Shown piece after piece: positions 1 to 64,000 of a DNA stretch of 64,000 nt. The notes beneath the pieces were generated by a model, which saw only the letters and a program-made list of their open reading frames with translations, was not told the DNA's origin and did no database searches. Origin of the DNA: Synechococcus sp. BSA11S. Its GTDB lineage: Bacteria > Cyanobacteriota > Cyanobacteriia > PCC-6307 > Cyanobiaceae. Position numbers and translations under genes: made by a program. Where the stretch lies: the NCBI RefSeq assembly GCF_014224355.1, contig NZ_VNWP01000007.1, positions 1 through 64,000 of the forward strand. The letters run 5' to 3'. Positions within the stretch are counted from its first letter, which is position 1, and each line of letters starts with the position of its first letter.

Positions 1-1
1 G

Positions 2-277
2 CTGCAGGCGGACGGGACGCTGCCGGCGGAGAGCGTGGACGGGGAATGCCTGCGGGGGGACATGCGTGCGCTGCTGGAGCAACTGCCGGAACTGCAGCGG
101 AACGTGCTGACCATGCGCTTCGGCATCGACGTGGAGGAGCCGATGAGCCTCACGGGCATCGGCCGCATCCTGGGCATGAGCCGCGACCGCATCCGCAACC
201 TCGAGCGCGACGGCTTGGCGGCCCTGCGCCGGCTGAGCGATCAGGTGAAGGACTACAGCGATGCCGCCATGGTCTGA
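2..277 (+). CDS. RpoD-family sigma factor, 3' part (cut by window edge)
   Basis: The reading frame is open from the left edge of the window and ends at the TGA at 275-277, so only the C-terminal 91 or so residues are seen. They match sigma-70 region 4: a stretch beginning RALLEQLPELQRNVLTMRFG, followed by a helix-turn-helix (GIGRILGMSRDRIRNLE) that contacts the -35 element, and ending in an AALRRL helix. Sigma-70 factors direct RNA polymerase to promoters. Cyanobacteria carry several group 2 paralogues, and this piece cannot say which one it is. The gene is followed 3 nt later by mutY on the same strand. Confidence 0.85.
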   Translation: MQADGTLPAESVDGECLRGDMRALLEQLPELQRNVLTMRFGIDVEEPMSLTGIGRILGMSRDRIRNLERDGLAALRRLSDQVKDYSDAAMV

Positions 278-280
278 GCG

Positions 281-1423
281 TTGCCGGATGCGCGGGTGCT
301 GCGCCGCGATCTGCTCGCCTGGTGGACTCTGCATGGCCGCCATGGGATTCCCTGGAAGCTGAGCTCCGACGGCGGCGTCCCACGGGATGGTCAGCCCCTC
401 TGCCCCTATCGCATCTGGGTGGCCGAGGTGATGCTCCAGCAGACCCAGCTGGCGGTGATGCGCCCCTACTGGGAGCGCTGGATGCTGGCCTTCCCCGACG
501 TCGTCGCCCTGGCTGAGGCGAGCCAGCACCAGGTGCTGCTGCACTGGCAGGGTCTCGGCTACTACTCCCGCGCCCGCCGGCTGCACCGGTCCGCGGGGCT
601 GCTGGCCGCCCACGGCTGGCCCAGCGATCTGGAGGGCTGGCAGGCGCTGCCGGGGATCGGTCGGAGCACGGCGGGGAGCATCCTCAGCTCCGCCTTCGAT
701 CAGCCTTTCCCGATCCTCGATGGCAATGTGCGCCGCGTGCTGGCGCGCCTGCTGGCCTGGCCGCAGCCACCCCAGCGGGCCCTGGCCTTCTTCTGGCGCT
801 GCAGCCAGGAGCTGCTGGATCCGCTGCGGCCGCGGGCCTTCAACCAGGCCCTGATGGATCTGGGCGCCACCGTCTGCACCCCCCGCCAGCCCCGCTGTGG
901 CGCCTGCCCCTGGCAGTCCCACTGCGCTGCCTACGCTGCCGGCGACCCCACCCGCTTTCCCGTGAAGGACACCCCCACCCCACTGCCCTTCCAGGTGATC
1001 GGTGTGGGAGTGGTGCTCGATGGCACCGGACGGGTGCTGATCGATCAGCGGCTGGAGGAGGGGCTGCTGGGGGGGCTATGGGAGTTCCCCGGGGGCAAGC
1101 AGGAGAGCGGCGAGTCGATTCACGACACCATCCACCGGGAACTGCGCGAGGAGCTGGCGATCGAGGTGGAGGTGGGTGAGGAGCTGATCCGCCTCGAGCA
1201 CGCCTACAGCCACAAGCGGCTGCGCTTCATCGTCCATCTCTGCCGCTGGCTCGGGGGCGAGCCCCAGCCCCTGGCCAGCCAGCAGGTGCGCTGGGTGGAA
1301 CCGCAGCGGCTGTCGGCGTTTCCCTTTCCGGCGGCCAACGCCCGGATCATCGCCGCTCTTCAGGCCTGGCTCGGCCGCCGGGGCCATGGCGGCCATGCTG
1401 GGCAGGAGCTGCCCCCGGCCTGA
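281..1423 (+). CDS. mutY: A/G-specific adenine glycosylase MutY with C-terminal Nudix-type domain
   Basis: Removes adenine mispaired with 8-oxoguanine in base-excision repair. Visible features are the catalytic glutamate in AEVMLQQTQ (about residue 49), the helix-hairpin-helix LPGIGRSTAG with Ser where bifunctional relatives carry Lys, the catalytic Asp of ILDGNVRRVLAR (about 147), and a 4Fe-4S ligand set C199-x6-C206-x2-C209-x5-C215. From about residue 235 a Nudix-like domain follows, with GLWEFPGGKQESGE and RELREEL matching the Nudix box. This domain recognises 8-oxoG in MutY and resembles MutT. Length is 380 aa, normal for the family. The start is a TTG 3 nt after the sigma gene. The stop overlaps the next start by one base (TGATG), so it is probably co-transcribed with the sugar kinase. 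Confidence 0.93.
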   Translation: MPDARVLRRDLLAWWTLHGRHGIPWKLSSDGGVPRDGQPLCPYRIWVAEVMLQQTQLAVMRPYWERWMLAFPDVVALAEASQHQVLLHWQGLGYYSRARRLHRSAGLLAAHGWPSDLEGWQALPGIGRSTAGSILSSAFDQPFPILDGNVRRVLARLLAWPQPPQRALAFFWRCSQELLDPLRPRAFNQALMDLGATVCTPRQPRCGACPWQSHCAAYAAGDPTRFPVKDTPTPLPFQVIGVGVVLDGTGRVLIDQRLEEGLLGGLWEFPGGKQESGESIHDTIHRELREELAIEVEVGEELIRLEHAYSHKRLRFIVHLCRWLGGEPQPLASQQVRWVEPQRLSAFPFPAANARIIAALQAWLGRRGHGGHAGQELPPA

Positions 1424-2430
1424 TGACCACTCCTCCCCAGGTGCTGTGTTTCGGAGAAGCTCTGGTGGATCGGCTCGGTCCTCCGGGCGGGGATCCGGCC
1501 ACCGACCAGCCCATCGAAGACTGCCTGGGTGGGGCCCCCGCCAATGTGGCCTGCGCCCTCGCGAGGCTGGGCACGGGCTCGGCTCTGCTGGGTCGGCTCG
1601 GAGAGGATGGGATCGGCGTCGCCTTCCGGGAGATACTCCGTTCACGGGGTGTGGACAACCGGGCCCTGCAGTGGGATCCCGAGCGGCCCAGCCGCACGGT
1701 GCTGGTGCGCCGTGACAGCTCAGGTGATCGCAGCTTCGGTGGATTTGCCGGCGACAAGGGGGACGGGTTCGCCGACCAGGCCGTCGAGGCCTCTGCCCTG
1801 GCGGCACCCCTGGAGGAGTTGCTCGCGGGTGCCCGCTGGCTGCTGGTGGGCACGATTCCCCTGGCGACCCCCACCTCCGCCACCGCCCTGCGGTTCGCCG
1901 TGGAGCGGGCCGAGCAGGCCGGGATCCCGCTGGCCCTGGATGTGAACTGGCGTCCCACCTTCTGGCCCACCTCACCTGAGCAGGCTCTGGAGAGCCTTCG
2001 GCCGCTGCTGAGCCGGGCCGCGCTGATCAAGGTCTCCGCCGAGGAGGCCGACTGGATCGCCGGCAGCCGCGACCCCCAGCACATCAGTGCGTCCCTGCCC
2101 CAGGCGCCCGCCGTGCTGATCACCGACGGCCCCGGCGCTCTCACCTGGTGGCTTGGGGGTCAGGCCGGTCGCCTGGAGGCCTTCACGGTGCCGGTGGTGG
2201 ACACCACCGGGGCTGGGGATGCGTTCCTGGCCGGAGTGCTGCACCGGCTCTGCCAGGAGCCGGAGCTGCTGGCGGCCGCCCCAGCGGAGCAGGTGCATGA
2301 CGCCATGCGCTTTGCCAGTGGGTGCGGGGCCCTGGTCTGCCAGGGGGCCGGGGCGATCGATCCCCAGCCCACGGAGGCTCAGGTGATGGCTTTCCTGGCG
2401 GCGGTGGAGCTGACCCCTTCCGGTTCCTGA
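1423..2430 (+). CDS. PfkB-family carbohydrate kinase (probable fructokinase)
   Basis: A ribokinase-fold sugar kinase of 335 aa. The N-terminal half has the PfkB signature around GGAPANVACALARLG (residues 36-50). The C-terminal signature DTTGAGDAFLAG (260-271) carries the anion hole and the catalytic base Asp266. The family phosphorylates sugars or nucleosides. Overall resemblance is to bacterial fructokinases acting in sucrose/fructose use, but the substrate cannot be fixed from sequence. The ATG overlaps the mutY stop by one base. The 3' end runs convergently into tsaE, sharing 52 bp. Confidence 0.82.
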   Translation: MTTPPQVLCFGEALVDRLGPPGGDPATDQPIEDCLGGAPANVACALARLGTGSALLGRLGEDGIGVAFREILRSRGVDNRALQWDPERPSRTVLVRRDSSGDRSFGGFAGDKGDGFADQAVEASALAAPLEELLAGARWLLVGTIPLATPTSATALRFAVERAEQAGIPLALDVNWRPTFWPTSPEQALESLRPLLSRAALIKVSAEEADWIAGSRDPQHISASLPQAPAVLITDGPGALTWWLGGQAGRLEAFTVPVVDTTGAGDAFLAGVLHRLCQEPELLAAAPAEQVHDAMRFASGCGALVCQGAGAIDPQPTEAQVMAFLAAVELTPSGS

Positions 2431-2885
2431 ACCAGCGCGAAGCGCCCCTCGCCCTCGGCCGCCAGGTGCACCCGCCAGGCGGGCGCCGGCGAGAAGCGCA
2501 GCCGCTCGGGCCATTCCACCGCCAGCACGGCCCCCAGAGCCAGGGCCTCCTCCTCCTCCTGGGCGAACAGCTCTTCGGCGGAGGCAGGCTGCTCCAGGCG
2601 GTAGAGGTCGAGGTGAACCAGGTCGGTGGTTCGGCCGGCGCGCCGGCCGGCGTAGTGCTGGGCGAGGGCAAACGTGGGGCTGGTGATCGGCTCGCTGATG
2701 CCCAGACCCTGCGCCAGCCCCTGCACCAGGCAGGTCTTGCCGGCGCCGAGATCGCCCTCGAGCAGCAGCAGCCGAGGACCCTGCTCCAACAGCCGTTCCG
2801 CCAGGTCAGCCCCCAGCGCTCGGGTCGCTGCGGCGTCGCTCAGCCGACGCCGCCAGCCCTGCCCGCACCCGATCAACTCGCCCAT
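2379..2885 (-). CDS. tsaE: tRNA threonylcarbamoyladenosine biosynthesis ATPase TsaE
   Basis: P-loop ATPase that works with TsaB and TsaD to make the t6A modification at position 37 of ANN-decoding tRNAs. The Walker A motif is [10 protein letters not shown], and the family block [12 protein letters not shown], then LVHLDLYRL follows. Length is 168 aa, normal. The coding end lies inside the 3' end of the sugar kinase on the other strand (52 bp shared), and the downstream gene ahcY is divergent. Confidence 0.92.
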
Positions 2886-2989
2886 GCCCTCACGCCGCCT
2901 GTAGATTCTCCTCCAGCGAGCCCGAAGCCTCGGCGTCTCTGCAGATATTTCCTTCCCATCGTCCTCCCTTGAGGGAGCGTCTTCAACCC

Positions 2990-4450
<1,461 letters not shown>

Positions 4451-4517
4451 GCCTGGATTGGGGCTGGAAGAAGAGTATCCTTCCCATCCCTCTTGACGCT
4501 TCCTTCGATCTTCGGAT

Positions 4518-6176
4518 ATGTCTGCCTGTCTCTTCTATCATCCTGACGGGTATACGACGGCGGGCAAGAATATCATGGGCAGACATGTTGCTGGAGAGTC
4601 ATTTTTGCGTGGTTATTTGCGCTATGGCACCTCCGCAGAGTTGTGGATTCATGTCGTTGATCCTGAGCATGCCAAGCAGTTCCGGGCCCATTTGGAAAAT
4701 GTAGGAGTCATTAAGTCAACTCACTTTATTGATCACGCCTCTTTAGGCCGCCTGGCCATGCCTGGATCCTTGTTCTATCCAAGCCCAGGCATTGGTGGTT
4801 TGGCCCTCAAGCGATCCTTGTTTGGCCATAATCTCTGGAGCCTTTGTGGAATTACCCACACCACGTGTTCTGCGGGGGCGATGGACTCGATCATCCAGAT
4901 GATGGTCAGTCCCATTCAGTCTTGGGATGCCTTGATCTGCACGAGTGAGGCCGTGAAGGGCAATGTTGGGCGATTATTGGATAGTCAAGAAGAGTTTTTA
5001 CGATCACATCTCGGAGCCACGAGAATTGTTCGCCCGCAGTTGCCTGTTATTCCTTTGGGTATTCACGCTCATGACTTCGCCTTTTCCGAGGCCATGCGAG
5101 CTGAGGCCAGGGCCTCCTGGAAGATTAAATCGAGCACTGTGGTTGTAATGTTTATGGGGCGGCTATCCTTCCATGCAAAGGCTCATCCGCTGGGTTCCTA
5201 TCAGGCGTTGGAGTTGGCTGCCCAGAAAACTGGGACAAGTGTGCTCCTGGTGGAGTGTGGTTGGCATGCGAATGATGCTATTTCTGGTGCGTTTGCGGAG
5301 GCGGCTCAGGTGGCCTCTCCCCATATCAAAGTGCTTAATCTGGATGGCCGAGATCCTCATCAGAGGAGCCAGGCCTGGGCGGGTGCAGACGTTTTTGTTT
5401 CACTCTCCGACAGCATCCAGGAAACTTTTGGCATTACGCCGATCGAGGCCATGGCCGCAGGGATTCCTGTCGTTGTCTCCGATTGGAATGGCTACCGCGA
5501 CACGGTGCGCCATGGCAAGGATGGGTTCCTTATTCCGACCCTGATGCCACCATCTGGACTAGGATGGGATCTGGCTCAGAGACATGCCCTCGAGACTGAT
5601 ACTTACGACCAGTACTGCGGGTATACCTGTTCTTTCGTCGCCGTCGAAGTCGACGCTGCGGCTGCTGCATTCGCTCGCCTATTTCAGTCCCCCGCGCTTC
5701 GGCGACAGATGGGGCAACAGGGTCGCCTTCGTGCGCAGGAACTGTTTGACTGGAGGACCATCATTCCACGATATGAGCAGCTCTGGCAAGAACTGGCGGA
5801 GCGCCGGACGTCTTCTGCGACATCGCAGGAATCAGCAAAATCGTCAGGCTCTTGGCCTGCGAGGATGGACCCTTTCAAGGCCTTTGCTGGTTACCCATCC
5901 GCCGTGCTCAAGCCTCAGACTCGTGTTGGGTTGGTCGATACGGATATCAAGAGCTCTATGAAGCGTTACCATGAATTAGCTTCCTTAGCGATGGTTGCAT
6001 TTGCATTAAGGGTCTTGCCGACTCATGAGGAAATAGCAGCCATTCTAGCGGCCGCTGCTCATGGTCCTCAACCTGCGCATCAGCTTTTGGCGACTCTACC
6101 ACTTGAGCGACGCGCTCTCGTGTTCAGGTCTCTTGTTTGGCTGATCAAGTTGCACTTGTTGCGCGTGGCTGACTGA
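4518..6176 (+). CDS. GT4-type glycosyltransferase (group 1)
   Basis: Protein of 552 aa. The C-terminal Rossmann half has the retaining glycosyltransferase pattern: GADVFVSLSDSIQETFGITP, then IEAMAAGIPVVVSDWNGYRD, including the E-x7-E motif that binds the nucleotide sugar, and HGKDGFLIPT downstream. The N-terminal half and the last 100 or so residues are not recognised. The last part looks helical and may be a separate domain. Base composition is visibly lower in GC than the flanking genes, and no other cell-surface polysaccharide genes lie beside it, suggesting separate acquisition. Sugar donor and acceptor are unknown. Confidence 0.8.
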   Translation: MSACLFYHPDGYTTAGKNIMGRHVAGESFLRGYLRYGTSAELWIHVVDPEHAKQFRAHLENVGVIKSTHFIDHASLGRLAMPGSLFYPSPGIGGLALKRSLFGHNLWSLCGITHTTCSAGAMDSIIQMMVSPIQSWDALICTSEAVKGNVGRLLDSQEEFLRSHLGATRIVRPQLPVIPLGIHAHDFAFSEAMRAEARASWKIKSSTVVVMFMGRLSFHAKAHPLGSYQALELAAQKTGTSVLLVECGWHANDAISGAFAEAAQVASPHIKVLNLDGRDPHQRSQAWAGADVFVSLSDSIQETFGITPIEAMAAGIPVVVSDWNGYRDTVRHGKDGFLIPTLMPPSGLGWDLAQRHALETDTYDQYCGYTCSFVAVEVDAAAAAFARLFQSPALRRQMGQQGRLRAQELFDWRTIIPRYEQLWQELAERRTSSATSQESAKSSGSWPARMDPFKAFAGYPSAVLKPQTRVGLVDTDIKSSMKRYHELASLAMVAFALRVLPTHEEIAAILAAAAHGPQPAHQLLATLPLERRALVFRSLVWLIKLHLLRVAD

Positions 6177-6230
6177 TTCACAGACCTGACCGCCCCATGG
6201 AAGACTTGCGGGCAACGCAGATGACCCCGG

Positions 6231-6887
6231 ATGGCGATCGAACTGGTCCAGAAGCTGCCCGAACTGATCGGTGCTGCCGTGGCTGCCAACCCGATCGCCG
6301 GTTATGGGGCCATCTTCGGGGCCATGTTCCTGGAGAACCTGTTCCCCCCCATCCCCTCGGAGCTGATCATGCCTCTGGGGGGCTTTTACGTGCAGCAGGG
6401 TCAGCTGTCTCTCGTGCCCGTGGTGCTGGCCGGCCTGGGGGGGACGGTGCTGGGGGCCCTGCCCTGGTACGGCGTGGGCCGTCTGGTCAATGAACAGCGC
6501 ATCGAGCACTGGCTCGAGCGCCACGGTCGCTGGATCGGCATCAGCCCCAGGGAGCTGCACCGCACCCGCACCTGGTTCAATCGCCACGGCACCGCCCTGG
6601 TGTTCTGGGGACGGCTGGTGCCTGGCATCCGCACCCTGATTTCGGTGCCCGCCGGCATCGAGATGATGCCGTTCGTTCCCTTTCTGCTCTGGACCACGGC
6701 CGGCAGTCTGATCTGGACCCTGCTGCTGACCGTGGCCGGCATGGTCCTCGGTGAGGGCTACAGCAACGTGGAGCTCTGGCTGGAGCCCGTGGCCCAGGTG
6801 ATCAAGCTGCTGCTGGTGCTGGCTGTGCTGGGCTTCCTGGCCTGGCTGGGGGTGAGGACCTGGAACAAGCGACAGAACAGCCACTGA
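6231..6887 (+). CDS. DedA-family membrane protein
   Basis: Integral membrane protein of 218 aa. It has the DedA (SNARE-associated/VTT) block: a re-entrant region around FLENLFPPIPSELIMPLGG, then WYGVGRL, FNRHGTALVFWGRLVPGIR and the SVPAGIEMM segment. Hydrophobic segments lie at about residues 10-45, 55-80, 140-170 and 185-205. DedA proteins move polyprenyl phosphates or phospholipids across the membrane and affect envelope homeostasis; the substrate here is not evident. The ATG at 6231 gives the normal family N-terminus. It is convergent with ssb. Confidence 0.88.
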   Translation: MAIELVQKLPELIGAAVAANPIAGYGAIFGAMFLENLFPPIPSELIMPLGGFYVQQGQLSLVPVVLAGLGGTVLGALPWYGVGRLVNEQRIEHWLERHGRWIGISPRELHRTRTWFNRHGTALVFWGRLVPGIRTLISVPAGIEMMPFVPFLLWTTAGSLIWTLLLTVAGMVLGEGYSNVELWLEPVAQVIKLLLVLAVLGFLAWLGVRTWNKRQNSH

Positions 6888-6933
6888 AAACAGAGCGAGC
6901 CCTCGCCCCGCAGGCCGCCCGCCTGGCCTCAGC

Positions 6934-7326
6934 TCAGAAGGGCACTTCCTCGCTGCTGGGCTCACCACCGCCATAGGCGTCGCCTTCGCCATAGGCCCCC
7001 TGCTCCGCGTCGCGCTTCGAGCCCAGCAGTTCCAGCCGGTCGACCCGCACCACAGGCTTGGTGCGCTCCTCACCGCTGGTGCGATCCGTCCAGCGGTCGA
7101 GTTTGAAGGAGCCGATGATGCCCAGCAGGGATCCTTTCCTGACGTAATCCGCAGCCACCTGGGCCTGCTTGCCCCAAATCTCGAGGTTGAACCAGTCGGG
7201 TTCGTCGTCGCGGCTGCGGCGGTTCACGGCCAGCGTGAGGTTGGCCACCACGCTGCCGGATTCGAAGTAACGCACTTCGGGGTCGCGGCCGGCACGGCCG
7301 ACCAGGGTCACGGAATTCACACCCAT
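6934..7326 (-). CDS. ssb: Single-stranded DNA-binding protein
   Basis: OB-fold SSB of 130 aa protecting single-stranded DNA in replication and repair. The N-terminus MGVNSVTLVGRAGRDPEVRY and the core WFNLEIWGKQAQVAADYV fit the family. A short glycine-rich linker leads to the acidic tip SSEEVPF, which docks partner proteins. The start at 7326 is chosen over a longer in-frame extension to 7494 because the extension is low-complexity and would reach almost to mreB, and a GGAG lies just upstream of this ATG. The gene is divergent from mreB. The protein is shorter than many SSBs. Confidence 0.93.
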   Translation of the reverse strand: MGVNSVTLVGRAGRDPEVRYFESGSVVANLTLAVNRRSRDDEPDWFNLEIWGKQAQVAADYVRKGSLLGIIGSFKLDRWTDRTSGEERTKPVVRVDRLELLGSKRDAEQGAYGEGDAYGGGEPSSEEVPF

Positions 7327-7467
7327 GGGGATCTCCAGTAAGGGGGGGATGGGGTCACTTGGACCCATGATGCGCCACGTCCTGCAGCGCTTCTCTCTGC
7401 TGGTTCCACCCTTCGGCCCGGATGTCCCACCCCTGGGTCCGGCGAGGGACCCTCCAGGGGGCCCACC

Positions 7468-7473
7468 TATGAT
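7468..7473 (+). promoter_or_regulatory. Candidate -10 element for mreBCD
   Basis: TATGAT lies 23 nt upstream of the mreB GTG in the 170-bp ssb/mreB divergent gap. No good -35 hexamer is seen at the expected distance, so this is tentative. Confidence 0.35.
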
Positions 7474-7496
7474 TCGCCCCGCTTGGCGGCTCACCA

Positions 7497-8543
<1,047 letters not shown>

Positions 8544-8548
8544 GTTCA

Positions 8549-9313
8549 GTGCCTCTCGGACGCCTCTTCCGCGTCCCCTGGCTGCGGCCGGTGGTCGGAG
8601 CCTGGCCCTGGGCCCTGGTGGCGCTCGGCCTGGTGGCGGTTCGACTCAGCAAGGGCGCCGTGCTCAGCGATGCCTACGCGCTGATCAGCCGCCCCTTCTG
8701 GCCCGGGAGTGCCCAGAAGGAGTGGTTGCAGGCGGCCCAGCAGGTGGATCAGCAGTCGCGGCTCAGCCAGCTGGAGCTCGACAACCGCCGGCTGCGCACA
8801 CTGCTCGACCTGCAGCGGGCGGACCCCGGCAAGGTGACCGCCCCGGTGATCTCCCGCGAGCCCGGCGACTGGTGGCATCAACTGCTGCTGGGCGCCGGCG
8901 AGATCCAGGGCATTCAGGAAGGAGATGCGGTGATCGCCCCGGGCGGCCTGATCGGACTGGTGGAGAGTGTCACCCCCACCACGGCGCAGGTCGCCCTGCT
9001 CACCGACACCGCCAGCAAGGTGGGGGTGTGGGTGGGGCGGACCCAGCGCCATGGTCTGCTCACCGGGGTGGGCAGCAGCCGCCCCGTGCTGCGCTTCCTC
9101 GAAAAGGATCCCCAGGTCCGTCCGGGGGACGTGGTGGTCACCTCCCCCGCCAGCACCCTGGTGCCGCCGGGGCTGAGCGTGGGCGTGATCCAGTCGGTCG
9201 ATGAAAAGGCGGTGCCGGCCACGGTGGCGGTGGTGCAGCTCAGCGCCCCTGTGGCCTCGGTCGACTGGGTCCAGGTGCTGACCCGCCAGGGGCCGGCTCC
9301 GGCGGGATCCTGA
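8549..9313 (+). CDS. mreC: Rod-shape-determining protein MreC
   Basis: 254-aa bitopic protein. A single membrane helix lies at about residues 15-33, a coiled-coil region at about 55-90 (QAAQQVDQQSRLSQLELDN), and then the beta-rich periplasmic MreC domain with GDAVIAPGGLIGLVESV and GDVVVTSPASTLVPPGLSVG. MreC links cytoplasmic MreB to the periplasmic elongation enzymes. The GTG start lies 5 nt after mreB. Position and domain order make the assignment secure. Confidence 0.93.
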   Translation: MPLGRLFRVPWLRPVVGAWPWALVALGLVAVRLSKGAVLSDAYALISRPFWPGSAQKEWLQAAQQVDQQSRLSQLELDNRRLRTLLDLQRADPGKVTAPVISREPGDWWHQLLLGAGEIQGIQEGDAVIAPGGLIGLVESVTPTTAQVALLTDTASKVGVWVGRTQRHGLLTGVGSSRPVLRFLEKDPQVRPGDVVVTSPASTLVPPGLSVGVIQSVDEKAVPATVAVVQLSAPVASVDWVQVLTRQGPAPAGS

Positions 9314-9316
9314 GCG

Positions 9317-9829
9317 ATGGGCAGACTGCATCGCCGACCGGTCTTCGTGCTCAGTGCTCTGGTGGTGCCCCTGCTCACCCTGGCCGCGCCCGGCTTCCTG
9401 CGGCTCGGGGGGGTTCCCCCCAGCTGGGCGGTGATCTGGTTGCTGCCGTGGTCGCTGGTGGACGGGCCGCTCTCGGGCGCCCTGGCTGGGCTGGCCCTGG
9501 GCCTGATGCTCGACGCCCTCCACCTGGGGAGCGCCACCCAGATGCCGGCCCTGGCTTTGCTGGGCTGGTGGTGGGGGCGACTGCCCCGCCGACGCCCACC
9601 GATCGAGCGCAGTTTCAGCCTTGGCCTGCTGGCCATGCTCGGCTCGGCCGTGCTGGGACTGAGCGTGCTGCTCCAGCGGCAGTGGTCCAGCGGCTGGGAG
9701 TCGCTGCTGACGGCGGCCAGCCTGCACACCCTGCTGGCCCAGGTGCTGGTCACGGCGCTGCTGGCACCGATGATCTGTTCGTTGCTGCTGCTGCTCTGGC
9801 GACGGCACAGTGCCACCGCGCGGGGGTGA
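9317..9829 (+). CDS. mreD: Rod-shape-determining protein MreD
   Basis: 170-aa, very hydrophobic protein with about five predicted membrane segments. It is placed directly after mreC with a 3-nt gap. MreD is weakly conserved in sequence, so the call rests on length, hydropathy and its position as third gene of mreBCD. It is expected to assist the elongasome in the inner membrane. Confidence 0.85.
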   Translation: MGRLHRRPVFVLSALVVPLLTLAAPGFLRLGGVPPSWAVIWLLPWSLVDGPLSGALAGLALGLMLDALHLGSATQMPALALLGWWWGRLPRRRPPIERSFSLGLLAMLGSAVLGLSVLLQRQWSSGWESLLTAASLHTLLAQVLVTALLAPMICSLLLLLWRRHSATARG

Positions 9830-9833
9830 TGGG

Positions 9834-11159
9834 ATGACGAAACCGAGGCAGGATCGGCCCTTGCGCCCAGGCCGCCGCTGGAGCCGACGTGAGCTCCTGG
9901 GCACCGGTCTGCTCGCCCTGCTGGCCGGCTGCGGAGTGCGTCGCCCCAGCGGGCCGGAGCTGCAGTTCTGGACCCTGGATCTGGCCCCCAAGTTCAACGA
10001 TTACCTGCATGGGGTGATCGCCGCCTGGGAGCGCGACAATCCGGGCCTCAAGGTGCGCTGGACCGATGTGCCCTGGGGATCGGTGGAACGCAAGCTGCTG
10101 GCGGCGGTGTTCGCCCGCACGGCACCCGACGTGGTGAACCTCAATCCACTGTTCGCGGCCAACCTCGCCAGCAAGGGGGGGCTGCTGGATCTGGGTCCGC
10201 TGCTGCCCCCGGAGGCCGCCGGCACCTACCTGCCCCTGATCTGGCAGGCCAGCCGCCAGGCCGGCGGGCAGTTCTCGATTCCCTGGTATCTCACGGCGAG
10301 GATCTCCCTGAGCAACCGCGACCTGCTCGATCGGGCGGGCTACAGCCAGCCGCCCGGCCGCTGGGAGGAGGTGCCCGCCTTCGCCGAGGCCGTCAGGTCC
10401 CGCACCGGCAAATACGCCCTGTTCGTCACGGTGGTGCCCGATGACTCCGCCGAGCTGCTGGAGTCGATGGTGCAGATGGGGGTGACCCTGCAGGATCAGC
10501 GCCAGCGCGCGGCCTTCAACACCCCGGCAGGTCGCCGGGCCTTCGCCTTCTGGACCGACCTCTACCGGCGTGGCCTGCTGCCGCGGGAGGTGGTCAGCCA
10601 GGGCTACCGCAGGGCGGTGGAGCTCTACCAGAGCGGCGAGCTGGCCCTGCTCTCCAGTGGTGCGGAGTTTCTGCGCAGCATTCAGACCAACGCCCCGGGC
10701 ATTGCCGATGTGACCCAGCCCGGGCCGCCGCTGACGGGGCCTGATGGCCTGGCGAACGTGGCGGTGATGAACCTGGCCGTGTCACGCCAGAGCACGAAGC
10801 CGGAGCAGGCGCTCAGCTTCGCGCTCTACCTCACCAATGCCCTCAATCAGGCCCGCTTCGCTGAGGAAGCCCGGGTGCTGCCTTCGGCACGGCAGGCCCT
10901 GGAGCGCATCAAGGAGAACCTGCTCCAGGAGAAGCCCGCCAATGCCCAGGAGGCGCTGGTGCGGCAGGCGCGGCTGCAATCGGTGGAAACCCTCGGACAG
11001 GCCCGTGTTCTGGTGCCTGCCACCCCGGGGGTGAAACGGTTGCAGGCGATCCTCTACCGCCAGCTGCAACGGGCGATGCTCGGCCAGATCGACAGCGATC
11101 AGGCCCTCTCTGAGGCCGAGCGCGACTGGAACGTCTATGCCGAAGCCCGCTGGCCCTGA
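9834..11159 (+). CDS. ABC-type sugar transport solute-binding lipoprotein
   Basis: 441-aa extracellular solute-binding protein of the family 1 (maltose/oligosaccharide) type. The N-terminus carries a twin-arginine-like SRREL, a hydrophobic stretch and a lipobox ending LLAGC, so it should be a membrane-anchored lipoprotein. The family core is visible in LQFWTLDLAPKFNDYL, VRWTDVPWGSVERKLLAAV and APDVVNLNP. The ATG at 9834 is 4 nt after mreD, so it is the distal gene of the mre cluster. No permease or ATPase partner is adjacent. Ligand unknown; glucosylglycerol, trehalose or another oligosaccharide would be guesses. Confidence 0.85.
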   Translation: MTKPRQDRPLRPGRRWSRRELLGTGLLALLAGCGVRRPSGPELQFWTLDLAPKFNDYLHGVIAAWERDNPGLKVRWTDVPWGSVERKLLAAVFARTAPDVVNLNPLFAANLASKGGLLDLGPLLPPEAAGTYLPLIWQASRQAGGQFSIPWYLTARISLSNRDLLDRAGYSQPPGRWEEVPAFAEAVRSRTGKYALFVTVVPDDSAELLESMVQMGVTLQDQRQRAAFNTPAGRRAFAFWTDLYRRGLLPREVVSQGYRRAVELYQSGELALLSSGAEFLRSIQTNAPGIADVTQPGPPLTGPDGLANVAVMNLAVSRQSTKPEQALSFALYLTNALNQARFAEEARVLPSARQALERIKENLLQEKPANAQEALVRQARLQSVETLGQARVLVPATPGVKRLQAILYRQLQRAMLGQIDSDQALSEAERDWNVYAEARWP

Positions 11160-11290
11160 GCGATCGTCAGGCCTCGCAGGTTGTTGAACAAATCCTTAAG
11201 TCTTGACTGAGTCCCCGCTGATGGGCTGGGGATCGTCGCTTTGTAACTGCAGCACAAGGTAGAGTTGCTTTTCTTCATGACTGGTCTCCG

Positions 11291-12097
11291 ATGCCCCAGG
11301 AAGCGGATCCCCAGCACCAGCAGGGTGAGTCTTCCCCGGAGTCCTCAACAGAGCCACGGGCCACCGTCCTGGTCGTCGACGACGAAGCCACCGTGCGCCG
11401 GGTGCTGGTAATGCGCCTGCAGCTGGCCGGCTACCGGGTGCTCTGCGCCGAGGACGGCGAGCAGGCGCTGGCCCTCTTCCACGACGAGCAGCCCGACCTG
11501 GTGGTGCTCGACGTGATGCTGCCCAAGCTGGATGGCTTCGCCGTCTGTCGCCGGCTGCGGGCGGAATCCTGCGTGCCGATCATCTTTCTCTCCGCGCTCG
11601 ATGCCATCACCGAGCGGGTGGCCGGCCTTGATCTCGGAGCCGACGACTACCTGCCCAAGCCCTTCAGCCCCAAGGAGCTCGAAACCCGCATCGCCGCGAT
11701 CCTGCGGCGGGTGGGCCGGGGGTCCGCAGCCGTGGAGGCGCGGGACGTGCCGGCTGGTCAGGGGGTGATGCGTGTCGGTGATCTGGTGGTGGACACCAAC
11801 CGTCGTCAGGTCACCCGCGACGGGGAGCGCATCGGTCTCACCTACACCGAATTCAGCCTGCTGGAGCTGCTCTTCCGCGATCCGGGCCGGGTGGTGCCGC
11901 GGGCCGAGATCCTTGAGCAGCTCTGGGGGTATCCCCCCCGCCGTGCCGCCGACCTGCGCGTGGTGGATGTCTACGTGGCCCGCCTGCGCGGCAAGCTCGA
12001 GCCCGATCCGCGCAACCCCGAGCTGATCCTCACGGTGCGTGGTACCGGCTATGCCTCCCAGCGGATGGCCGAGGCGGTCGTTGTGGCCACGGCCTGA
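11291..12097 (+). CDS. OmpR/PhoB-type response regulator, RpaA/RpaB (Ycf27)-like
   Basis: Two-domain response regulator of 268 aa. The receiver (about 24-138) has the acidic pair D30-D31, phospho-acceptor Asp74 in [12 protein letters not shown], the switch Ser in FLSALD and Lys123 in [12 protein letters not shown] winged-helix DNA-binding domain follows (about 165-260, [12 protein letters not shown] ... VRGTGYAS). [10 protein letters not shown] and [20 protein letters not shown] recall the Ycf27 regulators RpaA and RpaB, which control circadian output and high-light or photosystem genes. I cannot separate the two by eye. No histidine kinase is adjacent. The 131-bp upstream gap holds no promoter I would defend. 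Confidence 0.85.
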
Positions 12098-12141
12098 GAC
12101 CCTCTCCTGCAGGATGGATCTCCCGTCCGAGATCTGCCCCC

Positions 12142-13680
12142 TTGCCGGAGACGCGCCTCAACCGCCTGGAGCAGGCCCGCCTGGAGAAGGCTGAGGCGCT
12201 CAGAGTCCTGGGTCAGGGTCCCTACGGCCTGCGCTTCGATCCCAGCCACCGCCACGCCGAGCTGCAGCGGCTCCATGCCGACCTGCCCAACGGCCAGGAG
12301 CGTGATCTGCGGGTGGCGGTGGCCGGCCGGGTGATGACCCGGCGGGTGATGGGCAAGCTGGCCTTCTTCACCCTGCTCGACGAGACCGGCCCGATCCAGC
12401 TGTTCATCGAGAAGGCCACCCTGGCGGCCTCTCTGCCGGATCAACCCGACGCCTTCGCCCAGCTCACCTCCCTGGTGGACTCCGGCGACTGGATCGGTGT
12501 GACCGGCAGTCTGCGCCGCACCGACCGGGGCGAGCTCTCGGTGAAGGTGACCGACTGGCAGATGCTCACCAAGTCCCTGCAGCCCCTGCCCGACAAGTGG
12601 CACGGTCTGGCGGACGTGGAGAAGCGCTACCGCCAGCGCTACCTCGACCTGGTGGTCTCCCCCCACACCCGCGAGACCTTTCGGCGCCGGGCCCTGCTGG
12701 TGAGCGGCATCCGCCGCTGGCTGGATGAGCGGCAGTTCCTGGAGATCGAGACTCCGGTGCTCAACGCTGAGGCCGGAGGTGCTGAAGCCCGTCCCTTCAC
12801 CACCCACCACAACACCCTCGATCTGCCCCTGGTGCTGCGGATCGCCACCGAACTGCACCTCAAGCGCCTGGTGGTGGGTGGTTTCGAGCGGGTCTATGAA
12901 CTGGGCCGGATCTTCCGCAACGAAGGGGTGAGCACCCGCCACAACCCCGAATTCACCACGGTCGAGATCTACCAGGCCTTCGCCGATTACACCGACATGA
13001 TGGCGCTCACCGAGGAGCTGATCGCCTCGGTCTGCCAGCAGGTGTGCGGCACCACGGCCATCGAGTACCAGGGCACCGCCATTGATCTCACCCCCCCCTG
13101 GCGTCGGGCCACGATGCATGAGCTGGTGGAGCAGGCCACGGGTCTGGATTTCAACGGGTTCAGCAGCCGCGAGCAGGCCGCCGCCGCCATGGCCGCGGCG
13201 GGGCTGGAGGTGCCCGAGGCGGCCGACAGCCTGGGGCGTCTGCTCAACGAAGCCTTCGAGCAACGGGTGGAGGAGTTGCTGATTCAGCCCACCTTCGTGA
13301 CCGATTACCCGGTGGAGATCTCCCCCCTGGCTCGCGCCCACCGCAGCAAGTCCGGGTTGGTGGAGCGCTTCGAGCTGTTCATCGTGGGCCGTGAAACCGC
13401 CAACGCCTTCAGCGAGCTGATCGATCCGCTCGATCAGCGGCGGCGGCTGGAGGCCCAGCAGGAGCGCCGCACGGCCGGCGATCTGGAGGCCCATGGCGTC
13501 GATGAGGATTTCCTGCATGCCCTCGAGGTGGGCATGCCCCCCACCGGCGGGCTGGGCATCGGCATCGATCGGCTGGCGATGCTGCTCACGGACAGTCCCA
13601 GCATCCGCGATGTGATCGCCTTCCCCTTGCTGCGGCCTGAAGCGCCGCCGGCGGGGGCGGGTTCCGGCGCAATGGGATAA
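12142..13680 (+). CDS. lysS: Lysyl-tRNA synthetase, class II
   Basis: Attaches lysine to tRNA-Lys. The N-terminal OB fold (about residues 60-160) binds the anticodon. Class II motifs follow: motif 2 [18 protein letters not shown] and motif 3 [14 protein letters not shown]. Length is 512 aa, typical. The start is a TTG (12142) with no clear Shine-Dalgarno. The TAA stop overlaps a GATAAT hexamer that may serve the next gene. Confidence 0.95.
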
Positions 13681-13681
13681 T
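13676..13681 (+). promoter_or_regulatory. Candidate -10 element before the 13.7-kb small gene
   Basis: GATAAT sits 27 nt upstream of the ATG at 13709 and overlaps the lysS stop. The same GATAAT appears before ndhS and the tRNA gene. No convincing -35 was seen. Confidence 0.3.
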
Positions 13682-13708
13682 GAAGCGAGTTGGACTATTT
13701 CCCAGCCC

Positions 13709-13972
13709 ATGAGCGGTGAGCGCGTCGGTTTCCGCTTCAAGCACGCGGATGCGGTGGTCAAGCGCAATCCCCAGGGGCGGTCCCGCCGGGGCTGGGTGAT
13801 GGAGCCCGTGGAGCAGACCACAAGCCGTGGCACCAAGATGCCGGCCTACCGCATCCGTTGGCGCGACAGTGAACGGCCCGAGATCGTGCTTCAGCACATG
13901 CTGATCGCCGATCCCGACCCCACCCCTCCACCTGAGGGCGTGAGCCTGGAACCCCCGGCTCCCAAGAAGTAG
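13709..13972 (+). CDS. Conserved picocyanobacterial hypothetical protein (87 aa)
   Basis: Small basic protein with a compact core (GFRFKHADAVVKRN, then GWVMEPVEQTTSRGTKMPAY and RIRWRDSERPEIVLQHML) and a proline-rich tail. The core looks like a small beta-barrel, but I recognise no named domain. I know proteins like it from marine and freshwater Synechococcus/Cyanobium, so it is very probably real. It lies just after lysS on the same strand. Function unknown. Confidence 0.75.
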   Translation: MSGERVGFRFKHADAVVKRNPQGRSRRGWVMEPVEQTTSRGTKMPAYRIRWRDSERPEIVLQHMLIADPDPTPPPEGVSLEPPAPKK

Positions 13973-14003
13973 CCCTGGATCTGCGCCCTTCAGGGCAGCC
14001 TGA

Positions 14004-14801
14004 TCAGCTCCAGCCCCTCAGGCGGTAGGTGATCAGACCCAGATGTTCCTTGATGGCCTGGCTGGTCAGCAGCAGGGAGCCGGCATCGGGCCAGAGCGAG
14101 AGCAGCACCGATCCCGGGCTGGGGCTGCCGAGCTGGTCACGGGCCGGCAGCAGGTAGTCGCAGGCCACCGGAATCACCCTGAGCCCGCTCTGGCGGCGGA
14201 AGCTGGCCAGGGCCCTGGGCATGTGCAGGGCGCTGGTCACCAGCAGGACCGTGCTCCAGCCACGGGCCTTGCCGATCAGCCTGAGTTCCCGGGCCTCCTC
14301 AGCCGTGGTCCTGGCCTGATCACTGACCAGCAGCTGATTGGCTGGGATCCCCAGTTCCATGGCCAGGTCGCGGGCGCTGACGGCCTCCGCTGGCGCTGGG
14401 TCACCCTCGCGGAAGCTGACCCGGCCTCCGCTCAGCACCAGCAGCGGGGCCTGTCGGGCCCGCAGCAGCCTGATTCCGCTCAGCAGCCGGTCGCCGGCCT
14501 CGTTCACCTCCACGCCTGCCCTGGGCGGCAACGCCGCCCGCAGGCCACCTCCCAGCACCACGATGGCGTCGCCGCTGGGCAGGGGTGAGGGGGTCAGTGC
14601 AGCGCTGCGGGCCTCCAGCCCCCAGACCAGTTCCCGGGCCGTGAACGGCATGGCACTGATCCAGAGCAGAGCCAGGCCACAGCCCCCCAGCGGGCCGCCC
14701 CAGCGACGCCGTGATCCCAGCAGGCCGGCCACCCCCAGCAGCAGGCCAAGGCTGAGGGGATACACCAGTTGCGTCAGCAGTTTCGAGAGCAGAAAGGCCA
14801 A
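14004..14801 (-). CDS. YdcF/SanA-like DUF218 membrane protein
   Basis: 265-aa protein with two or three N-terminal membrane helices (about residues 5-60) followed by a DUF218 domain. Family signatures seen are DAIVVLGGGL, a LLSGIRLLRARQAPLLVLSGG strand-helix, DQARTTAEEARELR and VTSALHMPRALASFRR. The family includes ElyC, SanA and YdcF, linked to envelope integrity, with no settled enzyme activity. It is the last gene of the minus-strand egt operon, 16 nt after the preceding gene, so it may be co-expressed with ergothioneine synthesis. Confidence 0.85.
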   Translation of the reverse strand: MAFLLSKLLTQLVYPLSLGLLLGVAGLLGSRRRWGGPLGGCGLALLWISAMPFTARELVWGLEARSAALTPSPLPSGDAIVVLGGGLRAALPPRAGVEVNEAGDRLLSGIRLLRARQAPLLVLSGGRVSFREGDPAPAEAVSARDLAMELGIPANQLLVSDQARTTAEEARELRLIGKARGWSTVLLVTSALHMPRALASFRRQSGLRVIPVACDYLLPARDQLGSPSPGSVLLSLWPDAGSLLLTSQAIKEHLGLITYRLRGWS

Positions 14802-14817
14802 GGGGCAGAGCTCCGGC

Positions 14818-15357
14818 TCAGGGGCCGCCGGGCCGGGAGCGCCGCCGCAGCTCCTCGAGCTCCTGGCGCGCCTCGAAATCAGCCCAGGCCCCTTCGAGGT
14901 CGCCCTCCACCGGCGGTTCGGCCGCGGCCGCGGCAGACCGGCCGGAAGACTTGCGGGGCCCTGGGCGCTGCCGCTGTTCCAGCTCCAGCAAGTCCTGCTC
15001 CACCCGGGCGAACTCCTTGCCCAGCTCGCCCAGCTGCTGCCAACGGTCCCGCCCCTGCCCCATCAGCTGACCCTGATGGGCCTGGGCACGCGCCGCCAGC
15101 TCCTGGGCGCCGGCGGCCTTGGCCCGCTGCACGCGCTTCTGCCACTGGGTGATCTCGCCGGCGATCTGCAGCAGGGCCTGGCGCAGCTGCTCCGCCTGGG
15201 CCTGGATCTGCAGGCGTTGCCGGTGCAGGCGCCGCTGGCGCTCCAGCAGTTCCTCGCGCTCCAGCAGCTCCTGCTGATCGGGATGGCTGCCCAGGAAGGC
15301 CTCCAGCTGCTGCTCCAGCTGTGCCTCCAACTGCTCGAACCAGCTGCTGCTGCTCAT
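14818..15357 (-). CDS. Hercynine-cluster accessory protein, coiled-coil rich (179 aa)
   Basis: Almost entirely helical, glutamine/glutamate/leucine-rich sequence (for example LEREELLERQRRLHRQRLQI) with strong coiled-coil character over residues 20-130. It ends in a short acidic segment with DLEGAWADFEARQELEELRR. No signal peptide or membrane segment. I know proteins like this only beside egtB/egtD in picocyanobacteria, where they are labelled as a hercynine metabolism protein without known activity. It lies 19 nt after the small protein and 16 nt before the YdcF-like gene. Confidence 0.7.
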   Translation of the reverse strand: MSSSSWFEQLEAQLEQQLEAFLGSHPDQQELLEREELLERQRRLHRQRLQIQAQAEQLRQALLQIAGEITQWQKRVQRAKAAGAQELAARAQAHQGQLMGQGRDRWQQLGELGKEFARVEQDLLELEQRQRPGPRKSSGRSAAAAAEPPVEGDLEGAWADFEARQELEELRRRSRPGGP

Positions 15358-15376
15358 GGAAGAGACGAAAGGGGGC

Positions 15377-15601
15377 TCACTCCGCGGCGCGGGTGATCAG
15401 GGGGGCTTCGATTTCCTCCTGCAGGGGCGTGATCGCCGCTTCGCGGGAGCGCAGCAGCAGCTGGGTGAGTCGGGCGATCGCCCCTTCACCGAGGTCCTGC
15501 TCACCGATGCGATCGAAAGCCTCGCGGTAGAGCTGCTCCAGTTGCTCGATCAGGCCTTCACGGGTCTCGCGCATCGCCCGACGCTGGTCGTCCCTGCTCA
15601 T
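15377..15601 (-). CDS. Hercynine-cluster small protein (74 aa)
   Basis: Small helical protein (QRRAMRETREGLIEQLEQLY ... LTQLLLRSREAAITPLQEEI). Its ATG overlaps the egtD stop by 4 nt, implying coupled translation. It is the second of two small proteins that accompany egtBD in picocyanobacteria, and its function is unknown. It has no cysteines or clear metal ligands, so a scaffold or regulatory role is more likely than catalysis. That is inference. Confidence 0.7.
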   Translation of the reverse strand: MSRDDQRRAMRETREGLIEQLEQLYREAFDRIGEQDLGEGAIARLTQLLLRSREAAITPLQEEIEAPLITRAAE

Positions 15602-16650
15602 CGCCGGCCTCCTCGCTGCAAGTCAGGTCCTGAGTCTGCCTGGTGCGGTCGCTTCGGGAAGGGCTGCAGCAGGTGCAGGCTGAAGCTGCCATCGTCGGCG
15701 CTCCAACGCTCCAGGGCGCGCCAGCCCGCCTCCGCCGCCAGGGCGATGAACGCCTGGGGGCTGTACTTGTGGCTGTACTCCGTGACCAGGGCCTCGCCGG
15801 CGGCGAACTGCCAGGGGGTTCCATCAAGGCTCACCTGCTGGTCATGCTCGCTGACCAGGGCCATCACGATGCGTGACTCCTGGGCCTGCCAGTGGGCCTC
15901 ATAGCGGAAGCCGCCGGGATCGAAGCTCCCATTCAGTTCCCGGTTCAGCCGTGTCAGGAGGTTGCGGGCGAAGGCGGCGGAGTGGCCGGCCCGGTCGTTG
16001 TAGGCGGCTTCCAGCGCCGCTGCCGAGCGCGGTTGGTCGATGCCGATCAGCAACCGCCCATCGCTCCCCAGCAGGCGGGCGAACTGGGCCAGCAGGGGCA
16101 CGGCTTCGTGGGGATCGAAGTTGCCCAGGGAGCTGCCGGGGGAGAAGCCGAGCCGGCGTTGCCCGGCAAGTAAGGGCTGCTCCGGCAGCTGCTCCAGCAG
16201 GCTGTAGTCGCAGCAGATGCCCAGCACCGGGATGGGGGGATGGCGCTGCTGCAGGTTGCGGCAGGCCTGCTCCAGATGGGCGGCGCTGATGTCGAGGGCC
16301 ACGTAGGCGGGGGGCGCCAGGGCGTCCAGCAGCGGCGACACCTTGCGGGCGCTGCCGGCGCCGAACTCCACCAGCACCCCCTCCCCGAGGGCGGCGGCCA
16401 TGGCGGGGGCATGGCGGCGGAGCAGGGCGGTTTCGGTGCGGGTGAGGCCGTATTCCGGCTGCTCACAGATGGCGTCGAACAGGCGGGAGCCCTCGCTGTC
16501 GTAGAGGAACCAGGCCGGCAGTTGCTTGGGTGTGCGGCTCAGCCCCTCGTTCACCAGCCGCGCCATGTCGGCCGGGGCGGGATGGAGATCAACCATGGTC
16601 AGGGCCGGTTGCGGTGCCAGGCGGGGCCTGAGTCCTTGCTGGCTGCTCAT
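15598..16650 (-). CDS. egtD: L-histidine N-alpha-methyltransferase EgtD
   Basis: SAM-dependent enzyme trimethylating histidine to hercynine, the first step of ergothioneine synthesis. Family blocks seen are LPAWFLYDSEGSRLFDAIC, PEYGLTRTETALLRRHA, LVEFGAGSARKVSPLLDAL (SAM site) and FSPGSSLGNFDPHEA, with a C-terminal half carrying FALGLH-like family elements such as TEYSHKYSPQAF. Length is 350 aa including a short variable N-terminus. It overlaps egtB by 4 nt upstream and the small protein by 4 nt downstream. Confidence 0.93.
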   Translation of the reverse strand: MSSQQGLRPRLAPQPALTMVDLHPAPADMARLVNEGLSRTPKQLPAWFLYDSEGSRLFDAICEQPEYGLTRTETALLRRHAPAMAAALGEGVLVEFGAGSARKVSPLLDALAPPAYVALDISAAHLEQACRNLQQRHPPIPVLGICCDYSLLEQLPEQPLLAGQRRLGFSPGSSLGNFDPHEAVPLLAQFARLLGSDGRLLIGIDQPRSAAALEAAYNDRAGHSAAFARNLLTRLNRELNGSFDPGGFRYEAHWQAQESRIVMALVSEHDQQVSLDGTPWQFAAGEALVTEYSHKYSPQAFIALAAEAGWRALERWSADDGSFSLHLLQPFPKRPHQADSGPDLQRGGRR

Positions 16651-17888
16651 CGCTGCTCCTGGGCCAGCCGCAGCCCACTGGCCATCCAGCGGCTGGCGGG
16701 CGGGAAGAAGTTGCGATAGGTGAGCCGGCTGTGGCCGGGTGGGGTCAGGTCGCTGCCGCCACGCAGCACCATCTGGGAACTCATGAATTTGCCGTTGTAC
16801 TCACCCACGGCTCCGGCGGCGGGTGCGAACCCCGGATAGGGCCGGTAGGCGCTGGCGGTCCACTGCCAGACCTGACCCTCCAGCTCCCGCAGGTCCGGAT
16901 GGCCGCTGCTGGCGGCGGTTTCCCACTCGGCTTCGGTGGGCAGGCGCCCGCCGGCCCAGCGGGCGTAAGCGTCGGCCTCGAACCAGCTCAGGTGGCGCAC
17001 CGGCGCGTCGGGGTGGAGCGGCCGGCGCCCATGAAGGCTGAACTCCCAGGCCCAGGCGTCGGTGCCGGAGCCACGCCAGTAGCGGGGCGCCTGCCAGCCC
17101 CGCTGCTGCACCAGGGCCCAGCCTTCGCTCATCCAGAGCTCAGGCCGGCGGTAGCCCCCATCGGCGATGAAGGTGGCGAACTCGCCATTGCGCACCAGCC
17201 GGCTGGCGATCGCATGGGGTTCCAGCCAGTGGCGGTGCCGCGGCGCCTCATTGTCGAAGTGGAACCCGCCTTCGGGATCGGCGCCGATCTCCACCAGGCC
17301 GCCCGGATGCTCGATCCAGCGCAGAGGTTCCGCTTCCGGTTCCCTGGCCGGGGCCGTGATGCCGTTGCCGCTCACCTGGCGGTAGGCCGGCTCCAGGGGG
17401 TTGCGGCTGAAGCCATCGAGCAGATCCATCAGCAGCAGTTCCTGGTGCTGCTGTTCGTGCTGCAGGCCCAGCTCCAGCAGTGACAGCACCGGGGCGGCTG
17501 ACGAGCGGGGTTGCCGGGCCAGCTGCTCGAGCAGGTCCGCCAGCCCGTCGTCCACCCGCCTGCGCCAGGTCATCACCTCCCGCATCGCCGGTCGGGTGAG
17601 CAGGCCCCTTCGGGGGCGGGGGTGACGCTCTCCGATCGCGTCGTAATAGGAATTGAACAGGTACCCCCAGCGGCTGTCGGCGGGCTCATGGCCGCGCAGG
17701 TGCGGTTGCAGGAGAAAGGTCTCGAAGAACCAGGTGGTGTGAGCGAGGTGCCACTTGGGCGGGCTGGCATCGGCCATGCCCTGCAGGCAGAGATCCTCCG
17801 GTTCCAGACCGGCCACCAGGTCCTCGCTGTGGCGTCGGACCGCTTCCAGCCGCTCCAGCAGGGCCGCGCTTGGAGCCGCGGAAGCCAT
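16647..17888 (-). CDS. egtB: Ergothioneine biosynthesis protein EgtB (sulfoxide synthase)
   Basis: Non-haem iron enzyme joining hercynine to a cysteine-containing thiol with O2. The N-terminal DinB-like domain gives a His in KWHLAHTTWF and the HEQQH(Q)E triad in LGLQHEQQHQELLL. The C-terminal formylglycine-generating-enzyme-like domain has FEADAYARWAGGRLP followed by TEAEWE and a C-terminal LRGGSDLTPPGHSRLTYRNF. Length is 413 aa. No egtA or egtC is nearby, which would fit direct use of cysteine, but this is inference. It is first in the minus-strand operon and divergent from a cysteine synthase 101 bp away. Confidence 0.92.
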   Translation of the reverse strand: MASAAPSAALLERLEAVRRHSEDLVAGLEPEDLCLQGMADASPPKWHLAHTTWFFETFLLQPHLRGHEPADSRWGYLFNSYYDAIGERHPRPRRGLLTRPAMREVMTWRRRVDDGLADLLEQLARQPRSSAAPVLSLLELGLQHEQQHQELLLMDLLDGFSRNPLEPAYRQVSGNGITAPAREPEAEPLRWIEHPGGLVEIGADPEGGFHFDNEAPRHRHWLEPHAIASRLVRNGEFATFIADGGYRRPELWMSEGWALVQQRGWQAPRYWRGSGTDAWAWEFSLHGRRPLHPDAPVRHLSWFEADAYARWAGGRLPTEAEWETAASSGHPDLRELEGQVWQWTASAYRPYPGFAPAAGAVGEYNGKFMSSQMVLRGGSDLTPPGHSRLTYRNFFPPASRWMASGLRLAQEQR

Positions 17889-17989
17889 GACAATGGGAAC
17901 GAGCTGCGGGCGAGCCTACCGGGGATCGGCGGGCGCGGCTGACCCCCTTACCATCGGCCACAGCCAACCGTCGCAACAAGGCCGCCTCC

Positions 17990-19015
17990 ATGGGCATCCG
18001 CCAGGGATCCTGCACCCAGGCAGGCATCAGCCGGGGTTTCGTGCAAGCCGTCGGCAGGACGCCGCTGATCCGTCTGGGTCTGCTCAGCGAGCTGACGGGC
18101 TGCGAGATCCTCGGCAAGGCGGAATTCATGAACCCGGGCGGGTCCGTCAAGGACCGTGCCGCCCTCGGAATCCTGCTGGAGGCTGAGGAGTCGGGTGCTC
18201 TGCAACCAGGCGGCACCGTGGTGGAGGGCACCGCCGGAAACACCGGCATCGGCCTCACCCATCTCTGCAACGCCCGTGGTTACCGCAGCCTGATCATCAT
18301 TCCCGAGACCCAGTCGGCGGAGAAGATCGGCCTGCTGCGCAGCCTCGGCGCCGAGGTGCGCACGGTGCCGGCGGTGCCGTACCGCGACCCCAACAACTAC
18401 GTGAAGCTCTCGGGCCGGATCGCCTCAGAAACTCCAGGTGCCATCTGGGCCAATCAGTTCGACAACCTCGCCAACCGCCGCGCCCACCATGCCAGCACCG
18501 GCCCGGAGATCTGGGAGCAGACCGGCGGCCGCATCGACGCCTGGGTTTCGGCCACCGGCACCGGTGGCACCTATGCCGGTGTGGCGCTCTTCCTCAAGGA
18601 ACGTTCCGAGCGGGTGCGCTGTGTGCTGGCCGATCCCCATGGCAGTGCCCTCCATTCCTGGGCCACCGGAGCAGGACTGCACGCCGAGGGCAACTCGGTC
18701 ACCGAAGGCATCGGCAACAGTCGCGTCACCGCCAACCTCGAGGGGGCTCCCATCGATGATGCGGTGCGCATCGACGACCAGAGCGCCCTGGAGACGATCT
18801 ACAGCCTGCTCTGGCGGGAGGGACTGTTCATGGGGGGGTCGGTGGGGATCAATGTGGCGGCGGCGGTCGAGACGGCCCGCCGGCTCGGTCCCGGCCACAC
18901 GATCGTGACCGTCCTGTGCGACAGCGGTGATCGCTACCGCTCCCGTCTCTACGACGCCGCCTGGCTCTCGTCCCGCGGGCTGAGCCAGCCCCAGCGCGAG
19001 CAGATTCCGGCCTGA
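17990..19015 (+). CDS. cysK: Cysteine synthase (O-acetylserine sulfhydrylase family)
   Basis: PLP-dependent fold-type II enzyme, 341 aa. The PLP lysine is Lys54 in FMNPGGSVKDRAA. The substrate loop reads EGTAGNTGIGL, a variant of the usual TSGNTG. The glycine-rich phosphate cradle is SATGTGGTYAG, and GGSVGINVAAA lies near the end. The family makes cysteine from O-acetylserine and sulfide. The TAG in place of TSG and the long C-terminus suggest a subclass that may prefer another substrate. It is divergent from egtB, which consumes cysteine. The stop overlaps the kinase start by one base. Confidence 0.85.
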   Translation: MGIRQGSCTQAGISRGFVQAVGRTPLIRLGLLSELTGCEILGKAEFMNPGGSVKDRAALGILLEAEESGALQPGGTVVEGTAGNTGIGLTHLCNARGYRSLIIIPETQSAEKIGLLRSLGAEVRTVPAVPYRDPNNYVKLSGRIASETPGAIWANQFDNLANRRAHHASTGPEIWEQTGGRIDAWVSATGTGGTYAGVALFLKERSERVRCVLADPHGSALHSWATGAGLHAEGNSVTEGIGNSRVTANLEGAPIDDAVRIDDQSALETIYSLLWREGLFMGGSVGINVAAAVETARRLGPGHTIVTVLCDSGDRYRSRLYDAAWLSSRGLSQPQREQIPA

Positions 19016-21045
19016 TGGATCCAGTCGCCGCCGCTGCGCCAGGTCTGTTGATCGCCGATCGCTACCGCCTCGAGGCGGAGCTGAGCCGTGGCCCCCAGGG
19101 GGTGCTCTGGCGCGCCAGCGATCAGCTGGCCGGTGGTGCCCTGATGGCTCTGCGGCAGCTGGGCCCTGACCAGGATCAGCCGCACTGGCGGCAGCTCTGG
19201 AGCCGCCTGCAGGGGGTGCTGCATCCCCAGATCCCCCGCTTCGGCGAGGCCATCCCCCGGGGGGACGAGCTCTGGCTGGTGCGCGAATGGCAGGGGGGAC
19301 CGACCTACGCCGAGCTGCTGACGGCACGGCGGGAGCGTCAGCTGGTCTTCGGGGCGGGAGAGGTGCTGCTGCTGGTGCGGCAAATGCTGCCGGTGCTGGC
19401 CGCCCTCCATGGCCAGGACCTGGTGCATGGCGATCTGAGCCCGGCCAATCTGCTGCGTCGGGATCGCGACGGTCTGCCGGTCCTGCTCGATTTCGGCCTG
19501 GTGCGCGATGGTGCCGGCGGGGCGTCGGCGGCAGGGGCCACGCCCGGCTATGCGCCGGCGGAGCTGGGCCGCGGTGAGCCCATTCAGCCCTGGATGGATC
19601 TTCACGCCCTGGGGGTCGTGGCCCTGGTGCTGCTCACGGGCGAAGACCCCGCGGCCCTGCTGGATCCCACCACCCTCGCCTGGACCTGGCCGTCCCCCGA
19701 CCAGCTCGATCCGTCCCTGCGCAGCCTGCTGGAGCGCCTGCTGAGCTCCGATCCGAGCCAGCGCTTCGTTTCGGCCTCCCAGGCGCTGGAGGCCTTTCAG
19801 CAGTTGCCGATGCCCGAGAGCCTCGGACCCGTGGCCAGGGCCGATCGCACCGTCGCGCTGGTGCCTCCGGACGCGCCGGCCGGGTCCGCCGATCCTGACC
19901 CGGTCGCGGCCCCTGAGCCCCCCGCCCCGCCACCATCTCCCGTTGTTCTGCGCAGTCGCCAACAGGTCAAGGAGGAGGCCGTGGAAGGCCGCCTCTGGCC
20001 GCTGGTGCTGGCCCTGGTGATCTCGGCCGTGGTGGGCATCACCCTGGGCTGGTGGTTGCTGGGTCGCGACCAGGCCCCGAGCGAGGAGGTCAGGGAGCCG
20101 CCCGAGCGCCCACTCACCGCCAGCCTGCCGCCAGGGGAAGTGGATCAGCGTCAGGAGCTGCTCAACCGCCTGCGGGCCCTGCAGGTCGACCGGGGCTGGT
20201 TCATCGGCCTCGTGGACGCCAGTCTGATGGCCCAGTTCCCCGAGCGGGGCGGGCGCCTGCCGTCTGATGCGCTCGAGGACGCGCCCCTGCGCAGGGTCTG
20301 GAGCGAACTGGCGGAAGAATGGCTCGCCCGGGTGGAGCAGTTGCCGATCCCCGTGCGGCGCAAGCTCGGCAGCTTCAGTGGCTCCGCCTGGGAAGGGCAG
20401 CAGCGGCGGCTCGCCGCCCAGGGGCTGAGTGCCCCCGTGTTGCGCCAGCTGGTCTCCGGCAATGCCCAGGCCTTGCTCCCCGGGCGCGCCAGCATGGACA
20501 TGCCAGCCGAGCCGTTCCGACAGCTCTGGTATGCCGCCGCCGAGCAGACCCTGGAGAACCTGCGCGTCGAGCCGATCCAGGCCCCCTCCGGCCAGGCCCG
20601 GGTCCAGTCGGCTGAACTCAATGCCAATGGTGCCAGGGTGTTCCCGATCCGGATCCCCCGGGGTCACCAGCTGGTGCTGGGAGTCAACGGCTCTCCGCTG
20701 ATCCAGATGAGCGTCCACGACGCCCAGGGGAATCTGCTCGAGCCCAAGGGACCCCTGCGGGTGGTGAGCCTGGGCGCAGTGCCTGGGGATCAGGTCCAGC
20801 TGCTGATCAGCAACGAAGGGGTGGCCCCTGCCTTCATCACCCTGTCCCTGAGGGCTGATCCGCCCCCGCGCGCTCCCACCCCCGTGGAGCCCGACGAGCC
20901 CCCCGGGGTCCAGCAGCCCGAGCCACCTGAAGACCCACCAGCGAGCCAGCAGCCGTCTCCTCCCCCCACGCCCGAGGCCCGGCCTCGGTCCCCCCGGACG
21001 GCGCCGCCACCGCCGCAGGAGTCAGGATCGCCCCAGGCCCGCTGA
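19015..21045 (+). CDS. Membrane-anchored Ser/Thr protein kinase-like protein
   Basis: 676 aa. A protein-kinase domain at about residues 12-265 shows a weak glycine loop (LSRGPQGVLW), HGDLSPANLL with catalytic-loop Asp140 and Asn145, DFG at 159-161 and YAPAE at 179-183. The VAIK lysine position reads MALRQL, with Arg47 instead of Lys, and the helix-C glutamate is not obvious, so activity is uncertain. A single membrane helix lies at about 328-350, followed by an extracytoplasmic alpha/beta region. The tail (about 615-676) is very proline-rich. It starts inside the cysteine synthase stop (TGATG). Target unknown. Confidence 0.83.
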   Translation: MDPVAAAAPGLLIADRYRLEAELSRGPQGVLWRASDQLAGGALMALRQLGPDQDQPHWRQLWSRLQGVLHPQIPRFGEAIPRGDELWLVREWQGGPTYAELLTARRERQLVFGAGEVLLLVRQMLPVLAALHGQDLVHGDLSPANLLRRDRDGLPVLLDFGLVRDGAGGASAAGATPGYAPAELGRGEPIQPWMDLHALGVVALVLLTGEDPAALLDPTTLAWTWPSPDQLDPSLRSLLERLLSSDPSQRFVSASQALEAFQQLPMPESLGPVARADRTVALVPPDAPAGSADPDPVAAPEPPAPPPSPVVLRSRQQVKEEAVEGRLWPLVLALVISAVVGITLGWWLLGRDQAPSEEVREPPERPLTASLPPGEVDQRQELLNRLRALQVDRGWFIGLVDASLMAQFPERGGRLPSDALEDAPLRRVWSELAEEWLARVEQLPIPVRRKLGSFSGSAWEGQQRRLAAQGLSAPVLRQLVSGNAQALLPGRASMDMPAEPFRQLWYAAAEQTLENLRVEPIQAPSGQARVQSAELNANGARVFPIRIPRGHQLVLGVNGSPLIQMSVHDAQGNLLEPKGPLRVVSLGAVPGDQVQLLISNEGVAPAFITLSLRADPPPRAPTPVEPDEPPGVQQPEPPEDPPASQQPSPPPTPEARPRSPRTAPPPPQESGSPQAR

Positions 21046-21084
21046 GGGTCGCTTCAGAATGCGGGACCAAGCCACAGCTCTGCG

Positions 21085-21816
21085 TTGCCCGGCGCCACCC
21101 CCTTGCCATCCGTCCCTGTAGTCCTGGATCCGGCCCTCGCGGCACCGTTGGCTGTGGCCCTGCTCTCCGGTGGGCTCGATTCGGCCACGGCCGCGGCCCT
21201 GGCGATCGAGGCGGGCTTTCGGGTGATCGGACTCTCCTTCGATTACGGCCAGCGCCATCGTCAGGAACTGGAGGCCGCCGCCGCCCTCGCCCGCGACCTG
21301 GGCCTGCTCGAGCACCACACCATCGCCGTGAATCTGGCCGCCTGGGGTGGCTCGGCCCTCACCGATCCGGGCATTGCGCTGCCCGCCGCCGGGGTGGTCG
21401 AGGGGGTGATCCCCCCCACCTACGTGCCCTGCCGCAACACGGTGTTCATCGCCCTGGGGCTCAGCCTGGCGGAGGCCCGGGGGGCTTCCCGGCTGGTGCT
21501 GGGCGTGAATGCGGTGGATTATTCCGGCTATCCCGATTGCCGCCCCGATTACCTGGCTGCGTACCAGCGCCTGGCGGATCTGGGCAGCAAGGCCGGACGG
21601 GAAGGCCATGGAACCCAGCTCTGGGCGCCCCTGGTGAGCTGGAGCAAGACCCGGATCGTGCAGGAGGCCCTGCGGCTGCAGCTGCCGATCGCGCGCACCT
21701 GGAGTTGTTACGCCGGAGGTGAGGCTCCGTGCGGACGCTGCGACAGCTGCCGCATCCGCGATGCCGCCCTGCGTGAGGCCGGCCGCCCCGACCTGGCCAG
21801 CCGCGGCCCTGGATGA
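21085..21816 (+). CDS. queC: 7-cyano-7-deazaguanine synthase QueC
   Basis: Converts 7-carboxy-7-deazaguanine to preQ0 with ATP and ammonia, in queuosine biosynthesis. The PP-loop reads [25 protein letters not shown] follows, and the zinc site is the cysteine cluster [15 protein letters not shown] near the C-terminus. Length is 243 aa from a TTG at 21085; a second TTG at 21103 would also work. The stop overlaps the pabB start as ATGA. Confidence 0.94.
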
Positions 21817-23150
21817 GCCCCGAGCGTCTGATCCGGCCCCTGCCGTGGCGGCAGCCCTGGCCCCTGGTGAACCGGCTGGCGCAGCACCGGGGCCTGGAGG
21901 GTCTGGTCTGGCTGGATGGGGATGGCACAGCCCTGGGGCGCACCTCGACCCTGGCCCTGGCGCCCCTGGAGCAGGTGGAGTGCCGGGGCCTGCCCGCCGA
22001 GGCGGGGGCCGCCGATCCCTTCAAAGCCCTGCGGCGGATGCTGGGGGCCGGCGGGGTGTGGCTGGGTTGGCTGGGCTATGAGGCGGGTGCCTGGGTGGAG
22101 CCGGCCGCCCATTGGCGCGCGCCGGACACCGCCACCCTCTGGGCAGCTCGTTATGACCCGCTGCTGCGCTTTGATCTGCTCGAGCGGCGTCTCTGGCTGG
22201 AGGGAGAGGACCCCGGGCGGCTGAGCGCCATGGAGAGCTTGATCGAGTCCTGCCCCGCAGCCTCAGACGCGGAGCAGGCCGGCGCGCTGCCGCCGAGCCA
22301 GGGTCTGCCGCCCGGGCGCTGGCACTGGCACACCAGCCCGGAGGCCTTTGCCAGCCAGGTGGCGGCCCTGCAGGAGCGGATCGCCGCAGGTGACCTGTTC
22401 CAGGCCAACCTCACGGCCTGCCGCGAACGGCAGCTGCCCCGGCCGGTCTCACCCCTGGAGCTCTACGGCCGGCTCAGGCGCCATTGCCCCGCCCCCTTCG
22501 GTGGGGTGGCGATCGCCTCGCTCGGAGAAGCAGGCGAGGCCGTGCTCTCCGCCTCGCCTGAGCGCTTCCTGCAGCTGCTGGGCGGTGGTCGGGTGGAGAC
22601 ACGCCCGATCAAGGGCACCCGTCCGCGCCACCCCGGGGCGGAGGCCGATGCCGCCGCTGCCGCCGACCTGATCACCAGCCCCAAGGACCGGGCCGAGAAC
22701 GTGATGATCGTCGATCTGCTGCGCAACGACCTCGGTCGGGTCTGCCGCAGCGGCTCGATCAAGGTGCCGCAGCTGCTGGGGCTGGAGAGCTACCGGCAGG
22801 TGCACCACCTCACCTCCGTGGTGGAGGGACGGCTGCGCCCCGAGGCCGATCTGGTGGATCTGCTGAGGGCCTGCTGGCCCGGCGGATCGATCACCGGGGC
22901 TCCGAAGCTGCGCGCCTGCCAGCGCCTGAGCGCCCTGGAGCCCGTGCCCCGGGGCCCCTACTGCGGCTCCCTGTTCCTGCTCGAGGCCGATGGCCGTTTC
23001 GACAGCAACATCCTGATCCGCAGCCTGATGCTTCGGGGTCAGCGCCTGCGCGCCCATGCCGGCTGCGGCATCGTGGCCGATTCCAGCCCTGCCGCCGAGG
23101 CCGAGGAACTGGCCTGGAAGCTGGACCCCTTGATCGAGGCCCTGGGCTGA
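21813..23150 (+). CDS. pabB: Aminodeoxychorismate synthase component I (PabB)
   Basis: Chorismate-binding enzyme of 445 aa making 4-amino-4-deoxychorismate for p-aminobenzoate and folate. The motif [10 protein letters not shown] carries Lys267, the residue that marks PabB-type enzymes against anthranilate synthase. Other blocks are [37 protein letters not shown] and [11 protein letters not shown]. No glutaminase (PabA) domain is fused. Translation is coupled to queC by a 4-nt overlap, and pabC follows with no gap. Confidence 0.92.
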
Positions 23151-23996
23151 ATGGAGAGGAATCCGATCCAGCCGCCTGCCGCCCCGATCGCCTGGATCGA
23201 TGGACCTGACGGAGGGCGCTGGGGTGCTCCGGCCAGGCTGGCGGTGCCCCTCTCGGATCGTGGCCTGGGACTGGCCGATGGGCTGTTCGAAACGGTGCTG
23301 GTGGAGGGGGGGCGCCCCCGCTTGCTGGCGGAGCACCTCCAGCGCTGGCGGCGTGGCGCGGCCCTGCTGCGACTGCAGCCCCCACCGGAGCTGGAGCGGG
23401 TGGAGGCCCTGGCCTGCGGGGCCATCGAGCGCAGCGGCATCCGCTGCGGGGCCCTGCGCCTCAACTGGAGCCGGGGCGACGGTGGCCGCGGCCTCGATCC
23501 CCCCGCCGGGGGAGGCCGCTTCTGGTTGCAGCTCAGCCCCGCCCAGCCTGAATTCGCGTCGGTCTCGGTGATGGTCAGCCGCCTCGAGCGGCGCAATGCC
23601 GCAAGCCGGCTCAGCTCCTGCAAGAGCTTTGCCTATGGCGCCTCGGTGCTGGCGAGGCTGGAGGCGCGCGCGGCAGGTCAGGACGAGGCGCTGCTCGAGA
23701 GCACGGCCGGTGGCCTCTGCTGTGCCACCAGCGCCAACCTGCTGGTGCGCCATTCCCGGGGCTGGTGGACCCCGTCGCTGGCCAGTGGCTGCCTGCCCGG
23801 GGTGATGCGGGCGAGAGCCCTCGACCTGGGGCTGGCCCAGGAAGCGGAGGCTCCGCTTGAGGCCCCGCAGTTACGGCACGGCGCCCTGCTGCTCAACAGC
23901 CTCGGTTGCCGCCCGATTGGGGCCCTCGAGGGGGAGGCGCTGCCGGTCTGGCCCGAGCCGGAACGGTTGTGGCGCCGGTTGCTCGGGGAGAACTGA
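23151..23996 (+). CDS. pabC: Aminodeoxychorismate lyase / class IV aminotransferase (PabC-like)
   Basis: Fold-type IV PLP enzyme of 281 aa. PLP lysine is Lys158 in SSCKSFAYG; the N-terminal block is LSDRGLGLADGLFETV. In this context it should release pyruvate from aminodeoxychorismate to give p-aminobenzoate. The ATG follows the pabB stop directly. Branched-chain or D-amino-acid transaminases share the fold, so the call relies partly on the pabB neighbour. Confidence 0.87.
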   Translation: MERNPIQPPAAPIAWIDGPDGGRWGAPARLAVPLSDRGLGLADGLFETVLVEGGRPRLLAEHLQRWRRGAALLRLQPPPELERVEALACGAIERSGIRCGALRLNWSRGDGGRGLDPPAGGGRFWLQLSPAQPEFASVSVMVSRLERRNAASRLSSCKSFAYGASVLARLEARAAGQDEALLESTAGGLCCATSANLLVRHSRGWWTPSLASGCLPGVMRARALDLGLAQEAEAPLEAPQLRHGALLLNSLGCRPIGALEGEALPVWPEPERLWRRLLGEN

Positions 23997-24047
23997 TCCA
24001 ACCCCCCTTGGCCGCAGGCAGTTGTCATAGCGTCTGGAAATCAGCGG

Positions 24048-24548
24048 ATGAGCAGCGTGAGGAGGGTCGAGGCGGCAGGGGTGAGCCCCTGGCTGGTGTT
24101 GCTGCTGGCGGGGCTCTCGGCCTGCGGCGGGCCGAAGGAGGTGGCCGTCCAGAACGCCCGCCTGGGTGATCCGCTGGTGGAAGCGGACGGTACCCGGGTG
24201 GAGCTGGCCCAGACCTTCCGCCCCGGGGTGTCCAACGGCCTCTACAAGGGCGCCGTGCGTCTGCACGGGCCTGGTCAGCCGGCCGAAGGAAGCCTGCATG
24301 CCCTCAACGCGGTCTGCAGCCTCGAGGACACCCCTGGCTGGCCCCCCTACGACAATCTCTATGGCTACCCCATCGAGAAAGTGGCTGAGGCCCGTGAGCT
24401 GAGCGGCAAAAGTCGCTGGCAGATTCTTTATCACTTCGATGGGCGCATCGAGGGCAGTGGCGATCTTGAGCCTCAGGCCTGGACAGCTCGCCTCCGGGAC
24501 AACCTCTGCCGCCGTGGTGATTTCGATGACAGCACGGCCCGCCAGTGA
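24048..24548 (+). CDS. Hypothetical lipoprotein (166 aa)
   Basis: N-terminal signal with a hydrophobic stretch and a lipobox LLAGLSAC (Cys at about residue 26), so probably exported and lipidated. The mature part has three further cysteines and a soluble alpha/beta look (DNLYGYPIEKVAEAREL, RWQILYHFDGRIEGSGDLEP). No family recognised. It lies between pabC and fmdA on the same strand, without tight spacing. Confidence 0.65.
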   Translation: MSSVRRVEAAGVSPWLVLLLAGLSACGGPKEVAVQNARLGDPLVEADGTRVELAQTFRPGVSNGLYKGAVRLHGPGQPAEGSLHALNAVCSLEDTPGWPPYDNLYGYPIEKVAEARELSGKSRWQILYHFDGRIEGSGDLEPQAWTARLRDNLCRRGDFDDSTARQ

Positions 24549-24572
24549 CCGGGTCGCCCAGCGCAGCGTCCA

Positions 24573-24614
24573 GTAGCCGATGACACTGCTTCCCTCGGGG
24601 GGCTCGCGTTGGAT
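24573..24614 (+). promoter_or_regulatory. Candidate NtcA-type promoter of fmdA (weak)
   Basis: GTA-N8-CAC (24573-24586) departs by one transition from the NtcA consensus GTA-N8-TAC. It is followed exactly 22 nt later by TTGGAT (24609-24614), one mismatch from the TAN3T -10 of NtcA-activated promoters. The predicted transcript would start near 24621, about 27 nt before the ATG. The same layout occurs before urtA, ureE and the guanidine operon. Confidence 0.4.
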
Positions 24615-24647
24615 GTGGGTGAAAAACGCACAGAAGCCCTTCATTCG

Positions 24648-25853
24648 ATGCCGAAAACGCTTTTCAAGGTTGATCTCACCAAGCCGATGGACCAGCAGGA
24701 GATGCCGGGACATAACCGTTGGCATCCCGACATCCCAGCCGTGGTTTCAGTCAATCCCGGGGATGTGTTCCGGATCGAATGCAAAGACTGGACCGATGGC
24801 CAGATCAAGGACAACGATGATCCTCAGGATATCGCCGATGTGAATCTTGAAGTCGTCCATGTCCTGAGTGGGCCGGTCTGGGTGAACGGAGCTCAGCCTG
24901 GCGACATTCTGGTGGTGGATATTCTCGATGTCGGGGCCCTCCAGGGAGACGAATGGGGATTCACCGGCATCTTCGCCAAGGAGAATGGCGGGGGCTTCCT
25001 CACGGATCACTACCCCAAGGCGGCCAAGGCCATCTGGGATTTCGAGGGGATCTACACCAGCTCCAGGCACATCCCCGGGGTCCGTTTCGCCGGCATCACC
25101 CACCCCGGCCTGATCGGCTGTGCCCCATCCCACGAGCTGCTGCGGGAGTGGAACCGCCGTGAAACCGAGCTGGTGAACACCGCCCCCGACCGCCGCACCT
25201 ACGGCGCCGGCCTCTCAGGCAGTGAGCCTGTGCTGGCGGCCCTGCCCAACCCCAACAGTGCCATCCTGGGCACCCTGCCCAGCGCTGACTTCGATCGCGT
25301 CGCCAAGGAGGCGGCCCGCACAGTGCCCCCCCGGGAGCACGGCGGCAACTGCGACATCAAGAACCTCACCAAGGGCACCCGGATTTACTTCCCGGTGTAT
25401 GTGGAGGGCGCCAAGCTCTCGATGGGAGACATCCACTTCTCCCAGGGAGATGGTGAGATCTCCTTCTGCGGGGCCATTGAGATGTCGGGCTATCTCGATC
25501 TCCATGTGGAGATCATCAAGGGTGGCATGGAGAAATATGGGATGGTCAATCCCATGTTCAAGACCAGCCCGGTTGAGCCCCATTTCACCGATTATCTCGT
25601 GTTCGAGGGCATTTCGGTGGATGAGTTTGAAGGTAAGCAGCACTACATGGATGTGCACATCGCTTACCGGAGGGCCTGCCTGAACGCCATTGAATACCTC
25701 AAGAAATTCGGCTACACCGGTGAGCAGGCTTATCTGCTGTTGAGTTGTGCACCGGTGGAGGGAAGAATCAGCGGAATCGTTGACATTCCCAATGCCTGCT
25801 GCACGCTGGCCATACCCACCTCCATCTTCGACAAGGACATCCTTCCCTGTTGA
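24648..25853 (+). CDS. fmdA: Formamidase / acetamidase FmdA
   Basis: Amidohydrolase of the FmdA_AmdA family, 401 aa, releasing ammonia from formamide or short-chain amides. Family blocks seen are MPGHNRWHPDIPAVVSVNPG near the N-terminus, NGAQPGDILVVDILDV, HPGLIGCAPSHELL, GGNCDIKNLTKGTRIYFPV and SMGDIHFSQGDGE. The ATG at 24648 is preferred over the TTG at 24611 region for its normal family N-terminus. fmdB follows after 85 bp, and the urea transport genes converge on it. This context argues for nitrogen scavenging. Confidence 0.93.
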   Translation: MPKTLFKVDLTKPMDQQEMPGHNRWHPDIPAVVSVNPGDVFRIECKDWTDGQIKDNDDPQDIADVNLEVVHVLSGPVWVNGAQPGDILVVDILDVGALQGDEWGFTGIFAKENGGGFLTDHYPKAAKAIWDFEGIYTSSRHIPGVRFAGITHPGLIGCAPSHELLREWNRRETELVNTAPDRRTYGAGLSGSEPVLAALPNPNSAILGTLPSADFDRVAKEAARTVPPREHGGNCDIKNLTKGTRIYFPVYVEGAKLSMGDIHFSQGDGEISFCGAIEMSGYLDLHVEIIKGGMEKYGMVNPMFKTSPVEPHFTDYLVFEGISVDEFEGKQHYMDVHIAYRRACLNAIEYLKKFGYTGEQAYLLLSCAPVEGRISGIVDIPNACCTLAIPTSIFDKDILPC

Positions 25854-25938
25854 GACCGCTGCATTGACACCTGATGGATGGATCTGCTTCGGCAGGTCCA
25901 TTTTTCTTGTTCTTCTCCTTGATCAGAGCGTACCGACG

Positions 25939-26214
25939 ATGCCTGTTTATGAATTCCGTTGCAGCAGCGGCTGCGAGAACTACGAAGTGTGGCGCAGCAT
26001 TGATGCACGCCAAGTGGGCACCGAATGCCCCCAGTGCGGGGATCCCGGCAGCCGGATCTTCAGTCCTCCAATGACCTTGACCGGTCCCCTGCGCCTCAAG
26101 CAGGAGGAGAAGGGCCCCAGGTTGGTGAGTCGCTCGAAATCCCAGGAGCCATCCCAGAAGCCCCGGTTGAAAGAGAGCGGCACCAGGCCCTGGATGGTCA
26201 CCAGGGGCTGCTGA
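25939..26214 (+). CDS. fmdB: FmdB-type zinc-ribbon protein
   Basis: 91-aa protein beginning MPVYEFRCSSGCENYEVW, the FmdB/CxxC regulatory-domain pattern, with a second pair CPQC a few residues on. The first pair is Cys-x3-Cys rather than the usual Cys-x2-Cys. The rest is short, basic and disordered-looking. FmdB was named for a possible regulatory role in formamidase expression, but its action is not established. The ATG at 25939 is chosen over a much longer in-frame extension into fmdA. Confidence 0.85.
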   Translation: MPVYEFRCSSGCENYEVWRSIDARQVGTECPQCGDPGSRIFSPPMTLTGPLRLKQEEKGPRLVSRSKSQEPSQKPRLKESGTRPWMVTRGC

Positions 26215-26254
26215 AATGAGGCTGCTGTGCCAGTATTCGGCTCAGCCTTGCCCC

Positions 26255-26971
26255 TCAGACAGTCAGGAATTCCTCCACCACAGCGTCGGAGAGTTGTTCG
26301 GTGGGGCCGCTGGAGACGATCCCGCCACGTTGCATCGCGTAGTAGTAGTTGGATTGGCGCACGAAGTGCAGGTGCTGCTCCACCAGCAGCACACTGATTC
26401 CGGTTTCCTTCATGATCCGCTGCACCGCCCGCTCGATGTCCATGATGATTGAGGGTTGAATCCCTTCGGTGGGCTCATCAAGCAGCAACAGTTTCGGCTT
26501 GCCGACCAAAGCTCGAGCAATCGCCAGTTGTTGCTGCTGGCCGCCGCTGAGATCCCCACCTTTGCGGTCCAGAAATTTCTCGAGAATCGGAAAGAGCTCA
26601 TAGACCAGAGGGTCGATGTGACGATTCTTGCCGAGACCGCCGGGCAGGGCTTCCATGCCCAGCAACAGATTCTCCTTGACCGTGACCTGGGGAATGATGT
26701 CACGCCCCTGGGAGACATAGCCAATGCCGGCCCGGGCCCGGCGATAGGGAGGCTCCGTGCTCAGGGTTTTGTCACCGTAGTGAACGGTACCGGATCGCTG
26801 CTGAAGCAAGCCGATGATCGTTTTGAGAAAGGTTGTCTTGCCTACGCCGTTTCGGCCGATCAGGCAGACCATTTCCCCTTCGGGAACCGAGAGATCCACA
26901 TCACGAAGAATGTGACTTTGTCCGTAGTACACATTCAGATCGGAAACCTGAAGGATGGGTTGGGAACTCAT
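26255..26971 (-). CDS. urtE: Urea ABC transporter ATP-binding protein UrtE
   Basis: ABC ATPase, LivF-like, 238 aa. Walker A is GRNGVGKTTF, the signature is LSGGQQQQLAIARAL, and Walker B is LLLLDEPTEGI with a switch histidine in VEQHLHF. Forms the ATPase pair with UrtD and energises urea uptake at the inner membrane. It is last of the urtABCDE run. Confidence 0.95.
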   Translation of the reverse strand: MSSQPILQVSDLNVYYGQSHILRDVDLSVPEGEMVCLIGRNGVGKTTFLKTIIGLLQQRSGTVHYGDKTLSTEPPYRRARAGIGYVSQGRDIIPQVTVKENLLLGMEALPGGLGKNRHIDPLVYELFPILEKFLDRKGGDLSGGQQQQLAIARALVGKPKLLLLDEPTEGIQPSIIMDIERAVQRIMKETGISVLLVEQHLHFVRQSNYYYAMQRGGIVSSGPTEQLSDAVVEEFLTV

Positions 26972-27085
26972 GACTCTTGGCTGCGCCTCGGGTTGGGATG
27001 GTGTTGAAGGAAATCAGTGACGATGACTGGGTGCGGAGACTCTGGGGCTGATTTGGGGCTGACTGACGGCAGCCGTGGCGGTGAA

Positions 27086-27835
27086 TCAGTCGGAATCGGC
27101 TTGCCCCAGATACACTTCAATGACGCGCGGGTCCTGCTTGACCTTCTCCAGAGGCCCCTCAGTCAGGAGCTGACCCTGATGGAGAACGGTGACGGGGGCT
27201 TTGAGGTCCCGGATGAATTCCATGTCGTGCTCGATCACCACCACGGTGTGATCGCCGGCCAGGGATTTGATCAACTCGGCGGTGCGTACGGTTTCCTCAT
27301 CGGTCAGGCCGGCCACCGGTTCATCGAGCAGCAGCACTTCCGGCGACTGGGCCACCAGCATGGCAATGGCCAGCCACTGTTTCTGGCCATGGGAGAGGGA
27401 ACCGGCTTTGGTGGTGGCGAAGGGGGAGAGCCCCACGTAATTCATCAGGCGCTGCACCTCATCCTTGGCGGAGACGGGCAGCCGGTCCACCAGCAGGTTG
27501 AAGGCACTCTTGTGGGGTGAGGCCGACAACTCCAGATTGCGCTGGACGGTCAGGTTCTCAAAGACACGGGGAGTCTGGAATTTGCGGCCGATGCCCTCTC
27601 TGGAGATCCTCTGCTCGGAGAGGCCCACCAGCGAATGGCCCTTGAAGGTGACCGTTCCCTTGGTGGGGCGCACCTTGCCGGTGATCACGTCCAGGAACGT
27701 GGTCTTGCCGGCTCCGTTCGGGCCGATGATCGACTTGAGTTCCCCTTTGTTGAGGGTGAGACTGAGATCGGTGAGCGCGTAGAAGCCATCGAAGCTCACG
27801 CTCACATCCTTGAGCTCGAGAAGTGGTTGGGTCAT
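27086..27835 (-). CDS. urtD: Urea ABC transporter ATP-binding protein UrtD
   Basis: ABC ATPase, LivG-like, 249 aa: Walker A GPNGAGKTTF, signature LSHGQKQWLAIAMLV, Walker B VLLLDEPVAGLTDEE, and VIEHDMEFI. The LSHGQ signature and VAGLTDEE are typical of UrtD rather than amino-acid LivG. It lies between urtC (59-nt gap) and urtE (114-nt gap). Confidence 0.95.
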   Translation of the reverse strand: MTQPLLELKDVSVSFDGFYALTDLSLTLNKGELKSIIGPNGAGKTTFLDVITGKVRPTKGTVTFKGHSLVGLSEQRISREGIGRKFQTPRVFENLTVQRNLELSASPHKSAFNLLVDRLPVSAKDEVQRLMNYVGLSPFATTKAGSLSHGQKQWLAIAMLVAQSPEVLLLDEPVAGLTDEETVRTAELIKSLAGDHTVVVIEHDMEFIRDLKAPVTVLHQGQLLTEGPLEKVKQDPRVIEVYLGQADSD

Positions 27836-27894
27836 GGACTCTGGCTGGAAAGGATGGGGACAAGCAAGCTCCGGCAGAACGCCAGGCCGTGGTG

Positions 27895-29010
27895 TCAGGA
27901 CAGGTCGTTGAGAGCAGCCACCTCCTCATCCAGCTGGGGATAGGTGCGTGATTTCGGAGCCATGCCGAAGGCTGCCAGCAGCTGCCGTAAGCCGCCACCG
28001 GTGAACCATCCGTAGATGCCATCGGGCATCAGCACGACCACGAAGATGAACAGAGCCCCTTGAACAAACAGCCAGAACTCCGGCAAGGCCTCGCTGACAA
28101 GGCTTCTCAGATAGTTCACGAGAATGGCACCGATGATCGGCCCTACCAGGGTTCCGCGGCCGCCCACCGCCACCCAGATCACCATTTCGATCGAAAAAGA
28201 AATGGACATGAACTGGGGCGAGACGATCCCGCTCTGAACGGTGTAGAGAGCTCCCGACACTCCACAGAGTGCCCCCGCCACGATGAACACGAGGGTCTTG
28301 AATGGGACAGGATTGAAGCCGCCGAAGCGGAGCCGTTGTTCGTCGTCGCGAATGGCGATCAGGGCATCCCCAAAACGCCTGGTGGTGAAATAGCGGCAGA
28401 TCAGGAAGGCAACGGGCAGAAGGAGCACCGTGAGTCGGTACATCCAGAGCTGCATGTCGCTTGAGCCGACCAGTTGGCCAAACAACTCGGTGGTGCTGGT
28501 TTTCAGGCCATTGGTGCCATTGATCAACTTCTGCTGGCCATTGAAGAAGTGGAAGAAGACCATCAAGGCCGCTTGGGTGATGATCGAGAAGTAAACGCCT
28601 TTGATGCGATTTCTGAAGATCAGGTAGCCGACAAGGCCTGCCACGATTGCGGGGATCAGCCAGAGGGCAATCAGGGTGAAGGCCGGAGACCAGAAGGGTT
28701 GCCAGAAGAACGGCAGCTGATCGACCCCATAGTTTTCGAAGAATTTGGGTATGCCATTCCCCCCCGCTCCACTTTCGGTGTTCAGCGTGAGGTACATCGC
28801 CACGCCATAGCCACCCAGTGCAAAGAAAATGCCCTGGCCCAGGCTGAGCAGTCCTGTGTAGCCCCAGATCAGGTCGATGGCCAGGGCTGTGATCGCCAGG
28901 GAGAAGTAGCGGCCGAAGAGGTTGAGGCGGAAGTCACTGAGAATGGCCGGCAGGATGAACAGGGCAATGGCCAGCAGAATCCAGGGGAGGAGTCGTCGGA
29001 AGATCTTCAC
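27895..29010 (-). CDS. urtC: Urea ABC transporter permease UrtC
   Basis: LivM-type branched-chain permease of 371 aa with about ten membrane segments. Family blocks are LIWGYTGLLSLGQGIFFALGG, the EAA-like cytoplasmic loop around RFGDALIAIRDDEQRLRFGG, and VAVGGRGTLVGPIIGAIL. Pairs with UrtB in the inner membrane to form the urea channel. The short cytoplasmic tail is not unusual. Confidence 0.95.
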   Translation of the reverse strand: MKIFRRLLPWILLAIALFILPAILSDFRLNLFGRYFSLAITALAIDLIWGYTGLLSLGQGIFFALGGYGVAMYLTLNTESGAGGNGIPKFFENYGVDQLPFFWQPFWSPAFTLIALWLIPAIVAGLVGYLIFRNRIKGVYFSIITQAALMVFFHFFNGQQKLINGTNGLKTSTTELFGQLVGSSDMQLWMYRLTVLLLPVAFLICRYFTTRRFGDALIAIRDDEQRLRFGGFNPVPFKTLVFIVAGALCGVSGALYTVQSGIVSPQFMSISFSIEMVIWVAVGGRGTLVGPIIGAILVNYLRSLVSEALPEFWLFVQGALFIFVVVLMPDGIYGWFTGGGLRQLLAAFGMAPKSRTYPQLDEEVAALNDLS

Positions 29011-29070
29011 AGCTGAGGGCTCCAGGGCTGGAGAAGGATTGGCAGGACGAAGGGTGGTTGAGTGGTTGAC

Positions 29071-30228
29071 TCAGGCATCAACTGACCTCCCTTTCTGAGG
29101 GAACATGCCGTTCGGGCGGAACTGCAGGAAGGCAATGATGAAGATGAAGACCAGCACCAACGACATGCTCGTGGTAGCGAAGAATTCAATGACCCCTCGT
29201 GCTGCCGCCGGCATGTCCGGGAACACGATCAGCAGCGACCCGGATCCCACCACCGACTGAATGAGACCGAGCATCAGGGAGGCGAGTACTGTTCCCAGCA
29301 GATTGCCCACACCACCCAGCACGATCACCATGAAACATGAGACGATGTAGGCCGCCCCAAGGTTGGGTCCGACCGATCCCAGCAGAGTGATGGCACATCC
29401 GGCCACACCAGCCAGGCCTGAGCCCAACCCGAAGGTGATGCTGTCCACCCTGTCGGTTGGAATCCCCAGGCAATTGCTCATCTGACGGTTCTGGGTGACG
29501 GCCCTGATGCGCAGTCCCCAGGCGCTCTTGCTCAGAAACCAGACCGTGGCCAGCAGCAGGACGGCGGAGAGCAGGATGATGAAGATGCGCAGTCCTGGAA
29601 GTTCAATTCCTGCGATCGATCCCCAGCTTCCCTGCAGCCACTTGGGGGCCGTGACATCAATGTTGCGTGGCCCGAACCAGGCACCTGCCAAAGCACGACT
29701 GCTGGAGAGAAGATTGACGGAGACCAGGCCGATCACCGTGGCGATGGCCCAGAAAAGCCCCGAGACGTAGGGGAGGTAGGGCTTCTCCGCCATCTTGGAG
29801 CGAAGAACACGGTTGCCGAAATAGCCGATGGCAATGGCCACAAGAATGCCCAGCAGCATGGCCGTGGAGATGCTGCGGATCAGCTGAATCAGAATCAGGC
29901 TGACCCCCCAGGTGGCCAGCAGGGTTTCCAGGGGCCTCCCGTAGAGCTTGCGAATCAGTGTTCTCTCCAGAAGCACGCCCACCAGGGCCGTGACCACGAA
30001 GGAGAGAACCAATGCAACGGGATAATACAGCTCAAAGACAATTCCGCCCATCGGACGGAAGATGGATTGAACGACATAGGTGACGTAGGCGCCGAGCATC
30101 ATCAGCTCGCCATGGGCGAGATTGATCACGCCCATCAGGCCGAAGACGATGGCCAGTCCGGTTGCCGCCAGCAGCAGCACCGATCCGATGCTGAGACCGT
30201 CGAGGATCTGAGAAAAGAAAAGTTCCAA
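29071..30228 (-). CDS. urtB: Urea ABC transporter permease UrtB
   Basis: LivH-type permease of 385 aa. The N-terminus MELFFSQILDGLSIGSVLLL, the block GVINLAHGELMMLGAYV, the loop LRIRAVTQNRQMSNCLGI and FGLGSGLAGVAGC are all typical. About nine membrane segments. It is separated from urtA by 125 bp containing two perfect palindromes. Confidence 0.95.
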   Translation of the reverse strand: MELFFSQILDGLSIGSVLLLAATGLAIVFGLMGVINLAHGELMMLGAYVTYVVQSIFRPMGGIVFELYYPVALVLSFVVTALVGVLLERTLIRKLYGRPLETLLATWGVSLILIQLIRSISTAMLLGILVAIAIGYFGNRVLRSKMAEKPYLPYVSGLFWAIATVIGLVSVNLLSSSRALAGAWFGPRNIDVTAPKWLQGSWGSIAGIELPGLRIFIILLSAVLLLATVWFLSKSAWGLRIRAVTQNRQMSNCLGIPTDRVDSITFGLGSGLAGVAGCAITLLGSVGPNLGAAYIVSCFMVIVLGGVGNLLGTVLASLMLGLIQSVVGSGSLLIVFPDMPAAARGVIEFFATTSMSLVLVFIFIIAFLQFRPNGMFPQKGRSVDA

Positions 30229-30252
30229 CGGAAATCACGGCTGAACGAGAGG

Positions 30253-30280
30253 CTCAGGTCCGGATCGATCCGGACCTGAG
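30253..30280. repeat. 28-bp perfect palindrome between urtA and urtB
   Basis: CTCAGGTCCGGATC is followed at once by its exact reverse complement, so the RNA could form a 12-14 bp GC-rich hairpin 25 nt upstream of the urtB start. There is no U-run after it on either strand, so it is unlikely to be an ordinary intrinsic terminator. It could be an mRNA-stability hairpin or an attenuator that sets the ratio of UrtA to the permeases. Confidence 0.8.
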
Positions 30281-30323
30281 GTGGTGGAGTGGACTGGCAG
30301 CTCGGGGACGATCAGGACGGATG

Positions 30324-30347
30324 GGGAGGCCTGGATCCAGGCCTCCC
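30324..30347. repeat. 24-bp perfect palindrome just after urtA
   Basis: GGGAGGCCTGGA followed by its exact reverse complement, 6 bp beyond the urtA stop. It is unrelated in sequence to the second palindrome 43 bp further on. It would cap the urtA message with a very stable hairpin, fitting higher abundance of the binding-protein transcript. Confidence 0.8.
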
Positions 30348-30353
30348 GCTGCA

Positions 30354-31649
30354 TCACATCTTGAACTTGCCGGCGTCAGGGCGATCCTGGGTCCAGTCGC
30401 AGGTGAAGCCCTTGGTCTCGGGCACGAACTGGTTCCAGGGCAGCGGCGGAATCGCCGTCTTGCTGTCTTCCAGGATCTTGAACTGGCCGTCTTCCTGAGC
30501 CTCGCCAATCAGCACACGCTCGGAGGTGTGGTGGTTGGGGTACATCTCGATCTCGCCCTGAGGAGCGGCAAACTTGATGCCGATCATGGTCTCGCGGACC
30601 TTGTCGAGATCTTCGAAGGTGCCGGCTTTTTCAACGGCATTCTTCCAGAGGTACACCATGTTGTAGGCCGATTCGGCCGGGTCACCCGTGACCCGATCAT
30701 CGCCATACATGGCCTGGAAGTCGGAGGTGAACTTCTTGGAGGCTGGGGTGTCCAGGCTCATGAAGAAGTTCCAGGTTGCGTAGGTGCCTGTGGTGTACTC
30801 AGGTCCGATCTGGCGGATTTCCTCCTCGGCAATCGAGAAGGACATGATCGGGTACTTTTCAGGATCAATCCCGGCAGCTTTGAACTGCTTGAAGAGGGCA
30901 ACATTGGAGTCGCCGTTCAAGGTGTTGATGATGATGCCGCCATCGGGGAAGGCTTCCTTGATCTTGGCAATGATCGGGGCAACTTCAGTGTTGCCGAGGG
31001 GGATGTAGTCTTCGCCGACGGTTTCACCGCCGAGAGCCTTCATCTGCTCCTTGATGATTGTGTTGGCGGTCCGTGGATAGACGTAGTCGGAGCCAACCAG
31101 GTAAACCTTCTTGCCCAGCTTGTCGCCGTAGGTCTTCATCAGCCAGTCAACGGCTGGCTCAGCCTGCTGGTTCGGTACAGCACCGGTGTAGAAGATGTTT
31201 CTGGAGCACTCCTGCCCTTCATATTGAATGGGGTAGAAGAGCATATGATTCTTGGCCTCATAGACCGGTAGCATGGCCTTGCGGCTGGCTGAGGTCCAGC
31301 CGCCGAAGACGACGGCTACATTGTCGGAGTCGATCAGTTTCTGGGACTTCTCGGCGAAGGTGGGCCAGTCCGAGGCTCCGTCTTCCGCAACGGCGACGAT
31401 CTTGTAGGACTTGCCGTCAACCTTGACGCCACCCGCTTCATTGATTTCTTTGATTGCCATCTCCTCGACCTCTTTCAGGGTCGTTTCCGAGATGGCCATG
31501 GTTCCACTCAGCGAGTGGAGAATGCCCACCTTGACTTCGCCGTCGAAGTCGCCTGCGGTGTCGCCTCCGCCACCGCAGGACACCAGAGTGATGCTGACGG
31601 CGGTAGCAGCGATTCCAGCAAACAGCCGCCGAGAGAGTTTCTGAACCAT
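30354..31649 (-). CDS. urtA: Urea ABC transporter substrate-binding protein UrtA
   Basis: Periplasmic urea-binding protein of 431 aa. An N-terminal signal ends in a lipobox-like VSCGGGGD (Cys at about 25), so it may be a lipoprotein. The Peripla_BP family 5 core is seen in VKVGILHSLSGTMAISETTL, IAVVFGGWTSASRKAMLPVYE, QYEGQECSRNIFYTGAVPNQ and NTLNGDSNVALFKQ. It leads urtABCDE and has its own strong NtcA-type promoter candidate in the 147-bp gap after ureG. Confidence 0.96.
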   Translation of the reverse strand: MVQKLSRRLFAGIAATAVSITLVSCGGGGDTAGDFDGEVKVGILHSLSGTMAISETTLKEVEEMAIKEINEAGGVKVDGKSYKIVAVAEDGASDWPTFAEKSQKLIDSDNVAVVFGGWTSASRKAMLPVYEAKNHMLFYPIQYEGQECSRNIFYTGAVPNQQAEPAVDWLMKTYGDKLGKKVYLVGSDYVYPRTANTIIKEQMKALGGETVGEDYIPLGNTEVAPIIAKIKEAFPDGGIIINTLNGDSNVALFKQFKAAGIDPEKYPIMSFSIAEEEIRQIGPEYTTGTYATWNFFMSLDTPASKKFTSDFQAMYGDDRVTGDPAESAYNMVYLWKNAVEKAGTFEDLDKVRETMIGIKFAAPQGEIEMYPNHHTSERVLIGEAQEDGQFKILEDSKTAIPPLPWNQFVPETKGFTCDWTQDRPDAGKFKM

Positions 31650-31683
31650 TGGTGCTTGATCAAGATGAGGGTATTCCGCAGGG

Positions 31684-31725
31684 ACCCTACGGATGCCTTC
31701 CGGGGAGCTGTGTATCCGATCGCAC
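31684..31725 (-). promoter_or_regulatory. NtcA-type promoter of urtA (good match)
   Basis: Read on the minus strand, GTG-N8-TAC (31725-31712) is one transition from the consensus GTA-N8-TAC. It is followed exactly 22 nt later by TAGGGT (31689-31684), a full match to the TAN3T -10 of class II NtcA-activated promoters. A start site near 31677 would leave a short leader before the ATG at 31649. Urea uptake genes are known NtcA targets in cyanobacteria, which supports the call. Confidence 0.65.
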
Positions 31726-31796
31726 CGAATGTTTGCCGCCCATGCCTGTGTGTGGATTCGCAGGTGAGTACCGGCGCGTTTCGCCGGCCTCTCCCC

Positions 31797-32405
31797 TCAG
31801 GCGTTGTGAGCCGGCAGTTGTTCCCTCAGAAACGACTCCACCTGTGCAAGCCCTTCTCCGCTGCGAAGGTTGGTGAAGCACCAGGGCCGCCCTGGTCGCA
31901 TCCGCTCGGTGTCGCGCTTCATCACCTCCAGATCAGCCCCCACCATCGGTGCCAGGTCGATCTTGTTGATCACCAGCAGGTCGGAGCGGGTGATACCCGG
32001 TCCGCCTTTCCTGGGGATCTTGTCACCCGCTGCCACATCGATCACATAGATGCAGAGATCCACCAGCTCCGGGCTGAAGCTGGCGGCAAGGTTGTCTCCA
32101 CCGCTCTCCACCAGCACGAGGTCGAGCGATGGGAAGAGCTGTTCGAGTTCCTCCACCGCCGCTCGATTGATTGAGCAGTCTTCGCGGATGGCGGTGTGGG
32201 GGCAACCTCCCGTTTCCACCCCCCGGATCCGCTCAGGCTCGAGGGCGCCGGCCCGCGTCAGGAACTGGGCGTCTTCCTGGGTGTAGATGTCATTGGTGAC
32301 CACCGCCAGCTCCAGCTGTTGGCGCAGTCGCCGGCAGAGGGCTTCGACGAGGGCCGTTTTGCCGGATCCCACCGGTCCGGCCACTCCAACGCGCAGTTTG
32401 CTCAT
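31797..32405 (-). CDS. ureG: Urease accessory GTPase UreG
   Basis: SIMIBI-class GTPase of 202 aa that delivers nickel to urease with UreD, UreE and UreF. P-loop is [14 protein letters not shown]. The nickel/zinc-site motif is [16 protein letters not shown] (Cys-Pro-His), and [12 protein letters not shown] and INKIDLAP complete the G-domain. It is last of ureEFG and 147 bp upstream of urtA on the same strand. Confidence 0.96.
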
Positions 32406-32426
32406 GGTGGTGGCCTGCCTGGGCGA

Positions 32427-33104
32427 TCAACTGCGGAACAGCCTGGAGTAAAGCTCGGCGTGGCTCAGCTGGCTCAGGGCAGCGCCGACGCCGCCCGTCC
32501 ATTGCTCACGGGGATCGGAGATGGCCAGGTCCCGGGCTCTCTCCACCAGCAGCGGGGCCAGGGCCAGCTGCAGGCGCTGCCCCTGGGTGGGTCCCAGGGG
32601 AACCAGGCGCACAGCGGCACTGATCTGATTGGCGCTCCAGCCATAGAGGTAGGCCTCCACCAGATCAGGCAGGGGGATCTCCAGGCAGAGGCCCGCCCAG
32701 GCCCAGGCCGCCGGCCAGGAGAGCTCGGCGGCAGGCTGCAGCGGCCAGCCCAGTTCAGCCAGCAGCTGCAGCAGCGACCTGCCCATCTGGCGTTGCTGGG
32801 CCCGCACCTCGGCGGCTTCCCGCTGGGCCAGCAGCCAACCGTCGAGATCGAGCAGAGCGTGTTCTGCCGTCACGGCGGCTCCGCGCTGATGCTGGCGGAG
32901 GCCGTCCTGCAGGGGAGCCAGGGCCGCCGCCTCGATGCCGATGGCGCCGCGCCGGAGTTCGGCTTCGAGCCAGTCCTGGAGCGTGCTTGCGGTGGTGACG
33001 GATCCCCGCTGCACCAACACCTCCAGCCCTTCCGAATAGCTGAACGCCCCCACCGGCAGGGCTGGGCTCAGCAGCTGAAGCAGATGCAGTCCCGTACGGC
33101 TCAT
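32427..33104 (-). CDS. ureF: Urease accessory protein UreF
   Basis: All-helical 225-aa protein. Family signature is LLSPALPVGAFSYSEGLE near the N-terminus and YLYGWSANQISAAVRLVPLG in the middle. UreF works in the UreDFG complex to gate nickel insertion. Its start overlaps the ureE stop; ureG follows 21 nt later. Confidence 0.93.
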   Translation of the reverse strand: MSRTGLHLLQLLSPALPVGAFSYSEGLEVLVQRGSVTTASTLQDWLEAELRRGAIGIEAAALAPLQDGLRQHQRGAAVTAEHALLDLDGWLLAQREAAEVRAQQRQMGRSLLQLLAELGWPLQPAAELSWPAAWAWAGLCLEIPLPDLVEAYLYGWSANQISAAVRLVPLGPTQGQRLQLALAPLLVERARDLAISDPREQWTGGVGAALSQLSHAELYSRLFRS

Positions 33105-33637
33105 CAGTGGCGAGGGCCTTCGTGGCTGTGGCTGTGGCTGTGGCTGGTGATGGCATAGGCGCCCGGCTCCGGCAGAAACGGGGCCAGTTGGTGCTCGATC
33201 AACAGCCCCCGTTGCCGCATCAGCTCCTCCAGCACGCCATCCTCGAGCAGCCTCAGCTCGCCTGGGCGCAGCTCCAGGGACACGTGGCGGTTGCCCAGGT
33301 GGTAAGCAGCCTGCAGCAACACCAGGGGATCCGGGCTGCGCACCACCAGCAGCGGCTCCGGAGCCGGCTCCACCACCACCTGCACCCTGCCGTCAAGCGG
33401 CAGCAGCCGCTCGCCCGGCTCCAGGGCCGGTCCCCGCGGCAGTTGCAGCAACAGCTCCTGGCCGCAGCTGGAGCGGCGGCGGCCCCGCAGGCTGGTGCGC
33501 TGGTGGGCACTCAAGGCCAGATGCAGCACAGGGCCGCGGCCTCCTCCCTGATCAGAGTCCCCCAGCTCCGGGGCATCGGCAGGGATGCGTCGCTCCAGCT
33601 GCAGCGGCGTTGCTGAGCGGTCGGGGGGCGTGGACAC
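33104..33637 (-). CDS. ureE: Urease nickel metallochaperone UreE
   Basis: About 177 aa. The N-terminal domain has LALSAHQRTSLRGRRRSSCG, and the metal-binding domain contains LVLLQAAYHLGNRHVSLEL with the conserved His. A His-rich tail, SHSHSHSHEGPRH, binds extra nickel. The start is uncertain: a GTG at 33667 is also in frame, but a predicted -10 overlaps it, so the GTG at 33637 is preferred. First gene of ureEFG, divergent from ureD. Confidence 0.9.
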   Translation of the reverse strand: MSTPPDRSATPLQLERRIPADAPELGDSDQGGGRGPVLHLALSAHQRTSLRGRRRSSCGQELLLQLPRGPALEPGERLLPLDGRVQVVVEPAPEPLLVVRSPDPLVLLQAAYHLGNRHVSLELRPGELRLLEDGVLEELMRQRGLLIEHQLAPFLPEPGAYAITSHSHSHSHEGPRH

Positions 33638-33665
33638 GGTGCCGTCACCCTCAAGGCGAATCTCC

Positions 33666-33707
33666 ACCTTCCCGAGGCGTGGGACCTGACCCTGTGGCAG
33701 TTGTTAC
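33666..33707 (-). promoter_or_regulatory. Candidate NtcA-type site between ureE and ureD
   Basis: A near-palindromic site, GTG-N8-TAC on the plus strand (33694-33707), lies in the ureD/ureE divergent gap. Read on the minus strand, GAAGGT follows 22 nt later, one mismatch from TAN3T, pointing toward ureEFG. On the plus strand no TAN3T-like -10 is found at 22-23 nt, so any effect on ureDABC would need another arrangement. Confidence 0.35.
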
Positions 33708-33777
33708 TGAATGCCCGGTGGCCAGCTGCGGCAGGATTCCAGGGTTCGTGCTGATCCAGCCGGGGCGAGACTCCACC

Positions 33778-34668
33778 ATGCCGAGCGCCCCACCCCAGTC
33801 CTGGTCTGCAGAAGCCAGGCTGCAGTTCCATCGCACGGCTGATCGCGGCACCATTCATCAGGGTGGAGCCACGGCTCCCCTCAAGATCCAGCGGGCCTGT
33901 GCCCGGGAGGATGGCCGCTGCGAACTGCCTCTGCTGCACACGGCCGGAGGCCTGGTGGGGGGGGATGAGCTGAGCCTCAGGGCCGAGCTCGGGCCCCACA
34001 GCCGTGCCCTGATCACCAGCGTCGCCGCCCAGAAGGTGTACGGCTCGGTGGGCCGCTCCCGCCTGGCGCCTCGGGGCAGCTGGAGCCGCCAGCGGCTGAG
34101 CTTCGAGCTGCTCGAAGGGGCGGATCTGGAATGGCTGCCCCAGGAGGTGGTGGTGTTCGCCGGGGGGCTGATCGAGCAGAGCTGCCGGGTGGAGCTGGCC
34201 GCAGGGGCCAGCTGGCTCGGGGCCGACGTGGTGCGCCTCGGCCGCAGTGCCGATGCCGAAACCCTGGGCGATGGCTGCTGGCGCTCGCGCCTGGAGGTGC
34301 GCCGCCAGGGCCGCTGGAGCGTGGCGGATCAACTGGAGCTCGCGGGAGAGAGCCTGCGCTCCCCCCATGGGCTGGCGGGGGAGCCGGTGTTCGGCAGCCT
34401 GGTGTGGGCGGCACCGGCGCCGGTGCCGGAAGCTCTTCTGGAGCTCTGCCGAGCGGATCGGACCGGGCTGGAGGGGGAGATGGCCTGCGGCCGGCTCGAT
34501 CAGGGGCTGGTGGCCCGCTACCGAGGGAGCTCCACCCAGGCGGCCCGATGGTGGTTCACCCGCATCTGGGCGCGGATCCGCGCCGAGCGGGGCCTGGCAG
34601 CGCCGCAGCTGCCGCGGGTGTGGCCCTTTCAGGAAGCTCCCCTGCAAGGCAGCGAACGTTCCTGCTGA
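33778..34668 (+). CDS. ureD: Urease accessory protein UreD (UreH)
   Basis: 296 aa. The family scaffold is seen: ARLQFHRTADRGTIHQGG, LLHTAGGLVGGDEL, ALITSVAAQKVYGS, then LPQEVVVFAGGLIEQSC. UreD scaffolds the UreDFG complex on apo-urease. The ATG at 33778 gives the usual N-terminus; a longer frame from 33610 would overlap ureE. First of ureDABC. Confidence 0.93.
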   Translation: MPSAPPQSWSAEARLQFHRTADRGTIHQGGATAPLKIQRACAREDGRCELPLLHTAGGLVGGDELSLRAELGPHSRALITSVAAQKVYGSVGRSRLAPRGSWSRQRLSFELLEGADLEWLPQEVVVFAGGLIEQSCRVELAAGASWLGADVVRLGRSADAETLGDGCWRSRLEVRRQGRWSVADQLELAGESLRSPHGLAGEPVFGSLVWAAPAPVPEALLELCRADRTGLEGEMACGRLDQGLVARYRGSSTQAARWWFTRIWARIRAERGLAAPQLPRVWPFQEAPLQGSERSC

Positions 34669-34720
34669 ACCTGCCCATCGCCCTCGGCACTGCCAGAGTG
34701 CCTGAGCAACGATCGGCCCC

Positions 34721-35023
34721 ATGAACCTGACGCCCCAGGAGAAGGACAAGCTGCTGATCGTCACGGCAGCACTCCTGGCGGAGCGTCGGCTGCAGCGGGG
34801 CCTGCGCCTCAACCACCCGGAGGCCGTGGCCTGGCTCAGTTTCCTGATCCTCGAGGGCGCCCGCGATGGACGCAGCGTGGCTGACCTGATGGCCGCCGGC
34901 AGCACCTGGCTCAGCCGAGAGCAGGTGATGGAGGGGGTGCCGGAGCTGATCCCCGAGGTGCAGATGGAAGCCACCTTCCCCGATGGCACCAAACTCGTCA
35001 CCCTGCATGAACCGATCCGATGA
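34721..35023 (+). CDS. ureA: Urease gamma subunit UreA
   Basis: 100-aa gamma subunit: [40 protein letters not shown] and [20 protein letters not shown] are diagnostic. It is a structural part of the (UreABC)3 assembly. Its stop overlaps the ureB start (ATGA). Confidence 0.97.
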
Positions 35024-35328
35024 TCCCTGGTGAACTCCTGCCTGAGCCCGGCAGTCTCGAGCTCAATGCCGGCCGGCCCGTCACCACGATCGAGGTGGCC
35101 AACCGGGGAGATCGTCCTGTGCAGGTGGGCTCCCACTTCCACTTCCACGAGGCTAACCATGCCCTGATCTTCGATCGGGAGGCGGCGCGGGGTCAGCGCC
35201 TCGACATCCCCGCCGGCACCGCGATCCGCTTCGAGCCGGGGGATCAACGGCGCGTGGAGCTGGTGCCCCTGGCCGGAGCCCGCTGCGTGTTCGGCTTCAA
35301 CGGCCTGATCAACGGCCCCCTCGACTGA
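35020..35328 (+). CDS. ureB: Urease beta subunit UreB
   Basis: 102-aa beta subunit with [34 protein letters not shown] and [21 protein letters not shown]. Translation is coupled to ureA by a 4-nt overlap. The 73-bp gap to ureC contains a small tandem repeat (unit CGCCGTCC, 35331-35355). Confidence 0.97.
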
Positions 35329-35401
35329 TCCGCCGTCCCGCCGTCCCGCCGATCCCCGACCCCCGGCCCGTTTCTCTGTTCCTTCGCACCCCGCATCAGC
35401 C

Positions 35402-37126
<1,725 letters not shown>

Positions 37127-37361
37127 GGCCCTGCCCCGACGTAGCGCGCTGCACCTGCCTTGTTGCTGACGCTCCAGATTCTTATGGTTGCTTTCAGCAG
37201 CCTGTGTTGGTTGTGCCATCGCTGATTGATGGTGGTGAAGTCACTGACTTCTCAGCAGAAACGATCAGGACGTCGTTTCGGTCTGAGCAGGCTCAGAACT
37301 TCGCCTTCAAGTTCCCTGGATCATCTGGATCGTAGGCTCCCCCTGTGGTTGCAGATCGCTG

Positions 37362-39134
37362 ATGACCAACAGGCGTGCGAAGCCGGCATCAGATGACGAT
37401 GTGCAAGACACCAATCAGGCCGCTCCAGCCCGCCGACATGAGTCTTGGATCGCCTGCGCGGTGGCCCTGGTCTTCGCCTTGGCCATCATCGCCCTTGAGC
37501 CCGGACTGTTCAGTTTTGGCCGTGGCTCTCATTTCAATTGGGTCACACTGCACTCCCTCTCCATTGTCGACCATTCTCGATTCGACTCCGGTTTCGTTGG
37601 CTATAGCCGCAAGCTCGCTGAAATAGCAAGCGATAACACAAGGCTATTCCATTATGAATATTTTAATCGTTATCCTGCAGTGTTTCCTGTGCTGGCCAAT
37701 GCGTTTCTGGACCGCTTCAGGGAGTCAGCTGAGGGCTATCTTCTGGCCTCAAAGCAGATCATGAATCTGGTCTACGTCGCCACTCTGCTGTTTCTCTATT
37801 TGTCGTTGAGGGCGTTGCGCTTTTCTGGATTGGTGTCATCGCTGAGTCTGTTGAGCGTTGGGGCCTCGCCGTTGTGGCTTCACTACAGACCCATGTTTCA
37901 TTTTGACCAGCCAGGTCTGTTGGGCTACGTCCTCTGCATGTATGGCTACACCGTGCTGGCGAGGCAGGCAACGAGCCGTGCAGAACAATCAAGAAACTCA
38001 ATTGTATTCTTGGTGTGTTCTGCGATTGGCTGTCTGCTTGGCCGATCTTTCATTGCTGTATTTTTTCTGGCTGCAATCAGCATCACCCTTCAGTTTCGGC
38101 AGTCATCATCTCGGCTGAGGAGACTCTCTTGGACAGCAACAGCACTGGGAGGCTCGCTCGTCATCGCTTCGGCGCTCTACGCAGCAGTTGTTGAGTGGAT
38201 TCTCAACCGTAAGTCTGTTGCCTACGTCAAAGAGTCTATGGACAGTTCGGTCATTCAGTCGGCAATGCGTCGTCTCGGGCTCCCCATGGCCCAATGGCCA
38301 GACTCTCAGAAGCCACAACTGGAGTGGTCCAGTGCAATTCAGCAGTATCTTGAATGGATTGCCAATTTAATTCCTACATGGCCCTTTCTGCTGCTATTGG
38401 TGCTATCCCTGGGTTTACTGTCTCGTCGACTTCTGCCATTGTCCAAGCGCCGGATTCTGGCCAGGCGTCCTGGTCCGACATTGTCTCAGGCCGCTGACCC
38501 CCGTCTCGGCGCTGAGATTCAACGACCATCTTCAGTCGACGTCCCCAGCCAGGTTCTGATTGCTGCATTCCTTGCGAGCCTTGCCTGGTTGTTGTTTTTC
38601 AAGAATCTGATTGTTTTTCACGATTATACAATGATATTCCTTGTTCCATTCTTGGTGATTCTCGCTGCATTCGTTTATCGTTCGTTCGTGGCCTGGCTTG
38701 AAGAGTCAATGCGTTACCCAAGGCTGCGAGCATTGACTTTCACCGCTTTATTATTGGTGTTGTCGTTCGTCTACGTAGACGGCTACCTGGACTCAGTCCG
38801 GGCCTGGAAGGTCGACGATGGTCGTGCTGCGCCCATGCACTCTTTTTACAAGGACATTGACGCCTTTAATTCCCTCTCCCGATCGGCTTCGCCACCGGTG
38901 CTGATCAGGCGTGATGACGAGTGGATTGACAATTCTCCCTATGCCCAGGGCGTTCTGCTTGAGGGTGACCTTGTTCTCGATCCAGGCGATGGACGTGCTC
39001 AGCGGCTTCAGCCTCCCGGCTTCCCCATACCAGGCCAGGTTCTCACTCAGGCAACCATCCGGTCCAAGCGGCAACTGGCCGCTGGCAGTCTGAAGCAGGT
39101 TTTTTACAGAGATCGAGCGTATTACGCCAGATAG
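37362..39134 (+). CDS. Unrecognised polytopic membrane protein (possible GT-C type glycosyltransferase)
   Basis: 590 aa. Hydrophobic segments lie at about residues 30-50, 130-160, 165-190, 205-235, 245-275, 340-360, 395-440 and 455-475, with a soluble C-terminal region of about 110 residues. The N-terminal loop after the first helix (HFNWVTLHSLSIVDHSRF ... YFNRYPAVFPVLAN) resembles the catalytic loop region of GT-C enzymes, but I see no firm family match. Composition is lower in GC than the flanking urease and ATP-grasp genes. The 235 bp upstream (37127-37361) hold no gene, only a short GAAGTC/GACTTC inverted repeat. Function unknown. Confidence 0.6.
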   Translation: MTNRRAKPASDDDVQDTNQAAPARRHESWIACAVALVFALAIIALEPGLFSFGRGSHFNWVTLHSLSIVDHSRFDSGFVGYSRKLAEIASDNTRLFHYEYFNRYPAVFPVLANAFLDRFRESAEGYLLASKQIMNLVYVATLLFLYLSLRALRFSGLVSSLSLLSVGASPLWLHYRPMFHFDQPGLLGYVLCMYGYTVLARQATSRAEQSRNSIVFLVCSAIGCLLGRSFIAVFFLAAISITLQFRQSSSRLRRLSWTATALGGSLVIASALYAAVVEWILNRKSVAYVKESMDSSVIQSAMRRLGLPMAQWPDSQKPQLEWSSAIQQYLEWIANLIPTWPFLLLLVLSLGLLSRRLLPLSKRRILARRPGPTLSQAADPRLGAEIQRPSSVDVPSQVLIAAFLASLAWLLFFKNLIVFHDYTMIFLVPFLVILAAFVYRSFVAWLEESMRYPRLRALTFTALLLVLSFVYVDGYLDSVRAWKVDDGRAAPMHSFYKDIDAFNSLSRSASPPVLIRRDDEWIDNSPYAQGVLLEGDLVLDPGDGRAQRLQPPGFPIPGQVLTQATIRSKRQLAAGSLKQVFYRDRAYYAR

Positions 39135-39411
39135 GCGGCTCACTTGACAGTCTTTCTCCAGGCCCTTTCAACGCGACCTCTTCGCTGACTCCTGATGGGT
39201 CGATGGAATGATGCGGCCATCGCTGCGAACCGATGGACCCGCGGCCCCAATCGTGATGCAGGGGCATCAACGGTCCAGGCCAGGGGGGTCCCCCAGGGTC
39301 TGCACCCATCCCTGGGAGGCCGGGTGTGGATCTGAGCGCATCCCCCGGAGTCAGGCGCATTCGGTAGCGATCACCACCAGACTTGTCAAGCTCGCTGCCC
39401 ATGATCGACCC
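39135..39411. other. 277-bp intergenic region, no gene seen
   Basis: Lies between the membrane protein and the ATP-grasp operon. An in-frame upstream extension of the ATP-grasp gene from 39208 is possible on paper, but the translation is low-complexity and unlike the family. A TTGACA hexamer (about 39145) lacks a -10 partner. The operon promoter must be in this stretch but I cannot place it. Confidence 0.5.
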
Positions 39412-40869
39412 ATGGCAACGCCTCCCTCGATGTTCACTGACTACAAGCCGAGCAAGGGTTACGACGAGTACTTCAGCGCCGCCGCCGAGCCGCGCTCGGC
39501 CCTGAGTCCCCTGCTCTCCTCCCTGGGGAAACTGGGCATCGAGGAGATCAACCGCAACCATGCCGCCGCCGGCATGCTGCTCAAGCGGCTTGGCGCCACC
39601 TTTCGCCTCAATGGCTCCGGGGAGCGGGGCGGTGAGCGCATCCTGCCCTTCGACCCCCTGCCGCGGTTGATCCGCTCGGGCGAATGGCAGCGGCTCGAGC
39701 TCGGCCTGATCCAGCGTCTGGAGGCGATCGACTGCTTTCTGGGGGACGTCTACGGCGACCAGAAAATCCTCAGCGATGGGGTCGTGCCTCGGGCCGATGT
39801 GGAGAGCTCCCAGGGCTGGCGGCCCCAGATGCAAGGTTTCAAGCCCCCCCTGGGCCGCTGGTGCCACATTTCCGGTCTGGACCTGATCCGCGACGGCCAG
39901 GGCACCTGGCGGGTGCTGGAGGACAACCTTCGCTGTCCCTCGGGGGTGGCCTATTTCCTGGAGAACCGCCGCGTGATGAAGCGGATGTTCCCCAGCCTGT
40001 TCGCGAGTCGTACGGTCCAGCCCATCGACGACTACCCCTCGCACCTGCTCGAGACCCTGCGCCAGCTCGCCCCCTGGACGGACACACCCAAGGTGGTGCT
40101 GCTCACCCCAGGGGTGTTCAACAGCGCCTATTTCGAGCACAGCTACCTGGCCCAGCAGATGGGCATCCAGCTGGTGGAGGGCCGGGATCTGGTCTGTGAA
40201 AGCAACCGGGTGTGGATGCGCAGCACCTCCGGCCTCGAGCCTGTCGATGTGATCTACCGCCGCATCGACGACGACTTCCTCGACCCTGCGGTGTTCCGTC
40301 CCGATTCGATGCTGGGGGTGCGCGGCCTGATGGAGGCCTACCGGGCCGGGCGGGTCGCGATCGCCAACGCTCCCGGCACGGGTGTGGCCGATGACAAGCT
40401 GATCTATGCCTATCTGCCGGAGATGATCCGCTATTACCTGGCAGAGGAGCCGATCATCGAGAATGTTCCCACCTACCTCTGCTCCAGGCCCGACGATCAG
40501 GCCTATGTGCTCGCCCATCTCGGTGAGCTGGTGGTCAAGTCGGTGGCGGAGGCCGGCGGTTACGGCATGCTGATCGGCCCCCATGCCGATCAGGCCGAGA
40601 TTCTCTCGTTCGCCGACAAGATCAGGGCCGATCCCCGCAACTTCATCGCCCAGCCCACCCTGGAGCTCTCCACCGTGCCCTCCCTGAGCGAAGGAGAGCT
40701 TTACCCCTGTCACGTTGATCTGCGGCCTTACGTGCTGCGGGGCCGAAAAGCCTGGGTCAGCCCGGGGGGACTCACCCGCGTGGCGCTGCGCCGGGGTTCC
40801 CTTGTGGTGAACTCCTCCCAGGGCGGCGGCTGCAAGGACACCTGGATCGTGGATGAAAGCACATGCTGA
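39412..40869 (+). CDS. Circularly permuted ATP-grasp protein (CP_ATPgrasp, DUF404/407 type)
   Basis: 485 aa from the ATG at 39412; an ATG at 39430 (MFTDYKPSKGYDEYF) is also possible. Hallmarks are DYKPSKGYDEYF near the start, DLIRDGQGTWRVLEDNLRCP with PSGVAYFLENR, the IYRRIDDDFLDP loop, GELVVKSVAEAGGYGMLIGP and the C-terminal VSPGGLTRVALRRGSLVVNS. The family is predicted to ligate a carboxylate to an amine in peptide or amide synthesis with alpha-E and transglutaminase partners (amidoligase systems from comparative genomics). No product is known. It overlaps the alpha-E start by 7 nt. Confidence 0.9.
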   Translation: MATPPSMFTDYKPSKGYDEYFSAAAEPRSALSPLLSSLGKLGIEEINRNHAAAGMLLKRLGATFRLNGSGERGGERILPFDPLPRLIRSGEWQRLELGLIQRLEAIDCFLGDVYGDQKILSDGVVPRADVESSQGWRPQMQGFKPPLGRWCHISGLDLIRDGQGTWRVLEDNLRCPSGVAYFLENRRVMKRMFPSLFASRTVQPIDDYPSHLLETLRQLAPWTDTPKVVLLTPGVFNSAYFEHSYLAQQMGIQLVEGRDLVCESNRVWMRSTSGLEPVDVIYRRIDDDFLDPAVFRPDSMLGVRGLMEAYRAGRVAIANAPGTGVADDKLIYAYLPEMIRYYLAEEPIIENVPTYLCSRPDDQAYVLAHLGELVVKSVAEAGGYGMLIGPHADQAEILSFADKIRADPRNFIAQPTLELSTVPSLSEGELYPCHVDLRPYVLRGRKAWVSPGGLTRVALRRGSLVVNSSQGGGCKDTWIVDESTC

Positions 40870-41900
40870 GTCGCGTCGCTGAAGCGCTCTACTGGATCAA
40901 TCGCTATGTGGAGCGGGCGGAGAACATCTCCCGGTTCCTGGAAGTGAGCGAGGCCATGGCCCTCGACTGTCCCCCCGGCAGTGCCGAGCCCTGGCTGCCC
41001 CTGATCGACGCCAGCGGCGACCGCGAGCTCTTCGATCGCATCTTCCCCACAGGGGGGCCTCAGGAGGTGGTGCGCTTCCTGGTCCAGGAGCAGGACAACC
41101 CCAGCAGCATCATCAACTGCATCAGTGCGGCCCGGGAGAACTGCCGTCAGATCCGCGAAGTGATCACCACCGAGATGTGGGAGCAGATCAATGATCTCTA
41201 TCTCACCCTGCTCGAGAGTGATCATTTCTGGCGGCTGCCCGACCAGGAACAGCTCCACGAGGTCCGCAAATCCTGTCAGCTGTTCTATGGCATCACCGAC
41301 GCCACCTTGAGCCGCGACCTCTCCTGGCAGTTCAGCAAGCTGGGACGCCTGGTGGAACGGGCCGACAAGACCAGCCGCATTCTCGACGTCAAGTACTACC
41401 TGCTGCTCCCCAGCCCCGAGGAGGTGGGTGGTGTGCTCGATGAGCTGCAGTGGATTTCCCTGCTGCGCTCGGCAGGTGCTTACCAGATGTTCCGCCAGTC
41501 GCAGCAGCAGGGGATCACGCCCAAGGCCGTGGCCGAATTCCTGCTGCTGGATCCCATCTTCCCCCGGTCAGTGCGCTACTGCCTCGAGGGCCTGAGTAAG
41601 TCCATGCGCGTGATCCGCGGCAATCCGGTGCCCGGCCCTCCCGACGATCTCGAGTGCCTCACCGGTCGGATGCTCGCCAGCTGGAGCTACGTGCGCATCG
41701 ATGAGCTGGTGGCCCAGGGGCTGCATGAAGCGATCGACCGCTTCCAGACCGATCTCAACCACCTGCATGGGCTGATCGACGCGAATTACTTCGTGGTGGC
41801 CTCTCCCATCGTGGAGCCATCAGACACTGCAACGGCCGGCGACTCCAGCCCCTCCCCCAGCACCGTCGTTCCTGCGTCCTCGGCATGCGCGCCCGCATAA
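40863..41900 (+). CDS. Alpha-E domain-containing protein (DUF403)
   Basis: 345 aa, all-helical. It has the family start MLSRVAEALYWINRYVERAE with the repeated glutamates that give the name, and a second ISRFLEVSEAM/LGRLVERADKTSRILDVKYY pattern in the middle. The function of alpha-E proteins is unknown, and they almost always sit next to the permuted ATP-grasp gene, as here. The last 30 or so residues are Ser/Pro/Ala-rich and overlap the transglutaminase start by 16 nt. Confidence 0.9.
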   Translation: MLSRVAEALYWINRYVERAENISRFLEVSEAMALDCPPGSAEPWLPLIDASGDRELFDRIFPTGGPQEVVRFLVQEQDNPSSIINCISAARENCRQIREVITTEMWEQINDLYLTLLESDHFWRLPDQEQLHEVRKSCQLFYGITDATLSRDLSWQFSKLGRLVERADKTSRILDVKYYLLLPSPEEVGGVLDELQWISLLRSAGAYQMFRQSQQQGITPKAVAEFLLLDPIFPRSVRYCLEGLSKSMRVIRGNPVPGPPDDLECLTGRMLASWSYVRIDELVAQGLHEAIDRFQTDLNHLHGLIDANYFVVASPIVEPSDTATAGDSSPSPSTVVPASSACAPA

Positions 41901-42775
41901 CCCACACCCTCAGCTACCGCTACAGCGCGCCTGTTCAGCTTGGTTCCCACCGGATCTGCCTCAAGCCCCGGGCCCACGGCTTCCAGAAGTTGCTCAGCTT
42001 CGATCTGTTCCTCTCCCCGGACCCCCATCGCCTCCATCCCCTGGTGGCCGCCAGTGGCGACGACATCCTGCGGGCCCGGTTCAGTGGTGCCACCGATTCC
42101 TTCGACATCCGCTCCCAGTGCGAGGTGGAGACCCAGGTCCCACCCCTGCTGCAGGTCTGCCTGGAGGAGAACGAGCCGGTCCTTCCCTACCCGGTCGGTC
42201 ATCTCAATGCCGACCTGCTCGGCAGCCTTGACGGCTGGCTCCCGAATGGCCAGCACGATCCCGCCGCCGTGGAGCTGGCCCAGGAGGCCCTGATGGGCAG
42301 TGATCAGCGGGCGCTGATGTTCCTGCAGCAGCTGGTGGAGATGATCCAGGACCGGGTCAAGTACACCCAGCGGCACGTGGGTCCGGCCTGGCCCGCGGGC
42401 CGCACGCTCAAGGAGCGTGTGGGCTCCTGCCGTGATCTGGCCGTGCTGATGATCGAGGCCTGCCGCTGCGTGGGGCTGCCGGCCCGTTTCGTGAGCGGGT
42501 ATCACCTGGTGGAGCCCAGGCCCGAGCGCTACGACCTGCATGCCTGGGCCGAGGTGTACCTGCCGGGGGCCGGCTGGCGTGGGTTCGACCCCAGCGGCAT
42601 GGGGGCGATCGACGATCGCTACATCCCCCTGGCCACCTCTTCCAAGCCCAACCTGGCCGCGGCCGTGATGGGCACCTTCAGCGGTCCTCCAGGGGTCACC
42701 AGCGAGATGCAGTGGTCGATTGCGGCCGATGTGCTCAGCGAAGACCACACCGTGCCCAATCTGCTGCACTTCTGA
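41885..42775 (+). CDS. Transglutaminase-like protease/amidase
   Basis: 296 aa. The N-terminal domain starts RITHTLSYRYSAPVQLG, as in bacterial transglutaminase-like proteins. The catalytic core shows Cys182 (VGSCRDLAVLMIEACR), His219 (DLHAWAEVYLPGAGW) and Asp235 (GFDPS), a complete Cys-His-Asp triad. No signal peptide, so it should act in the cytoplasm. Expected to cut or form amide bonds on the product of the neighbouring ATP-grasp and amidoligase enzymes; this is inference from the conserved gene set. 88-106 bp separate it from glgP. Confidence 0.9.
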   Translation: MRARITHTLSYRYSAPVQLGSHRICLKPRAHGFQKLLSFDLFLSPDPHRLHPLVAASGDDILRARFSGATDSFDIRSQCEVETQVPPLLQVCLEENEPVLPYPVGHLNADLLGSLDGWLPNGQHDPAAVELAQEALMGSDQRALMFLQQLVEMIQDRVKYTQRHVGPAWPAGRTLKERVGSCRDLAVLMIEACRCVGLPARFVSGYHLVEPRPERYDLHAWAEVYLPGAGWRGFDPSGMGAIDDRYIPLATSSKPNLAAAVMGTFSGPPGVTSEMQWSIAADVLSEDHTVPNLLHF

Positions 42776-42881
42776 GGCGAACCTGCAGGGAACCTGGAAT
42801 GAACCTGAATCGGTAACCGTTCCAGCAGCGATGGGGTGGGCTCCCGCAGCATGAAGGGACGAGTTGTCCCGATCCGCCTCC

Positions 42882-45335
42882 ATGGCAGCCAGCACAGTCC
42901 CTCCCACCGACCTCGGCGCGTCGCCCTCGCTGGACAGCCATGCTCTGGCCGAGGCAATGCGCCGGCATCTGTTCTTCACCCAGGCCAAGTCCCCGTCACT
43001 GGCCACCAACCACGACTACTACTGCGCCCTGGCGATGGCCGTGCGCGATCAGCTGCTGCAGAGCTGGGTGGACACCGCCGAGGCCTACACCCAGACCCAG
43101 GTGCGAACGGTGTCCTACCTCTCCGCCGAATACCTGCTCGGTCCTCACCTGGAGAACAACCTGGTCAACCTCGGGCTGCGTGAGGTCGCCCAGCAGGCCT
43201 GCGGCCTCCTGGGTCTCGACCTGATGGAGCTGATCGCCGAGGAGCCGGAACCGGGCCTCGGCAACGGTGGCCTCGGCCGCCTGGCGGCCTGTTTCCAGGA
43301 ATCGATGGCCAGTCTCGAGCTGCCCGCGATCGGCTACGGCATCCGCTACGAATTCGGCATCTTCCGCCAGCAGATCCAGCGGGGCAGCCAGGTGGAGAAC
43401 ACCGATCCCTGGCTGGCCCAGGGCAACCCCTGGGAGGTGATCCGCCCGGAGTGGACCTATCCGGTCACGATCGGAGGCCACACGGTGATCGGGGTGGCCT
43501 ACGACACGCCGATCCTGGGCTATGGCGTCCATACCGCCAACACCCTGCGGCTCTGGTCGGCCCAGGCGCCGGAATCCTTCGACTTCGCCTCCTTCAACGC
43601 CGGTGACTACACCCGGGCGGTGCTGCAGAAGATCAATTCGGAGACCCTCTCGAAGGTGCTCTACCCGAATGACGAGACCGACCAGGGGAAGCAACTGCGC
43701 CTGAGTCAGCAGATCTTCTTCGTGAGCTGCTCCCTGCAGGACATGTTCCGCATCCTCAAGGGGCAGGGACTGCCTGTGACGGCCTTCCACACCAAATTCG
43801 CCGTTCAGCTCAACGACACCCATCCGGCGATCGCCGTGGCCGAACTGATGCGGCTGCTGATCGATGAGCACGGCGTCGACTGGGACACCGCCTGGTCGAT
43901 CACCACGGCCTGCGTCAGCTACACCAACCACACCCTGCTGCCGGAGGCCCTCGAGACCTGGGGTGTCGATCTGTTCGAGCAGTTGCTGCCGCGCCAGCTG
44001 GAGATCATCTACGAGATCAATGCCCGCTTCCTGCGCATGGTGCGCATCCGCCATCCAGGTCAGCCGGCTCTGCTGGAGCGGATGTCGCTGATCCAGGAAG
44101 GTCCGTACCGCAAGGTGCGCATGGCCAACCTGGCGGTCGTGGGCAGCCATCGGGTCAACGGGGTGGCCGAGCTGCACAGCAAGCTGGTGCGCAAGGACCT
44201 CTTCGCTCCGTTCGTGGACCTGTGGCCCGAGAAGTTCACCAACGTCACCAACGGCGTCACCCCCAGGCGCTGGATCGCCGTGGCCAACCCATCCCTCTCG
44301 GGGCTGCTCGATGAGACGATCGGCAGCCGCTGGCGCCGTGACCTCGCCGATCTCTCGCGCCTGGAGTCCTACGCCCACGACGGAGGGTTCCTGGAGCGCT
44401 GGCGCGGCGTGCGTGATCTGAACAAACAACGCCTCTCCAACCTGATTCATCATCAGCTGGGTGTGCTGGTGGATCCCTCCTCCCTGTTCGATGTGCAGGT
44501 GAAGCGGATCCACGAGTACAAGCGCCAGCATCTGGCGGCCCTCCAGATCGTGGAGCGCTATCTGCGCATCCGTAACGGCGAGGACCTGCCGCCGCGCACC
44601 TTCATCTTCGGGGGCAAGGCGGCTCCGGGCTATTACATCGCCAAGCTGATCATCCGCCTGATCGGCGGAATCGCCGAGATCGTGAACATGGATCCGGCGA
44701 TGGACGGCCGCCTGCGGGTGGTGTTCCTGCCCAACTTCAGCGTCAGCCTGGGGCAGAAGGTCTACCCGGCGGTGGATCTCTCCGAGCAGATCTCCACCGC
44801 AGGCAAGGAGGCCTCCGGCACCGGCAACATGAAGATGGCCCTGAACGGCGCGGTCACGATCGGCACCCTCGATGGCGCCAACATCGAGATCCGCGACCTG
44901 GTGGGTCATGAGAACTTCTTCCTGTTCGGCCACACAGCCGAGCAGCTGGAGGCGATCAACAGGGGCGGTTATCACCCGATGCCCTGGCTGGAGAACGATC
45001 CGATCGCGAGGGAGGCGATCGACCTGATCGGCTCAGGCCATTTCAGCGAGGGTGATCGCGATCTGTTCCATCCCCTGCTGGCCAACCTCTGCGGCAGCGA
45101 TCCCTTCCGGGTCATGGCCGACATCGGCGACTATCGCCGGGCTCACAACACTGTGGATGACGCCTGGCTCGATCCTGTCGGCTGGAGCCGCATGTCGCTG
45201 CTCAATTCCGCCCGCTGCGGCTTCTTCAGCAGCGACCGCTCGATCCGCGACTATGCAGAACGGATCTGGGACGTGGAATCGATGCCGATCAATGCCTGCA
45301 CCGTGCTGCCCTCGGCCCAGCCGGGCTCCCGCTGA
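42882..45335 (+). CDS. glgP: Glycogen/alpha-glucan phosphorylase, copy 1
   Basis: 817 aa from the ATG at 42882; a TTG at 42864 is in frame. GT35 enzyme releasing glucose-1-phosphate from glycogen. Blocks seen are TVSYLSAEYLLG, GLGNGGLGRLAACF, VQLNDTHPAIAVAELMR, TNVTNGVTPRRW, VKRIHEYKRQHL and EASGTGNMKMALNGAVTIG with the PLP lysine. It sits between the transglutaminase and the DUF2126 gene, 4 nt before the latter. A second phosphorylase lies at 55.3-57.8 kb. Confidence 0.95.
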   Translation: MAASTVPPTDLGASPSLDSHALAEAMRRHLFFTQAKSPSLATNHDYYCALAMAVRDQLLQSWVDTAEAYTQTQVRTVSYLSAEYLLGPHLENNLVNLGLREVAQQACGLLGLDLMELIAEEPEPGLGNGGLGRLAACFQESMASLELPAIGYGIRYEFGIFRQQIQRGSQVENTDPWLAQGNPWEVIRPEWTYPVTIGGHTVIGVAYDTPILGYGVHTANTLRLWSAQAPESFDFASFNAGDYTRAVLQKINSETLSKVLYPNDETDQGKQLRLSQQIFFVSCSLQDMFRILKGQGLPVTAFHTKFAVQLNDTHPAIAVAELMRLLIDEHGVDWDTAWSITTACVSYTNHTLLPEALETWGVDLFEQLLPRQLEIIYEINARFLRMVRIRHPGQPALLERMSLIQEGPYRKVRMANLAVVGSHRVNGVAELHSKLVRKDLFAPFVDLWPEKFTNVTNGVTPRRWIAVANPSLSGLLDETIGSRWRRDLADLSRLESYAHDGGFLERWRGVRDLNKQRLSNLIHHQLGVLVDPSSLFDVQVKRIHEYKRQHLAALQIVERYLRIRNGEDLPPRTFIFGGKAAPGYYIAKLIIRLIGGIAEIVNMDPAMDGRLRVVFLPNFSVSLGQKVYPAVDLSEQISTAGKEASGTGNMKMALNGAVTIGTLDGANIEIRDLVGHENFFLFGHTAEQLEAINRGGYHPMPWLENDPIAREAIDLIGSGHFSEGDRDLFHPLLANLCGSDPFRVMADIGDYRRAHNTVDDAWLDPVGWSRMSLLNSARCGFFSSDRSIRDYAERIWDVESMPINACTVLPSAQPGSR

Positions 45336-45339
45336 GTCG

Positions 45340-47460
45340 ATGGTTGTCATGGAGCCCATCGGGTCCCGCTGCGCGGAACCCAGCTGGATGGCCGCCACCG
45401 CCGCCGAGGCGGAGCGGCGCCTTAGCGCGGAGGGAATTCAGCTGACCCTCGGCGGTGAGCCCACGGTGGTGCCGATCGAACCCGAGGGGGCGGAGTGGTC
45501 GGTGGCTGCCGATGGCCCCACCAAGCTGCGCTATGCCCGGCGCCTGGCCGCCGAATTGCAGCGTCGGGTCTGGCCCGGCTGCACCTTGATGTACTGCCCT
45601 GGCAAGCGTTACGACGGCGAGGTCAACCCCCGTTGGGCCCTGCGCCTGATCGCCGCCCTCGACGGCACCCCTCTGGTGCACTGGCCCCAGCAGGCTCTCG
45701 CCGCAGTCCCCGCCGATCAGGCCGCTCCGTCGCCGCTGCCCGCCAAGCAGGCGGAGGACTTTCTCAAGGGGATCGGCAAGGCCCTCGGCTGTCGCGTTCA
45801 CCCCCTGCGGCTGAGGGACCCCCTGGATCCCAGCTCGAAGGTCTGGGCTGTTCCCCTCTCCCACAGCACCCCCACAGACGACGAGCCCGACCTCCCCGAA
45901 GGCTGGCAGGCTGCCCGCTGGCCCCTGGACAAACCCCTGCGCGAGCTGCTGCCCGCCAGCGGTCCGGCGGGGTTGCGGCTGCCGTTGCAGCACTTCCCCG
46001 AAGGGGTGCTGCGCCAGGTGCTCACCCTCGAGGTCAGCCCCCGTGGCTGGAACCTGTTTCTGCCTCCCCTGCCCCGCCAACCCTTCGAGCAGCTCCTCCA
46101 ACTCATCGCAGCCGCCAGCTCAGGCTGGAGCCAGCCTGAGCTCAGTGGAGTTCTCCCCGCCGATCTCGATGGCCGCTGGAATGTGCTCGGCCTGACGGCC
46201 GATCCAGGCGTGCTGGAAGTGAATCTGCCGGTCTGCCACGGCTGGGCCGATTACAGCGGCTGGATCCGCACCCTGGCCGAAGCCTCGGCAGCGGTGGGGC
46301 TGCGCACCTGGAAGCAGGTGGGCGATCGGCAGGAGGGAACCGGTGGCGGGAACCACCTGCTCTGGGGCGGCCCCAGCCTCGAGACCAACCCCTTCTTCTC
46401 GCGGCCGGCCTGGCTCGTGGCGATTCTGCGCTTCTGGCAGCGGCATCCGAGCCTCTCCTACCTGTTCAGCAACAGTTCCGTCGGACCGGCCTCCCAGGCC
46501 CCCCGCCTCGATGAGGGCAGCGCCAGCGCCCTCGACCTGAACCTGGCCCACCGGGCCATCGAATCCCTCCCCGAGGGGGACCAGCGGATCCTGATCAGCG
46601 AGACCCTGCGCCATCTCCATGCCGACCGCAGCGGCAACACCCACCGCAGTGAGATCAGCTTCGACAAGTTCTGGAATCCTGCCTGGGCGGCCGGATGCCA
46701 GGGCCTGATCGAATTCCGCGCCATCGAAACCCTCCCGGACTCCGACTGGACCGCGGCCATCGCCCTGCTCTGGAGCGCCCTGGCGGCCCACCTGCTGGAT
46801 CCGGCCCATCGCCCCACCCGGCTGGAGCCCTTCGGGGAGCGTCTGCACGATGCGATGCAGTTGCCCTCCGCCATCTGGTCCGACCTCAAAGCGCTGCTCG
46901 ACCTGCTGGCCCTCGATGGCCTGCCGCTGGAACCAGAGCCGTACCGCGCGATCTGGGAGTGGCGTTTCCCCCTGCTGCTGAGCTGGGAGCGGGAGGGGGC
47001 ACGGCTGCAGATCCGCCGGGCCCTGGAGCCCTGGCCGCTGCTCTGCGACACCCCCGTGCAGGGGGGCAGCACCAGCCGCTTCGTGGACAGTTCCCTGCAG
47101 CGACTGGAGTTCAAGGCCAACACGGCGTTCCTGCAGTCCTGTTCCCTGCGGCTGAACGGCCGCGAGCTGCCACTGGGCGATGGCTGGCTGGGCCTGCGCT
47201 ACCGCCACAGCCGCCTCTACCCCTCCCTGCACCCCTGCATCGATCCCCATCTCCCGTTGCAGCTGGAGATCGGCGGCCAGGCTTCGGACCCCGACCGCTT
47301 CGTGCTCGGGGCACCCGGCGCCGAGAGCAGCGCCTTCGTGCCCGTCAGCGGGCTGGAGGACGGCCCTGGCTCCGCCCCCGCCCTCGACTGGAGCCCCAGG
47401 GGCGGACCATGGCCCGCTCCCGCCCCAGGACAACGCACCCTGGATCTGCGTCTGGCATGA
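45340..47460 (+). CDS. DUF2126 putative amidoligase (stand-alone form)
   Basis: 706 aa from the ATG at 45340; a second ATG lies at 45349. DUF2126 is assigned to the glutamine-synthetase/GCS-like COOH-NH2 ligase fold. Seen are LTLGGEPTVVP near the start, PGKRYDGEVNPRWALRL, ADPGVLEVNLPVC (about 287-299), GTGGGNHLLWGGPS (333-346) and NSSVGPASQAPRLDEG. Most relatives are about 1,100 aa with an N-terminal transglutaminase domain. Here that domain is absent and a separate transglutaminase gene lies two genes upstream. The stop overlaps galE (ATGA). Confidence 0.87.
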   Translation: MVVMEPIGSRCAEPSWMAATAAEAERRLSAEGIQLTLGGEPTVVPIEPEGAEWSVAADGPTKLRYARRLAAELQRRVWPGCTLMYCPGKRYDGEVNPRWALRLIAALDGTPLVHWPQQALAAVPADQAAPSPLPAKQAEDFLKGIGKALGCRVHPLRLRDPLDPSSKVWAVPLSHSTPTDDEPDLPEGWQAARWPLDKPLRELLPASGPAGLRLPLQHFPEGVLRQVLTLEVSPRGWNLFLPPLPRQPFEQLLQLIAAASSGWSQPELSGVLPADLDGRWNVLGLTADPGVLEVNLPVCHGWADYSGWIRTLAEASAAVGLRTWKQVGDRQEGTGGGNHLLWGGPSLETNPFFSRPAWLVAILRFWQRHPSLSYLFSNSSVGPASQAPRLDEGSASALDLNLAHRAIESLPEGDQRILISETLRHLHADRSGNTHRSEISFDKFWNPAWAAGCQGLIEFRAIETLPDSDWTAAIALLWSALAAHLLDPAHRPTRLEPFGERLHDAMQLPSAIWSDLKALLDLLALDGLPLEPEPYRAIWEWRFPLLLSWEREGARLQIRRALEPWPLLCDTPVQGGSTSRFVDSSLQRLEFKANTAFLQSCSLRLNGRELPLGDGWLGLRYRHSRLYPSLHPCIDPHLPLQLEIGGQASDPDRFVLGAPGAESSAFVPVSGLEDGPGSAPALDWSPRGGPWPAPAPGQRTLDLRLA

Positions 47461-48497
47461 GCCATCTGCTGATCACCGGGGGTGCCGGCTTCATCGGAAG
47501 CCACACCTGCCTGGTGCTGCTGGAGGCGGGCCACGAGCTGGTGGTGCTCGATGACTTCTCCAACAGTTCCCCCGAAGCGCTGCGGCGCGTCCGGGAGCTG
47601 GCGGGGCCTGCATCCGGGCAGCGGCTGCGGCTGGTCGAAGGCGATCTGCGCCGCCCCCAGGATTTGGAGCGGGCCTTCGCCGCGGCACCGATCGAGGCGG
47701 TGGTCCACTTCGCCGGCCTCAAGGCCGTGGGCGAATCGGTGGCCGATCCCCTGCGCTACTGGGACGTGAACCTCTGCGGCAGCCGCGCTCTGCTGGCTGC
47801 CATGGCCCGGGCCGGCTGCCGCACGATCGTGTTCAGCAGCAGTGCCACCCTCTACGGCGCCCCCGAAACGGTGCCGATTGCCGAGACCGCCCGGGTGGCT
47901 CCTGTGAACCCCTACGGCTACACCAAGGCGGCGGTCGAGCAGATGCTCGCGGATGTCTGCGCCAGCGAGCCGGGCTGGCGGGTGGCACGGTTGCGCTACT
48001 TCAACCCCGTCGGTGCCCACCCCAGCGGACGCATCGGTGAGGATCCAGGCGGGATCCCCAACAACCTCTTCCCCTTCCTGACCCAGGTGGCGGTGGGGCG
48101 CCGGCCGCGCCTGCAGGTCTTCGGCTCCGACTGGCCCACCCCCGACGGCACCGGCGTGCGCGACTACATCCACGTGATGGACCTGGCGGAGGGGCACCGG
48201 GCGGCCCTGGAGGTGCTGCTGGCGGAGCCTCCCCAGCTGCTCACCCTCAACCTGGGCAGTGGCCGGGGCCATTCGGTGCTGGAGGTGGTGGCCGCCTTCG
48301 AGAAGGCCTGCGGCAGCCCAGTTCCCTGTGAGCTGGTGCCCAGGCGGCCAGGGGATGTGGCGGCCACGGTGGCGGATCCGTCGCTGGCGGGACAACGCCT
48401 GGCCTGGCGCACCCGCCGCGACCTTGACACCATCTGCCGCGATGGCTGGGCCTGGCAGAGTGCCAATCCCCTGGGCTATGGGCCACGTGGGGACTGA
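47457..48497 (+). CDS. galE: UDP-glucose 4-epimerase GalE
   Basis: Extended short-chain dehydrogenase of 346 aa interconverting UDP-glucose and UDP-galactose. NAD-binding TGGAGFIGSHTC, the catalytic Ser in FSSSATLYG, the YxxxK pair in NPYGYTKAAVEQM, LRYFNPVGAHPSG and YIHVMDLAEGH are all diagnostic. Translation is coupled to DUF2126 by ATGA, and its end overlaps the NDH-SelD fusion by 20 nt. Confidence 0.95.
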   Translation: MSHLLITGGAGFIGSHTCLVLLEAGHELVVLDDFSNSSPEALRRVRELAGPASGQRLRLVEGDLRRPQDLERAFAAAPIEAVVHFAGLKAVGESVADPLRYWDVNLCGSRALLAAMARAGCRTIVFSSSATLYGAPETVPIAETARVAPVNPYGYTKAAVEQMLADVCASEPGWRVARLRYFNPVGAHPSGRIGEDPGGIPNNLFPFLTQVAVGRRPRLQVFGSDWPTPDGTGVRDYIHVMDLAEGHRAALEVLLAEPPQLLTLNLGSGRGHSVLEVVAAFEKACGSPVPCELVPRRPGDVAATVADPSLAGQRLAWRTRRDLDTICRDGWAWQSANPLGYGPRGD

Positions 48498-50640
48498 AGA
48501 CACACTCCGGCAGCACCTGATCCTGGCCGGGGGTGGCCACAGCCATGCCCTGCTGCTGCGCCGCTGGGCGATGGTGGGGCCGCCCCGGGGGGTGCTGATC
48601 ACCCTGGTCAGCCGCACCGGCACTGCGCTCTACAGCGGCATGGTGCCGGGCCTGATCGCCGGACTCTTCAGCCGTCGCGAAGCTTCCATCGATCTGCGTC
48701 GCCTCTGCGACCGGGCTGGGGTTCGGTTCGTGCGGGCCGAGATCACCGGCCTTGATCCGGCCAGGCGTGAGCTGTGGCTGGCCGGCCGTCCCCCGTTGCG
48801 CTGGGACCGGCTCAGCCTGGATGTGGGAGCTGTCACCCCAGGCTCCGGCGGGATGGCGATCAAGCCGCTGGAGCCGTTCCTGGCGTGGTCGGAGTCGCTG
48901 GTGCCCGGCGCTGCCGTCAGTCGGGTGCTGGGCGGGGGGGCGGCCGGTGTGGAGGTGGCCCTGGCGCTGAAGGCCCGGGGCCAGCGGGTGGAGCTGCTGC
49001 GACGCGGTGACCGCCTGGCCCTGGGCTCGCCAGCGGCCAACCGGGCCGGCGAGCGGATGCTGGCGGCGGCGGGCGTGCCCTTGCAGAACCCAGACCCCAG
49101 AGTTGATGCCGGTGCGCCGGCTGATGGTCCGGGTGCCCTGGTGCGCTGCACCGGCAGCCGGGCTCCGCGCTGGCTGGCGGCCAGCGGCCTGCCCTCGGAC
49201 CCGGCCACGGGCCGGGTCCTCACCCAGGCCAGCCTGCAGGTGGAGGGCCACCCCGGCGTGTTCGCCTGCGGTGACTGCGGTCTGGTGCGCTCGGAGCCAC
49301 GTCCCCCCAGTGGGGTCTGGGCGGTGCGGGTGGCCCCGTTGCTGGCGGCCAACCTGCGCCGCTCCCTGCGCGGTGAACCCCTGCGACGCTGGCACCCTCC
49401 GCGCCGTGCCCTGCAGCTGCTGGGGGATGGCGGAGCCGTTGATGGTCACCCCCGCGCCCTGGCCCTCTGGGGGCCGCTCTGCTTGGGTCCCTCCCGCTGG
49501 CTGTGGTGGTGGAAGGCCTGGATCGACCGCCGCTTCATCATCCGCTTCCAGTCCCTGGCGGCCATGGCCGAGGAGAGCCCCTGCCGCGGCTGCGCCGCCA
49601 AGCTGGGCGCCGCTCCCCTGCGGGGCGCGCTGGAGCGGCTGGCTTCGACTGCTGCCGCTGGGTGGCCGGCGGATCAGGCTCCGCCCGGGGGTGACGACGC
49701 CGCTGTGATCGGCGGTTGCCTGGATGAAGGACTGGTGCTCCAGAGCCTCGATGGCTTTCCTGCCCTGGTGGGCGACGACTGGCTGAACGGGCGGCTCACG
49801 GCCCTGCATGCCTGCTCCGACCTCTGGGCCTGTGGCGCCCGGGTGGAGAGTGTTCAGGCCCTGGTGACCCTGCCGCGCGGAACGCCGGCGCTGCAGGAGG
49901 AGTGGTTGCTGCAGACCCTGGCCGGGGTGCGCTCCGTGCTCGATCCGCTCGGCGCCCGGCTGGTGGGGGGGCACACCCTGGAGCAGCGCACTGCCGCCGA
50001 GGGTCTCAGCCTCGCCCTGAGCGTGACCGGCCGCTCTGAGCCGGGTCGCTTCTGGGCCAAGGGTGATCTGGCCGCCGGTGATCGGTTGCTGCTCAGCCGC
50101 CCGATCGGCAGCGGCGTGCTGTTTGCGGGAGCCATGGCCGGTGCGGCGGAGCCGGAGTGGATCGATGGGGCCCTGGAGGTGATGGCCCAGAGCCAGCAGC
50201 CGCTGGTGGAGCTGCTGGCCGCCCATGGCTGCCGTGCCTGCACCGATGTGACGGGGTTCGGGCTGCTGGGGCACCTCGTCGAGATGCTGCAGGCCGCGGC
50301 GGCTCCCCTGCGGGTGGAACTGGAGCCAGAGGCCCTGCCCGCTTTCCCCGGGGCGCTGGAGCTGCTGGAGCGGGGCTTCGCCAGCAGCCTGGCGCCCGCC
50401 AACCGCAGCGCCTGGGCGGAGCTGGAGAGCGGCAGGGTTCAGGCAGGGGCTCTGGCGTCCCCCCTGCGGGAGCTGCTGATCGACCCCCAGACCTGTGGGC
50501 CGCTGCTGGCGTCAATGCCGGAGTCCGAAGCAGAGGCGGCCCTGCGGGCCGTGCGTTCGGCCGGATTCCCCGAGGCGGCCCTGATCGGAACCGTGCGGGC
50601 TGCTCAGCGCACCGGAAGGCTGATGTCCGAGCGTCCGTAG
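48478..50640 (+). CDS. selD: NADH dehydrogenase-like / selenide, water dikinase fusion
   Basis: 720 aa in two parts. Residues 10-350 form an FAD-dependent pyridine-nucleotide oxidoreductase domain (ILAGGGHSHALLLRRW, second nucleotide site RVLGGGAAGVEVALAL, and a VFACGDCG FAD block). Residues 365-720 form SelD, with catalytic Cys372 and Lys375 in CRGCAAKLG, GGDDAAVIG, TDVTGFGLLGH and LIDPQTCGPLL. SelD makes selenophosphate, and the fused domain may supply reduced selenium. No selA, selB or tRNA-Sec was seen in the window. The ATG at 48478 lies inside galE. The end overlaps manC convergently by 37 bp. Confidence 0.92.
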   Translation: MGHVGTEDTLRQHLILAGGGHSHALLLRRWAMVGPPRGVLITLVSRTGTALYSGMVPGLIAGLFSRREASIDLRRLCDRAGVRFVRAEITGLDPARRELWLAGRPPLRWDRLSLDVGAVTPGSGGMAIKPLEPFLAWSESLVPGAAVSRVLGGGAAGVEVALALKARGQRVELLRRGDRLALGSPAANRAGERMLAAAGVPLQNPDPRVDAGAPADGPGALVRCTGSRAPRWLAASGLPSDPATGRVLTQASLQVEGHPGVFACGDCGLVRSEPRPPSGVWAVRVAPLLAANLRRSLRGEPLRRWHPPRRALQLLGDGGAVDGHPRALALWGPLCLGPSRWLWWWKAWIDRRFIIRFQSLAAMAEESPCRGCAAKLGAAPLRGALERLASTAAAGWPADQAPPGGDDAAVIGGCLDEGLVLQSLDGFPALVGDDWLNGRLTALHACSDLWACGARVESVQALVTLPRGTPALQEEWLLQTLAGVRSVLDPLGARLVGGHTLEQRTAAEGLSLALSVTGRSEPGRFWAKGDLAAGDRLLLSRPIGSGVLFAGAMAGAAEPEWIDGALEVMAQSQQPLVELLAAHGCRACTDVTGFGLLGHLVEMLQAAAAPLRVELEPEALPAFPGALELLERGFASSLAPANRSAWAELESGRVQAGALASPLRELLIDPQTCGPLLASMPESEAEAALRAVRSAGFPEAALIGTVRAAQRTGRLMSERP

Positions 50641-52088
50641 CGGTCCTGGAAGCGGACGATGTCGTCTTCGCCGAGGTAGGGGCCGCTCTGCACCTCGATC
50701 ATCTCCACGGGAATCTTGCCGGGATTGGTGAGCCGGTGCCTGGCGCCGAGGGGGATGTAGGTGCTCTGGTTCTCCCCCACCAGCTCCTCGACGCCGTCCT
50801 TCTCCACCAGGGCCGTGCCCTGCACCACCACCCAGTGCTCGGCGCGGTGGTGGTGCAACTGCAGCGAGAGGCTGGCGCCGGGGTTGACCATGATCTTCTT
50901 CACCTGCCAGCGGCTGCCCTCCACGATGCTGTCGTAGGAGCCCCAGGGGCGGTAGATGCGGCGGTGGGCCTTGCCCTCGGGGCTGCCGCTGGCGGCGAGG
51001 CGGTTCACGATGGTCTTGACCTCCTGGGCGCGGTCGCGGTGGGCCACCAGCACCGCGTCATCGGTTTCGACCACCACCAGATCCTCCACCCCCAGACCCA
51101 CCACAAGACGGTGCTCGCTGCGCAGGTAGCAGTTGCGCGAACCCTCATTGATCACCCGTCCGCGCAGGACGTTGCCGTCGCCATCGCGGGTGCCCGTGTC
51201 CCAGAGGGCACTCCAGCTGCCCACATCGCTCCAGCCCGCCTCCAGGGGCAGCACGGCGCCCAGGCCCGTGCGCTCCATCACCGCCAGGTCGATGGCGACA
51301 TTGGGGCAGTTCGCGAAGGATTCCCGCTCCAGGCGCAGGAAGTCGAGGTCGGCACTGTCGTGGTCGATGGCGGCGCGGCAGCAGCTCACCACCTCGGGCG
51401 CCAGCCGCTCCAGCTCGGCGAGAATGGCGCTGGCGCGGAACAGGAACATGCCGCTGTTCCAGGTGAAGCGGCCGCTGGAGAGGAAGGCCTCGGCCGTGGC
51501 CGCATCGGGCTTCTCCACGAAGCGGGCGATCGGGGTGGGCGCCGGGATCGTCGGCTCGCCTGCCCCAGGGGTGGCCTGGGGCAGGGGTTCCACCGCCTCG
51601 ATGTAGCCGTAGCCAGTTTCCGGTGCGGTGGGGACGATACCGAAGGTCACCAGCAGCCCCCCTTCGGCGGCGGCGCGGCCGGCCTCGACGGTGGCGCGGA
51701 AGCGCGCGCCGTCCTGGATGACGTGGTCGGCGGCCAGCACCAGCAGCAGGGGATCCTCACCCTGACTCGTGGCATGCAGGGCGGCGACGGCGATGGCCGG
51801 CGCCGTGTTGCGCCCGAGGGGCTCCAGCAGGATCGCGCCAGGTTCAACGCCGATCTGGCGCATCTGCTCGGCCACGATGAAGCGGTGGTCCTCATTGCAG
51901 ATCAGCAGGGGTGCGGCCAGCTGGTTCAGCCCCTTGAGCCGCAACTGGGTCTGCTGCAGCAGGGTCTCCTCGCTGCTGCCGGCCAGGGGCCAGTACTGCT
52001 TGGGATAACTGGCTCGCGACAGCGGCCAGAGGCGGGTGCCGGTGCCGCCGCAGAGGATCACGGGCACGAGGGAGGCCGCTGGGCTCAT
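50604..52088 (-). CDS. manC: Mannose-1-phosphate guanylyltransferase / mannose-6-phosphate isomerase (type II)
   Basis: 494 aa. The nucleotidyltransferase domain has VILCGGTGTRLWPLSRASYP followed by KQYWPL, the FVEKPDAATAEAFL substrate loop and NSGMFLFRAS. A cupin isomerase domain forms the last 130 residues (GASLSLQLHHHRAEHWVVV, NQSTYIPLGARHRLTNPG). It makes GDP-mannose for surface polysaccharide. The ATG at 52088 is preferred over a GTG at 52100. It is convergent with selD. Confidence 0.94.
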   Translation of the reverse strand: MSPAASLVPVILCGGTGTRLWPLSRASYPKQYWPLAGSSEETLLQQTQLRLKGLNQLAAPLLICNEDHRFIVAEQMRQIGVEPGAILLEPLGRNTAPAIAVAALHATSQGEDPLLLVLAADHVIQDGARFRATVEAGRAAAEGGLLVTFGIVPTAPETGYGYIEAVEPLPQATPGAGEPTIPAPTPIARFVEKPDAATAEAFLSSGRFTWNSGMFLFRASAILAELERLAPEVVSCCRAAIDHDSADLDFLRLERESFANCPNVAIDLAVMERTGLGAVLPLEAGWSDVGSWSALWDTGTRDGDGNVLRGRVINEGSRNCYLRSEHRLVVGLGVEDLVVVETDDAVLVAHRDRAQEVKTIVNRLAASGSPEGKAHRRIYRPWGSYDSIVEGSRWQVKKIMVNPGASLSLQLHHHRAEHWVVVQGTALVEKDGVEELVGENQSTYIPLGARHRLTNPGKIPVEMIEVQSGPYLGEDDIVRFQDRYGRSDISLPVR

Positions 52089-52169
52089 CGTCGGATCCAC
52101 CTCAAAGAGGGCAGTGCTGGAGCGAATCCTATGGGGAACATCCTGGAGCGCCAGCGGTCAGCCCCACCC

Positions 52170-52718
52170 TCAGGTGTCGAGCAGCCCCGGCGGTGGGGTG
52201 ATCTCCAGCCAGCCGCCGGCGATGTCCACCCGCGGCACGATCGCCTCCACGAAGGGAATCAGCGCCCGCCGGGCCGGCTCGCCGCTGAGCTCCACCTCCA
52301 GCAGGTCGTTGCCGGCATGGATCAGATCCACCACGGTGCCGATCACCTCACCCCTGGGGGCCAGTCGCACCTGCAGCCCCTGCAGGTCGAGCAGATGGAA
52401 TTCCCCCTCCTGCAGGCGTGGCCGGTCGCCGGCCTCCACCAGCAGGTCGTGATGCACCAGGGCTTCTGCCTCCTCCCGGGTGCCGACCCCCTCCAGACGC
52501 ACCACGAACAACTCGCGGCCAGGCAGCTGGCGCCCCGAGAGCAGGCGCACGGCGCGTGGCGACTCCTGGGAGCGGCGCAGCCAACGCCGCCCCGCCCGCG
52601 TGAAGCGTTCGGGAAAGTCGGTGCGGGGCAAGACCCGCAGTTCCCCCTGCAGCCCCTGGGCGGCCACCACCTTGCCCACCACCAGCCATGCCTCGGGGTC
52701 GTCCTGTTCGTTCACCAT
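52170..52718 (-). CDS. rimM: Ribosome maturation factor RimM
   Basis: 182 aa from the ATG at 52718. N-terminal RimM barrel ([19 protein letters not shown], then FPERF) and the C-terminal PRC-barrel-like half ([48 protein letters not shown]). It assists 30S head maturation. An in-frame extension to 52838 is rejected as basic low-complexity that would cross the ndhS promoter. It is divergent from ndhS. Confidence 0.93.
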
Positions 52719-52774
52719 TCGCCCACCATCGGCGGCCCGGCCACGCATCTGCCCCCCATCCTGCCGATCGACTC

Positions 52775-52780
52775 GATAAT
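52775..52780 (+). promoter_or_regulatory. Candidate -10 element of ndhS
   Basis: GATAAT 24 nt upstream of the ndhS ATG, in the 86-bp gap divergent from rimM. Identical hexamers precede the tRNA-Arg gene and the 87-aa gene at 13.7 kb. The -35 region is not convincing. Confidence 0.4.
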
Positions 52781-52804
52781 GGGCGCATCTTGTGTGGAGC
52801 CCCC

Positions 52805-53020
52805 ATGGCCGCGGCTGATTCCTCCCCCGTGGATGCACCGGCAGGGACGGCTCCGGTGCTGCCTGGCACCACCGTCGTGGTCCGGGATGTGCGCTCGATC
52901 TACAACGGCTACCGCGGCTTCGTGCAGCGCATCAGTGGCAGCCAGGCGGCGGTGTTGTTCGAGGGGGGCAACTGGGACAAGCTGGTCACGATGCCTCTGA
53001 AGACGCTGGAAGCGAGCTGA
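52805..53020 (+). CDS. ndhS: NAD(P)H-quinone oxidoreductase subunit S (NdhS)
   Basis: 71-aa SH3-like protein (formerly DUF3252). Core [20 protein letters not shown] and [18 protein letters not shown] matches NdhS. In cyanobacteria and chloroplasts it sits on the NDH-1 peripheral arm and helps dock ferredoxin for cyclic electron flow. Its presence marks the host as an oxygenic phototroph. The ATG at 52805 is preferred over an upstream extension. The end overlaps rnc by 35 bp, convergent. Confidence 0.88.
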
Positions 53021-53759
53021 TCTCCTGCGCCTGCGCCAGGGCCGAGCGGGCCGCCTGCTGCTCGGCGTCGCGGCGGGAGCCTCCCCAGCCTTCCCCGGCA
53101 GGCTGCCCGCCCAGCTGCACGCTGCAGTGGAAGCGGCGGGGATCGCCGTGGCGCCGGCTGCGTTCCTCGCAGTGGTAGCTGGGCAGGCCGAGCCCCCGGG
53201 CCTGGCTCCATTCCTGCAGACCCGTCTTCCAGTTGTGGCGGTGGGGATCGGCCAGCAGTTCCTCCGTGCTCCGCTGCCAGTGCCGTGTGAGCCAGGAGTG
53301 GATCGGCTCGAGGCTGCCGGTGGCCTCGTAGAGCCCCCCGATCAGGGCCTCGCAGATCTCGGCGCGGATGGTCTGCCGGGCTGCGCTGTCCCCCATCGCC
53401 AGAGGGCCGAGCCTGACCATTGCCTCGATCCCGCAGCGCTGTCCCAGCTCCGCCAGCCAGCGATCGCTCACCAGCTGGGCCCGAAGGGCCGAGCGCTGGC
53501 CGACATTCATGCTGCTGTGGTGCCGCTCGAGAAATTCCGCGGCCGCCAGCCTGAGCACGGCATCGCCGAGGAATTCCAGCCGCTCGTGGTCGATCGGGCG
53601 CCCCGCGGAGCTGTGGGTGAGCGCCTCCTCGATCGGGGCGAGGTCGAGATCGGGGGGCAGGGCCTCCGCCAGTCCGAGGTCTGCGAGGAACTGCACCAGG
53701 CGGCGGCGGCGCTCGTCACTCAGGGGCACGGGGGCTTCGCGGAGGGCCGGGGGCCTCAC
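52986..53759 (-). CDS. rnc: Ribonuclease III
   Basis: 257 aa. The RNase III signature is HERLEFLGDAVLRLAAAEFL, with the downstream acidic residues in EICEALIGGLYEATG. A dsRNA-binding domain follows (NWKTGLQEWSQARGLGLPSY ... GGSRRDAEQQAARSAL). It processes rRNA and structured mRNAs. The GTG at 53759 is chosen because a longer open frame to 54026 runs through the RNase P RNA gene and cannot be coding. Confidence 0.9.
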   Translation of the reverse strand: MRPPALREAPVPLSDERRRRLVQFLADLGLAEALPPDLDLAPIEEALTHSSAGRPIDHERLEFLGDAVLRLAAAEFLERHHSSMNVGQRSALRAQLVSDRWLAELGQRCGIEAMVRLGPLAMGDSAARQTIRAEICEALIGGLYEATGSLEPIHSWLTRHWQRSTEELLADPHRHNWKTGLQEWSQARGLGLPSYHCEERSRRHGDPRRFHCSVQLGGQPAGEGWGGSRRDAEQQAARSALAQAQEISSLPASSEAS

Positions 53760-53778
53760 TGCGGAGGCCCGAAGGGGT

Positions 53779-54185
53779 GAAAGCAGGACATAAGCCGGGT
53801 TCTGTTCCGGTCCGCCGGGGCGGACCGGGGTGGCCATCTGTCTGGGACCGCCGTTACCGGCGGCCTCGAGCGGCGCACGTGTGTCGGGACGGGTGTCATG
53901 GCCAACCGTTGTCCCTGGGCCTTGCTCCCGGCCGGGGTTTACCGAGCCAGCACCTCTCGATGCTGCTGGTGCGCTCTTACCGCACCCTTGCACCCTTGCC
54001 TGTGCGCGGGGCCAGGCCCCGGCCATCGGCGGTGTGTTTCTGTGGCACTCTCCTCACGGTCACCCGCACTGGGCGTTACCCAGCAAGCCTGGCCATTGGG
54101 GAGCCCGGACTTTCCTCAACCGAAGCCGGATCCACCAGCCGAAGCCGGCGTCACCCCTTCGATCGCGACCACCTCGCCTGCTTTC
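53779..54185 (-). ncRNA. rnpB: RNase P RNA (rnpB), about 407 nt
   Basis: Catalytic RNA of RNase P. On the minus strand it opens with GAAAGCAGG (54185-54177) and closes with CCTGCTTTC (53787-53779), an exact 9-bp P1 helix. The conserved 5' P4 block GAGGAAAGTCCGGGCTCC lies near 54105-54122. ACAGAAACACACCGCC is in the middle, and CAGAACCCGGCTTATGTCC is at the 3' end. Paired CCGGCTTCGG hairpins near the 5' end are typical of cyanobacterial type A RNAs. It lies between rnc and tRNA-Arg. Confidence 0.95.
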
Positions 54186-54191
54186 GGAGCC

Positions 54192-54197
54192 GACTGT
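54192..54197 (-). promoter_or_regulatory. Candidate -10 element of rnpB
   Basis: TACAGT on the minus strand ends 6 nt before the G at 54185, where the P1 helix begins, which is the expected spacing to a start site. No clear -35. Confidence 0.45.
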
Positions 54198-54217
54198 AGG
54201 TCGGGGGGGCTGAGGCC

Positions 54218-54223
54218 GATAAT
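54218..54223 (+). promoter_or_regulatory. Candidate -10 element of tRNA-Arg(CCU)
   Basis: GATAAT lies 9 nt before the first base of the mature tRNA, so transcription would start near the mature 5' end. It is back-to-back with the rnpB promoter in a 47-bp gap. Confidence 0.45.
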
Positions 54224-54232
54224 GGGGCCGTT

Positions 54233-54306
<74 letters not shown>

Positions 54307-54392
54307 TCCCGCCAGGTGGTAGGGAACGCTACCGGTGGTGCCCTTCCCAAACAGGGCTCCGTGGCTAGCGTGGGAGTGGCCGTGAATTCTGC

Positions 54393-54743
54393 ATGAACGA
54401 GCTTCACGATCTGCGTCTTCGCCTGCTGGTTCAGCAGGAGGGCGAGCGGATCGCCCGCAGCCAGCCCGATGAGCTCGATCTCTCCGTGGTCCAGGCCCGC
54501 TGCCTCTGCTGGCTGGCCTTGCTGGCTGAAGTCCACCAGGAGCAGTCGGTGGAGGCGGAACAACGGGGCGACATGGAGCAGGCCATGGGCTGGTTCGCCG
54601 ATTCGATGCGCCTGCGCGATGTGATCCAGCTGGTGAGCTCGATCGAAATCCCCCTGCCCAGCCTTCAGGACGATGGCGAGGATGGCGACGGCGGGGACGA
54701 CGATCAGCTGGACCTGCTCGGGCCCTTTGATCGCCTGGCCTGA
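54393..54743 (+). CDS. Conserved hypothetical protein (116 aa)
   Basis: Helical N-terminal part (NELHDLRLRLLVQQEGERIA, CLCWLALLAEVHQEQSVEAE) and a very acidic tail (DDGEDGDGGDDDQLDLL). No membrane segment or named domain. I know similar proteins only from picocyanobacteria. Downstream of tRNA-Arg, same strand. Function unknown. Confidence 0.65.
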   Translation: MNELHDLRLRLLVQQEGERIARSQPDELDLSVVQARCLCWLALLAEVHQEQSVEAEQRGDMEQAMGWFADSMRLRDVIQLVSSIEIPLPSLQDDGEDGDGGDDDQLDLLGPFDRLA

Positions 54744-54816
54744 GGCTGCTCGAGCCAGGAGCGGCGGCCCAGGACATCCAATGCCATGATGGGCGTCAAG
54801 GAACCAAGGGAGCGCG

Positions 54817-55290
54817 GTGCCCGAAGAGCCCTGCCAATGCCCTGACTGCCAGCGGTTCTATCGGGAACACGACCGATTGATCCGGGAGAATCCCACACTG
54901 CGGCAGCAGCAGGAACTGAACTGGGCGGCCCTGCAGTCGTTCCGCACCCTGGCTGGACGGGTGCTTGAAGAGCTTCAGAAGGCCCAGGGGGATGGAGAGG
55001 CCGAGCCGGCCACTGCTCCCCCGGCTGCTGCGAACCCGGCCAGTGCCGCTGCGCCCGCTGAAGAGGACAACCTCCAGCAGGCGATCGGTGATCTGGAGAA
55101 CATCAACGCCCACCTGTTCTCGATCGAAGCCCTGATGGAGCGGATCTTCGATGTGCGCGTCCCCGAGGATGTGGAGCAGAAATTCCGCGAGGTGGCCGGT
55201 GAGCTGGCTCCCGACCCTCTCAATGCCGACCGCCTGCGGCTGAACCGTCTGCTGCACCAGACCCCCGACCTGCCCGACCACAGGCCCTGA
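54817..55290 (+). CDS. Conserved hypothetical protein with N-terminal Cys cluster (157 aa)
   Basis: Starts at GTG 54817. The N-terminus has a CQCPDCQRFY cysteine group that could bind metal. An Ala/Pro-rich linker (about residues 65-90) and a helical C-terminal half follow (LQQAIGDLENINAHLFSIEA). No family recognised. It is 73 bp after the preceding small gene and convergent with glgP copy 2. Confidence 0.65.
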   Translation: MPEEPCQCPDCQRFYREHDRLIRENPTLRQQQELNWAALQSFRTLAGRVLEELQKAQGDGEAEPATAPPAAANPASAAAPAEEDNLQQAIGDLENINAHLFSIEALMERIFDVRVPEDVEQKFREVAGELAPDPLNADRLRLNRLLHQTPDLPDHRP

Positions 55291-55305
55291 GGGGGTCAGT
55301 CGATC

Positions 55306-57834
55306 TCACGGTTCGTCGATCTCGCAGCTGATCGTGACCGGGAACGGTTCTGCCTGCCAGATCCTCTCGGCGTAGTCGCGAATCGAGCGATCGCTGCTGA
55401 AGAATCCCGTGCGCGCCGTGTTGAGCAACGACATGCGGTTCCAGGTGGTGCGGTCACCCCACGTCGTGCTGACCGCCTGCTGGGCGCGCATGTAGTCGCT
55501 GAAGTCGGCCATCACGTAGTAGGGATCGCGGCCGGTGAGGTTCTCCAGCAGGGGCTTGAACAGTTCGGTGTCGCCATTGCTGAAGTGCCCCTGCTCCACC
55601 AGCTGCAGCACCTCCGGCAGTTCAGGGATGCTTGCGATCAGTTCCCAGGGGCGGTACCCCTGCGCGCGCACGGCCTCAATACCATCGGTGGTGTGACCGA
55701 ACAGGAAGAAGTTCTCGGCGCCCACCTGCTCGCGGATCTCCACGTTGGCCCCATCGAGGGTGCCGATCGTGAGTGCCCCGTTCATGGCGAATTTCATGTT
55801 GCCCGTGCCTGAGGCCTCCAGTCCGGCGGTGGAGATCTGCTCGGAGAGGTCCGAGGCCGGATACACCCGTTGGCCGAGTGTCACGTTGTAATCGGCCAGG
55901 AACACCACCCGCAGGCGGCCGTCCATGTCGGGGTCGGCATTCACTGTCTCGGCGATGCCGTTGATGAAGCGGATGATCAGCTTGGCCATGTAATAGCCCG
56001 GAGCCGCCTTCCCTCCGAAGATCACGGTGCGGGGGGCGAGGTCATCGCCGAGCCCGTTCTTGATACGCAGGTACTGGGCGATCACCTGCAGCGCATTGAG
56101 GTGTTGGCGCTTGTACTCATGAATCCGCTTCACCTGGACGTCAAACAGGGAGGAGGGATCCACCAGAAGGCCGTTCTGGCGGTGGATGTAGTGGGCCAGC
56201 TGACGCTTCACGGCCAGCTTGGTCTCTCCCCAGCGCTCCAGGAAAGCGCTGTCGTTCTGGAAGGCCTCCAATCGGCGCAGGTCATCGAGGTTGCACACCC
56301 AGTCCTGGCCGATCACTTCATCGAGCAGGTCGCGCAGGAGCGGATTGGCGAGGGCGATCCAACGCCTGGGGGTGACGCCGTTGGTGACGTTGGTGAACTT
56401 CTCGGGCCAGAGGGCCGCGAATTCGGGGAAGAGCTGAGTGCGCACCAGCTCGCTGTGCAGGGCGGCCACGCCATTGACATGGTGAGACGCCACGGTGGCC
56501 AGGTGGGCCATCCGAACCGCCTTGCCATTGTTCTCGTCGATGATCGAGACACTGCGCAGCATCGCGTCGTTGCCCGGATACTTCAGGCGCACCGACTGCA
56601 GGAAGCGGCGGTTGATCTCGAAGATCAGTTCCAGGTGCCGCGGCAGGAGTGAGCCGAACAGATCCAGCCCCCATTTCTCCAGGGCTTCGGGCAGCAGGGT
56701 GTGGTTGGTGTAGGCCAGCGAGCGGGTGGTGATGTCCCAGGCGGCATCCCAGCTCAGATGCTTGTGGTCGATCAGCAGCCGCATCAGTTCGGCCACGGCG
56801 ATGGCCGGATGCGTGTCGTTCAGCTGCACCGACCAATGGTCGGGGAAGTCGCTGATCGGCAGATCCCGCAGTTCCAGACTGCGCAGCATGTCCTGCAGGG
56901 AGCAGCTCACGAAGAAGTGCTGCTGCTTGAGCCGCAGGCGCCGGCCCTCATCGGTGCCGTCGTTGGGGTACAGCACTTTGGAGAGGGTTTCGGAGCCCAC
57001 CTTCTCCTCCACGGCTCCGTAGTAATCGCCGATGTTGAAGGCGTAGAAATCGAAGCTTTCGGAGGCTTCCGCCTGCCAGAGCCGCAGGCGATCGCAGGTG
57101 TTCACCCGATAGCCGAGCACCGGCACGTCGTGGGGAACGCCGATGGCGTGCTCAGACGGAATCCAGCGCACCCGGTAATCGCCTTCGCTGTCGCGGTAGC
57201 TCTCGGTGCGGCCGCCGAAGCCCACGAAGCAGGCCTGGTCGGGGCGCGGCAGCTCCCAGGGCCAGCCGCTCTTGAGCCATTTGTCGGTGATCTCCACCTG
57301 CCAGCCATCGCGGATCAGCTGGTCGAAGATCCCGAATTCGTAGCGGATGCCGTAACCGGTGGCGGGAATCTCCAGGCTGGCGAGGGATTCGAGGTAGCAG
57401 GCCGCCAGGCGCCCGAGGCCGCCGTTGCCCAGGCCCGGTTCCTCTTCCACCTCGAGAATCTCCTCGAGCGAATCGATCCCGAAGCGGCGGAGGGCTTCGC
57501 TGGCTTCATCCTGGATGCCGAGCATCAGCAGGTTGTTGCCCAGCTGAGGTCCGATCAGGAATTCTGCCGAGAGGTACGCCACCACGCGGGTGGGGGTGGC
57601 CGAAATTGCCTCGATCCCAGCCAGGTAGCGGGTCATCAGCCTGTCGCGCACCGCGTAGCTCAGGGCCACGTAGAGGTCGTGGTGGCTGGCGGTGGGGGCG
57701 AGCTTGCCGAGCGTGTAGAAGAGGTGCTCGGTCATGCCGTCGAAGACGCCATCGGCCGTGAGGCCGCTGCGATCAGGGTCGGCAAAGCACCCCGGGGTGG
57801 GCAGCCTCAGCTGGCTGGGCGAAGCGTCGGTCAT
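55306..57834 (-). CDS. glgP: Glycogen/alpha-glucan phosphorylase, copy 2
   Basis: 842 aa from the ATG at 57834; an extension to 58011 is rejected as unlike the family. Same GT35 blocks as copy 1: GLGNGGLGRLAACYLESLA, VQLNDTHPAIAVAELMRLL, TNVTNGVTPRRW, VKRIHEYKRQHL and ASGTGNMKFAMNGALTIG with the PLP lysine. The two copies differ throughout, so this is an old duplication rather than a recent one. It stands alone, convergent with the 157-aa gene and divergent from the antiporter. Confidence 0.95.
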   Translation of the reverse strand: MTDASPSQLRLPTPGCFADPDRSGLTADGVFDGMTEHLFYTLGKLAPTASHHDLYVALSYAVRDRLMTRYLAGIEAISATPTRVVAYLSAEFLIGPQLGNNLLMLGIQDEASEALRRFGIDSLEEILEVEEEPGLGNGGLGRLAACYLESLASLEIPATGYGIRYEFGIFDQLIRDGWQVEITDKWLKSGWPWELPRPDQACFVGFGGRTESYRDSEGDYRVRWIPSEHAIGVPHDVPVLGYRVNTCDRLRLWQAEASESFDFYAFNIGDYYGAVEEKVGSETLSKVLYPNDGTDEGRRLRLKQQHFFVSCSLQDMLRSLELRDLPISDFPDHWSVQLNDTHPAIAVAELMRLLIDHKHLSWDAAWDITTRSLAYTNHTLLPEALEKWGLDLFGSLLPRHLELIFEINRRFLQSVRLKYPGNDAMLRSVSIIDENNGKAVRMAHLATVASHHVNGVAALHSELVRTQLFPEFAALWPEKFTNVTNGVTPRRWIALANPLLRDLLDEVIGQDWVCNLDDLRRLEAFQNDSAFLERWGETKLAVKRQLAHYIHRQNGLLVDPSSLFDVQVKRIHEYKRQHLNALQVIAQYLRIKNGLGDDLAPRTVIFGGKAAPGYYMAKLIIRFINGIAETVNADPDMDGRLRVVFLADYNVTLGQRVYPASDLSEQISTAGLEASGTGNMKFAMNGALTIGTLDGANVEIREQVGAENFFLFGHTTDGIEAVRAQGYRPWELIASIPELPEVLQLVEQGHFSNGDTELFKPLLENLTGRDPYYVMADFSDYMRAQQAVSTTWGDRTTWNRMSLLNTARTGFFSSDRSIRDYAERIWQAEPFPVTISCEIDEP

Positions 57835-58075
57835 GGCGGCGGTACGAAGGGGGTGGAGCGGCGAAGCTGAACAGCGGTCGGCTCTGAAATGCGATGCCGG
57901 TCCGATCCGTGCGCAGGACCAGTGTGGCCCAGTCCGGAGCGGGTTGCTCCGGCGGCCGTTCGGTGTGAATTCACTGATGGTGGCTGGAGATCGGTCTGGA
58001 CGGATTCCCATCAGCGTTGTCGATCCCGTCTAACGTCGCGGCCAACTTCATTGAAGTGCCGCATCCCCGGCCTGC

Positions 58076-59413
58076 ATGACCTTCCCGACCCTGCTGCTCG
58101 AAATCGGCAACCACAACGCGGAGGTGGCCGAAACCCTGATCGGGGTGGGCCGTTTCCTGTTGATTTTCCTGGCCGCTCGCACCCTGGCCGAGCTGATGGT
58201 GCGGCTGCAGCTCCCCACGATCCTCGGTGAGCTGGTGGCGGGGGTGCTGATCGGACTCTCTGGTCTGCATCTGATCCTTCCCCCCGACACCGGGGCGGAG
58301 CTCAGCAACTGGTTCACCTCCACCGTTGCCTCTCTCTCGTCCTTGCCGGCGGAGACGGTCCAGTCGATCTACGTCGAGACGTTCCCCAACCTCCAGGCGG
58401 TGGCCACCCTGGGTCTGTTCGCGCTGCTTTTCCTCACGGGCCTGGAGAGCGAGCTCGATGAGCTGGTGGCGGTGGGAGCTCAGGCCACCACCGTGGCCTG
58501 CACCGGGGTGGCCCTGCCCTTTGCCCTGGGCACCTTCGGACTTCTCTATTTCTTCCACGTGCCGCTGATTCCGGCGATCTTTGCCGGCGCGGCGATGACC
58601 GCCACCAGCATCGGCATCACCGCCAGCGTCTTCGGCGAGCTCAAATATCTCAAGACCCGCGAAGGCCAGACGGTGATCGGGGCCGCCGTGCTCGATGACA
58701 TCCTTGGCATCGTGATCCTGGCGGTGGTGGTGGCCGTGGCCGGCGGCGGGGCCCTGGAAATCGGCCCGATCCTCAAGCTGCTGGTCGCCGCGGCCATGTT
58801 CGTGGCCCTTTCGCTGTTCCTCAGTCGCACCGCTGCCCCCGCCTTCGACTGGCTGCTTGATCTGCTCAAAGCACCCGGGGAAGTGGTGGTGGCCTCCTTC
58901 GTGGTGCTCTGCCTCAGCTGCTTCGCCGCCCAGGCCATCGGCCTGGAGGCGGCACTGGGAGCCTTTGCCGCCGGTCTGATCCTGAGTGGCTCCCGCCACA
59001 CCCATGCGATTCAGGAAACCGTGAAGCCGCTGGTGTCGTTGTTCGCCACCATCTTCTTCGTGCTGATCGGCACCAGCATGGATCTCACGGTGCTCAACCC
59101 GATGGATCCGGCCAACCGCCCCGGCCTTGTGATGGCCGCCTTTCTGCTGGTGGTGGCCATCATCGGCAAGGTGGCCTCCGGCTGGACCTACTTCAGTAAA
59201 GAGAAGACCAATCGCCTGGTGGTGGGTCTGGGCATGATGCCCCGCGGTGAAGTCGGCCTGATTTTCCTGGGTCTGGGCACCCAGGCCGGCCTGCTCACCC
59301 CGTCGCTGGAGGCTGCGATCCTGCTGATGGTGATCGGCACCACCTTTCTTTCACCGATCCTGCTGCGGGTGGTGCTCAGTCGCGAAGAGAAACTGGCTGA
59401 ACAGCCTGCCTGA
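58076..59413 (+). CDS. CPA2-type cation/proton antiporter (KefB/NapA-like)
   Basis: 445 aa with about 12-13 membrane segments. Family blocks are LQLPTILGELVAGVLIGLSG, LFLTGLESELDEL, GAAMTATSIGITASVFGEL and the ion-site AVLDDILGIVIL with two adjacent aspartates. LGAFAAGLILSGS and GMMPRGEVGLIFLGLG follow. There is no C-terminal TrkA-N domain. Expected to exchange Na+ or K+ for protons; the ion is not determined. The upstream 241-bp gap to glgP contains no gene. Confidence 0.9.
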   Translation: MTFPTLLLEIGNHNAEVAETLIGVGRFLLIFLAARTLAELMVRLQLPTILGELVAGVLIGLSGLHLILPPDTGAELSNWFTSTVASLSSLPAETVQSIYVETFPNLQAVATLGLFALLFLTGLESELDELVAVGAQATTVACTGVALPFALGTFGLLYFFHVPLIPAIFAGAAMTATSIGITASVFGELKYLKTREGQTVIGAAVLDDILGIVILAVVVAVAGGGALEIGPILKLLVAAAMFVALSLFLSRTAAPAFDWLLDLLKAPGEVVVASFVVLCLSCFAAQAIGLEAALGAFAAGLILSGSRHTHAIQETVKPLVSLFATIFFVLIGTSMDLTVLNPMDPANRPGLVMAAFLLVVAIIGKVASGWTYFSKEKTNRLVVGLGMMPRGEVGLIFLGLGTQAGLLTPSLEAAILLMVIGTTFLSPILLRVVLSREEKLAEQPA

Positions 59414-59450
59414 GCCTCGGAGCCTTGCCTCCAGGGCCTGTTGGTGCCAC

Positions 59451-59747
59451 TCAGCTCTGATCGCGGCGCGAGGCCAGGCTCCAGAAGGCCCCGGCCAGCA
59501 CCGCCATCAGTCCCAGGCTGGCGGCCCAGCTGGGGCTCAGAGCCCAGCTCAGCCCCAGCTGGGTGATTCCCCCCACAGCGAAGGCCAGCAGCACGCTGCT
59601 CAACACCAGCATGATCTGTCGCAGCCCTTCCGGAAGCGGCCCCATGGCGAGGGCCTCCTCCAGCCGGGTGAGCGGTACCGAGAGCGGCAGATACAACGCC
59701 AGTGCCCACAGGGCCGTTCCCGGCAGCAGGCTGGACCAGTCGAGCAC
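59451..59747 (-). CDS. Small membrane protein, conserved hypothetical (98 aa)
   Basis: Three hydrophobic segments (about residues 10-25, 44-65 and 70-90). No named family. It is divergent from the alpha/beta hydrolase (17 bp between starts), an arrangement I believe is conserved in relatives. Function unknown. Confidence 0.6.
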   Translation of the reverse strand: MLDWSSLLPGTALWALALYLPLSVPLTRLEEALAMGPLPEGLRQIMLVLSSVLLAFAVGGITQLGLSWALSPSWAASLGLMAVLAGAFWSLASRRDQS

Positions 59748-59764
59748 GGAGCGAACCCCCCGAA

Positions 59765-60682
59765 GTGATCCCTAGCATCGACGACCACGACACTCCTGCG
59801 TTGATCGGCCCCCGCCTCGAGCCCTGGACCCATGGCGGTGATGGGGTCCATGCCCTGGCCAGCCGACCGCCGAAGCCCGAGGGGCCTGCTCTGCTGCTGG
59901 TGCATGGTTTCGGGGCCTCCACCGACCACTGGCGCTACAACATTCCAGTGCTGGGCGAGCGCCATGAGGTGCACGCCATCGACCTGCTGGGCTTCGGTCG
60001 CAGTGCCAAGCCGGAGGGTCTGCCCTATGGAGGGGGGCTGTGGCGTGATCAGCTCGTGGCCTACGTGCGCGAGAGGATCGGGCGACCGACGGTGCTGGTG
60101 GGCAACTCCCTCGGTGGATTCGCGGCCCTGGCGGCGGGGGTGGCCCTGGGCCGCGAGGCGGCCGGTGTGGTGCTGATCAATGCCGCCGGCCCCTTCAGCG
60201 ATGAGCAGGCCGACCCGAAGGGCTGGGGCGCCATTGCCAAGCGAACGATCGGCGGCGCCCTGTTGCGCAGCCCGGTGCTGCAGCGGCTGCTGTTCGAGAA
60301 CCTGCGGCGCCCCGCCACGATCCGGCGAACCCTGAACCAGGTCTACATCGATCGCACCAACGTGAACGACGAGCTGGTGGAGGCGATCCGGCGGCCGTCG
60401 CTGGACCCGGGGGCCTTCGGGGTGTTCCGCACTGTCTTCGACATTCCCCGCGGTCAGCCCCTCGATCAGCTCTTCTCCCAGCTCCGCTCTCCCCTGCTGT
60501 TGCTCTGGGGCATCCGCGATCCCTGGATCAACGCCGCCGGACGACGCGCCGCCTTCCAGAGGCACGCTCCGGCCGCCACCACCGAAGTGGTGCTCGACGC
60601 GGGCCACTGCCCCCACGATGAAGTGCCCGAGCAGGTGAACGCCGCCCTGCTGGAGTGGCTCTCGACTTTGCCTGAGGCCTGA
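59765..60682 (+). CDS. Alpha/beta hydrolase
   Basis: 305 aa from a GTG at 59765. Oxyanion block LLLVHGFGASTDHWR, nucleophile Ser in GNSLGGFAAL, Asp in WGIRDPW and His in AGHCPHDE form a complete triad. Resembles the plant/cyanobacterial hydrolases near pheophytinase-like and haloalkane-dehalogenase-like groups, but the substrate is not evident. Aldose epimerase follows 6 nt later. Confidence 0.85.
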   Translation: MIPSIDDHDTPALIGPRLEPWTHGGDGVHALASRPPKPEGPALLLVHGFGASTDHWRYNIPVLGERHEVHAIDLLGFGRSAKPEGLPYGGGLWRDQLVAYVRERIGRPTVLVGNSLGGFAALAAGVALGREAAGVVLINAAGPFSDEQADPKGWGAIAKRTIGGALLRSPVLQRLLFENLRRPATIRRTLNQVYIDRTNVNDELVEAIRRPSLDPGAFGVFRTVFDIPRGQPLDQLFSQLRSPLLLLWGIRDPWINAAGRRAAFQRHAPAATTEVVLDAGHCPHDEVPEQVNAALLEWLSTLPEA

Positions 60683-60688
60683 TCCCCC

Positions 60689-61567
60689 ATGCCCCTGACC
60701 CACCGCACCACGCCCTACCCGCACTGGGAATTCAGTGCTGCTGCCGGCGGTGATCTCCTGCGGCTGGTGCCGGAGCGGGGCGGCTTGCTCAGTGGCTGGC
60801 GCTGCAACGGGCGCGAGCTGCTCTACCTCGATGAGGCCCGCTTCGCTGATCCGGCCCTCTCCGTGCGAGGCGGCATGCCGGTGCTGTTTCCGATCTGCGG
60901 CAACCTGCCGGGCGATCTGCTGCCGCTGCCCCAGGGCTGCTTCACCCTCAGGCAGCACGGCTTCGCCCGCGATCTGGCCTGGGAGCTGGAGGAGCTGAAA
61001 GGCGGTGAGGGCGTTGGCCTGACCCTTGCCGACAGCGCCGCCACTCAGGCGATGTTCCCCTTCTCCTTCCGGCTGCAGCTGGAGCTGCGCCCAGAGCCTG
61101 GGGCCTTGGCGATCGCCGTGCTGGTGCACAACCCCGGGCCGGTGCCGCTGCCATTTGCCCTTGGCTTGCATCCTTACTTCGCCGTGTCCTCCCTGGCGGC
61201 GGCGGCGCTGGAGGGGCTGCCGGACGACTGCTTCGATCACGGCACCATGGCGCCCGCCGCCACTGCCCCGCTGCTGGAGCAGCTGGAGCAGGGCATTGAC
61301 CTGCTGGCAGAGCCCGGTGGTCCGGTGCGCTTGCTGGACCGTCAGGCGGGGGTGGCGCTGGAGCTCCAGGCCGAGGCCCCCTTCGACCTGGCGGTGGTCT
61401 GGAGCGATCCTCCCCGGTCGATGGTCTGCCTGGAGCCCTGGACGGCACCTCGGGGTGCCCTGCTCAGCGGTGAGCGGCGGCTGGAGCTGGCCCCCGGGCA
61501 GACCTGCCGGCTGGCCTGCCGCTATGGCCTGATCACCCGCCTTGATCGCCGGTCCACTCCCCGGTAG
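60689..61567 (+). CDS. Aldose 1-epimerase family protein (mutarotase)
   Basis: 292 aa, galactose-mutarotase fold. RGGMPVLFPICGNLPGD, QHGFARDLAWEL with the conserved His, LGLHPYFAV with the second His and the late acidic VCLEPWTAP motif match the family. Could act on free hexoses or, like YeaD, on hexose-6-phosphates. The stop overlaps the predicted NtcA-like site of the guanidine operon. Confidence 0.87.
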   Translation: MPLTHRTTPYPHWEFSAAAGGDLLRLVPERGGLLSGWRCNGRELLYLDEARFADPALSVRGGMPVLFPICGNLPGDLLPLPQGCFTLRQHGFARDLAWELEELKGGEGVGLTLADSAATQAMFPFSFRLQLELRPEPGALAIAVLVHNPGPVPLPFALGLHPYFAVSSLAAAALEGLPDDCFDHGTMAPAATAPLLEQLEQGIDLLAEPGGPVRLLDRQAGVALELQAEAPFDLAVVWSDPPRSMVCLEPWTAPRGALLSGERRLELAPGQTCRLACRYGLITRLDRRSTPR

Positions 61568-61605
61568 CGGTGGCCACATCGCCGCCGCGGCGTCGGGGTG
61601 ATGGT
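61564..61605 (+). promoter_or_regulatory. Candidate NtcA-type promoter of the guanidine operon (weak)
   Basis: GTA-N8-CAC (61564-61577) followed 22 nt later by GATGGT (61600-61605), one mismatch from TAN3T. A start near 61612 would place the guanidine-I aptamer at the very 5' end of the transcript, as expected. TTTGAT at 61605-61610 is an alternative -10. Confidence 0.35.
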
Positions 61606-61616
61606 TTGATGGCGGA

Positions 61617-61736
61617 AGCAGTTTCTAGGGTTCCGGTTGGCATCAGTTCGCCTTGGCGAGCCGGTTGCAGCGTCTGGTCCGAGAGAAGCTCACCGGGGTC
61701 ACCCGGTTGCACGGAGGGATAAAAGCCCGGGAGACC
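61617..61736 (+). promoter_or_regulatory. Guanidine-I (ykkC) riboswitch
   Basis: The conserved blocks of the guanidine-I aptamer occur in order: TTTCTAGGGTTCCGG (61622-61636), CTGGTCCGAGAGA (61674-61686) and ACGGAGGGATAAAAGCCCGG followed by GAGA (61711-61734). The class binds guanidinium and turns on detoxification or assimilation genes. CACGGAGG (61710-61717) inside the aptamer is complementary to CCTCCGTG (61747-61754) just downstream, a plausible switch helix. The regulated gene starts at 61762. Confidence 0.95.
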
Positions 61737-61761
61737 GCAACCCCCACCTCCGTGTTGTGCC

Positions 61762-62967
61762 ATGACAGCATCACCAGGCCCAGAAGGGGCCTTTGACCGG
61801 CCTGCCCAGGCCACACCTGCTGGCCGTCAGGGCTCCGAAGCCCTCGAGAAGGAGGGCCGCCTCCCCCTCACCGGCTGGCAGCAGGAGGTGGATCAGGGGC
61901 TGCGCTATGGCCTGGAGGCCGCCGAGAGCATCGTCGATCGGCGCATCTCCACCTTCTCGCGCGGGGAGTTGCCCCATTACGCGGGCATCAACACCTTCAT
62001 GAAGGCGCCCTACATCGAAGACGTGAACCGCGTCGGCGAGTTTGATGTGGCGATCCTGGGGGTGCCCCACGATTCCGGCACCACCTACCGCCCCGGTACC
62101 CGCTTCGGGCCCCAGGGCATCCGCCGCATTTCCGCCCTCTACACCCCCTACAACTACGAGATGGGGGTGGACCTGCGCGAGTCGATCAAGCTCTGCGACG
62201 TCGGCGACATCTTCACGATTCCCGCCAACAACGAGAAGAGTTTCGATCAGATCTCCAAGGGCGTGGCGCATGTGTTCGCCAGTGGAGCTTTCCCGATCAT
62301 CCTCGGTGGCGATCATTCGATCGGCTTCCCCACCGTGCGTGGCGTCTGCCGCCACCTGGGCGACAAGAAGGTGGGGATCATCCACTTCGATCGCCACGTC
62401 GACACCCAGGAGATCGACCTCGACGAGCGCATGCACACCTGTCCCTGGTTCCATGCCACCAACATGGCCAATGCACCCGCACCGAACCTGGTGCAGCTGG
62501 GGATCGGCGGCTGGCAGGTGCCGCGCGAGGGGGTGAAGGTCTGCCGGGAGCGGGGCACCAATGTGCTCACCGTGACCGACATCTGCGACATGGGCCTGGA
62601 GGCGGCGGCCCAGTTCGCGATCGAGCGCGCCACCGATGGCACCGACTGCGTCTACATCTCCTTCGACATCGACTGCATCGACGCCGGCTTCGTGCCCGGC
62701 ACAGGCTGGCCCGAGCCCGGGGGCCTGCTGCCCCGGGAGGCGCTGAAGCTGCTGGAGCTGATCGTGCGCAACGTGCCGGTCTGTGGCCTGGAGGTGGTGG
62801 AGGTGTCGCCGCCCTACGACATCAGCGACATGACTTCGCTGATGGCCACCCGGGTGATCTGCGACACCATGGCCCACCTGGTGGTGAGCGGCCAGCTGCC
62901 CCGCAAGGGGAAGCCCGCCTGGTTGCATGAGGCCTGCAACATGGCCGTCGATCAGGCCTGGAGGTGA
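61762..62967 (+). CDS. gdmH: Nickel-dependent guanidine hydrolase GdmH
   Basis: 401-aa ureohydrolase-family enzyme, longer than agmatinase (about 300 aa) because of an extended N-terminus. The dinuclear metal site is complete: His185 (GGDHSIG), H208-x-D210-x-H212-x-D214 (HFDRHVDT) and D302-x-D304 (SFDIDCID). The combination of a guanidine-I riboswitch upstream and hypA/hypB downstream is that of the cyanobacterial guanidine hydrolases (Sll1077 type), which split guanidine to urea and ammonium with Ni2+. Older annotation would say agmatinase. Urea produced can go to the urease in this window. Confidence 0.93.
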   Translation: MTASPGPEGAFDRPAQATPAGRQGSEALEKEGRLPLTGWQQEVDQGLRYGLEAAESIVDRRISTFSRGELPHYAGINTFMKAPYIEDVNRVGEFDVAILGVPHDSGTTYRPGTRFGPQGIRRISALYTPYNYEMGVDLRESIKLCDVGDIFTIPANNEKSFDQISKGVAHVFASGAFPIILGGDHSIGFPTVRGVCRHLGDKKVGIIHFDRHVDTQEIDLDERMHTCPWFHATNMANAPAPNLVQLGIGGWQVPREGVKVCRERGTNVLTVTDICDMGLEAAAQFAIERATDGTDCVYISFDIDCIDAGFVPGTGWPEPGGLLPREALKLLELIVRNVPVCGLEVVEVSPPYDISDMTSLMATRVICDTMAHLVVSGQLPRKGKPAWLHEACNMAVDQAWR

Positions 62968-62970
62968 GCC

Positions 62971-63363
62971 ATGCATGAGGTCGACATGACCAAATGCCTG
63001 CTGCTCTCCCTGCAGGAGTGGAAGCAAGGGCATGAACCCCATACCCCCGTGGTTGAGGCCGTGCATCTGCAGGTGGGCGACTTCACCTGCGTGGAACCGG
63101 AGGCATTGCGATTCACCTTCGCCGCCGCCGTGCAGGGCACCTGGCTCGACGGCGCGACCCTCCAGATCGACACCGTGCCTCTGCGCGCCCGCTGCCTGGC
63201 CTGCTCAACCGTTTACGCCCCTGATCCGGAGCAGGCCTACCGCTCCCCCTGCTGCGATCGGCCCATGGAGGAGATCGTCAGCGGACGTGAGCTGCGCATC
63301 CGCACCGTCGACTACAGCCTGCCGGCTCAGGCCTCCGCTTCCGCCGCCCTTCCCTCGCGCTGA
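62971..63363 (+). CDS. hypA: HypA-like nickel chaperone
   Basis: 130 aa. N-terminal MHE gives the nickel-binding His2. The zinc domain has C75-x2-C78 (CLACSTVY) and then adjacent C94-C95 (SPCCDRP) instead of a second C-x2-C. It ends with [14 protein letters not shown], as in HypA. It starts 3 nt after gdmH and precedes hypB by 4 nt. No hydrogenase is in view, so it most likely serves nickel loading of the guanidine hydrolase. Confidence 0.9.
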
Positions 63364-63367
63364 TCCC

Positions 63368-64000
63368 ATGCACATGCCTCTTCAGGACACGCTCGGCCTC
63401 AACCTGATGGCTGCCAATCAGCACCAGGCCGAGCACAACCGCGAGCACTTCGGCGCCTGGAATCTGCTCTGCCTCAACGTGATGAGCAGTCCCGGTGCCG
63501 GCAAGACCTCCCTGCTGGAGGTCACGATCACGGCGCTGGCTCCCCAGCTGGAGATGGCTGTGCTGGAGGGCGACATGACCACCCAGCTCGATGCCCAGCG
63601 CCTCGCGGCGGTGGGTGTGCCGGTGGTGCCGATCACCACCGGCCGGGCCTGCCACCTCGATGCCGCGATGGTGAGCGGTGGTCTGCGTCAGCTCCAGGCC
63701 CAGCTCAATCCGGCCACGCTCGACCTGCTCTGGGTGGAGAACGTCGGCAACCTGGTCTGTCCGGCTGAATTCGAGGTGGGCGAACATCTCAAAGTGGCCC
63801 TGCTGAGCGTCACCGAGGGCGACGACAAGCCGCTCAAGTATCCGGTGATGTTCCGTGAGGCCGATTGCGTGCTGATCACCAAGGTGGATCTGCTCCCGCA
63901 TCTGCCCGTGGCGGTGGAGCGGATCGAGGAACACATCCGCGCCGTCAACCCTGAAGCCGTGGTCTTTCAGGTGTCGGCCACCAGCGGCGCTGGGCTTGAG
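63368..64000 (+). CDS. hypB: HypB-like nickel-delivery GTPase, 5' part (runs off window)
   Basis: Open for 211 codons to the window end with no stop. SIMIBI GTPase: P-loop [27 protein letters not shown], the metal-site Cys-His in [26 protein letters not shown] and [10 protein letters not shown]. The N-terminal nickel motif CxxCGC of E. coli HypB and a His-rich stretch are absent. It works with HypA to load nickel, here probably into guanidine hydrolase. The last 20 or so residues are missing. Confidence 0.93.

Follow-up and report, generated by a model that had tools for sequence, protein, structure and literature searches.

The guanidine hydrolase Sll1077/GdmH of Synechocystis is established (PMC8390497 and PMC12186494). 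PMC10119275 describes a cluster of the sll1077 ortholog with hypA, hypB, transporter and Rieske genes, and already notes a ykkC riboswitch ahead of the Synechococcus guanidinase cluster. Guanidine-I riboswitches are described as usually being transcriptional ON switches (PMC12186494), and P0 is described as absent from guanidine-I aptamers. In the parts of the literature that were searched, neither a translational platform nor a P0 helix was described for guanidine-I riboswitches of cyanobacteria, which does not prove that no such description exists. We analysed a window of 64,000 nucleotides from Synechococcus sp. BSA11S. The guanidine-I riboswitch studied in it appears, with a probability of about 0.6, to have an expression platform that controls the initiation of translation, a mechanism suggested by its sequence and by predicted folds.

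The covariance model RF00442 (Guanidine-I) matched positions 61614-61735 of the forward strand with 77.6 bits (gathering score 63; E 2.8e-13), and this match, upstream of gdmH, was the sole one in the source genome. By this score the element, with helices P1, P2 and P3, is a clear Guanidine-I aptamer, and it would be expected to bind guanidine. When the Rfam consensus structure was mapped onto the window, P3 and the binding core fell at 61710-61730 (+), with P3 pairs C61710-G61730, G61716-C61728, G61717-C61727 and G61718-C61726 and the core ACGG at 61711-61714; the RF00442 alignment showed that the conserved core and P3 (ACGG...AAAAGCCCGGGAG) are present. The following gene (61762-62967, +) was assigned by NCBIfam to the agmatinase family (TIGR01230, 178.4 bits, cut-off 174.3; NF002564, 207.4 bits, below the cut-off of 302). 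Its designation as gdmH (guanidine hydrolase) is putative and rests on operon context and the literature. The nickel chaperone gene hypA (62971-63363, +; TIGR00100, 88.1 bits, at the cut-off of 88.1) starts 3 nt past the gdmH stop codon, and hypB, encoding a nickel-incorporation GTPase (63368-64000, +; TIGR00073, 265.1 bits, cut-off 121.2), starts 4 nt past hypA and runs beyond the window end, its remainder lying in L261. With gaps of 3 and 4 nt, translational coupling could possibly carry control from gdmH to hypA and hypB. The riboswitch precedes the agmatinase-family gene, hypA, hypB, and then glutamine-synthetase-like, ABC-transporter and Rieske genes. In L261 (genome G000, contig 40, just past the window), the glutamine-synthetase-like gene (713-2104) lies between hypB and the ABC-transporter genes, and a gene of Rieske ring-hydroxylating type (4787-5911) lies downstream of the ABC-transporter genes.

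The original prediction placed an 8-bp complementarity, its strands 29 nt apart, just upstream of the gdmH start, and its letters and coordinates were confirmed. CACGGAGG (61710-61717) is complementary to CCTCCGTG (61747-61754), with 61718-61746 between them, and CCTCCGTG ends 7 nt upstream of the gdmH ATG at 61762. An extra G-U pair (61709-61755) extends the helix to 9 bp. On the basis of complementarity and predicted folding, we propose GCACGGAGG (61709-61717, +) and CCTCCGTGT (61747-61755, +; ending 6 nt upstream of the ATG) as the 5′ and 3′ strands of an OFF switch helix. This helix belongs to the minimum-energy fold, with pair probabilities of 0.80, 0.93 and, for all other pairs, at least 0.98. 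The leader as a whole was not unusually stable (z -0.89; 32 of 200 shuffles folded equally well). Within the 5′ strand lie the core ACGG (61711-61714) and three P3 bases: the outer one, C61710, and G61716-G61717, which are two of the three inner ones. Because this strand contains both P3 bases and the core, the switch helix and the folded aptamer are mutually exclusive, in agreement with the earlier claim that pairing would break the aptamer. A start codon within CCTCCGTG (GTG) was considered and rejected, since in the window it is not in frame with the ATG, 10 nt away; the same GTG opens a long frame in two relatives, L104 and L106.

None of 200 composition-preserving shuffles of the window leader contained 8 bp of Watson-Crick complementarity to the aptamer strand of 13 nt, and none of the regions upstream of 49 other genes in the window, which were selected by their GC-frame signal, contained 6 bp. 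An earlier background of the 45 longest ORFs also gave 0 matches; it contained spurious ORFs, gdmH having been displaced by an antisense ORF. If the complementarity had arisen by chance in this window only, a frequent 8-mer would help to account for it, and CCTCCGTG does have five copies in the 64 kb window, 3 on one strand and 2 on the other. The 8-mer is therefore not rare in itself; the weight rests on its position and on recurrence in relatives. We sampled 400 genomes of the family, which we take to be Cyanobiaceae; RF00442 was found in 110, and all 110 loci were used. Pairing of at least 6 bp was present in 9 of 9 loci of the window's own genus, and CCTCCGTG itself in 14 of the 110 loci under four genus labels. 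These counts, with those from shuffles and gene upstreams, make chance complementarity very improbable.

The aptamer strand is invariant: ACGGAGGG was retained in all 110 family loci, each of which matched ACGGAGGG...A(A/G)AA(A/G)CCCGGGAG. Leader starts were corrected for L072, L097, L098, L104, L106, L116 and L074, and L125 starts with GTG. Some per-locus counts below are out of 109 because L084, whose CTAGGG block is altered, was dropped from P0 and terminator scoring. Watson-Crick runs of at least 5, 6, 7 and 8 bp to the ACGGAGGG region were found in 93, 62, 46 and 22 of the 110 leaders, as compared with 49.3, 20.3, 5.1 and 0.8 expected from composition-matched shuffles. Weighting by genus gave 5.0 of 20 for at least 7 bp, against 0.8 expected. 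Averaged over 19 genera, the z of the duplex energies was -0.92 (Stouffer -4.0, the genera not being independent). Of 95 distinct leaders, 62 paired best with the aptamer segment ACGGAGGG, whereas 32.8 did so after shuffling. In partition-function folding, the pairing probability of the aptamer strand with the leader exceeded 0.5 in 71 of 109 loci (23 of 109 for shuffled leaders, averaged over ten shuffles per leader). Sixteen forms, some of them nested, were seen among the 62 helices of 6 bp or more, from GGAGGG/CCCTCC up to the 11-bp GCACGGAGGGA/TCCCTCCGTGC, and 61 of them end 0-12 nt upstream of the ATG. This position is only modest support, because the leader is short and helices in shuffled leaders often end there too (0.67 of cases). 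Since varied parts of one invariant strand are matched at varied distances from the ATG, a single inherited motif seems hard to reconcile with these sequences.

Pairing of at least 6 bp was distributed unevenly among genera. It was found in all loci of the window's genus g1 (9/9), g37 (3/3), g48 (4/4), g24 (2/2), g51 (2/2) and g33 (1/1), at intermediate frequency in g6 (25/35), g31 (7/11) and g10 (3/5), and at low frequency in g5 (4/11), g35 (1/3) and g9 (1/9). It was absent from g18 (0/2), g19 (0/4), g47 (0/2) and g59 (0/3) and from the single loci of g25, g44, g49 and g54. Pairing probability exceeded 0.5 in 2 of 11 loci of g5, in 0 of 8 of g9, and in none of g18 (2), g49 (1), g51 (2) and g54 (1). 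The switch helix is thus above chance in the family but not universal, several genera being without it. The expectation that relatives keep the complementarity was borne out for 62 of 110 leaders and throughout the window's own genus, but not in g9, g5, g19 and g18, where pairing was weak or absent.

A C-rich, G-poor spacer of 23 nt (61739-61761, +) separates P0 (described below) from the gdmH ATG, and 54 of the 110 family leaders have such a spacer of 22 or 23 nt. Family leaders had a mean C content of 0.51 and G content of 0.12 (n = 110), versus 0.36 and 0.29 in the 49 window gene upstreams, and the distance from GGGAG to ATG was narrow (24-38 nt). Such a leader could have been selected for Shine-Dalgarno-independent initiation, aptamer pairing being a by-product and the aptamer regulating weakly or not at all. 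Leaders were C-rich even where they paired poorly, composition alone gave a mean pairing probability of 0.36 (0.56 was observed), and g5, g9, g19, g35 and g49 were no better than shuffles in mean z. However, composition-preserving shuffles reached 7 bp in only 5.1 of 110 leaders, against the 46 observed, and the retention of ACGGAGGG in every family locus would need a reason if regulation had been lost. We consider this explanation unlikely. As an intended composition control we took 18 GdmH-relative loci lacking the riboswitch, none of which had a match at the Rfam gathering score. The control failed: Prochlorococcus matches begin at residue 23, and 3 of 15 stretches lay inside a gene or did not show the leader. 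It was also spoiled by L231, in which a diverged aptamer appeared at a relaxed threshold.

Covariation of the two segments, which the original prediction offered as a check, amounted to one pair changed on both sides, and the genus-level test was null. A swap test was positive over 98 distinct sequences (0/5000), whereas over 19 genera (g18 left out) it was null (mean residual +0.09, median p 0.61). Column analysis used 42 aligned leaders picked by hand from 57 distinct leaders with CCGT, so that the percentage paired is biased; 8 leaders of g9 and 7 others, in which pairing extends over just 4-5 bp, were left out of the alignment, and eight rows (L010, L012, L016, L023, L026, L027, L099 and L105) were out of register. 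In these 42 leaders, 1 of 10 pairs showed a two-sided change, and the covariation score was 0.081 versus 0.067, with 36 of 500 shuffles as high. The sole variable flanking pair was G-C in 22, U-A in 6 and G-U in 2 leaders, and unpaired in 12. Covariation is weak and hardly testable here because the aptamer strand is invariant.

The original prediction reported neither a U-run terminator nor a clear Shine-Dalgarno, and both points held: no sense-strand terminator-like site was found in 61400-62100, and GGAG, GAGG and AGGA were absent from the window leader 4-20 nt upstream of the gdmH ATG. On the minus strand, a terminator-like site at 61728-61746 consists of the aptamer 3′ end read in reverse complement; no gene clearly needs one there. 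For comparison, RF00442 was found in 121 of 386 genomes of a phylum sample. Of these matches we used 43 of the 55 that belong to the class but not to the family, and 23 of 60 in a more distant branch, f31. A terminator was scored where the aptamer 3′ end forms a stem with a strand further downstream and a T-rich tail follows. After 3 of the 43 class members, in which the aptamer pattern was not found, had been dropped, terminators were detected in 37 of 40; on inspection by eye, the stems of L141 and L149 fall short of the threshold, and L154 seems to be without one. In branch f31 the proportion was 16 of 23. In the family it was 1 of 109, and that single hit, in L092, is intragenic, its end lying 73 nt beyond the aptamer. 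L154 (genome G520), outside the family, is seemingly terminator-less and has a short leader with an SD-like AGGAG. SD-like motifs were found in 22 of the 40 other class members (starts picked mechanically) and in 16 of 110 family leaders, all of genus g6, leaving 94 without (14 of 109 had one when starts were picked mechanically). In g6 leaders such as L100, L109 and L133, an SD-like AGAGG lies directly 3′ of the anti-core strand CCGTGCC; in this branch the switch may adjoin a Shine-Dalgarno.

Control might still be exerted on transcription or mRNA stability, through termination at a U-poor site, pausing, or access of a ribonuclease under the control of the same helix. This would agree with the usual mode of guanidine-I riboswitches noted above and with the wide occurrence of terminators in the class sample. 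However, the window has no sense-strand terminator-like site, a stem of 8-9 bp with a 29-nt loop and no T run is unlike a terminator, and the helix, where found, lies near the ATG. To our knowledge, cyanobacteria also lack Rho. We regard control of this kind as quite unlikely. The best reading is that the lineage as a whole has moved away from terminating transcription and now controls the start of translation, with guanidine as the ON signal. Of the two modes that the original prediction had left open, translation start or an unusual mechanism, the former is better supported, since the helix excludes P3 and the core and reaches at least 6 bp in 62 of 110 leaders, against 20.3 expected; pairing is weak or absent in several genera.

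Two strands flanking the aptamer, GCGG (61612-61615, +) and CCGC (61735-61738, +), were assigned from family conservation as the 5′ and 3′ strands of a putative helix P0, the 3′ strand lying within the switch-helix loop. Of 109 family loci, 103 have GCGG/CCGC, 2 (genus g18) have GCGT/ACGC and 4 have one mismatch, whereas GCGG was found in 41 of 436 control windows; the score was the best tetramer within a 16-nt window, which favours a match. GCGG is visible in the sequence of L084, which was not scored. A wider search for at least 4 contiguous flank pairs, with G-U allowed, was positive in 107 of 109 family loci and in 20 of 40 class members, the latter with no shared sequence. GCGT/ACGC is a compensatory change, and may represent one event because only 2 of 266 g18 genomes carry the riboswitch. 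Energy models did not indicate a stable P0: its pair probability was 0 in the free fold, and enforcing it did not lower the ON energy (-49.1 kcal/mol with P0, -49.4 without). P0 and the switch helix have interleaved strands, so only one can form in a nested fold and coexistence needs a pseudoknot; for this reason P0 may favour the ON state.

Some further riboswitches were seen in the course of the survey. The two of genus g18, a small-genome genus in which they are rare (L257 and L258), precede an NMT1-like substrate-binding protein gene in one case and a gene for a 182-aa protein without a Pfam match in the other. In Synechococcus sp. RCC307, L231 (1873-1979) holds a strongly diverged guanidine-I aptamer ahead of gdmH (24.0 bits at the relaxed threshold, gathering score 63), in which ACGG, CTAGGG and CTGGTCCGAGAG are altered and the P0 strands GCGG and CCGC are kept. 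This suggests either decay or an altered ligand. L226 shares with L231 the last 60 nt ahead of the ATG.

The proposed mechanism is as follows. Without guanidine, GCACGGAGG, carrying P3 bases and the binding core, would pair with CCUCCGUGU, which closely precedes the gdmH AUG; this would break the aptamer and make the 30S landing site double-stranded, turning gdmH OFF. With guanidine, the aptamer would fold first during transcription and be closed by P0 (GCGG/CCGC), and the 23-nt pyrimidine-rich leader would stay accessible to ribosomes that initiate without a Shine-Dalgarno, turning gdmH ON. The predicted OFF fold was ~18 kcal/mol lower than the constrained ON fold (-67.6 vs -49.1 kcal/mol, with ligand and tertiary contacts ignored). 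To offset so large a difference, ligand binding and tertiary contacts must contribute much energy, unless folding is under kinetic control. The order of synthesis suggests that the ON state would have to be captured during transcription, P0 being complete at 61738, ahead of 61747-61754. The latter segment was fully paired in the OFF fold and, because a local hairpin around the ATG can form, only partly free in the ON fold (0.31 unpaired). The mean unpaired probability of 61740-61761 was 0.42 in the OFF fold, 0.43 in the ON fold without P0 and 0.56 with P0; the predicted change in leader access is moderate. The ATG was mostly unpaired also in the OFF fold (0.88-0.91). In the constrained ON fold, it lies in the loop of a small local hairpin at 61752-61775.

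A broader proposal, to which we give an even chance, is that the family rebuilt its guanidine-I riboswitch by losing the terminator and gaining a P0 clamp, with strands beside a start codon without a Shine-Dalgarno repeatedly selected for pairing with the one invariant aptamer strand, yielding an SD-independent translational switch in which the aptamer core is itself the blocking strand. Start sites without a Shine-Dalgarno are common in cyanobacteria. If true, this would be a natural switch acting on such sites, and a clear case of a lineage in which one riboswitch class has exchanged its expression platform, while other cyanobacteria preserve the terminator form for comparison. With regard to nitrogen use, GdmH protein, more than gdmH mRNA, should then track guanidine in these strains.

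The riboswitch resembles terminator-type Guanidine-I riboswitches (ykkC subtype 1), including those of the other cyanobacteria studied here, in passing the RF00442 gathering score, in the guanidine-utilisation operon downstream and in the expected ON logic. It differs in that the family lacks the terminator, keeps 24-38 nt between GGGAG and ATG, has an anti-core strand near the ATG in many members, and has added P0 strands. Guanidine-II and guanidine-III riboswitches are likewise predicted to act on translation initiation (PMC12186494); however, they are other aptamer classes and expose a Shine-Dalgarno, a motif that 94 of the 110 leaders here lack. PRPP and ppGpp riboswitches (ykkC subtypes 2b and 2a) form P0 from the aptamer ends, as PMC6031431 describes, an arrangement that the putative P0 here would share, whereas the aptamer here scores as guanidine-I, with RF00442 the one family reported for it, precedes gdmH, and has a putative P0 of 4 bp beside a putative translation-type platform. 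Subtype 2 is also marked by altered residues in the binding pocket, where a pyrimidine takes the place of the conserved adenosine. The presence of P0 strands places this guanidine-I aptamer nearer to these PRPP and ppGpp relatives.
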